IMG/VR virus record: IMGVR_UViG_3300021343_000055
Location: 1 to 30,347 of that record
DNA length: 30,347 bases
Origin: a virus
Reading direction: 5' to 3' (one strand)
Within the stretch, counting starts at the first letter, position 1, and every line of letters starts with the position of its first letter. The notes under the pieces are model-generated. The model had not been told where the DNA came from and did no database searches. It saw nothing but the letters and a program-made list of their open reading frames with translations. Position numbers and translations under genes: made by a program. Shown piece by piece: positions 1 to 30,347 of this stretch.

Positions 1-48
1 AGAGCGATATCTGCTGGGAAAAATAATCATAGAGGTTGGACGGGCCAG

Positions 49-1013
49 TGCGCATTGATCCGGAGCTTCAGAAGGTAGTGGACGAGTTTATCCGGCGCCC
101 TGACGGTAAGCGGGGTAATATTGAAAGGGTCAGTACAAAAACCTTGGAAAGGATCCAGGCTGCGGTTAAAGAGTTTCGAGATCATGATGGTGTAGGAGTT
201 CATTTAGATGTCGTCGGGGAACTCAGTAGAAGAAAGCTTTGCTTAGAAAGGTCCTGGAGACTCTACGTCTTACAGCGACTAGTTCTTCAAGGGCAGATAA
301 TGGTGGAGAAATTAATTAATAATGGAGGGGTTGAGGTGGTGAAAGAGCGTATACCAGCATGGGATGTTCTGCGAATAATCGGCAAGTCAAAGATCGTTAG
401 CCTTACTATTTTGGTGCCTTTTATCGGGTATTTGATTCTCTTCAACAATGAGTTAGTGGCTTGGTTTTCTCTGTCAAAAGAGTTGGTGTACTTTCCGTCA
501 AGTCAGGATCCGATTTCTCCAGACACAGTTAGCCGTCTGCATTTTCTATACTTTGGATTAACTTTTCTTGGGCTGTCGTCAATAGGTTTTTCCGTTTTAT
601 GTCCTAAAGAAGTGAAAGAGCATCAGACTGTATACGATTATATTAATAGTGAAATGGCGATTGGGACTGACAGAAGGTTTAAAGCGTTAGCTGAATATTT
701 AAAGAATGTCTTGGAGGAGGGTTCTACAAAGTATTCTGATGCGGTAGGATCTTCTAATAAGTATTGGGATAGTAAGAAATTTGCAGAAATAGAAGCTGGC
801 GGTGAAGGCTATGAAGCTTATATAAAAGCCGATGCGAAGATAAAGAATAAAGCATATCTTGATCTTCTGGGTATTGTGTGGGCTTATGAAATCAGTAGAA
901 AACCGTATTGGAGACTTGCGTTGTCAGTGCTGTATTTAGTCGGTTTTTTGTTAGTCTTGTGTCCGTCTGGACAGGTTTTTTTTAAGGTTTTTAGCAGTAT
1001 TTTTATGAAATAG
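49..1013 (+). CDS. Putative membrane protein, unknown function
   Basis: I do not recognise a family. The predicted protein is about 320 residues. It has a soluble N-terminal part, two hydrophobic stretches close together near residues 115-145 and 165-190, a charged central part, and a last hydrophobic stretch near residues 295-318, so three membrane helices are likely. The frame opens at TTG 36, which touches the AGAGG at 31-35 and so leaves no spacing. GTG 49 is offered as start, with a rather long spacing of 13; the start is uncertain. An in-frame stop at 30 rules out an upstream extension. A DUF2971 gene follows 24 bp downstream on the same strand, so the two may form one unit. Base composition is AT-richer than the phage body, which suggests separate acquisition. 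Confidence 0.6.
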
Positions 1014-1037
1014 TGAATAGAGAATTACAATTACAAT

Positions 1038-1661
1038 ATGCGTTTATATCACTTTACTAGAAAAGAACATGCTCTAGAAAATATAGAAAAACAAAGGTTG
1101 AAGGTTGCTACAATTGATGGCCTTAATGATCCCTTTGAATTCTATATAAACTTCAGCAAATCCGGCGTTTTATTGGATGAGGAAAAGATAGAAGAAATAA
1201 AATCCAATTACACTTATAAAATGGGTATTTTGTGTTTTAGCACGAAGAAAAATGATCCGGTTCAATGGGCCCACTATACAGATAACCATAAAGGGATTTG
1301 TATGGAATTCGAGATTCCTAGAGAGATGTTGGTGAAAGTAGAGTATCTGAAGGAGCCAGTAAGCGTGGATGTTGATCAGTTTAATTGGCCGGAGAAATTT
1401 GTCGATGCAACTAAGTCTAAGTATCAGCATTGGTCTTACGAAAGAGAATACAGAATAGTCGTGGATCTTAGAAGTGAGGGTGTTAAAGAAGAAAATGGGT
1501 TGTATTTCGCAGATTTTTCTGAATACCTTAGGCTGAAAAAAGTCTATTCAGGGTTGAGGTGCGAACTTTCCAAAGAAGAAAGGGAAGTGTTAAATAATGC
1601 GGGGATTCAATTGGGTGCAACGCGAAAGGATCGCAATTCATATTCAATTCTAACAGACTAA
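1038..1661 (+). CDS. DUF2971 family protein
   Basis: A 207-residue protein with the layout of the DUF2971 family: N-terminal YHFT with a following ALENI (residues 4-16), LNDPFEF at 29-35, GILCFS at 63-68, the central block WAHYTDNHKGICMEF at 77-91, and YEREYRI at 134-140. The family's biochemical role is not established to my knowledge. Members are frequent in accessory regions, prophages and defence islands, so a cargo or anti-phage role is an inference from context only. The gene is AT-rich and lies 24 bp after the membrane-protein gene on the same strand. I see no convincing Shine-Dalgarno sequence just upstream. Length is complete for the family. Confidence 0.82.
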   Translation: MRLYHFTRKEHALENIEKQRLKVATIDGLNDPFEFYINFSKSGVLLDEEKIEEIKSNYTYKMGILCFSTKKNDPVQWAHYTDNHKGICMEFEIPREMLVKVEYLKEPVSVDVDQFNWPEKFVDATKSKYQHWSYEREYRIVVDLRSEGVKEENGLYFADFSEYLRLKKVYSGLRCELSKEEREVLNNAGIQLGATRKDRNSYSILTD

Positions 1662-1788
1662 AGTGTAGGAATCCTGATTATATCTGACACTTCTGGCGCA
1701 ATGAGTTTGAAAATGTCTGACAGATCTGGGAGCTATTGCGCCACCTGAGCCAAGTTGGCAGATAGATTACGGTTGGGACCGACGCCAA
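1662..1788. repeat. Inverted repeat and repeated TCTGACA/TCTGG motifs
   Basis: A perfect 9-bp inverted repeat, TGGCGCAAT at 1694-1702 and ATTGCGCCA at 1735-1743, brackets 32 bp. TCTGACA occurs at 1684-1690 and again at 1716-1722. The second half of the block (1716-1738) resembles a segment at 2109-2130. No gene is visible here. It could be a recombinase or transposase recognition site or a regulator site; the sequence does not decide. Confidence 0.5.
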
Positions 1789-1977
1789 CTAATAAGGCTC
1801 ATCATCGGGGGTATGGCCGCGAGAGTCAGGGGGGGTAGCCCCATTAATTTGCTGCCTGAGAAAAGCTGCTAATTTCTCTGCCTCAAACTGTGTAGGTAAT
1901 TCTATGGCAGGCTTATTATCAACATATACCCGAAAGGAGCCATTTGCCTCTTTAACAACTTTTACATCCATCTGCAT
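1789..1977 (-). CDS. Small hypothetical protein (62 aa)
   Basis: No family recognised. The product has a mixed beta/alpha pattern (VKVVKEANGSFRVYVDNKPA, then a helix around TQFEAEKLAAFLRQQ) and an acidic, proline-containing tail. The start at 1977 has a GAGGTG about 9 bp upstream on the minus strand; a second ATG lies two codons later. It stands alone between the plus-strand DUF2971 gene and the minus-strand DUF4238 gene, flanked on both sides by spacers carrying related short repeats. The ribosome-binding site and protein-like composition support a real gene, but there is no homology evidence. Confidence 0.5.
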   Translation of the reverse strand: MQMDVKVVKEANGSFRVYVDNKPAIELPTQFEAEKLAAFLRQQINGATPPDSRGHTPDDEPY

Positions 1978-2265
1978 CCACTCAACACCTCGTCAGCGAT
2001 GATATTGGCACCACATTTAGCCGAGTATATGGTGCCAAAGTCTAATGTAAATAATGAGATGTTAATTATGAGAACTGGATACGGAAACATGGCCGTATCT
2101 GACTCCACTGTCAGGTTCTGGCGCTATTGCAACCGTTTGATTGTATCGAAGCCTTCAGGCTGAACTGCCAGATGTAGTGTGAGCTAATACAACTAAAGCA
2201 AGGCCAATCTAAAGTGTTAAGCGCCTTGAGATGTATTGGCTTTGGCTTGATCTGATGGCGCGTTC
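1978..2265. other. Non-coding spacer with a third copy of the repeated motif
   Basis: This 288-bp stretch lies between two minus-strand genes and contains no convincing ORF. At 2109-2130 it carries TGTCAGGTTCTGGCGCTATT followed by GC, which resembles the motifs at 1684-1702 and 1716-1738. Otherwise I see no RNA gene or clear terminator. Confidence 0.4.
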
Positions 2266-3240
2266 CTAGTTTTCTGGATTATCTTTGAGTTCTAATTTTT
2301 TTAGTAGGTCGGAGCCTGTAAGAATGCCTTTGCCGTCTTCTGAATAAACAAACCCTAGCTTTGAAGCCCAAACTTGTTTGTGGGCATTTAAAATAATTAC
2401 GGAGTTAAGGCGGGCAACATAATCTAGGGGGGCATCCTTAACCTTTTCTTTTCCACTAAAATCACCAAAAAGGCACACCTTTCTTGAAACAGGAAAAACT
2501 ATTGTAGTATTCCTATTGGCAAACCCAGGCGACTGCCTGAGCAGTACTGGAACCCTTTCAGCATCAATCCAGTTTAGACACACGGGAAAATCACAGGTTA
2601 CAAATCCAGCATTTCCTGAGGAAATATCTGCATGTAAAATTCCCCAGCTTCTGGAGTTTAGATAGGGGAGAATACCCTCTACGAGCTTAAGCTCTAAAGC
2701 GATATTGAACTCTCTCTTCACAAGAACATCATATTCTCCCCTGTCAACAAAGTCTTTTAAGTCTTCGTAGGGCACGCTATCTATTGAATCATAGCCCGCT
2801 TTCTTCATTCCTGAGCAAATCGATTTCCACCGTTCCTCAGTCGCAATACTAAATTCTGCCAGAGATCTATAAAGCTCAGCTAGATTCAAGTTCATATTCT
2901 CTCTAAAAGCTGGGTTTCTAATTGCATAGAGAGCAACCAAATTAATGGCCGTGTAACGAGTATCACCTTTAAGAGACCCCCTGTCTTCCAGAGTGGCTAC
3001 AAAGGGTCGAATTTTCGACTCAAAGGCTGAAAGTTGTTGTTCTATGTAATTGGGTTCAAAATCATCTAAATTTATACGATTAAAATCTCTTTGTCCGCCT
3101 ACATTGCGAACACTGGATGTAAAGTGGTTTCCCCGCGACAAATCGAGAGTTTCTATTCTCGAATTTTTAGCGCCTGATTTAGAGAACCCCCTCAAGTAAG
3201 CTTGAGAAATGTAGTGATGGTGTCGCGCTTCTCCTGCCAT
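2266..3240 (-). CDS. DUF4238 domain protein
   Basis: The N-terminal HHHYISQAYLRGFS (residues 7-20) is the hallmark of DUF4238, whose members share an HHxxPxxYL-type opening. A later CDFPVCLN fits the conserved C-terminal part of the family. At 324 residues it is in the normal size range. Function is unknown to me; the family is common in accessory and prophage regions, and a defence or cargo role is inference. ATG 3240 is chosen; a GTG two codons upstream (3246) is possible, since the minus-strand GGAG lies 10 bp before the ATG but only 4 bp before the GTG. The gene is monocistronic, AT-rich, and points the same way as the left phage operon but is separated from it by about 200 bp. Confidence 0.8.
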   Translation of the reverse strand: MAGEARHHHYISQAYLRGFSKSGAKNSRIETLDLSRGNHFTSSVRNVGGQRDFNRINLDDFEPNYIEQQLSAFESKIRPFVATLEDRGSLKGDTRYTAINLVALYAIRNPAFRENMNLNLAELYRSLAEFSIATEERWKSICSGMKKAGYDSIDSVPYEDLKDFVDRGEYDVLVKREFNIALELKLVEGILPYLNSRSWGILHADISSGNAGFVTCDFPVCLNWIDAERVPVLLRQSPGFANRNTTIVFPVSRKVCLFGDFSGKEKVKDAPLDYVARLNSVIILNAHKQVWASKLGFVYSEDGKGILTGSDLLKKLELKDNPEN

Positions 3241-3442
3241 AGCCACTTATCTCCGGCAATCCGGGATTGATACATCGATTTAGACAATCTAACTCAATCG
3301 TTACGGTTATGAAACCTTTCTCCATTGCTACCACATAAAGCGGGAGGCCCTATTTGCACTTAGATCTTATCGTAATTAGAAGTGACAGGGTTGTAAGGTA
3401 AAGTTTGAGTTGGTGCTCTTCATGTGTGTGCCTAAATGTCAT

Positions 3443-3634
3443 TTAGCTAGCTCTGGTTAGTTTCTTGGATTCGATCCATTGATCAATGTCCTTGCGATCG
3501 TATCGGTTGGCCCAGCCGGTCATGACTGGCTGGGGAAACTGCTCAGAGGGATCGTTGATGATCTCATAGAGTTTGGTGCGTCCAATACCGAGTACTGTTA
3601 ATACATCTTTTGTCGTGAGTAGTCGTTTTTCCAT
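3443..3634 (-). CDS. AlpA-family excisionase-like regulator
   Basis: A 63-residue protein with an MerR/AlpA-type winged HTH: LLTTKDVLTVLGIGRTKLYE is the HTH, QFPQP the wing, and NRYDRKDIDQWIESK the C-terminal helix seen in AlpA and phage excisionases. Such proteins regulate or assist site-specific excision. The frame is open further upstream to 3718, but the ATG at 3634 has a clean AGGAGA before it and begins exactly where family homology starts, so the shorter form is used. It is the last gene of the leftward operon. An integrase would be expected nearby but is not in the window. Confidence 0.85.
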   Translation of the reverse strand: MEKRLLTTKDVLTVLGIGRTKLYEIINDPSEQFPQPVMTGWANRYDRKDIDQWIESKKLTRAS

Positions 3635-3680
3635 GTGGTGCGTTTCTCCTATGCGAAATATCAAAAAGTACAGAAAAGAG

Positions 3681-4202
3681 TTATGCTTTGTAGCGCCAGA
3701 TTTCCAGATCCTCTTCATTGGCTGGTTTCACTTCCGAGTGATAAACGCCGCACAGGCCGCCCATGCAGAGTCTGCCGTAATAGCGATGTGAGCCTGGTCC
3801 TGCATGGTTGGCGCTGATGCTGTCTACCCGCATTAATGCTGCCGGGCCGGGACCGTATCGCAGAATGGTTCCTTTCGGATAGCATCCTGCGGGTGGTTCC
3901 GGTATGTGCTCTATTGCCTCGCCATCGAAGTAGTTTCTCCAGTCCGGCCAGGTTCGCCCCTCATTCTTGGTTTGCTTTGCCTCAAGCGCAGCTGCTATTT
4001 CCTCGGCTGAGAAACCTTGGCGCCAAGCGCCGTCGAGCGCGAGTAGTACAACGTCGCACCATTCTGTGAGGTTGTTGGGATCTTCTTCGATCTCTTTCAG
4101 CTCCGATCGAATATGCTCGCAAACTCCGTTAGGGCGAGCGCCTGGCCCAAAGGCTCTTTGAGAAAATGCCTTCATTCTGTTGATGTGTTTGATGAGGTCC
4201 AT
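3681..4202 (-). CDS. dATP/dGTP pyrophosphohydrolase (DUF550/MazZ-like)
   Basis: The N-terminal half (residues 1-90) has the all-alpha MazG-type metal motif: E34xxE37 and, after a short spacer, E47xxD50, in the setting LTEWCDVVLLALDGAWRQGF followed by Kq...NE.R.WPDW, which is characteristic of DUF550 (dATP/dGTP diphosphohydrolase). These enzymes hydrolyse dNTPs to dNMP and pyrophosphate; phage members (MazZ) take part in purine pool remodelling, including the 2-aminoadenine pathway. The C-terminal ~70 residues (from PPAGCYPKGTILRYGPG) are an extra domain of unknown role, with several Gly/Pro turns. A dNMP kinase gene lies upstream in the same operon. No purZ-like gene is in the window. Confidence 0.8.
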   Translation of the reverse strand: MDLIKHINRMKAFSQRAFGPGARPNGVCEHIRSELKEIEEDPNNLTEWCDVVLLALDGAWRQGFSAEEIAAALEAKQTKNEGRTWPDWRNYFDGEAIEHIPEPPAGCYPKGTILRYGPGPAALMRVDSISANHAGPGSHRYYGRLCMGGLCGVYHSEVKPANEEDLEIWRYKA

Positions 4203-4266
4203 TGTTGGATCCTAATTGTCGTTCCAGGTAATAATTTTGTATTAATATAAGTTATTTGGCTAAAAG

Positions 4267-4419
4267 TTAAATAAACCATCGTTCCCGCTTGGCTCGCTGA
4301 TGCTCCTCTACGGCGCGGCGTTTGGCAGGGTCAATGGCGCAAGGTTCCTTGCGGTCTCTTGGTGGCTTGGTGAGCGGCTGATGGTTGACGGTGATGGCGT
4401 GACCGCGCTTGCGTTTCAT
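4267..4419 (-). CDS. Small basic protein (50 aa)
   Basis: A 50-codon ORF opening with MKRKRGHAIT and ending RAKRERWFI, strongly basic and without hydrophobic segments. The start at 4419 has AGGAAAC about 6 bp upstream on the minus strand. The gene sits in line with its operon neighbours between the 24-aa micro-ORF and the DUF550 gene. A nucleic-acid-binding role would suit the charge but is inference; no family recognised. Confidence 0.55.
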   Translation of the reverse strand: MKRKRGHAITVNHQPLTKPPRDRKEPCAIDPAKRRAVEEHQRAKRERWFI

Positions 4420-4436
4420 GGCTGTTTCCTGGGATT

Positions 4437-4511
4437 TTAATCGTCATTGTTGGTGGTTGAAGCGATATAGAGCACCGCCAGTGTGCCGATCGTTAATAAG
4501 GTGATGGTCAT
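4437..4511 (-). CDS. Putative 24-aa transmembrane micro-protein
   Basis: ATG at 4511 opens a 24-residue peptide: a hydrophobic stretch MTITLLTIGTLAVLYIAS followed by a polar tail TTNNDD. That is one short membrane span with an acidic end. A good Shine-Dalgarno, AGGAG, lies about 7 bp upstream. The ORF fits the 110-bp space between the ParB-like and 50-aa genes. Short ORFs arise by chance, so the case rests on the RBS, the clean TM pattern and the operon position. Confidence 0.45.
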   Translation of the reverse strand: MTITLLTIGTLAVLYIASTTNNDD

Positions 4512-4531
4512 TGTCGGTGCTCCTGTGGTTA

Positions 4532-6418
4532 TTAGCAGAATCCTGCTGGCATCCAGTTGAGTGCCAGTTGGTTTTGCTCCGGGCTCAGGCGCTCGTCATT
4601 GCCTGCTAGAGCGTTTTCCAGCTCCGCTGCTAAGTCGCCTTTCTTGCGCTTTTGCGCGGCGTCTGCCCAGCGCTCCGGCATGAAGGGGGCGGCCAGTTCA
4701 ATCAGTGCGGGCTTGCTGAGGCGGCCTAGGAAGTTCTCTACCTGCGGGCTCCAGTTGTTGCACCAATCAATATTGAGCTGATCGATGATGTGTTCGCCAA
4801 TGTCGCTGCTGGCCTGTGAGCGCTTGAGGCCGCCTTCCAGGGTGAGGGCGATGCAGTAGGCGACCAGTCGGCCTTTGTCTTCTGCGGGGAGTTCCTGGAA
4901 GGCTCGCAGGCGCTCGGCGTCGTTCTCGTTGTGGATCCAGTTGGTGTTAAGTCTTGCCGCCAGTTCGGTCAACAGCTGGTAGCCCTGGCATTGGGTAACC
5001 GTGGGGTGTTTGTCCGCGTCGAAGGTTTGGCGGGCGGTCAGGTTAATCGGATCTCCCCAGTGGGTCGACCCCAGTATCTGATAGCAAAGGGTGTAGTGGG
5101 CTATGTCCCGGGCGAGCTCCGGCTGTTGGGCCAAGTGTGCCTGCGCAATAACTTTTCGGGTGGCGGCCAGGTCTTCCTTAAGGGCTTGTGAATAGCTCTC
5201 AGCGGCCGGCTCTTCCTCGGTGGTGGTTTCGGCTTCCTGGATGTTGTTCGGTTCAGCGTCGCCGCTCTCCAGGGCTTTCAATTGCGCCAGCTGCTCTTTG
5301 CGTACCAGGCCGGTATGGAAGATGGGCTCTCCTGCGCCATTGATGCAGACGATAAACCCGGCCAGCGCTTTCTGTTCGGGGGCGAACGCTGTTTTCTCCG
5401 CAATTTCGTCCTCCAGCTTGCTCCATTTGGCCTCCAGGTCATGCAGTTGCTCTGCCAGCTCGTCAGTCCAATCATCTGGATCCATTTCGTTCAGGGCGTC
5501 AATGGCTTTTTCGGTCGCTTTGTACTCTTCCTGCAGGGCTTCGGGTGGTGTGCCGGTCAGGGTGGTGTACTGGCTTGTGTCGATATAGCGATCGGTGGTG
5601 TTTGCTTCGTGCCATAGCCAGCCGTCTGCCATGCCTTCGGCAATGGTGCCCAGCTTTTTCTCAGCGAGCTGGAAAACCAGTTCGCGGTTATCCAGGTAGG
5701 TGGTGTTTTCAAACAGATCGGAACTGGTGGTGCCGCCAGCGGATTTATACGTTTTCAGGTCAACAAACTTGGCGATCGCATCGGTGCTTTTGATGGCGCT
5801 CTCCGTGAGTCGACTTCGGATGGTGTGAGGGCTTAAGCGGTAGCGTTCGCCTTTGAAGGATTTTAGGACGGCCAGCTGTTTCTTGTGATCGTCTTCCAGG
5901 GTAAAGGCCATCACGTCTTCAAGATCCAGCTTCTTGTCCCGGTACTCCTGGCGAATCTCAGGGGCAACCAGGGCCAGTTTCAGGCGCTGTTTAACGTGCT
6001 TTTGTGAAACGCCAAAGCGGTTGGCGATATCTTTGGTGGTGGATCCGGCCTCCTTTGCTGCCTGGTAGGCCTCAAACTCATCGGCTGGGTGTGCGGCGGC
6101 GCGGTGGGTGTTCTCTACGATCGAGAGCTCGATGGCCTCCTGCTCCGTCTGCGCTATCTGGCAGGGGATAGTGTCGTTGTTGTTAAAGTGTTTTTCTTTA
6201 ACCAGGGCTATGGCTTGGGTCAGGCGACGCTGGCCCGCAACAACTTCAAAAATGTTTCTCTTGCCTGGGTAGACGATCAGGTTTTGCTTGATGCCATAGG
6301 CCTTGATGGAGGCCTTGAGCTGTTCGTCCTCGGTTTTAGTGGCTTCGCTCTTGCGCATGTTCAGTGGTGAAACACGCAGGTTTTTAATGGGTATGTACTC
6401 AATCGCTTGGTTGGTCAT
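4532..6418 (-). CDS. ParB-like DNA-binding protein (ParB/Srx domain)
   Basis: The first ~155 residues are a ParB N-terminal domain: IPIKNLRVSPLNMRK at 10-23, KASIKAYGIKQNLIV at 35-49, the arginine-rich nucleotide-binding box EVVAGQRRL near 58-66, VENTHRAA near 107, and an HTH near 132-154 (TTKDIANRFGVSQKHVKQRL). ParB-type domains bind CTP and DNA. The remaining ~450 residues include an acidic coiled-coil-like region (DEMDPDDWTDELAEQLHDL) and a helical C-terminus. At 628 residues it is much longer than chromosomal ParB, like the large ParB-like proteins of many siphophages and plasmids. No ParA partner lies next to it. It is the first gene after the terminator at 6461-6483. Confidence 0.85.
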   Translation of the reverse strand: MTNQAIEYIPIKNLRVSPLNMRKSEATKTEDEQLKASIKAYGIKQNLIVYPGKRNIFEVVAGQRRLTQAIALVKEKHFNNNDTIPCQIAQTEQEAIELSIVENTHRAAAHPADEFEAYQAAKEAGSTTKDIANRFGVSQKHVKQRLKLALVAPEIRQEYRDKKLDLEDVMAFTLEDDHKKQLAVLKSFKGERYRLSPHTIRSRLTESAIKSTDAIAKFVDLKTYKSAGGTTSSDLFENTTYLDNRELVFQLAEKKLGTIAEGMADGWLWHEANTTDRYIDTSQYTTLTGTPPEALQEEYKATEKAIDALNEMDPDDWTDELAEQLHDLEAKWSKLEDEIAEKTAFAPEQKALAGFIVCINGAGEPIFHTGLVRKEQLAQLKALESGDAEPNNIQEAETTTEEEPAAESYSQALKEDLAATRKVIAQAHLAQQPELARDIAHYTLCYQILGSTHWGDPINLTARQTFDADKHPTVTQCQGYQLLTELAARLNTNWIHNENDAERLRAFQELPAEDKGRLVAYCIALTLEGGLKRSQASSDIGEHIIDQLNIDWCNNWSPQVENFLGRLSKPALIELAAPFMPERWADAAQKRKKGDLAAELENALAGNDERLSPEQNQLALNWMPAGFC

Positions 6419-6460
6419 GGTTCTTTCTCTGTAAGTAGTTGTGGTTATTGCAATGCTCTT

Positions 6461-6483
6461 AAAAAATCCCGCCCGTAGGCGGG
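6461..6483 (-). terminator. Rho-independent terminator inside the left operon
   Basis: Read on the minus strand, CCCGCC-TACG-GGCGGG forms a 6-bp GC stem followed at once by ATTTTTTAA. It lies just past the stop of the KilAC-like gene and before the ParB-like gene, so it should separate early and delayed-early left transcripts unless antiterminated. Confidence 0.75.
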
Positions 6484-6508
6484 TAAGAGCGGGGATAGTC
6501 TAAAGTGG

Positions 6509-6985
6509 TTAAGAGGCTTCCTTATTGATGCCAAGACCCCAGCTGTCCAACAGGTCCAGGCACTCCTTGCGACTGGGTGAGTCAAGGCTTTTTTTATAGG
6601 GTTTGGGAGCCAGGCTGCACTCGCTGGGTGGCGGTGTGACTTTTTGGGTTTGTTGTGCTGGCATTTTGTAAGTGTCAGGGTTTTGCATCATCTTCTTAAT
6701 CTCTGTAAATCCTTCCTGGGTAAAAATCACCACTTTGTATTCGTGGTCGATTTTCTTGCCGGGCCCGCTGCCGTAGGTGCAGGTGTGTTCATAGGCCCAT
6801 CCCAGTTTTTTTATATGGGTGCGTGGCAGGTTGTGTCTGCCGTATAGCCCGTTGCGCTTGTCGATATCGAGAAAACCGATTTCACGCAGGGTTTTCAGTA
6901 GCTTCCTTTTAGAAACGCCAAGCAGCTGGCTGGCGCTTTCGGCGTCATGGTGTCCGGCTGGTAGATTCAGTTGGCGTTTCTTCAT
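6509..6985 (-). CDS. KilAC-like phage antirepressor-type DNA-binding protein
   Basis: A 158-residue protein resembling the KilAC domain at the C-terminus of phage antirepressors: a winged-helix opening (AESASQLLGVSKRKLLKTLREIGFLD, residues 15-40), a short loop with NLPRTHIKKLGWAYE, then the basic strand YKVVIFTQEGFTEIKKMM typical of the family's end. There is no N-terminal Bro/AntA domain, so it is a stand-alone KilAC form. The C-terminal ~45 residues are low in structure. The start at 6985 has AGGGG upstream and lies 12 bp after the dNMP kinase stop. It could be an antirepressor against CI or another operon regulator. Confidence 0.6.
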   Translation of the reverse strand: MKKRQLNLPAGHHDAESASQLLGVSKRKLLKTLREIGFLDIDKRNGLYGRHNLPRTHIKKLGWAYEHTCTYGSGPGKKIDHEYKVVIFTQEGFTEIKKMMQNPDTYKMPAQQTQKVTPPPSECSLAPKPYKKSLDSPSRKECLDLLDSWGLGINKEAS

Positions 6986-6997
6986 GGTGTGCCCCTG

Positions 6998-7570
6998 TTA
7001 GGCCGCGTAGAGCTCGTCGCGTATGCCTTGTATGGTGGTGATCAGTTTGTGCCTAAGTTCTTCGACGGTGCCATTGTTTTTGATGACAATATCGCCGCTC
7101 ACTACCGGCAGCTTTTGCTCGGTGATATCCGGATTGGTAGGGGGTGCGTCGTCGCGAATCAGGTGAATGACGATGCCGCCCTGATTGCGTACCCAGGCGG
7201 CCTCTGCGGGCAGGCGTACATCGGTGACGATGCTGCCGCTAAACAGATGGTGATGCATACGGTTTTTACCGGTGTCGCAGGCTTCGGCTTCCAGTACGGC
7301 AATCAAGGCGTTGGGGTTGATATCACGGATGGCGCGTCCAATCTGCTGCATCATTTCCCGGGGGGTCATTTTGAAGTAGGGGATTTTTCTGTCTTTGGGC
7401 AGCTGCATAAAATCGTGTTGTGCCATGGCGGTCAAACCGGCGCAGGCTCTCACAACCGGTTCCGCAAACGAGAACATACAAAGATCCAGCTCTTTGGCGA
7501 ACGTGTAGGCTGAGGTGGTTTTTCCGGTGTAGGCCATTCCGTGTAGGCCAATCAATATGCGTTTACGCAT
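6998..7570 (-). CDS. Deoxynucleoside monophosphate kinase
   Basis: The N-terminal P-loop GLHGMAYTGKTT (residues 8-19) is followed by an SFAEPVVRAC segment and TPREMMQQIGRAIRDINPNALI, the pattern of phage dNMP kinases. These use ATP to phosphorylate dNMPs to dNDPs for DNA synthesis. Later VTDVRLPAEAAWVRNQGGIVIHLIR matches the LID and base-binding part of the family. At 190 residues the length is normal. The start at 7570 has GGAGAAACC upstream and overlaps the stop of the LuxR-type gene by 19 bp, indicating translational coupling. Together with the DUF550 enzyme it suggests phage control of dNTP pools. Confidence 0.88.
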   Translation of the reverse strand: MRKRILIGLHGMAYTGKTTSAYTFAKELDLCMFSFAEPVVRACAGLTAMAQHDFMQLPKDRKIPYFKMTPREMMQQIGRAIRDINPNALIAVLEAEACDTGKNRMHHHLFSGSIVTDVRLPAEAAWVRNQGGIVIHLIRDDAPPTNPDITEQKLPVVSGDIVIKNNGTVEELRHKLITTIQGIRDELYAA

Positions 7571-8133
7571 AGTGGTTTCTCCGTGATGGTGGTCAGTGGT
7601 TTTTCTTCTGTCCCTGGTAACTCTTCGATCAGAAGGGTTTGTGTGTCTTCATCCCAAGACAGGGTGGGAATGAAGATGTAAAAAACTTGGTGTCTGTTGC
7701 GGTTCGTCCGTGTGCGTTGCCGCTGCCTAGAGCGCTGACGGTTCCGCTGTCGATTCCTGAGTCGCATCTGCTCCTCTTCGTTTTTGGTCTTTGTGTTGTC
7801 TGAGGCTTCGGCGGGCCTGGGTGTGGTGATGGCGCCAATGCCCAACAGGATTGCCAGGGCAATACTCATAAAGCGCAGGTAGCCAAGCTCAAAGGCCTTG
7901 GTGATCAGTTCGGGGCCGTTGTGGGTGTTGAGTTTAAAGTGAACCTGCTTGCGCAAATGCTTCGCTGTGGATGGGGCGCAGTTCATTTCCTCAGCGCTGG
8001 CCTTGTCATTGAAGCCTTTGGCGGTGTACAGCAGGATCTCGCATTGGCGCTTGGGTAGCTTGTCGGCCACCAGGTTACCAATCCTGTAGCCGGTTTCGCC
8101 TGCCCTGCTCATCCTTGGCGTGGCTGTGTTCAT
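7552..8133 (-). CDS. LuxR-type HTH protein with membrane segment and Arg-rich tract
   Basis: Residues 25-85 are a LuxR/GerE-type HTH: LPKRQCEILLYTAKGFNDKA, then EEMNCAPSTAKHLRKQVHFKL. Residues 88-103 (FMSIALAILLGIGAIT) are hydrophobic enough for one membrane helix. Residues 124-148 are an unusual Arg/Gln/Asn tract (repeats of RNRQR, RTRTNRNRH), followed by a beta-like, acidic end (FYIFIPTLSWDEDTQTLLIE). This would be a tail-anchored DNA-binding protein, or an HTH joined to an RNA-binding-like tract. I know no named phage protein of this architecture. ATG 8133 has GAGGA upstream and lies 2 bp after the previous stop. A role as early operon regulator is inference. Confidence 0.65.
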   Translation of the reverse strand: MNTATPRMSRAGETGYRIGNLVADKLPKRQCEILLYTAKGFNDKASAEEMNCAPSTAKHLRKQVHFKLNTHNGPELITKAFELGYLRFMSIALAILLGIGAITTPRPAEASDNTKTKNEEEQMRLRNRQRNRQRSRQRQRTRTNRNRHQVFYIFIPTLSWDEDTQTLLIEELPGTEEKPLTTITEKPLCVNAY

Positions 8134-8135
8134 GC

Positions 8136-8321
8136 TCAGTCCTCAAACAGGTCGTCGTGCCAATCGTGATCGTCCGGTACCGGCAGGATGTCGTCCCAGG
8201 TGCGGTCGGCAACCTCTTTGCCGCAGCGGGTGCAATAGCAGAGAGAGAAGTTGTCAAAGAGCAGGCTGGGGTAGTTGTGCCCCAGCAGGCGGCATAGCAG
8301 CCAATTTAGTAGCTTGCTCAT
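8136..8321 (-). CDS. DUF1660-like small zinc-ribbon protein
   Basis: A 61-residue protein opening LLNWLLCRLLGHNY and continuing with CYCTRCGKEV, the CxLxGH...CxxCG pattern of small prophage DUF1660-type proteins. The cysteines at C10, C29 and C34 (with C31) and His15 could form a zinc site. The C-terminus is acidic (DDHDWHDDLFED). The start at 8321 has GGAG about 6 bp upstream. It is the second gene of the PL operon; function unknown. Confidence 0.65.
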   Translation of the reverse strand: MSKLLNWLLCRLLGHNYPSLLFDNFSLCYCTRCGKEVADRTWDDILPVPDDHDWHDDLFED

Positions 8322-8334
8322 GGTTTTCTCCGGA

Positions 8335-8541
8335 TCAGGCCGCAGTGGGGGGCGTGGGGTTGCTGTCGGTGGCCAATAGGGTTGGCAGCAGGCCTTTCAG
8401 CTTGGATTCCCGCAGGTCTGCAAGGCTGGTGACCTGGGCGGCTGGGGCCAGCGTGCCGTTAGAGGTGACGATCATGCCTGTGGCTTGCTGCAGTTGGTAG
8501 ATTTGTCCATTGGTCAATGAAGGAAGTATATGAATGTTCAT
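8335..8541 (-). CDS. First gene of left operon, hypothetical (68 aa)
   Basis: I recognise no family. The product from ATG 8541 begins MNIHILPSLTNGQIYQLQQA and ends in a proline/threonine-rich tail. The frame is open to 8583, but that extension would run into the PL -10 element, and the ATG at 8541 lies behind a GGAG, so the shorter form is preferred. Position suggests an early protein in the slot of lambda N, but it lacks an Arg-rich N-terminus, so an N-like antiterminator is not supported. Confidence 0.6.
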   Translation of the reverse strand: MNIHILPSLTNGQIYQLQQATGMIVTSNGTLAPAAQVTSLADLRESKLKGLLPTLLATDSNPTPPTAA

Positions 8542-8574
8542 TGATACGCTCCGTATTAATCCAGTTTGAGCAAA

Positions 8575-8602
8575 ATCATACACTCAGTATTTTTTATGTC
8601 AA
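8575..8602 (-). promoter_or_regulatory. PL, sigma-70 promoter of the left early operon
   Basis: On the minus strand TTGACA (8602-8597) is a perfect -35, followed after 16 bp by TATGAT (8580-8575) as -10. It faces the first left-operon gene (start 8541). Both elements are overlapped or touched by palindromes resembling repressor operators, so it should be repressed in lysogens. Confidence 0.85.
8578..8590. promoter_or_regulatory. Operator OL2 (variant site)
   Basis: ATACACTCAGTAT keeps ATACA on one side and GTAT on the other around a changed centre. Its centre is 24 bp from that of OL1 and it overlaps the PL -10, as expected for a cooperative repressor pair. Confidence 0.6.
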
Positions 8603-8615
8603 TACAATATGTATT
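8601..8615. promoter_or_regulatory. Operator OL1 (CI/Cro site)
   Basis: AATACAATATGTATT, an inverted repeat of ATACA and TGTAT around a 3-bp centre. It abuts the -35 of PL and matches the site at 9475-9489 in 14 of 15 bases, which marks both as operators for one dimeric regulator, most likely the CI repressor. Confidence 0.75.
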
Positions 8616-8751
8616 TTTTTTAGGGCGACCCTTCTCATTGAATAATTTTTATACGGAATTTGCCTGCCAGGCAGAGTGCCGCTAGCTTTGTTTAAAAGCT
8701 CAAGGTGGAAAAGTTTTGTTTAGTTGGGTGGTGTAAGGGGAGAGGTTGTTA

Positions 8752-9408
8752 CTAGCTGAAGGAAAAATGGACGCCTAGCGCGATGCCCAAAATTTGATCA
8801 GTATCAAGAGTTACGGAGGTGGGTGGGAATTTTCCATCTAGTCTAACTAGGTAATAGCGCCCTCCTTCTTTGGTTAGTTTCCTAAGAATTACGCCATCTT
8901 CTGTGTTGAGCAGGGCTATTATGTTCTCTTTCTCAAGATTTGGCCTTTTTATGGCATCTTCGATAGCTTTGCGTGACTTCTCAATTATCACAGTTGATCC
9001 TTTAGGGATCGATGGTAGGCGTTCACATGCCATGCTGTCATCTTCTGCAATGACCGCAAAGTCTCCAGGATCGGTCCAGCATCTGGTTAAGGTTCGCGTG
9101 GTAGGGACCTTTGTGCCTTGTAGGTACTTCGTTATATCTGCCCAGGCGATGACTGGGATTTGCTTGGAGCGAGTGCTAAGTGCCTGATCATTGCTAGCCG
9201 TTTCTGGGGCTTTTTCGTCTAGGAGATCGGTGATAGATAATCCAAGACCAGAGGCGATCAGGCGTATGTCTTCTAAGCTAGCGGTTCTTCTGCCGGACAG
9301 CTTGTGATTAAGCCAGCCCTGGCTTTGGTCGATCCTCTCCGCGAAGTCTTCCTGGCTGATGCCCATTTCGCGGATTAGTTGTTTTGCTTTTTGTTTCCAG
9401 TCATTCAT
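8752..9408 (-). CDS. CI-like repressor (XRE HTH plus S24 LexA-like domain)
   Basis: Residues 5-62 form an XRE-type HTH (ISQEDFAERIDQSQGWLNHKLSGRR), and residues 84-218 an S24/LexA-like domain with IPVIAW opening, the nucleophile Ser125 in EDDSM, and VILRKL near 173-178. It should dimerise, bind the ATACA/TGTAT operators and keep the prophage silent. Two oddities: no Ala-Gly cleavage pair where AG is expected (AWADIT at 88-93), and aligned on LexA VKRL the catalytic lysine position reads Arg176 with Lys177 next to it. The gene lies between OL and the operator at 9475, divergent from cro, as in lambda. Confidence 0.92.
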   Translation of the reverse strand: MNDWKQKAKQLIREMGISQEDFAERIDQSQGWLNHKLSGRRTASLEDIRLIASGLGLSITDLLDEKAPETASNDQALSTRSKQIPVIAWADITKYLQGTKVPTTRTLTRCWTDPGDFAVIAEDDSMACERLPSIPKGSTVIIEKSRKAIEDAIKRPNLEKENIIALLNTEDGVILRKLTKEGGRYYLVRLDGKFPPTSVTLDTDQILGIALGVHFSFS

Positions 9409-9474
9409 CAGGCAATTATTACCATCTGTTTTAAATCTGGTAGTGACAGAAGGTATTTTTGTATAGTAGCATTT

Positions 9475-9489
9475 AATACATTATGTATT
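9475..9489. promoter_or_regulatory. Operator OR1 between repressor and cro-like gene
   Basis: AATACATTATGTATT, identical to OL1 except for the central base. It lies 16 bp before the cro-like start. A perfect half-site TGTAT at 9460-9464 sits one 24-bp step upstream, the same spacing as OL1-OL2, though its other half is not conserved. I could not place convincing -35/-10 elements for PR or PRM. Confidence 0.75.
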
Positions 9490-9504
9490 TACTCGGAGGG
9501 GCTG

Positions 9505-9732
9505 ATGAATGTCTTAAAAGAGTTTCGGCTTGCAAAAAACTTCAATCAAGCTCAGGCGGCCGGCTATTTGGGTGTTTCCAAAAGCTTGATTTCTCATATG
9601 GAGACGGGGCGAAGGGGAATTACAAAGCAGATAGCGCGCAAGATGTCTCAGGACCCGGAGATTGGGAGTGATTTTCCGCTTGAGCGGGTTTTGTTTGCTG
9701 ATGATGCTTGGTCTGAGGAAGAAGCGGCGTAG
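9505..9732 (+). CDS. Cro-like XRE-family regulator
   Basis: A 75-residue protein from ATG 9505, with GGAGGG 5 bp upstream. The HTH NFNQAQAAGYLGVSKSLISHMETGRRGITKQIA (residues 12-44) is a classic Cro/CI-type fold with the QAAGYLGVSKSLISHME recognition region. It is the first gene of the rightward early operon and divergent from the repressor, so by position it is the Cro equivalent. The frame remains open upstream to 9379 but that would cover the operator, so the short form is preferred. Confidence 0.85.
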   Translation: MNVLKEFRLAKNFNQAQAAGYLGVSKSLISHMETGRRGITKQIARKMSQDPEIGSDFPLERVLFADDAWSEEEAA

Positions 9733-9840
9733 TGCTAAAGGGTGTTTCATGTGTTTTCTCCTGGGTAGTGCACATTGTCGGTTATTTCCGCCGGTCTGTT
9801 GCCTCCCTGGAGGATCTGTTTATTTGTACAGGAGTGAAGT

Positions 9841-10140
9841 GTGAGTGAATTTTGCGTGGGCTCGCTAACCGATGCACAGAAGGACTACTTTGAGCAGTTG
9901 CCTGTGAGCTCAAGGGTGAAGGCGGCAGCTTATATCGCCGTAATGGGAGTGTCGCGTGTGGGCGTCAAAACCAAATTGGCTCTGGTTTGGCCTCACGCGC
10001 GCATTGATAGGGAGTATCTGGAAAAGGAGGCCGCCGAATTATTGGGAGCTATAGCAGCTGCTTCGCTAGAAGCTCTGCCTCCTCAACAGATTGAGCAGAT
10101 TTGCAAAGAGAGAGACGAACGCCTGTCTTTTGCTGAGTAA
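9841..10140 (+). CDS. Hypothetical early protein (99 aa)
   Basis: GTG start with AGGAG 6 bp upstream. The protein is helical (KAAAYIAVMGVSRVGVKTKLALVWP, then EKEAAELLGAIAAASLEALP) with no recognised domain. It takes the cII position after cro, but I do not see a CII-like signature. Its last 92 bp overlap the 3' end of a minus-strand gene (10049-10303) tail to tail, so the two transcripts would be antisense to each other. Confidence 0.6.
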   Translation: MSEFCVGSLTDAQKDYFEQLPVSSRVKAAAYIAVMGVSRVGVKTKLALVWPHARIDREYLEKEAAELLGAIAAASLEALPPQQIEQICKERDERLSFAE

Positions 10141-10303
10141 CTTTTGCCACAAAGTGGTAGAAATTGCCGTTGTGGATGACATCGCCCTCTTTAACCGGGT
10201 TGTCGGAGTAATAGTATCTAGGGTCCATGTCGTCGCCATCGTGAAGATAGTGCAGGCGGTATTCAAGTTGGTTGGTGTTTGATCTGTCTCGGTTGTTGAT
10301 CAT
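10049..10303 (-). CDS. Hypothetical minus-strand protein in the right early region (84 aa)
   Basis: Product MINNRDRSNTNQLEYRLHYL..., with aromatic strands (RYYYSD, NFYHFVAKV) and a C-terminal helix (SVEEAELLAKQL), a protein-like pattern. ATG 10303 has AAGGA 6-9 bp upstream. It is transcribed against the early operon from the duplicated module at 10338-10401 and overlaps the preceding plus-strand gene by 92 bp. Either member of the pair could be spurious, but both have good RBSs. No family recognised. Confidence 0.5.
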   Translation of the reverse strand: MINNRDRSNTNQLEYRLHYLHDGDDMDPRYYYSDNPVKEGDVIHNGNFYHFVAKVTQQKTGVRLSLCKSAQSVEEAELLAKQLL

Positions 10304-10337
10304 TTCTCATCCTTGCTGTTGGTTGTTTGGTTGTGTA

Positions 10338-10401
10338 GGAGCTACTGAGCATACAGCGGTGGGCGCCACCTGCCTAGTGGTGGGGTTGCCGGGCTGCCGG
10401 C
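10338..10401. repeat. Duplicated divergent control module, copy 1
   Basis: This ~64-bp segment recurs at 10882-10947 with only scattered changes and two 1-bp gaps. It starts GGAGCTACTGAGCATACA and contains two potential hairpins: CCACC (10366-10370) with GGTGG (10379-10383), then GCCGG-GCTG-CCGGC (10388-10401). It lies between a minus-strand gene start (10303) and a plus-strand gene start (10431). Weaker similarity extends toward the minus-strand gene (TTTGGTTG). Confidence 0.75.
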
Positions 10402-10430
10402 CTGAATTAAACAAACTTTTGGAGGGGTAT

Positions 10431-10661
10431 ATGGTAGATGATTCTGAGGTGAGGTTTCGGTGCTTAGGGCTTGCTGCAAAGCTGGTGGATTCTCTTGGTC
10501 CTGGAGTTTTTGTTGCTGACTCAGTGGTGGCCTGTGCCGAGCGATTCGAGCGTTATGTGAGGGAGGGCAAGAGTCCGCACACTGCTCAGGCTGAGAGTGG
10601 TGTGCGAACTCGGGTTTATCGAAATATGCCGGGTCTTATAGATGTTCGAGAAGTGCTTTAA
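10431..10661 (+). CDS. Hypothetical early protein (76 aa)
   Basis: ATG 10431 has a strong GGAGGGG 5 bp upstream. The product begins MVDDSEVRFRCLGLAAKLVD and contains a helical middle (ADSVVACAERFERYVREGK) and a basic C-terminal part. No family recognised. The frame stays open upstream through the duplicated module to 10272; that part would read GATEHTAVGATCLVVGLPGC, reminiscent of translated leaders annotated as Ash-like in other prophages, but the RBS favours 10431. Its 3' end overlaps the minus-strand gene 10636-10851 by 26 bp. Confidence 0.6.
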   Translation: MVDDSEVRFRCLGLAAKLVDSLGPGVFVADSVVACAERFERYVREGKSPHTAQAESGVRTRVYRNMPGLIDVREVL

Positions 10662-10851
10662 GGTGTGCGATCGCCTGTTCTCGGGCGGAGTCAATAGTCA
10701 GGTCCGGGGATCCTTCAATACTTGCTGAGAGGGATAAGTTCGCGCGGTACAGGTCGTTTTTGGCTTCAAGGTCCATGCTGACGATCAGTTCTCCAGGGTT
10801 GGAGCCATTGGCGATGCGAATTTCCGGGTTGGTAATTGTTGGAGAGGTCAT
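10636..10851 (-). CDS. Hypothetical minus-strand protein, second of the pair (71 aa)
   Basis: ATG 10851 has AAGGA upstream on the minus strand; the longer frame to 10920 would run into the duplicated module and is rejected. The product MTSPTITNPEIRIANGSNPG... shows alternating strands (ELIVSMDLEA, YRANLSLSASIEG) and a C-terminal helix (AREQAIAHLKALLEHL), like a small alpha/beta protein. No family recognised, and no clear similarity to the other minus-strand protein at 10049. It is divergent from the replication gene, with the second module copy between them. Confidence 0.55.
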   Translation of the reverse strand: MTSPTITNPEIRIANGSNPGELIVSMDLEAKNDLYRANLSLSASIEGSPDLTIDSAREQAIAHLKALLEHL

Positions 10852-10881
10852 AACGATTCCTTTTGTTGTTTGGTTGGTTTC

Positions 10882-10947
10882 GGAGCTGCTGAGCATACAA
10901 CAGGTTTGCGCCACCTGCACTAGTGGTGGGGTTGCCGGGCTACCGGC
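10882..10947. repeat. Duplicated divergent control module, copy 2
   Basis: Second copy of the module at 10338-10401. The GAGCATACA block, the CGCCACCTGC..CTAGTGGTGG hairpin and the GCCGG-GCTA-CCGGC hairpin (10934-10947) are kept. It again sits between a minus-strand gene start (10851) and a plus-strand gene start (10971), so gene order and control region are both duplicated. Confidence 0.75.
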
Positions 10948-10970
10948 GTTCTAATGGATTTGGGGGCTTT

Positions 10971-11747
10971 ATGCAGGATATTCCTAGGCGGTTAAACAGC
11001 TGGAAGTGGAATGAGTTGGAGGATGAAGCGCTGGATAGGTTGCACTGTGCTCGTCATGAAAAGCTATACCTTCGTGGATTGCGCAAGTTTATGGATTATG
11101 AGACGGGTATCGTAGGTCTGAAACGTACTGTGTGTGAGCAGGGTATGTATGAGTTGCTAGAGGAGCTTCGAGACCGGGGGAGTCGTGTGCCAGAATTCAA
11201 GCCCTCGAGGCACGTGATTCAAAGAATGCTCAAAAAGTTGGAGTCGGTAGGCTTAATTCAACGTTTGCCAAAAGCGCACAAAAAGGATCGCATGGTTTTC
11301 TATTTGCCTCTGGCTTGTACAGGTAAAATTTCTCCTGAGGAGGAGCGCACAAGGAGCGCACAAAGAGGAGCGCACAATAAAAAGGTAGATAAACCAAAGG
11401 GATGCGGTTATTCGGCCGCACAAGGAACGCACAAGGAGGAGCGCACTACCTCCGGTATATCCGGTACTTTAACTGGTAATACTAATAAATATATCTATAG
11501 GGCTGTGGATAACTTTTCGCTGATGTATCGCGAGTGGTTTCCGGATCAGTCGTCATTGGATTATCTGTGTTGCGAGTATGGATTTTCTGAGGATTTTCTG
11601 TCTCTTAAGGTGGCGGAGTTTCGGCTGTATTGGTTGGAGCGGGGCGAGCCAAGGGCTGATTGGAGTGGGCAGTTTGTTCGTCATGTAGAGTTTAGGTTGT
11701 CAAGGCGATCGCCGGAGTTTGTATTAGCGGCAAAAAAATTAAGCTGA
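10971..11747 (+). CDS. Replication initiator, O-like with DnaT-type C-terminal domain
   Basis: A 258-residue protein from ATG 10971 (GGGGG 6 bp upstream). The N-terminal ~105 residues are a winged-helix-like domain (LRKFMDYETGIVGLKR, HVIQRMLKKLESVGLIQRL). A hydrophilic linker (about 122-162) is encoded by an iteron array. The C-terminal ~65 residues (MYREWFPDQSSLDYLCCEYG, EFRLYW, ADWSGQFVRHVEF) match the DnaT DNA-binding domain found in phage replication proteins. It should bind the iterons in its own gene and recruit the host primosome. No DnaB- or DnaC-like gene follows in the window; Q comes next. The upstream-extended frame (10923) lies in the control module. Confidence 0.8.
   Translation: MQDIPRRLNSWKWNELEDEALDRLHCARHEKLYLRGLRKFMDYETGIVGLKRTVCEQGMYELLEELRDRGSRVPEFKPSRHVIQRMLKKLESVGLIQRLPKAHKKDRMVFYLPLACTGKISPEEERTRSAQRGAHNKKVDKPKGCGYSAAQGTHKEERTTSGISGTLTGNTNKYIYRAVDNFSLMYREWFPDQSSLDYLCCEYGFSEDFLSLKVAEFRLYWLERGEPRADWSGQFVRHVEFRLSRRSPEFVLAAKKLS
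11271..11510 (+). other. Probable replication origin: iterons plus AT-rich segment
   Basis: Direct repeats of GGAGCGCACAA occur inside the initiator gene: exact copies at 11342-11352, 11353-11363 and 11367-11377; one-mismatch copies at 11424-11434 and 11438-11448; weaker copies at 11413-11423 and 11271-11281. The cluster is followed by an AT-rich stretch (about 11465-11500, with AATACTAATAAATATATCTA). This is the lambda arrangement, in which ori lies inside gene O next to an AT-rich unwinding element. Confidence 0.75.
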
Positions 11748-11763
11748 TTCTTAGGGAGGGACT

Positions 11764-12114
11764 ATGCTGGCTGATACGGTTGAACGCTTGGAGGGGTGGG
11801 CGCGCTGGATGCGATCGCATAAGCTCAGTTCGAATTGCAGCTCGCTGTACGTGTTGATGAAAGAGAGTATGGGTGGGGTGGTGTCGATGGAGTTGCCTGA
11901 TGATGAGGAGGCCTTGCTTATCGATGCCGCTGTTGCGCGATTGAAGTGCCGAGATCGTGAGTTGTTTGATGTGTTGTGGAAGTATTTTATCGAGGGATTG
12001 AGCTATCTGGAAATTGCTGAGCAAATGAGCTGCGGGCGATCTCGCGTGAAGGTTTTGCGGGACACTGCGATCATGTGGGTGGATGGTCGTTTGGATATTT
12101 CGGAAGCAGCGTAA
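11764..12114 (+). CDS. Antitermination protein Q-like
   Basis: A 116-residue protein with the layout of the phage antitermination Q family (type 82/21): an N-terminal WARWMRS, then DDEEALLIDAAVARLKCRDRELFDVLWKYFIEGLSYLEIAEQMSCGRSRVKVLRD, an HTH of sigma-4 type, and a terminal WVDGRL. Q proteins bind near the late promoter and make RNA polymerase ignore terminators. ATG 11764 has AGGGAGG upstream. The gene sits directly before two rho-independent terminators and the lysis cassette, exactly where Q is expected. Confidence 0.8.
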   Translation: MLADTVERLEGWARWMRSHKLSSNCSSLYVLMKESMGGVVSMELPDDEEALLIDAAVARLKCRDRELFDVLWKYFIEGLSYLEIAEQMSCGRSRVKVLRDTAIMWVDGRLDISEAA

Positions 12115-12120
12115 AAAAAA

Positions 12121-12150
12121 TTGTTGCAAGGCTGCCGGCAGGCTGATAAC
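12121..12150 (+). promoter_or_regulatory. Candidate late promoter PR'
   Basis: TTGTTG (12121-12126) and GATAAC (12145-12150) with an 18-bp spacer stand just after the Q-like stop and before the tandem terminators, the place of a late promoter. The match to consensus is only fair, and the -10 assignment is a guess. Confidence 0.3.
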
Positions 12151-12182
12151 CTTTTTCCTGTAGGTTGCCAAAGTTGCCTAAC

Positions 12183-12215
12183 AAAAAAGCCCGGCCATTG
12201 TGTCGGGCTTTTTTG
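12183..12215 (+). terminator. Terminator tR'-like 1 (bidirectional)
   Basis: AAAAAAGCCCG, a 10-nt loop, then CGGGCTTTTTTG: a stem with A/T tracts on both sides, so it can work in both directions. It lies between the candidate late promoter and the lysis genes. Confidence 0.85.
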
Positions 12216-12277
12216 TTTCCGGCTTGGGTAGCTTTTGATCGTGCGTTTCTTTCTCTCTCACTCTGTAAGTCTTGGGC

Positions 12278-12307
12278 CGCAACCGGGAAACTGGTTGCGG
12301 TTTTTTT
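12278..12307 (+). terminator. Terminator tR'-like 2
   Basis: CCGCAACC (12278-12285), loop GGGAAAC-T, GGTTGCGG (12293-12300), followed by seven T. A perfect 8-bp stem. Second of two terminators in tandem upstream of the lysis cassette, and the likely target of Q antitermination. Confidence 0.9.
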
Positions 12308-12329
12308 ATTTTAACTTTTGGGATTCGGC

Positions 12330-12830
12330 ATGTATTACGGGCTCGTTAAGTTGGAGCATGCGCATGATATGGCTGTGGCTGTCTGTGATGTTCTTGGGCA
12401 TAGCAGTACAGGCTGTGCGGTCAAGTTGCTGCTTGAAACGGCGGCTCAGGAGACCAAGCTGGGAGGTTACCGTGATGAAACGGCTTATGCTGCTGGATCC
12501 GGATTGTGTCAATTCGATCGCATTGCCTTTGAGGATGTACAGAGGCGAGTTCGGGATGTTCATGCCCATCGGGTTTTGGTGGCGTTTGGCATAAACGTGC
12601 GAGCGGTTAAGTATCGAGAGTTAGAGCATAATCCGTTTCTCTCGCTGATTTTTTGCAGGTTGTTTTACTTGCTGATTCCGGAGGCGGTACCGGTAACGCT
12701 CCAAGCGCGAGCAGAATACTGGAAGCGCTACTACAACACGGCGAGCGGAAAGGGAAAGGCTGGCGAATACATTGCCAGTGCGGAAATGGTTTCTGCGCTG
12801 CTGGCGGCTGCTGGGAGTGCTGAGAAATGA
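12330..12830 (+). CDS. Putative endolysin, lysozyme-like
   Basis: A 166-residue protein with LLLETAAQETKLGGYRD (about 33-50), GSGLCQFD and a C-terminal YWKRYYNTASGKG, an arrangement I associate with phage lysozyme-like proteins that keep a Glu in an ETAxxE helix and a YNT..G block. It would cleave peptidoglycan. I cannot name a precise family. A hydrophobic stretch (FLSLIFCRLFYLLIPEA) sits in the middle, and no signal peptide is seen. ATG 12330 is preferred over the TTG at 12318, though neither has a strong RBS. It is the first gene after the late terminators, and its stop overlaps the next start (ATGA). Confidence 0.5.
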   Translation: MYYGLVKLEHAHDMAVAVCDVLGHSSTGCAVKLLLETAAQETKLGGYRDETAYAAGSGLCQFDRIAFEDVQRRVRDVHAHRVLVAFGINVRAVKYRELEHNPFLSLIFCRLFYLLIPEAVPVTLQARAEYWKRYYNTASGKGKAGEYIASAEMVSALLAAAGSAEK

Positions 12831-13162
12831 TTAAGGATTTGATGGGGGCGTTTATGAGCGCGGCGAGTGTGCATCCGGTGCTGGCGGCGTTCGTGTCTTT
12901 GGTGCTGATGGCGCAGGCGGTCTACTCCATAGAGACCTTTGCGACCAAGGCTGAGCTGAGAAGTTTGGAAGTGAAGGTGGATCGTCGGTACCTGGATCAG
13001 CGGATCTATGATATCGAGTCTGAGATGTTTGGTATCGAGCGCGTTATTGAGGGCGGTAAGGCAAGGGATGTTGACTATGGTCGTTTGTCCAAGCTCCGTA
13101 GTCAGTTGGGAGCGGCTAAGCGAGAGCTTGGCTTGATTGGTAAAGCTGGGAGTTCATTATGA
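12827..13162 (+). CDS. Lysis-cassette membrane protein with coiled coil
   Basis: A 111-residue protein with one membrane helix near residues 17-35 (PVLAAFVSLVLMAQAVYSI), then a long charged helix (KAELRSLEVKVDRRYLDQRIYDIESEMF and RLSKLRSQLGAAKREL). This fits an inner-membrane spanin-like or holin-accessory protein. It overlaps the endolysin gene by 4 bp and the holin-like gene by 4 bp, so it is translationally coupled to both. Function by position only. Confidence 0.6.
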   Translation: MIKDLMGAFMSAASVHPVLAAFVSLVLMAQAVYSIETFATKAELRSLEVKVDRRYLDQRIYDIESEMFGIERVIEGGKARDVDYGRLSKLRSQLGAAKRELGLIGKAGSSL

Positions 13163-13479
13163 GAGTGTTGGTATTGATGTTGGCTTGTGTGGTTTCGGCG
13201 TTGTGTTCGGTGTTGGTGGTGGCGGGTGAGGCGGCGCCTGTGGTGGAAGAGTTGAGCTGGTTGGCTCGCTTCCTGGAGGTTGTCCCTGATTGGATTGAGG
13301 CGGCCGGGTTGCTGGTGGCTTTCTTCGCGTTTATTGCGCCCATGACGCCTACGCCAAAGGATGATTCTGTGGTGTCCTGGCTGCAGCGCATTGTGCATTG
13401 GTTGGCAATGAACTTTGGTCATGCGGCTAACAGGGGGGCGCCTGGTGCAGCTAGTATCAATCGTCAGGGGTTTCATTAA
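13159..13479 (+). CDS. Holin-like protein
   Basis: A 106-residue protein with an N-terminal hydrophobic segment (VLVLMLACVVSALCSVLVVAGEA) and a second one (WIEAAGLLVAFFAFIAP), followed by MTPTPKDDSVVSWLQRIVHWLAMNFG. The TPTPKDDS..S.L..I...LAMN.G end is a pattern I recall from small phage holins. Holins make lesions in the inner membrane that release endolysin. The first segment might be a cleaved signal peptide instead. It overlaps the preceding gene by 4 bp and the next by about 35 bp. Confidence 0.6.
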   Translation: MRVLVLMLACVVSALCSVLVVAGEAAPVVEELSWLARFLEVVPDWIEAAGLLVAFFAFIAPMTPTPKDDSVVSWLQRIVHWLAMNFGHAANRGAPGAASINRQGFH

Positions 13480-13681
13480 GCTGTTGCTGTTGCTCGATGA
13501 GCGGCTGGAGCAGGCAAGGACAAAGCGGGCGAGGGATGACCATGAACGTGAGGTTGAGGCGATCAGGCGCGATCCTGTGGCTTATGCTCGCAGCAAGTTT
13601 GGTGGGGTGCGCCAATCAGGTGACGACTGTAAGCCTGTGTCAGGCGATCCGTCCTGTAATGACCGTGAGGGAGGCGCCTGA
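13445..13681 (+). CDS. Small i-spanin/Rz-like candidate (78 aa)
   Basis: From GTG 13445 (AGGGGGG upstream) the product has a short hydrophobic N-terminus (VQLVSIVRGFIKLLLLL) then a charged helix (DERLEQARTKRARDDHEREV) and RRDPVAYARSKFGG, reminiscent of small phage lysis proteins ending in a DPxxxxxxxFGG-like block. The next gene, a lipoprotein in another frame, starts inside it, as Rz1 does inside Rz. At 78 residues it is short for an i-spanin, so the 12827-13162 product is a competing candidate. Other starts (ATG 13421, TTG 13415) are possible. Confidence 0.5.
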   Translation: MQLVSIVRGFIKLLLLLDERLEQARTKRARDDHEREVEAIRRDPVAYARSKFGGVRQSGDDCKPVSGDPSCNDREGGA

Positions 13682-13775
13682 TGGTGGGCTATGGCTTACT
13701 GCTGATGGTACTGCCGATTTGCTTATTTACATCGAGCAGCTGGAATATTGCGCTGGGGTCGCTTATGGCGGATAA
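13542..13775 (+). CDS. Rz1-like lipoprotein (o-spanin candidate)
   Basis: ATG 13542 with GAGGG 6 bp upstream gives MNVRLRRSGAILWLMLAASL then VGC, a basic n-region, hydrophobic core and lipobox LVGC with the modifiable Cys23. The mature part is about 55 residues and not proline-rich, unlike typical Rz1. It is embedded for 140 bp in the preceding frame and runs on to overlap the HNH gene. An outer-membrane spanin subunit is the likely role by position and signal. Confidence 0.65.
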   Translation: MNVRLRRSGAILWLMLAASLVGCANQVTTVSLCQAIRPVMTVREAPDGGLWLTADGTADLLIYIEQLEYCAGVAYGG

Positions 13776-14115
13776 GTCATCGAGTTGGTGTCCTAAGTGT
13801 CGCGCTCCTCATGCGGGGAGGTGTCCAAAGCAAAAGGCGTGGTCCAGTGGTAAGCGCTCTGGCTCTGGCCGTGGCGGTCGACCCTGGGGCAGGACGCGGA
13901 AGCGAATCTTTGAGAGGGATGACTATCTTTGTCAGAGCCACTTGAGGCGCGGGCTGTATGTGTCAGTTGAGTTGCATGGAGTAAATGCAGGGATTTGTGA
14001 TCATATTGTTCCGCTGTCTGCCGGTGGTGCTGATGATGACGAAAACTTGGAGACGCTTTGTCGGGCGTGCAGCGATGAGAAAACGCTGGTGGAGTCCAGG
14101 CAGGGGGGTGGGTAA
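13765..14115 (+). CDS. HNH endonuclease-like protein
   Basis: ATG 13765 gives a 116-residue protein: an N-terminal Cys-rich piece (CPKCRAPHAGRC), a basic Gly/Ser linker, then WGRTRKRIFERDDYLC, CDHIVPLSAGGADDDENLETLC and RACSDEKT. D79-H80 and N94 are kept, and C99 and C102 could bind zinc, but the usual final His of the HNH motif (CHxxKT) is Ser103. HNH proteins beside terminase genes in HK97-like phages help terminase cut at cos. The loss of His may weaken activity or be compensated. The frame opens at 13681, but homology begins at 13765. Confidence 0.8.
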   Translation: MADKSSSWCPKCRAPHAGRCPKQKAWSSGKRSGSGRGGRPWGRTRKRIFERDDYLCQSHLRRGLYVSVELHGVNAGICDHIVPLSAGGADDDENLETLCRACSDEKTLVESRQGGG

Positions 14116-14206
14116 AAGTTGCAGGCCCCTTAAGCGGACACCGCATCCCTAAACGTCTTTTTGCGAGAGCTAATTTTTAAGGGGGGGGTTAAGGCCCTTT
14201 CTGGGT
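14116..14206. other. Spacer before terminase, candidate cos region
   Basis: Non-coding 91 bp with an inverted repeat CCCCTTAA (14126-14133) / TTAAGGGG (14177-14184), a run of eight G at 14181-14188, and a second TTAAGG at 14189-14194. The position between HNH and TerS genes is typical for cos in HK97-like phages. The cut site cannot be read from sequence alone. Confidence 0.3.
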
Positions 14207-14665
14207 ATGGGTAAGAATGATCCAAAGGCTGCGATCCTCCAGCTGGAGGATTTTAGAACTGAAAAAAAGGCCCAAAAGTCTGATAGCGACAGTGGCCTAT
14301 TTCAGGGCCTGAAAACAAAGATGCCGCCGGTACCGGGTGATTTGTCGGAAGAGGCAAGAAAGCATTGGTATTTTATCGGTGAGCAGTTGGTGGCTGCAGG
14401 TATGTTGGCTGAAGTTGATTTTGGCCAGTTTAGAATCCTGTGTGATACGTGGGCGTTGTATGTTAAAGCTCAGCGTGAAGTTCAGAAGTTGGGAGAGTAT
14501 CAGCGCTCTCCAAATGGATATGAGCAACTAGCCCCATGGGCGGTTTCACGGAAGCGCCACGCCGATGATTACAAAAAAACGGCAGACAAATTCTACCTCA
14601 GTCCACGTGCGCGTCAGTCGGTAAAAATCGAAAACCCCAATCAAGGAAATTTGGATCTTGACTGA
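14207..14665 (+). CDS. terS: Terminase small subunit, P27 family
   Basis: A 152-residue protein with the P27-type small terminase pattern: MPPVPGDLSEEARKHWYFIGEQLVAAGML (residues 39-67), DFGQFRILCDTWALYVKAQREV (about 71-92) and YEQLAPWAVSRKRHADDYKKTADKFYLSPRAR (about 105-136), helices that form the oligomeric DNA-recognition ring. It binds the packaging site and loads the large subunit. The RBS is weak (CTTTCTGGGT before ATG). Its stop overlaps the TerL start (TGATG), as usual for paired terminase genes. Confidence 0.85.
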   Translation: MGKNDPKAAILQLEDFRTEKKAQKSDSDSGLFQGLKTKMPPVPGDLSEEARKHWYFIGEQLVAAGMLAEVDFGQFRILCDTWALYVKAQREVQKLGEYQRSPNGYEQLAPWAVSRKRHADDYKKTADKFYLSPRARQSVKIENPNQGNLDLD

Positions 14666-16362
14666 TGGCCGAAGTGGATGTTGGCAGGGTTTGGTTGGAT
14701 AGAGCCTATGGGTACGCCGATGACGTAAAAATGGGGATAATCCCTGCCTGTAAATATGTACGTCTTGCTGTTGACCGTTGGTTTGATGATCTGGAAAACG
14801 CGCCGAGCCGTGGCTTTTATTTTTCTGAGTATCACGCTGCGCGCTATTTTCGGTTTGTAGGTCGGTACTGCAGGCACTATCAGGGAGAGTTAGAGGGTAG
14901 CTTAATCGAGCTTGAGCCCTGGCAGTGCTTTTCGGATGCAAATTTGTACGGGTGGGTGCGAGAGGATGGTACCCGCCGCTTTCGCATGGCTTATGAAGAG
15001 GTGGCGCGAAAGAATGGGAAATCCACCCGCTTGGCGGGTGCTGGTTGCTTCTACCTGATCGGTGACAATGAGGGTGGCGCGCAGGTATACAGCGCGGCCA
15101 CTAAGCGCGACCAGGCGCGCGAGATATTTGACTGCGCCAAGGCAATGATTGAGCAGAGTCCGGAGTTGCGCCGTATCTGCGACCCGCAGCAGCACAAAAT
15201 TGTTTATAAGCGCAGTAAATTCGTTCCATTAAGTAAAGACAGTAGCCGAATGGATGGGTTCAACGTCCACGCGGGGCTTGTGGATGAGCTCCACGCTCAT
15301 CCTGATAGCGGGATATGGGATGTGCTGCGCTCCGCTATGGGGGCCCGTAAACAGCCCATACTTCGCGCTATTACTACGGCAGGTTTTAATCAGAATGGTT
15401 ATTGCTATGACCGCCGCAACTACACCATCCAAGTGTTAGAGCGAGCGCACGAAGATGACACCTTTTTCGGGATTATCTACACGTTGGATGATCCTGATAA
15501 GTGGGATCAAGAATCCGAGTGGATAAAAGCCAATCCTAACCTCGGGGTTTCGGTCGATCTTGATGATCTGCGATCGCAGTGTGCAGAGGCCAAGGTGCTG
15601 CCTACCAGCAAGGTTGAGTTTCTCACCAAGCGGATGAATGTTTGGGTGTACGGTGAGGAAGCCTGGATGCCGATGGAGCGGTGGCACGAGTGCCGCCGCG
15701 ATATTGACGTATTATCCCTGTGGGATGAGTCGGAAGAGACAGAGCTGGACGGCGAAGAATGCTTTGGTGGCTTGGATCTCTCGGCAGTTGAGGATATGTG
15801 CTCGTTTTCGCTCTGCTTTCCGATGGGTGATGGGCGCAGGCGTGTCATCCAGCGCGCTTACCTGCCGCAGGCGGCGCTAGAACGGCGCCTGAAGAAGGGT
15901 AATAAAGCTCTGGAAAAGTACCGGGATAGTGGCCATTTGGTGGTGGTGCCGGGTGCGGTGATCGATTATAGCTGGATTAAGCGCGATATTTTGCAGGTCT
16001 GTGAGCGCTTCGAGGTTCGTGGGATCGCCTACGATCGCTGGAACAGTTCGCAGCTGGTCACGGATCTCATGGAGGAGGGGGTTGAGATGATCAAGTTCGG
16101 GCAAGGCTTTGCCAGTATGTCGGCGCCGATGAAGGAGCTGCTGCGCCTGGTGCTGACAGGGCAGATAGAGCACAACGATCCACTCCTCACCTGGGCTGTG
16201 AGTAATGTGGTGGCCGAAACTAACCCGGCGGGTGATATCAAGCCCGATAAAAGCAAGGTCTCTGAAAAAATCGATCCGGCGGTAGCTTCCATCATGGCCA
16301 TAGCCTTGGCTATGGGAGTGGATGATGATGACGGTTCTGACCAAACATTTGTGGAATTTTAA
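14665..16362 (+). CDS. terL: Terminase large subunit, HK97-type
   Basis: A 565-residue packaging motor. The ATPase part contains the adenine-binding LEPWQCF (about 83-89), the Walker A-like ARKNGKST (114-121) and the Walker B VDELHAH (about 206-212), then the coupling region ITTAGFNQNGYCY. The nuclease domain has acidic GGLDLSAVEDM (about 367), IAYDRWNSSQ (about 454) and DPAVASIMAIALA (about 538), the three-carboxylate layout of terminase nucleases. It translocates DNA into proheads at the portal and cuts at the packaging site. Complete for the family; overlaps TerS by one base. Confidence 0.95.
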   Translation: MAEVDVGRVWLDRAYGYADDVKMGIIPACKYVRLAVDRWFDDLENAPSRGFYFSEYHAARYFRFVGRYCRHYQGELEGSLIELEPWQCFSDANLYGWVREDGTRRFRMAYEEVARKNGKSTRLAGAGCFYLIGDNEGGAQVYSAATKRDQAREIFDCAKAMIEQSPELRRICDPQQHKIVYKRSKFVPLSKDSSRMDGFNVHAGLVDELHAHPDSGIWDVLRSAMGARKQPILRAITTAGFNQNGYCYDRRNYTIQVLERAHEDDTFFGIIYTLDDPDKWDQESEWIKANPNLGVSVDLDDLRSQCAEAKVLPTSKVEFLTKRMNVWVYGEEAWMPMERWHECRRDIDVLSLWDESEETELDGEECFGGLDLSAVEDMCSFSLCFPMGDGRRRVIQRAYLPQAALERRLKKGNKALEKYRDSGHLVVVPGAVIDYSWIKRDILQVCERFEVRGIAYDRWNSSQLVTDLMEEGVEMIKFGQGFASMSAPMKELLRLVLTGQIEHNDPLLTWAVSNVVAETNPAGDIKPDKSKVSEKIDPAVASIMAIALAMGVDDDDGSDQTFVEF

Positions 16363-16363
16363 T

Positions 16364-17656
16364 ATGTGGCCATTCTCTCGGGGCAATGAGGCTCCTGTCG
16401 ACGTATCGGACCGCCAAGAGCCTGTCGTGGATAATGGCAGCAAAAGTGTGGCGGTACAAAACGACACCATAACCCTCAGCAACATTGAGGAGCTTAGCGA
16501 ATCGCTGGGTATTGTGAGTTCCCTGGCGGGCCCGGTAGTCAATAGTAAAACTGCCATGCGCGTGGCCGTCGTGTACGCCTGTACGCGGTTAATTTCCGGT
16601 GCTATCGCTACCATGCCGCTGCCCATCTATCGCAAAACGGCAGACGGCCGCGAAAAAGACGGCGCGCACCCGCTGGCGACCCTGTTTAACCTGCAGCCCA
16701 CGCCGTTGATGAGTGCGGCCATGTTCTGGGAGGCAATCACTGCTTCCATGCTGTTGGAGGGTGACGGTTTTGCAGTGATCATACGCAATGCTTTTGGTGA
16801 GCCGGTGGAGTTTTTGCCGGTTAGCCCTACAGCTGTTGTCAATATCGAGAGGCGGGGCAGCCAGCTGGTCTATTTTATACAGTTGGAGGATAAGCTGCGC
16901 GGTTTCTACCAGGACGATATCCTGCACTTTGCTGGTTTCGGTTTTAATGGTCTGCGCAGTATGTCGGTGGTGAAATACGCGGCGGTAAATTCCATTGGTC
17001 TCGCGATGGCTATGGAGCAATTCAGTGCGGACTTTTTCAAAAACGGCGCCCATCAGGATATCGCTATCGTAAAAGAGGGTAAGTGGGATTCTGCCGATCA
17101 AGACGCGTTTCGCGAAGCCTGGGCTCGCACCTACGGCGGGATCCAAAACAAGAAAAAGCCGCTAACCATTGGTAAAGGGCTCAAAATCGAGCAGCTGAGT
17201 GTTAATGCTGAGGATAGCCAGCTGATACAGTCGCGGAAATTTCAAATTGTCGATATTGCTCGCGCCTTTGGTTTGCCCTCGTTTATGGTTAACGAGACTG
17301 AAAAAAGCACCAGTTGGGGCAGCGGTATTGCTGAGATTGGCTTGGCGTTTATTCGCTACACGCTGCAGCCCCATATGGTGCGATTTGAGCAGGAAATCAA
17401 CCGTAAACTGTTTCTGCGTAGCGGCTATTTTGTTGAGTTCAACGCTGCTGGCCTGATGCGCGGTACGCTTAAAGAACGAAACGAGGCATACAAGTCGGCG
17501 CTGGGTGGATCAAATGTGCCTGGCTATATGGCTATTAACGAAGTACGGCGGTTAGAGAATCTACCGCCCCTGGAGGGCGAGGTGTACGACCAGCCCTATG
17601 ACCCCCGGCTGGTGTCTGCAGCGCCAGCCCCTGCAGAGGAAAAAGATGATGAATAA
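16364..17656 (+). CDS. Portal protein, HK97 family
   Basis: From ATG 16364 the product starts MWPFSRGN and has 430 residues. Typical HK97-portal blocks are RVAVVYACTRLISGAIATMP, HPLATLFNLQPTPLMSAAMF, GDGFAVIIRNAFGEPVEFLP, LHFAGFGFNGLRSMSVVKYA and FQIVDIARAFGLPSFMVNE. It forms the dodecameric vertex ring. An in-frame ATG at 16322 overlapping TerL is possible but would add a non-conserved stretch. The C-terminus is acidic and overlaps the protease start. Confidence 0.93.
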   Translation: MWPFSRGNEAPVDVSDRQEPVVDNGSKSVAVQNDTITLSNIEELSESLGIVSSLAGPVVNSKTAMRVAVVYACTRLISGAIATMPLPIYRKTADGREKDGAHPLATLFNLQPTPLMSAAMFWEAITASMLLEGDGFAVIIRNAFGEPVEFLPVSPTAVVNIERRGSQLVYFIQLEDKLRGFYQDDILHFAGFGFNGLRSMSVVKYAAVNSIGLAMAMEQFSADFFKNGAHQDIAIVKEGKWDSADQDAFREAWARTYGGIQNKKKPLTIGKGLKIEQLSVNAEDSQLIQSRKFQIVDIARAFGLPSFMVNETEKSTSWGSGIAEIGLAFIRYTLQPHMVRFEQEINRKLFLRSGYFVEFNAAGLMRGTLKERNEAYKSALGGSNVPGYMAINEVRRLENLPPLEGEVYDQPYDPRLVSAAPAPAEEKDDE

Positions 17657-18377
17657 CATGCAGAAGCTGCTGCAGTTGATTATTGATAACAAGGATCGGC
17701 CTCGGCAGTTGCGGGCTGAGGCCGGCGACAGCGGTAACCGACTCTATCTTTATGATGTTATCGACCCCTGGTTTGGTGTGTCGGCAACAGATGTCGCGCG
17801 TGAGCTCGATGGCTTCGGCGGTGGTGATGTGGATCTGTACCTCAACTCTCCGGGTGGTGATGTATTTGAAGGGCGCACCATTCAAACTCGGCTCAAGCAG
17901 TACGCGGGTAATGTAACCGTACATATTGACGGCATTGCAGCCAGTGCGGCTACCACTGTCGCATTGGGTGGGACCAAGCGGGTAATCGCCGATGGCGCTT
18001 TTTTTATGATCCACAACAGCTGGACCTACGGCGTTGGCAACCGCAATGAGCTGCGGAAAACCGCTGATCTGTTGGAGCAAATCGACGATGCTATTGGTCG
18101 CGATTACGCTGCGGCCAGTGGTGTCGAGCGTGACCAGATCGTGCAGTGGATGGATGACGAAACCTGGTTTGGGGCTCAGACGGCTCTCGAGCATGGGTTT
18201 GTCGACGAAATCTACACTGGTGACGACGCAAAGGCAGCCGAAAATCGCAATACCTGGAATCTGGCGGCTTATAAAAACGTGCCCAAAGCACTGATCGAGC
18301 GGCCGCAGGCGACCTTTGAGCGCCCCGATCGTACCAACTTTGAGCGTTACCTGGACATGATCAACCGAATTGGATAG
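17646..18377 (+). CDS. ClpP-like prohead maturation protease (S14)
   Basis: A 243-residue protein with ClpP signatures: YLYDVIDPWFGVSATDVARE, DLYLNSPGGDVFEG (about 63-76), nucleophile Ser100 in IDGIAASAATTVALG, and His123 in FFMIHNSW. An acidic third residue lies in the following helix. It trims the capsid N-terminal delta domain during maturation. ATG 17646 (with a second ATG next to it) has GAGGA 5-9 bp upstream and overlaps the portal stop by 11 bp; the longer frame to 17598 is an unlikely extension inside the portal gene. Confidence 0.92.
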   Translation: MMNNMQKLLQLIIDNKDRPRQLRAEAGDSGNRLYLYDVIDPWFGVSATDVARELDGFGGGDVDLYLNSPGGDVFEGRTIQTRLKQYAGNVTVHIDGIAASAATTVALGGTKRVIADGAFFMIHNSWTYGVGNRNELRKTADLLEQIDDAIGRDYAAASGVERDQIVQWMDDETWFGAQTALEHGFVDEIYTGDDAKAAENRNTWNLAAYKNVPKALIERPQATFERPDRTNFERYLDMINRIG

Positions 18378-18396
18378 CGCCCCGCGCGCCAATAAC

Positions 18397-18430
18397 AGCC
18401 CGCTACCGGCAACGGCAGCGGGCTTTTTTA
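18397..18430 (+). terminator. Terminator between protease and capsid genes
   Basis: AGCCCGCT (18397-18404), 12-nt loop, AGCGGGCT (18417-18424) followed by TTTTT. A clean rho-independent hairpin within the late operon. It may adjust capsid expression or be read through by Q-modified polymerase. Confidence 0.85.
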
Positions 18431-18457
18431 TATCTGTAATTCTAATGGAGACCCATT

Positions 18458-19723
18458 ATGCCAAAATCGATTCAACAGCTGCGGGAAGAGCGCACCAATC
18501 TCGCAAAAAACCTGCGCGACCACTACGACGCCTATGACGAAGACTCGGGCAAAAAGTGGGATGCCGAGGCCCAACAGAAATACGACCAGCTCAAAGCCTC
18601 CATCGAGGAGATTGACGGTCAAATCAGTCGCCAGCAAGAGGTCCTGGATATCGAGGCCTCGCAAATCGCCGCGGTACAGGCCGATGCCAACAGCAACGGC
18701 ATTTCGGTGGATGAAGCTGCCCATAATCGTAACCAGCGTAATACCGCGCTAAAGCTGTTCCTGGTAAACGGTATGTCTGCACTCAGTGAAGAGCAGCGGC
18801 AGCAGGTGGCGCAGGCGGCGGCACGCTTTAATGGTGGCGTTCAGAATGCCATGAGTACCGGTACCGGCTCCGAAGGCGGCTACACGACACAAAACGAGTT
18901 TGCCTCCCAGTTGGTAGAGGCGCTCAAAACTTTCGGTGGCATGCGTCAGGTGGCCAACGTGATTACCACCGAAACCGGTACCCAAATGGACTTCCCCACG
19001 GCAGACGCCACCTCGGAGGAGGGTGAAATTGTGGGTGAAAACGCCTCGGTAACTGGAGGTGATACTACCTTTGGTACCGCCTCCCTGGGTGTATTCAAGT
19101 ACAGCTCCAAATCGATCGCGATTCCCTTTGAGTTGCTGCAGGATAGTCAAATCGATATCGAGTCCTATATCACTGGGCTGCTTCGTACTCGTCTGGGCCG
19201 CATTACCAACAAGCACTTTACCATTGGTACCGGTACCGGGCAGCCCAACGGTATCGTCACTGCCTCCAGTGTCGGTAAAACCGGTGCTACTGGGCAAACT
19301 GCCAGTGTTGTTTACAAGGACTTGGTGGATCTCGAGCACAGTGTTGATCCGGCCTACCGCGAGGGTGGTGCTGGATTTATGTTTAACGACCTCACTCTGG
19401 CGGAAATTAAGAAGCTGGAGGATGGTCAAGGTCGCCCGCTGTGGCTGCCGGGTATTGCGGCCAGTGAGCCAGATCGCATTCTTAATCGCCCCTATACCAT
19501 TAACCAGTCCATGCCGGTCATGGCGGCTAATGCCAAATCCATCGCCTTTGGTGACTTCAATAAGTACATCATTCGCGACGTGATGGCGGTGCAGCTGTTC
19601 CGTATGACAGACAGTAAATACACCGAAAAGGGGCAAGTGGGCTTCCTTGCCTTTATGCGCTCTGGCGGCAATCTCATTGACGTGGGTGGGGCGGTCAAGC
19701 TGTACCAGAACTCTGCTACCTAA
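18458..19723 (+). CDS. Major capsid protein, HK97 fold
   Basis: A 421-residue protein. Residues 1-110 form the delta domain: coiled coil LREERTNLAKNLRDH, then KYDQLKASIEEIDGQISRQQ and charged linkers. The mature part starts near the Gly-rich NAMSTGTGSEGGYT and shows HK97-family blocks: QLVEALKTFGGMRQVANVI, TDFPTADAT-like MDFPTADAT, SKSIAIPFELLQDSQIDIES, the GTGTGQPNGI loop, and FGDFNKYIIRD. GGAG lies upstream of ATG 18458. The exact protease site cannot be read. It builds the icosahedral shell after trimming by the neighbouring ClpP-like protease. Confidence 0.96.
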   Translation: MPKSIQQLREERTNLAKNLRDHYDAYDEDSGKKWDAEAQQKYDQLKASIEEIDGQISRQQEVLDIEASQIAAVQADANSNGISVDEAAHNRNQRNTALKLFLVNGMSALSEEQRQQVAQAAARFNGGVQNAMSTGTGSEGGYTTQNEFASQLVEALKTFGGMRQVANVITTETGTQMDFPTADATSEEGEIVGENASVTGGDTTFGTASLGVFKYSSKSIAIPFELLQDSQIDIESYITGLLRTRLGRITNKHFTIGTGTGQPNGIVTASSVGKTGATGQTASVVYKDLVDLEHSVDPAYREGGAGFMFNDLTLAEIKKLEDGQGRPLWLPGIAASEPDRILNRPYTINQSMPVMAANAKSIAFGDFNKYIIRDVMAVQLFRMTDSKYTEKGQVGFLAFMRSGGNLIDVGGAVKLYQNSAT

Positions 19724-19745
19724 TAGCAGTGTCTGCTGTTAACTG

Positions 19746-19779
19746 GCCGGGTGGTGTTCTGCCCGGCTTGTCTGTTTTT
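19746..19779 (+). terminator. Probable weak terminator after capsid gene
   Basis: GCCGGG (19746-19751) and CCCGGC (19762-19767) with a 10-nt loop, followed by TTGTCTGTTTTT. The T-tract is broken by G and C, so termination would be partial. Confidence 0.5.
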
Positions 19780-19796
19780 AACTGTGAGTACAAACA

Positions 19797-20063
19797 ATGG
19801 CTACAAAAACCGTTCGAATTCTCCGCACCCTGCCGCTTGAGGGGGCACTGTACCGTGCTAACGACCTGGTTGCATTCGAGGCAGATCTGCTAAAGGTGCT
19901 TCCCAAAGATGCTTACGACTCTGCGAAGGCTGCCGTGGATTACTGTAAATTTGAGGGGGTTGAAGTGATCGAGCACGGCGCGCAAGTGGATCCGGTACCT
20001 GCCGAATCTGGTGCTGGCAGCTCCGATGCTGGCGACTCTGATGCCGGTGAAATTGTTGAATAA
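19797..20063 (+). CDS. Hypothetical head-region protein (88 aa)
   Basis: Product MATKTVRILRTLPLEGALYR..., with a folded N-terminal half (VRILRTLPLEGALYRANDLV, DYCKFEGVEVIEHG) and an Ala/Ser/Asp/Gly-rich acidic tail. No family recognised. Position between capsid and connector suggests a head-completion or decoration role. The RBS is weak. Confidence 0.6.
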   Translation: MATKTVRILRTLPLEGALYRANDLVAFEADLLKVLPKDAYDSAKAAVDYCKFEGVEVIEHGAQVDPVPAESGAGSSDAGDSDAGEIVE

Positions 20064-20083
20064 TCTGCGTGGTGATTGCTCCT

Positions 20084-20671
20084 ATGCGTCTATTGCAAAC
20101 CGTTGGGCCTGTGCTCAAGCCTATTGATGTGGCTGATCTCAAAGTGCATACGGTGGTTACCGATGCCGCTGATGATGTCTACCTTGATGAGTTGATTGAT
20201 GTAGCCAGAGAGCAGGTAGAGGCCGACACAGGCAGGGCGTTGGTGGAGCAAACCTGGCAGCTTGTCGGTGGGCAGTTTCCCGCTGAAATTTCTGTGCCTA
20301 AACCTCCGCTGGTATCGGTGACGTTTATCAAGTATTTCGATACCAGTGGTGTTCAGCAAACTCTGCCGGTTGAAGATTATCAGGTGCTGGTAACCAGCAT
20401 TGGGGCTTCAATTTGCCCGGCGCCGGGTAAGAGCTGGCCTGCGGTGCAGGCGGGACGATACAACGCCGTGGTGGTGGAATTTGTGGCGGGCTACGTGGTG
20501 GATGACGGGCAGGGGGGGACTACCGGTGCTATCCCTGCACGAGCGCGGCAGGCGCTTATGGTGTGGGCGGCTCACCTCTACGAAAACCGCGAGCATATGA
20601 GTACGCTGCGCCAGCAAGAGTTGCCCTCCTATCAGCGTTTAATCTCTGGCTTAGAGGTGGGGTTGCTGTGA
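20084..20671 (+). CDS. Head-tail connector, gp6-like
   Basis: A 195-residue protein matching HK97 gp6-type connectors: VADLKVHTVVTDAADDVYLDELIDVAREQVEADTGRALVEQTW (about 13-55) and ARQALMVWAAHLYENRE near the C-terminus. The connector sits below the portal. ATG 20084 is taken; GTG 20069 would add five residues. The stop overlaps the next start (TGATG). Confidence 0.85.
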   Translation: MRLLQTVGPVLKPIDVADLKVHTVVTDAADDVYLDELIDVAREQVEADTGRALVEQTWQLVGGQFPAEISVPKPPLVSVTFIKYFDTSGVQQTLPVEDYQVLVTSIGASICPAPGKSWPAVQAGRYNAVVVEFVAGYVVDDGQGGTTGAIPARARQALMVWAAHLYENREHMSTLRQQELPSYQRLISGLEVGLL

Positions 20672-20988
20672 TGCGAGCTGGATCCCTGCGTGACTCAATC
20701 ACCATACTGCAAAATCAGCCAACGCCTGATGCCACCTACGGTGGTGAAGAGGAAAGTTGGGTCACTTATGCTTCTGTGCGGGCGCGCTTTAAGTTTCTGT
20801 CTGGTCGCGAATATGCGGCGGCCGATCGCGTAAATGGAGAAATCAGTGCGCAGGTGACGTTGCGGCACGCGGCTGGCGTTACTCGCGACATGCGAGTGCG
20901 GTGCGACGCCGTGGACTACGAAATAGTGCATATGACGCACGACACTAAAAAGCGCTGGTTGGATTTGTACCTAAAGGTTGTTCAATGA
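20671..20988 (+). CDS. Head closure protein (head-tail adaptor)
   Basis: A 105-residue protein from ATG 20671: MRAGSLRDSITILQNQPTPD, then SWVTYASVRARFKFLSGREY and a beta-rich part ending TKKRWLDLYLKVV. This is the phage head-tail joining (SPP1 gp16-like) pattern, with the conserved AGxLRxxIxI start and the WVTYASVRARF strand. It closes the head after packaging. The frame extends upstream to 20563 inside the connector gene, without sense. Confidence 0.88.
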   Translation: MRAGSLRDSITILQNQPTPDATYGGEEESWVTYASVRARFKFLSGREYAAADRVNGEISAQVTLRHAAGVTRDMRVRCDAVDYEIVHMTHDTKKRWLDLYLKVVQ

Positions 20989-21434
20989 TCGAGATAACCG
21001 ATTCGCCCAGCATTGCACAGCTGCGTCGAGAGCTCAAGGCCTTGGGCGACGAACTGGAGCAGGGTAAGGCGGTGCGTGCCGGCTTGGTGGCTGCCATCAA
21101 GCCCGTAAAGCCAGAAGCTAAATCGCTGGCGCGGAAAGATACAGGCGATATGGCGCAGGCCATTGGTCATCGCTCCCTCTCTAAGCGGGCAAAGCAGCGC
21201 TTAGGTATTGCGTCTAGTGATGAGGCTCTGTTGGTGGGTCCAAATCGCAAGGTCAACGGGCGCTACCAGGGGGCCAAAGGTCGCTGGAACGAGTTTGGGA
21301 CCACGCGGAACGGTAAAAAAATAATGAAGGCTCGTCCCTTTATGGCGCCAGCGCTACAAGCCCATGAGGGCGGCCTCGAAGCCCGGTTCTACGCCGGGCT
21401 CTCAAAATTCTTAGCCAGGCGGGGTAAAAAATGA
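20985..21434 (+). CDS. HK97 gp10-family tail completion protein
   Basis: A 149-residue protein with the gp10-type pattern: ELKALGDELEQGKAVRAGLVAAIKPVKPEAKSLA (about 13-46), TGDMAQAIGH, VGPNRKVNGRYQGAKGRWNEFGTTR and KARPFMAPALQAHE. It works at the head-tail interface. It overlaps the previous gene by 4 bp (ATGA) and the next by 4 bp. Confidence 0.85.
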   Translation: MIEITDSPSIAQLRRELKALGDELEQGKAVRAGLVAAIKPVKPEAKSLARKDTGDMAQAIGHRSLSKRAKQRLGIASSDEALLVGPNRKVNGRYQGAKGRWNEFGTTRNGKKIMKARPFMAPALQAHEGGLEARFYAGLSKFLARRGKK

Positions 21435-22171
21435 TTGATGATATCGTGACTCAGCTGGGCACCTGTACCGAGCTGCAGCAGGTGGTGCGCGCCGATTCTT
21501 TGGTGTCTGCAGCAGTGGATACACCGGCGATAATGAACGCCTACTTAAAAAATACCGTGGCTGGGCGTATGTATCCGCTACGTCAGCCTGCCGGCGCCCA
21601 ATTTCCCAACATAGTTGCGCAGCGTGTGGCGGGTAAGCCTGGGTTTTATGAGGGCTACCCCCTGTTACGCACTGATATATTCGTGCTAAGCCTGCGTGAT
21701 AAGGCCTACCCTGGATTAGTTGGCCTTGCCTCCACTGTCGCCGGTTTGGTTGACGGTTACGGCGTCGCTGGAGAGGCAGGCGCTATGGAGGTTTCCGATA
21801 CCGCTGTGGATTACGAGTACGACCAAAAAACCTACCGCGCCGATCTGGAGGTGATGGTTAATCACCTTGCGGCTGCCAGCCAAGTCGTGCCGTTTGCTGC
21901 TGTGTTTCTACAGGGTGGTAAGGCTGGCGATCTGATGGGTGCCAATATACTGCGTCAGCGTGAGCAAGTGGAGTTGGTGGTGCTCTCTGTTGTACCTGGT
22001 ACCGATATCGAAACGGTGCGAGACGCCTCCATTGCAACACTGCTGGGGTATACCCCACCGGGGGCGCGGGAATCCATCACCTATAACGAAGGGCGCCGCT
22101 TGGATGTTGTGGGTGGGCTTACCGTGTGGCGCGATTCTTACCGTCTGGGGCGCCTGCTTTCGGCGTCCTAG
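21431..22171 (+). CDS. Tail terminator-like protein (two-part)
   Basis: A 246-residue protein. The N-terminal ~150 residues (TAGRMYPLRQPAGAQFPNIV-like, YPLLRTDIFVLSLRDKAYPGL) resemble DUF3168-like tail terminators, which cap the tail tube. The C-terminal ~90 residues (QVELVVLSVVPGTD, IATLLGYTPPGARESITYNE, GGLTVWRDSYRLGR) look like a second terminator-type domain, so it may be a fusion. Homology is from pattern, not search. Overlaps its neighbour by 4 bp. Confidence 0.6.
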   Translation: MIDDIVTQLGTCTELQQVVRADSLVSAAVDTPAIMNAYLKNTVAGRMYPLRQPAGAQFPNIVAQRVAGKPGFYEGYPLLRTDIFVLSLRDKAYPGLVGLASTVAGLVDGYGVAGEAGAMEVSDTAVDYEYDQKTYRADLEVMVNHLAAASQVVPFAAVFLQGGKAGDLMGANILRQREQVELVVLSVVPGTDIETVRDASIATLLGYTPPGARESITYNEGRRLDVVGGLTVWRDSYRLGRLLSAS

Positions 22172-22212
22172 TTTCTTTGCCTGCGCGTGCGGGCCTACAC
22201 ATAGGAGTGTCC

Positions 22213-22383
22213 ATGCCTAGATATGAACTCGATAAAAGCGGCGATCGCAAATTGGTTGAGTCAACCAATATGGCAAAGCCGGGGCAGGAGGTGAAATCGG
22301 CCTCTGAGTCTAACGTTAAGTTGAAACCAAACTCTAAAACTAAAGAGGTGAACATCGATGCAACCGAGACTGCTACTCGCTAA
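22213..22383 (+). CDS. Small hypothetical tail-region protein (56 aa)
   Basis: ATG 22213 with AGGAG 7-8 bp upstream gives MPRYELDKSGDRKLVESTN, then a lysine-, serine- and asparagine-rich C-terminal half. No family recognised. Its 3' end overlaps the tail tube start by 26 bp, a strong sign of coupling. Confidence 0.6.
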   Translation: MPRYELDKSGDRKLVESTNMAKPGQEVKSASESNVKLKPNSKTKEVNIDATETATR

Positions 22384-23284
22384 GGTTGAGGCGACTGAGG
22401 ATACAGATGCTGCGCCAGCGGCGGCTAATGCGATCAATACTATTGGCCTGTCTGTGAAGCGTTATGAAGGGCCAAAAAAGACTCGTGAGCTGGATCGCAA
22501 TGTGACGGGTAATCAGGAGCAGGTTAACACCGCTCCCTATGCTGAATATGCCTTCCAGATCGAGGCCGCTGGTTCTGGCGCTGCGACAACGCCACCAGCC
22601 TATGGTCCTCTGTTGCGCGGCTGCGGATTAAGTGAAACTGTTGATGCAGTAACAAACATGGAAGTCGTCTATGCGGCTGACGATACCAGTCAGGACTCGC
22701 TGACGCTTTGGGACTATGATCCCGAAGCTGATCTGCTGCAGAAAGCGACTGGCTGTCGAGGTAACTTGAGCTTCAAGATGGAAAAGGAGGGCTTTCCGCT
22801 CTTTAGTTTCGATCAGTTCAAGGGTACCTACAACAAGCCGATTCAGGGCTCGCCTCCTGGGGGGATTGACTGGTCTACGTTTAAGGATCCGCTGTCAGCG
22901 ATTAAGGACAATATTCCGACCTTTAATCTAGATGGTTATGCAGTTGCGGTTCAGTCGTTTGAGCTGAATTGGGGAAATCAAGTGCCGCGTTTGGATATGG
23001 CAAACTATCGAAGCACTAAGGTCTCCGATCGTCAACCGAGCGGCTCTATTACCATTTTGGCGCCCAAGATCCAGGATAAGAACTTTTTCACCAGCCTGGA
23101 GAGTCATAAAGGGACGGTTCTCATTCCCTTTGATTTGCAGGTGGGTGTTAATGCAGGTGAGATTATCAAGGTCTCTGCGACGCAATTGCAGTTGCTGGGT
23201 ATGACCGAGGGCGAGACTGAAAAGATTCGCACCTATACCCTGAATTTCAATCTGATTGATAATCCTACTCTAATTACAAAGTAG
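22358..23284 (+). CDS. Major tail tube protein
   Basis: A 308-residue protein of mainly beta character: LLLAKVEATEDTDAAPAAAN, NTAPYAEYAFQIEAAGSG, GPLLRGCGLSETV, SLTLWDYDPEADLLQKATGCRGNLSFKME, and a C-terminal IRTYTLNFNLIDNPT. The phrase YGPLLRACGLSET followed by a DxxLxxATGCRGN-like stretch is typical of siphophage tail tube proteins. GAGGTG lies upstream of ATG 22358. It builds the tube around the tape measure. Confidence 0.82.
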   Translation: MQPRLLLAKVEATEDTDAAPAAANAINTIGLSVKRYEGPKKTRELDRNVTGNQEQVNTAPYAEYAFQIEAAGSGAATTPPAYGPLLRGCGLSETVDAVTNMEVVYAADDTSQDSLTLWDYDPEADLLQKATGCRGNLSFKMEKEGFPLFSFDQFKGTYNKPIQGSPPGGIDWSTFKDPLSAIKDNIPTFNLDGYAVAVQSFELNWGNQVPRLDMANYRSTKVSDRQPSGSITILAPKIQDKNFFTSLESHKGTVLIPFDLQVGVNAGEIIKVSATQLQLLGMTEGETEKIRTYTLNFNLIDNPTLITK

Positions 23285-23304
23285 TTCAGGTTTTCAAATT
23301 TGCT

Positions 23305-23341
23305 GCCTTGGGATGTTGTCCGTGTCCCTTGGTGGCTTTTT
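23305..23341 (+). terminator. Probable terminator after tail tube gene
   Basis: GCC and GGGA pair with TCCC and GGC around an internal loop, followed by TTTTTC. An imperfect hairpin with a T-run in the 100-bp gap before the tail chaperone genes. Confidence 0.45.
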
Positions 23342-23385
23342 CATTTTAACGGACTGAATTATTAACGGATAAGAGGATTTAGAAA

Positions 23386-23787
23386 ATGGCTTTGACGTTG
23401 GCTCCAGTTTCTTCTGTTGTTGAAAAAGTAAAAATCAAGGTTCCTGCTGATTTCGGAAAGGAGCGTACCGAGCAGTTGGAAGTAAAGTTTAAGTTGCCTA
23501 CAGTGAGTGAGCAAAAGGCTTGGCGGAAAAAGCTAATGCCGGAGCGTGATGACAGTGGAAAGATCATCGAACAAGTTGAAATTGAAGATATCGAAGTGCT
23601 TAGTGAGTTTGTGCTTGATATTTCCGATGGGTTGCTTGATGAGGATGGTGCAAAAGTGTCGTTCAGTGCGGCTGTCCTGGAGCGGCTGGCGGACATGGAT
23701 TATGTGTCTAAGCCGCTGTTTGACCGAATCGGTGAGTTGGTTTACGGAAAAGAGATTGTAAAGGCGGTTAAGAGAAAAAACTCCTAG
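23386..23787 (+). CDS. Tail assembly chaperone (G-like, short form)
   Basis: A 133-residue protein with AGAGGA upstream. It begins MALTLAPVSSVVEKVKIKVP and ends KAVKRKNS. Beta-rich N-terminus, helical C-terminus. Siphophage tail assembly chaperones lie between tube and tape measure and are made as a short G form and, by -1 frameshift, a long GT form. Here the slippery site 23775-23781 stands just before the stop and the next frame is open. It is thought to bind the tape measure and tube subunits during assembly. Confidence 0.85.
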   Translation: MALTLAPVSSVVEKVKIKVPADFGKERTEQLEVKFKLPTVSEQKAWRKKLMPERDDSGKIIEQVEIEDIEVLSEFVLDISDGLLDEDGAKVSFSAAVLERLADMDYVSKPLFDRIGELVYGKEIVKAVKRKNS

Positions 23788-23822
23788 CGGCTGGAAAGCA
23801 TTGGGCGCGCGCGCAGCGCGCC
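23775..23822 (+). promoter_or_regulatory. Programmed -1 frameshift site
   Basis: A AAA AAC in the zero frame (23775-23781) is a slippery heptamer. Slipping back one base enters an open frame beginning CTC CTA GCG that joins the T-like frame. Downstream, GGCGCGC (23804-23810) and GCGCGCC (23816-23822) form a 7-bp GC hairpin, 22 nt after the heptamer, longer than the usual spacing. Confidence 0.75.
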
Positions 23823-24158
23823 GGTGTGGGATCCAGTCGAGATTACCAGGTGCGCCAGCTTGAGGGCTTGGGTGCGCCTCCCAATATTGTCGAGCGGTTG
23901 AAATCTACCAATTTAGCGTCGGTAGATTTTGAGGTCATTCCTGAAAACTGGCCTGTCGTAGAGCTCTTTTTGATGAGTGTTGGTGACCTCAGGGTCTCCG
24001 CTGGCCTGGCTGGAACTATTTATCAAGGGGTACCGCTCGCCAGTATCGAAGCCCTTTTTAATATCTATAGTGTCCCTCCAAAGCGGCGGCCCAAAATGCT
24101 ACAGAAGCTTAAGCTAATGGAGCAAGGGGCGTTGTCGGTTCTGAATGAGCAAGAGTGA
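23781..24158 (+). CDS. Tail assembly chaperone T part of the GT fusion
   Basis: Frame entered after slippage at 23781. The added segment is about 125 residues: LLAAGKHWARAQRAGVGSSR, then YQVRQLEGLGAPPNIVERLKS, ELFLMSVGDLRVSAGLAGTIYQG and a C-terminal helix. Fusion length is about 257 residues. The GTG at 23826 has no good RBS, which supports expression only by frameshift. The VFxxmxTQWRV-like central block is typical of T-domains (here WPVVELFLMSVGDLRVS). Stop overlaps the tape measure start (TGATG). Confidence 0.8.
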   Translation, partial: LLAAGKHWARAQRAGVGSSRDYQVRQLEGLGAPPNIVERLKSTNLASVDFEVIPENWPVVELFLMSVGDLRVSAGLAGTIYQGVPLASIEALFNIYSVPPKRRPKMLQKLKLMEQGALSVLNEQE

Positions 24159-27100
24159 TGGCAAGAAACTATAAAACCGGTGTGGTGATTACCGGCGATT
24201 CTTCTGGTGGTGTCAAAGCGATCCGGTTAACTGATGCCGAGCTCAAGAAGCTAAACAGCACCAAAAAGCGCGCAGCCGCTCAGGCGAAGAGTTATGCAGC
24301 AGAGCTGGGAAAATTGGCGAGCAAGGCCGGCGCCTATGCTTCTGTTGTTGGTGGGGCTGCTCTTGTGGCCACTGGTGCCATGATCAGCAAGCAATTGGGG
24401 GCAATTGATACGTTGGCGAAGACCAGTGATAAGCTGGGGATTGCGACGGAAAAGCTCGCTCAATACCGGTATGCGGCGGAGTTAACGGGGCTGTCATCCA
24501 AGCAGTTGGACGATGGGCTGCAGAGGATGACGCGTCGCCTAAGCGAGGCCGCGCAGGGAACTGGTGTTGCTGTCGGAGCGTTGGAAGAGCTGGGTTTAAG
24601 CGCGGAGGAGTTGATAAAACTCTCTCCGGATCGGCAGTTTGAGGAAATTGCTGATGCGATGGGGAGTGTAGAGAATCAGTCCGATCGTGTACGCCTGGCG
24701 TTCAAGTTGTTTGACAAGGAGGGTGTTGGCTTAGTCAATACCCTTAAGGGTGGTAGCGCTGGGCTTGCGGCTATGGGGCTGGAGGCGCAGCGAGCGGGTA
24801 TTGCATTGACGCGGATTGATGCGGCGAAAATCGAGGCGGCTAATGACTCAATGCATCGCTCGAAGCAAGTCTTCAATGGGTTTGCTCAGCAGCTCACGGT
24901 GCAGGTGGCGCCGGTTATAGAGCGGATCGCTCAGAATTTGTTTAATGTGGCCTCTGAGAGTGGTGGTGTTGGTGAGGCTGCGGAAAAAGCCTTCAATGGG
25001 GCGATTAGTGTAGTTGGTGTTTTCGCTGATGGTATTCATGGTGTTCGAATACTCATTAAGGGGCTAGAGGTCGGGGTAAAGGCTTTTGCTGCGACCTCCC
25101 TGAGTTCCTGGGATGCTCTTCTGAGGGGCGCGGCTGAGCTTGCGAACAAGATACCAGGTATCAATATCGATTATGAAGGTTCGAGCTTCGCGAAGCTTAA
25201 CAAGGATATTCAGAAAAATTTCGGTGAAACGAAAAAAGAGCTTGATGAGCTCTTGATGAAGCCGCTGCCCAGCGAGGCAATAAAGAAGTTCGCGGCTGAG
25301 GCTCAAAAGCAATCGGAGGCAGCTGCGGCCGCTGTCGCTGAAGGGGCGGCTAAATCTAACAATTCTATCAACGGGATTGCAGAGACGGTTGATGAGGTTG
25401 CACTGCGGACGGTTGATAGTGCGGAAGACTCAACAAGTGAGTATGTGAGATCCTGGGAAAAGGCTAAAGAGCGCATTGACGCTACCTTTGCTGATATGTG
25501 GAAAGGGGCTTTTGACTCCTTTAAGGATTTTTCGGATCGGTTTAAAGACGCCTTTAAGCAGTTGTTGGCGGAGCTTGCGCACCAGGCGCTTACTAAGCCG
25601 ATTTTAATATCGCTGGGGTTGGGCGGTACCGGCAGTGCCTTCGGTTCTAGTGGTATCAATGCCGGTGATATCGTGGGCACTGCTAAGGGGGGCTTCGGTT
25701 TAACTGATCTGTTGTCCGGTGGTGGTGCTCTGGCCGGTATAAATGGGGCGCTGTGGAGTGGCGTTGGCTACGCGGCGGATTTCTTAACCAACATTGGTTT
25801 CAATAGCGCGGCTAATACGATGGTATCGGCGGCTGCCAATATGTCGCAGCTTCCCGGTGGTTTGGCTGGCGGTGGCCTGTTGACCGCTGCAGGTGGCTAC
25901 GTGGGTGGCCAAGCCGGTAACGCGATTGGTGAGGGGTTGTTTGGGAAAGAAGCCGAGCACAGCTATGGACAAATCGCAGGCGGCACTATTGGCGGTATTG
26001 CTGGCGCTGCTTCTGGCGCGGTGATGGGCATGCAAATGGGCGCCTGGGCCGGCCCTGTGGGTGCGCTGATTGGTGCGGCCCTGGGGGCGCTGGCTGACGT
26101 GGCTTTTGGTGGCGACGGTAAAAAGCGGGTTAGCCTTGGCGTCCATGCGGCGCCAAATATTCGCGGGCGCTATCGGGTTGGCTCAGATCAGGCAGAGTCC
26201 GGCTTAGAATTTACCGCTATTTCGCGCCGGGCTGGCAAAAAAGGAGATCAAGCTGCTCGCGACATGATGGATGCTTTTATCCTCATGGACTCCACCATGG
26301 TGGCGGCAGCGGAAACTCTGGGCCAAACGGTTGACTTGACCGGGGTATCGCTGACAGGTAAGCATGTAGACGCTGGCCACACTGGCGGGGCGTTTTTCGG
26401 TTCTGCAAAGTATAACAAGGTCGATTCAGCACAGCTTGAAGAGGCGGCGGGCGAGTTTGTGACAGCCTGGGGCGATGCCGTAGGCGGTAAGTTTGACGAA
26501 ACCCTAGATGTTTTGACCGCCGGCCTATCTATGAAAGAGATCAGCGACCATGCAGGCGGTATTATCTCAGCCGTGGGCCTGGTGGGCAGTGCGACCGGCG
26601 ACCTTAAAGTGGTGCTGGATACGTTTGTCCCGACGCTGGATGACACCCAAGAGGTGGCCAGCGATTTGCCTTTTTGGTGGAGGCAGCTCAATAAAGCCGT
26701 AAGCGGTTTCCCGTTTGCTGACCTGATCCAGGACGGCGAGGTTGCGGCGACCGCCTTGACGCGGTTATCCCTTAACCTGGTAAGCGCTAACGAGGTGATT
26801 GGCAGCCTGGGCATGGAGGTCCTGGCACTGGATGAGGCTGGCATAAGGGCGGCTGATACCCTGACCGGATTGTTTGGCGGCGTTGATGCGTTTGCGGCCG
26901 CAGCCGACAATTACGCCACGGCCTTTATGACTGATGCCGAGCGGTTTGTTGCTTTCCAAGACGGAATGAAAAAATCGTTTGTGGAACTAAACGCGGAGCT
27001 GCCGGAAACGCGCCGCGAGTTCCAGCAAATGGTCGAGGCTCTGGACTTGGCCGATGAGGCCGCACAAAAGCAGTTCGCGGCGTTTATGGCGCTGGTCCCG

Positions 27101-28840
27101 GTGATGGATGAATATTTTCAGGCGCTGGAGCAGCACCAGGATTTAATCGCAAGCCTGGAGACCGGCATTGCTGGGCTAATTGAGGAGCTTTATGGCTCCG
27201 AGCTATCCGACCTGCAGGCGCGTATTGCGACTGAGCAGGCGCACCTGGCAGCCCAGCAGCGGGCGGCTGATGAGTTGTACCGGACGGAGCAACAGCGTTA
27301 CCGCGGCGCCCTGGCGGCTGAAAAGCGGTTGTCTGATTATGTCGACTCGCTGCAGCTGGGTGAGCTATCCACTTTAACGCCTACGCAGCAGCTGGCAGAG
27401 GCAAGGGCGCAGTTTGAGGCAGCGGTTTCTGCATCGCAGGGAGGCGACGCGGGCGCAGCTCAGGACGCTACCAGGATTGCCAGCAGCTATCTGAAAATTG
27501 CCCGGGATTTTTACGCCAGCAGCGGCGATTACCGGGATATTTTCCTGGGGGTTAACCAGCAGCTTAACGGATTGGCGGGCCAGTTTGGTGGCTCCTCCGC
27601 GCCTGCGGCTGAGGTCATTGGCGAGTCCGACACGCTGGCCGACCTGCGGGCGCAACTGGCTGAGTTGCAAGCAGGCGCCGCACAGGAGCAGCGACAGGGG
27701 CAGGCGTTGGACCTAGCAGCGCAGCTTGGCGAGCTGGGTCTGGCCAAGGATGAATCCATCCACAAGCTGCTGGAGTCGATGGGCGTTGACTTGGAGGCGC
27801 TGGCGGCAGACTTTGGTATCAATCTGGAAGCCCTCGACTTGAATGTTGTGGGCGCGATTGCCTCCATGGCCGAGGCCATGGGAACGTCCTCGATTACTCT
27901 GCTCGATTTGCTGGGCACCAGCTTTGCCGAGTTGGCCGAGGATTTTGGCGTTGATATCCAAAACCTCAACTCCGCTACGGCCGAGAAGCTGGTAGAGCTT
28001 GGCGACTCGCTCAATCTGACCACCTCCGAGCTGCTGGGCAACCTGGGTTTAAGCATTGATACGCTTGATTCCAGCATGAAGTCCGAGCTGGAGGCGTTGG
28101 GCCAGGCGCTGGGGCTGAGCAATCTGGAGCTGCTGGAGGGCATGGGGCAGGACCTCGCGGCCTTGGCTGAATCCTTTGGTGTTGACCTAGGCAGTCTCGA
28201 TCTGTCCATGACGGATGAGCTGCGGGCGCTGGGTGATGTGTTTAACCTGGCAATCGGTTCGCTGGCGGAAGAGTTGGACATCAACCTGTCGGTGTTGCCG
28301 GTGGCGATCCAGGAGGCGGTGGGTTACACGCCACCACCTGAGCCAGAAACGCCTGTCTATGACTATGATACTTGGGCTGATTGGTTGGCCGCAGGCCAGA
28401 CTGTGGGCTGGGACAATGAAGAGTTCCTGGCAGCCTATCAGGACTGGTTTGCAAATAACAATCCTTTGGGTAATTGGTCTTGGAATCTTGCGTCCTTCGA
28501 TGTGGGTACGGATTATGTCCCGCGTGATATGACGGCGAATATTCACAAGGGCGAAAAAATCATAGACCCGCAGTCCTCCGAGATACTCAACAAGTACGGG
28601 ATCCGGGTGCATGCGCCAGCGGTGCCGGCGAATGATGATCGCCAATTGAAGGTGCTGCAAGCGATGAGCAGAAAGCTGGAAGACTTGCAGCGCGAGGTCA
28701 ATCAACTGCGCCGGGATAACGCGGAGATTGCCGGGCGTGCAGAGGACCAGCGGGAAGAGGGCAGTAAGCAGGCGCAGGAGGATGCGGAACGCTTGGCTCG
28801 CGCCTTGAGGCAGGATATCAACACGAGGAAAGCAGGGTGA
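24158..28840 (+). CDS. Tape measure protein
   Basis: A 1560-residue protein, the longest gene here, right after the tail chaperones. N-terminal helices (residues 1-260) contain LSSKQLDDGLQRMTRRLSEA, as in many siphophage tape measures. A hydrophobic Gly/Ala-rich region spans about 480-650 and could be the membrane-inserting part used in DNA ejection. Residues ~1185-1390 consist of four to five degenerate ~44-residue repeats (LAEDFGVDIQNL, LAESFGVDLGSL and similar). The end has NIHKGEKIIDP (about 1460) and a coiled coil (1494-1557). It fixes tail length, about 1.5 Angstrom per residue in related phages. ATG 24158 overlaps the previous stop. Confidence 0.95.
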   Translation: MARNYKTGVVITGDSSGGVKAIRLTDAELKKLNSTKKRAAAQAKSYAAELGKLASKAGAYASVVGGAALVATGAMISKQLGAIDTLAKTSDKLGIATEKLAQYRYAAELTGLSSKQLDDGLQRMTRRLSEAAQGTGVAVGALEELGLSAEELIKLSPDRQFEEIADAMGSVENQSDRVRLAFKLFDKEGVGLVNTLKGGSAGLAAMGLEAQRAGIALTRIDAAKIEAANDSMHRSKQVFNGFAQQLTVQVAPVIERIAQNLFNVASESGGVGEAAEKAFNGAISVVGVFADGIHGVRILIKGLEVGVKAFAATSLSSWDALLRGAAELANKIPGINIDYEGSSFAKLNKDIQKNFGETKKELDELLMKPLPSEAIKKFAAEAQKQSEAAAAAVAEGAAKSNNSINGIAETVDEVALRTVDSAEDSTSEYVRSWEKAKERIDATFADMWKGAFDSFKDFSDRFKDAFKQLLAELAHQALTKPILISLGLGGTGSAFGSSGINAGDIVGTAKGGFGLTDLLSGGGALAGINGALWSGVGYAADFLTNIGFNSAANTMVSAAANMSQLPGGLAGGGLLTAAGGYVGGQAGNAIGEGLFGKEAEHSYGQIAGGTIGGIAGAASGAVMGMQMGAWAGPVGALIGAALGALADVAFGGDGKKRVSLGVHAAPNIRGRYRVGSDQAESGLEFTAISRRAGKKGDQAARDMMDAFILMDSTMVAAAETLGQTVDLTGVSLTGKHVDAGHTGGAFFGSAKYNKVDSAQLEEAAGEFVTAWGDAVGGKFDETLDVLTAGLSMKEISDHAGGIISAVGLVGSATGDLKVVLDTFVPTLDDTQEVASDLPFWWRQLNKAVSGFPFADLIQDGEVAATALTRLSLNLVSANEVIGSLGMEVLALDEAGIRAADTLTGLFGGVDAFAAAADNYATAFMTDAERFVAFQDGMKKSFVELNAELPETRREFQQMVEALDLADEAAQKQFAAFMALVPVMDEYFQALEQHQDLIASLETGIAGLIEELYGSELSDLQARIATEQAHLAAQQRAADELYRTEQQRYRGALAAEKRLSDYVDSLQLGELSTLTPTQQLAEARAQFEAAVSASQGGDAGAAQDATRIASSYLKIARDFYASSGDYRDIFLGVNQQLNGLAGQFGGSSAPAAEVIGESDTLADLRAQLAELQAGAAQEQRQGQALDLAAQLGELGLAKDESIHKLLESMGVDLEALAADFGINLEALDLNVVGAIASMAEAMGTSSITLLDLLGTSFAELAEDFGVDIQNLNSATAEKLVELGDSLNLTTSELLGNLGLSIDTLDSSMKSELEALGQALGLSNLELLEGMGQDLAALAESFGVDLGSLDLSMTDELRALGDVFNLAIGSLAEELDINLSVLPVAIQEAVGYTPPPEPETPVYDYDTWADWLAAGQTVGWDNEEFLAAYQDWFANNNPLGNWSWNLASFDVGTDYVPRDMTANIHKGEKIIDPQSSEILNKYGIRVHAPAVPANDDRQLKVLQAMSRKLEDLQREVNQLRRDNAEIAGRAEDQREEGSKQAQEDAERLARALRQDINTRKAG

Positions 28841-30192
28841 TAACCGACCAGCAATACACGGAATGGTTGGCGGCAGATGACGCTCAGCCGGTTATCCTGG
28901 TGGAGGCGACGCACAGTGCCGGGGTGGAGTATGTCGCTTCGGCGCCGTTTGTCTCTGGCGCCAGCGATACGCCGGCCAATACCAGTTATGCCGATATCTT
29001 GATTGGTGACGTGGAGAGTGACGATCGATTGGACAGCGCCGCTATTGGTGACCTGCTGTTGGTCAATGATGGCAGCCTGGATAGCTGGCTTGACCTGGAT
29101 TGGCGGCGTTATGCGCTCAAGGTTTTTTTGGGGGATACAGCTTGGAGTCGCGACGATTTCCGCTTGGTGATCGACGGCATTAACGGCGGCATAGAGGCGC
29201 CGGATAATGACCGGCTGGAGTGGGTGCTGTATGACCGAACGGAAACGCTCCGAGTCAGCGTTGGCGATGTGTTGGCGCCTATTGCCCTGGGCAAGGTGTA
29301 TAACTGCAAGCCAGTGCTGATCGATGCCGGCACGCTTACCTACAAGGTCCATGATGGTGCCGTGACCTCGATCACGGTGCGAGACAATGGGCTTGAGGTA
29401 ACACCTGCGACAGTCGACCTGGCCAACGGTGAATTTAGTTTTGGTGCGAACCAAGACCCCGCGGGCCAGGTTACGTGCGATGCGGTGCAGGCCGATCAGT
29501 CCGCAGCGGATATTGTTGATGAGCTCTGCACCAGGGCGGGTATTAGCGTCGACAGTGCAAACCTGACGGCGTTCCCAAACGCCGCAGCGCTCGGGCTTTA
29601 TATCGATCAGCCGAGCGAGTTGGAAGGGTTGTTGTCAGATGTGCTGTCAAGCGTGGGGGCGACCTACCGGTTTAATGCCTTGGGTGAATTGCAGATATTC
29701 CGCCTGGAGGCCCCGGCTGCGGCCACGCTGATGCTGAACGCCGATGACATTGTGGAGCGGGGGGTGCGTCTTTCCACCAATGAGTTGCCGGTGAATATTT
29801 TTACGTTGGGCTACCGCAAAAACTGGAGCCCGCAAAGTGCTGACTCGCTGTCTACTTCACTGACCGCCACTCAAAAACGGGACTTTGAAGTTGATTATCT
29901 CACCGTTACCAAGGATAACGCCAAGCCGCTCGCCCAAGACCGCAGGGTAGACACTCTGATTGACAGTCAGACGGACGCGCAATCAGAGTGCGACCGTCGG
30001 GCGGCCCTGCGCTCGGTACAACGGCGTGCCTGGACCGTGACTGGCTTTCTGTCGGCCTCAGAGGTCAGTCTTGGGGAAACGGTCAACCTGACCTATCCGG
30101 CACTGGGCTGGAGCGCAGGCAGGGATGCGAGGGTGATTGGTATTAACAAGCGAGTCGGTAAACGAAGGATGGAGTTAACGTTATGGGCCTAG
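28837..30192 (+). CDS. Tail tip protein, phage hub/DUF-type
   Basis: A 451-residue protein opening MITDQQYTEWLAADDAQPVILVEATH (GTG start; GAGGAA upstream), with ASAPFVSGASDTPANTSYAD, SWLDLDWRRYALKVFLGD, a domain around DRTETLRVSVGDVLAPIALGKVYN, and a beta-rich C-terminal half (ELCTRAGIS..., GEL-Q-IFR). The architecture (short first domain, then parts resembling a distal tail/hub scaffold) is common directly after tape measure genes in this phage class. It overlaps the tape measure by 4 bp. Precise family not confirmed. Confidence 0.65.
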   Translation: MITDQQYTEWLAADDAQPVILVEATHSAGVEYVASAPFVSGASDTPANTSYADILIGDVESDDRLDSAAIGDLLLVNDGSLDSWLDLDWRRYALKVFLGDTAWSRDDFRLVIDGINGGIEAPDNDRLEWVLYDRTETLRVSVGDVLAPIALGKVYNCKPVLIDAGTLTYKVHDGAVTSITVRDNGLEVTPATVDLANGEFSFGANQDPAGQVTCDAVQADQSAADIVDELCTRAGISVDSANLTAFPNAAALGLYIDQPSELEGLLSDVLSSVGATYRFNALGELQIFRLEAPAAATLMLNADDIVERGVRLSTNELPVNIFTLGYRKNWSPQSADSLSTSLTATQKRDFEVDYLTVTKDNAKPLAQDRRVDTLIDSQTDAQSECDRRAALRSVQRRAWTVTGFLSASEVSLGETVNLTYPALGWSAGRDARVIGINKRVGKRRMELTLWA

Positions 30193-30347
30193 ACCGGCAC
30201 CTCCATATGATTCTCAATAACGACCTGGACGATCTAACGCTGACGGTTACACCAGGCGCTGTGGGTTCGCTGCCGGTCGAGAATCTGCAAAAACAGGCGC
30301 GCGGTAAGATTATGCGCGTCAATGGCACCAGTGCCGTTATAACAGCG
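30183..30347 (+). CDS. Tail protein, 5' part only
   Basis: ATG 30183 overlaps the previous stop by 10 bp. The visible 55 codons (MGLDRHLHMILNNDLDDLTL...) run to the end of the window without a stop. The fragment is too short to name; position suggests a tail-tip or fibre-associated protein. Confidence 0.55.
   Translation, partial: MGLDRHLHMILNNDLDDLTLTVTPGAVGSLPVENLQKQARGKIMRVNGTSAVITA

Follow-up and report, generated by a model that had tools for sequence, protein, structure and literature searches.

Mobile promoter-stem-loop cassettes, in which an intergenic hairpin and a promoter flank exchangeable small genes, are found in T4-type phages. In lambdoid phages, putR and nutR lie between cro and the replication gene, and phage lambda itself has a leftward promoter near the O gene, pO, with the antisense RNA OOP made there. 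The put RNAs of HK022 let RNA polymerase pass terminators by way of the beta-prime zinc-binding domain. They consist of two long, bulged stem-loops that together span about 70 nt; stem I contains a triplex, and the put sites are near promoters (PMC9378689). The ESAS elements of cluster K mycobacteriophages are 17-bp imperfect repeats next to a 13-bp SAS box, present in many copies per genome, restricted to one phage cluster, and of unknown function (PMC3203893).

The module in the early region of the window

The window, i.e., the whole stretch of DNA analysed here, is a viral record of 30,347 bp encoding an HK97-type siphovirus (terminase, portal, protease, head and tape-measure genes). Its early genes come in the order S24 repressor, Cro, A1/B1, module copy 1, A2/B2, module copy 2, DnaT-like, and Q-like (Table 1). 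When copy 1 was used as the blastn query on the record, copy 2 was the only other match, with 87% identity over 86 bp (E = 5e-23), so the record has no third copy. The chance expectation of the 34-base core pattern is 0.00. Aligned with gaps, the copies read GGAGCTACTGAGCATACAGC-GGTGGGCGCCACCTGC-CTAGTGGTGGGGTTGCCGGGCTGCCGGC against GGAGCTGCTGAGCATACAACAGGTTTGCGCCACCTGCACTAGTGGTGGGGTTGCCGGGCTACCGGC. An earlier note on this DNA had described a near-identical repeat with two hairpins in each copy, which both blastn and the alignment confirm at the positions it gave, except for the left boundary: the repeat reaches to about 10319 and 10862, inside the A/C-rich leader of the minus-strand genes. Its suggestion that a control unit was duplicated, each copy lying between divergent genes, is supported by the flanking starts on the minus strand (10303 and 10851) and on the plus strand (10431 and 10971), each of which has a plausible ribosome-binding site.

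The genes around the copies are mostly orphans. No relative of A2 was found with Pfam, PHROG, and further relative searches, none of B2 with Pfam, PHROG, and tblastn in phages, and tblastn in phages also gave no match for B1. No gene for an N-like protein, which a lambda-type nut site (boxA plus a boxB hairpin) requires, was noticed among the early genes scanned with Pfam and PHROG. The convergent genes A1 and B1 (9841-10303) overlap by about 90 nt at their 3' ends. The same overlapping pair is also present in Marinobacter xestospongiae and in a Gallionellales MAG (L046:979-1459; L079:2890-3259), which suggests that both frames are kept. Within the DnaT-like gene, positions 11264-11446 consist of repeated GCGCACAAGGAG units of about 30 nt each, forming a repetitive linker; the replication protein as sole query had no relative in viral contigs. 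Leftward of the repressor, a 628-aa ParB-like protein (4532-6418) suggests a partition or plasmid-like function. The nearest relatives of the terminase, found in genomes with a 3-sequence terminase alignment, are in Gilvimarinus agarilyticus (80%) and an uncultured gammaproteobacterium (70%). The module is absent from the nearest terminase relatives (L022, L023, L003) and thus lies outside the conserved phage core.

Table 1. Positions of the module copies, their predicted elements, and the neighbouring early genes in the window.
Feature	Position	Strand	Evidence or remark
Module copy 1, whole repeat	10319..10401	.	blastn against own record and gapped alignment
Copy 1 hairpin A, GCG-C-CACC-TGC-CT-AGT-GGTG-G	10363..10383	+	family core; R2 46.7 bits (copy itself in model); covariation
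Copy 1 hairpin B, GCCGG-GCTG-CCGGC	10388..10401	+	hairpin 3-5 nt past core in most relatives
Copy 1 -35-like hexamer TAGGCA, 17 bp from -10	10371..10376	-	family-wide TnnGCA-17-TAnnnT
Copy 1 -10-like hexamer TATGCT, predicted B1 promoter	10348..10353	-	TAnnnT at same offset in 23/111
Module copy 2, whole repeat	10862..10947	.	blastn against own record and gapped alignment
Copy 2 hairpin A, GCG-C-CACC-TGC-ACT-AGT-GGTG-G, 1 additional loop base	10908..10929	+	R2 43.4 bits
Copy 2 hairpin B, GCCGG-GCTA-CCGGC	10934..10947	+	alignment of copies; hairpin B in relatives
Copy 2 -10-like hexamer TATGCT, predicted B2 promoter	10892..10897	-	18 bp from AGTGCA (10916-10921)
S24 repressor		-	first in early gene order
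Cro	9505-9732	+	early gene order
A1	9841-10140	+	tail-to-tail with B1
B1, 84-aa orphan, downstream of copy 1 leftward promoter	10049..10303	-	relatives in Marinobacter xestospongiae and two MAGs
A2, 76-aa orphan, 30 nt past copy 1	10431..10661	+	ORF with GGAGG site
B2, 71-aa orphan, downstream of copy 2 leftward promoter, tail-to-tail with A2	10636..10851	-	ORF
DnaT-like replication gene, 24 nt past copy 2	10971..11747	+	Pfam DnaT, E 1.6e-13; same junction in L217
Q-like gene	11764-12114	+	early gene order

Relatives of the module

Copy 1 had three convincing relatives (L106, L107, and L108) in a blastn search of 391 Pseudomonadales genomes. Two of them, L106 and L107, belong to early regions of prophage-like appearance, and each immediately precedes a small gene encoded opposite to the strand of the early operon. 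The covariance model R1, built on these three sequences and the two window copies, retrieved many additional members, with several copies in some genomes. Because three of these (L146, L156, and L157) mix features of the window copies with features of other relatives, the set of relatives is connected. Exact patterns made from the two window copies alone gave nothing or chance matches in viral contigs. The exact 17-base core CACCACTNNGCAGGTGNCGC is present in more than 119 viral contigs, among which we estimate about a dozen chance matches from our own calibration with a 19-base pattern (13 allowed spacings, 10 matches, all chance-like). The other carriers are some Pseudomonadales prophages, plasmids of Vibrio, Sedimenticola, and Microbulbifer, and Marinobacter phage PS3. 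Only 4 genomes in a sample of 398 from the phylum match at E 0.001, and the 11 genomes examined closely have 0-5 copies each, which makes travel with mobile elements seem likelier than a chromosomal repeat.

No Rfam family reaches its curated score at the module in the window, in 20 genome loci, or in 11 viral loci; at E up to 10 there is one chance match, located elsewhere in the region. We found no published description of the element in the open-licence papers searched. The two-hairpin elements apparently make up a widespread and undescribed family.

Several copies have particular neighbours. In one subgroup of genome copies (L162, L165, L166, L170-L174, L177, L182, L183), an extra conserved hairpin with an nGGA loop (GGCA-nGGA-TGCC) lies beside hairpin A and resembles a CsrA/RsmA site. 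The copies in L108, L154, and others from G395/G327 adjoin GTTAGGC/GCCTAAC boxes that resemble integron attC sites. Some copies are next to phage tRNA genes (L262:2463-2550; L311:1500-1580; L187:7786-8082), with a tRNA-Leu-like sequence beside the copy in L262, and Phaeobacter phage MD18 has a copy, a weak match, between tRNA-Leu genes.

Covariation in the two hairpins

The plus-strand consensus is GCG-N-CACC-TGCnnAGT-GGTG-N', followed after a gap of about 4 nt by a second hairpin with a variable stem and a loop such as GAGAGA or GGCTGA. Folding of single sequences showed no gain over shuffles (z from -1.4 to +1.3), and the structural evidence for the module comes from the comparison with relatives only. 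In the set of 125 instances, the search pattern fixes the four inner pairs of hairpin A, so evidence can come only from stem B and from the outer pair. At the outer pair, N can pair with N' in 112 instances, and every pair type is represented (53 A-T, 50 T-A, 5 C-G, and 4 G-C; 13 other). Inner pairs covary in covariance-model hits obtained outside this pattern selection, from A-U to G-C in L161 and from C-G to A-U in the second copy of L150. The alignment of five sequences has three pairs changed on both sides, and its covariation score is reached by 1 in 500 shuffles. With 42 aligned sequences, in which the inner pairs are likewise fixed by the pattern, the score is 0.183, against 0.039 ± 0.015 for shuffles and at most 0.025 for slid structures.

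Hairpin B begins 3-5 nt past the core. Its stem is 5 bp or longer in 54% of the 111 non-redundant instances (6% of shuffles), with 43 different stem arms. These stems were counted by a script because the covariance model on all hits misaligned stem B, whose loop varies in length. Compensatory base changes in homologues, on which the earlier note had staked its proposal, are therefore present in the outer pair, in stem B, and among the covariance-model hits. The comparison shows that the DNA encodes two adjacent hairpins, of which A keeps the loop TGCnnAGT and B is free to vary in its stem.

A predicted promoter on the opposite strand

The earlier note did not mention a leftward promoter in the element. 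On the minus strand, TAnnnT is found at one exact offset, 17 bp from TnnGCA, in 23 of the 111 relatives, and at 16 or 18 bp in 5 more; about 1 is expected by chance, and other offsets have roughly one. A spacer of 17 bp is the standard of sigma70 promoters, and the fixed spacing between TnnGCA and TAnnnT argues for a leftward promoter of this type. The resulting promoter subset (28/111 relatives) includes both window copies. A gene starts 40-70 nt downstream in 20 of these 28, compared with 4.8% of random positions, and the start of the small gene is usually 47-62 nt further along. Having TAnnnT at 16-18 bp from the -35 element and a gene start downstream, the site is a predicted promoter, and for this temperate-phage subset there is strong support that the minus strand of the same bases is of the sigma70 type (TnnGCA, 16-18 bp, TAnnnT). 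The -35-like hexamer is weak, with 4/6 at best in copy 1 and 2/6 in copy 2, and a simple consensus promoter scan did not list the leftward promoters of the window.

The genes after the promoter are small and mostly unrelated: zinc-ribbon-like proteins (assigned by weak Pfam matches, below curated cut-offs), a BssS-family protein, and orphans. The opposite side often has genes of the replication region (O-like, primase-like, CII-like, and DnaT-like; labels given by eye, except for the DnaT-like gene of the window). Some covariance-model hits and viral loci have no evident gene start on either strand.

The strand of the putative RNA

The hairpins lie upstream of the start of the leftward promoter and could thus act as RNA on the rightward transcript only. 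In the class lacking the -10 (83 instances), a plus-strand stop codon is found at most 15 nt upstream in 23 (8% for random positions), most often at 6-9 nt. A gene start on the plus strand follows within 60 nt downstream in 36% (15% for random positions). The module follows genes of major head proteins (L187, L237), exonucleases (L211, L248), and a Gp2.5-like SSB (L227), and precedes a primase gene in L186. The odd pairs of hairpin B favour the plus strand (G-U 25 versus A-C 10; 295:338 in shuffles), and the mismatches in the outer pair of hairpin A lean towards the minus strand, where they give G-U about 6 times, against once on the plus strand. Overall, we favour an RNA on the plus strand by about 3 to 1.

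A proposed two-way cassette at gene junctions

We propose, with a probability of around 55%, that each copy is a two-way cassette placed at a gene junction, a member of a family widespread in phages, that it combines a leftward promoter with a rightward RNA element, and that the window shows the duplication of an inserted unit. The leftward promoter would drive a small accessory gene against the early operon, B1 from copy 1 and B2 from copy 2, while the hairpins would act as RNA in the early transcript that runs rightward, ahead of A2 in copy 1 and of the DnaT-like gene in copy 2. Since carriers apparently have no phage gene in common, the hairpins are probably recognised by a conserved host factor. 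Their simplest role would be to separate adjacent cistrons and to protect or insulate them (mRNA processing, stability, or translation start), which we prefer over antitermination because the element is also found within middle and late operons directly past stop codons. The duplication may have occurred by insertion of one unit (module, A2, and B2) beside a resident module upstream of the replication gene. This history is drawn from a single comparison, with L217, which has the layout of the window with one module (repressor, Cro, two plus-type genes, tail-to-tail small gene, module, and DnaT-like gene). In Marinobacter phage AS1, Cro is directly followed by the DnaT-like gene and the module is absent.

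The likeliest competitor of this proposal is a mobile or recombinogenic DNA cassette, in which the conserved bases would matter as DNA, for gene-swapping homology or as single-stranded DNA hairpins, and the promoter would travel along as in the T4-type cassettes. It accounts for window copies that flank an interchangeable gene pair, for unrelated small genes past the promoter in different phages, and for copies in phages, plasmids, and chromosomes. Yet, with 0-5 copies per genome, no associated transposase noticed, and a tight spacing to stop and start codons that mobility alone leaves unexplained, we regard it as improbable. For repeats of the REP/RAYT or IS200 type, many copies per genome and a matching transposase would be expected. 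Somewhat less probable still is the idea, prompted by the earlier note's likening of the module to HK022 put, of a protein-free antiterminator whose nascent plus-strand hairpins bind RNA polymerase past cro and allow read-through of terminators into the replication genes and Q. The likeness holds in kind for position and layout: two adjacent hairpins of put-like total length, on a rightward transcript between cro and the replication gene, among early genes in which no N-like gene was seen. The location of putR about 270 nt past PR (PMC9378689) also counts in favour. Membership in the put family is not supported. Across HK022 25-36 kb with filters off, the best match of R1, a simple covariance model, has 5 bits (E 1.9), and R2, also a simple model, gave no match in the early region. 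Moreover, the module has two 5-bp hairpins of about 18 and 14 nt instead of the long, bulged, triplex-containing stems of put near promoters, and it is also found past head-protein, exonuclease, and SSB genes and on plasmids.

Two further readings carry less weight. The minus strand could provide the RNA, for example within longer transcripts that run leftward, or in the manner of the antisense RNA OOP. The outer-pair wobbles of hairpin A favour that strand, and a leftward promoter beside an O or DnaT gene resembles lambda pO, but both hairpins are upstream of the deduced leftward start, outside that transcript, and the class without -10 sits between plus-strand genes; this makes the reading unlikely. 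The module could also be a palindrome to which a repressor or activator binds, its hairpins being a side effect of the dyad symmetry of such an operator, but we give this very little credence. Hairpin A does overlap the -35 region of the leftward promoter, but the fixed loop, ACTnnGCA, lacks symmetry, complementarity persists in the outer pair and in stem B although their bases vary freely, and the promoter-less class keeps the same structure. As for a translated leader of the Ash-like kind, another idea of the earlier note, copy 1 does literally read through as VVGLPGC, in the plus frame of the 10272-10661 ORF. This frame is not kept in the relatives, and the leader peptides have no match in Pfam or PHROG, nor by tblastn in phages and plasmids, so the idea is not supported. 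A peptide-motif pattern for such a leader gave two chance matches. The Ash-like leaders of Pseudomonas were dropped as an identity, with nothing in support.

Returning to the two-way cassette, a bolder and distinctly more tentative version of it is that of a family of structured RNAs, pan-phage in range and without an Rfam entry, in which the fixed loop would be the recognition site of a host factor that is universal, such as the ribosome, an RNase, or RNA polymerase. The RNA would control the passage from cistron to cistron without a phage protein, and in temperate phages it would be fused to an opposite-strand promoter hosting exchangeable small genes. A pattern of 17 fixed bases is enough to find the motif, which lies between genes in some plasmids and in many phages that are not related to each other, but nothing in Rfam matches it. 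If the RNA role is true, many phages of Proteobacteria would share an RNA-recognising step that is so far unknown. With the 17-base motif, phage genomes can also be searched in a simple manner for junctions under regulation and for accessory genes in antisense orientation, and the module is an example of a hairpin and a predicted promoter that share the same bases on opposite strands.

Comparison with known systems

By the tests run, the module is not HK022 put, C4, or a known Rfam family. Like C4 antisense RNA (RF01695) and isrK (RF01394), it would be a short hairpin RNA of the prophage immunity and replication region, but it matches neither. Both are separate matches on the other strand in L146, where they lie side by side (L146:1721-1904), within about 300 nt of the module and inside an Icd-like ORF. 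With putL and putR of HK022 it shares a length of about 65-70 nt, two adjacent hairpins, a place in the early transcript of a temperate phage, and the lack of an evident phage protein; it differs in its short hairpins and fixed loop, in its presence in middle and late operons and on plasmids, and in the opposite-strand promoter predicted in one class. The ESAS elements of cluster K are likewise repeated inverted-repeat elements between phage genes beside translation starts (PMC3203893), whereas the module differs from them in sequence, is shared by many phages with one or two copies in each, and includes a putative promoter. The T4-type cassettes also place an intergenic hairpin and a promoter at exchangeable small genes, but they differ in sequence and phage group, and the module has a fixed hairpin loop and a predicted promoter that faces the strand opposite to that of its hairpins. 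By analogy, the module would work most like these last two systems, the start-associated repeats of cluster K and the promoter-stem-loop cassettes of T4-type phages.
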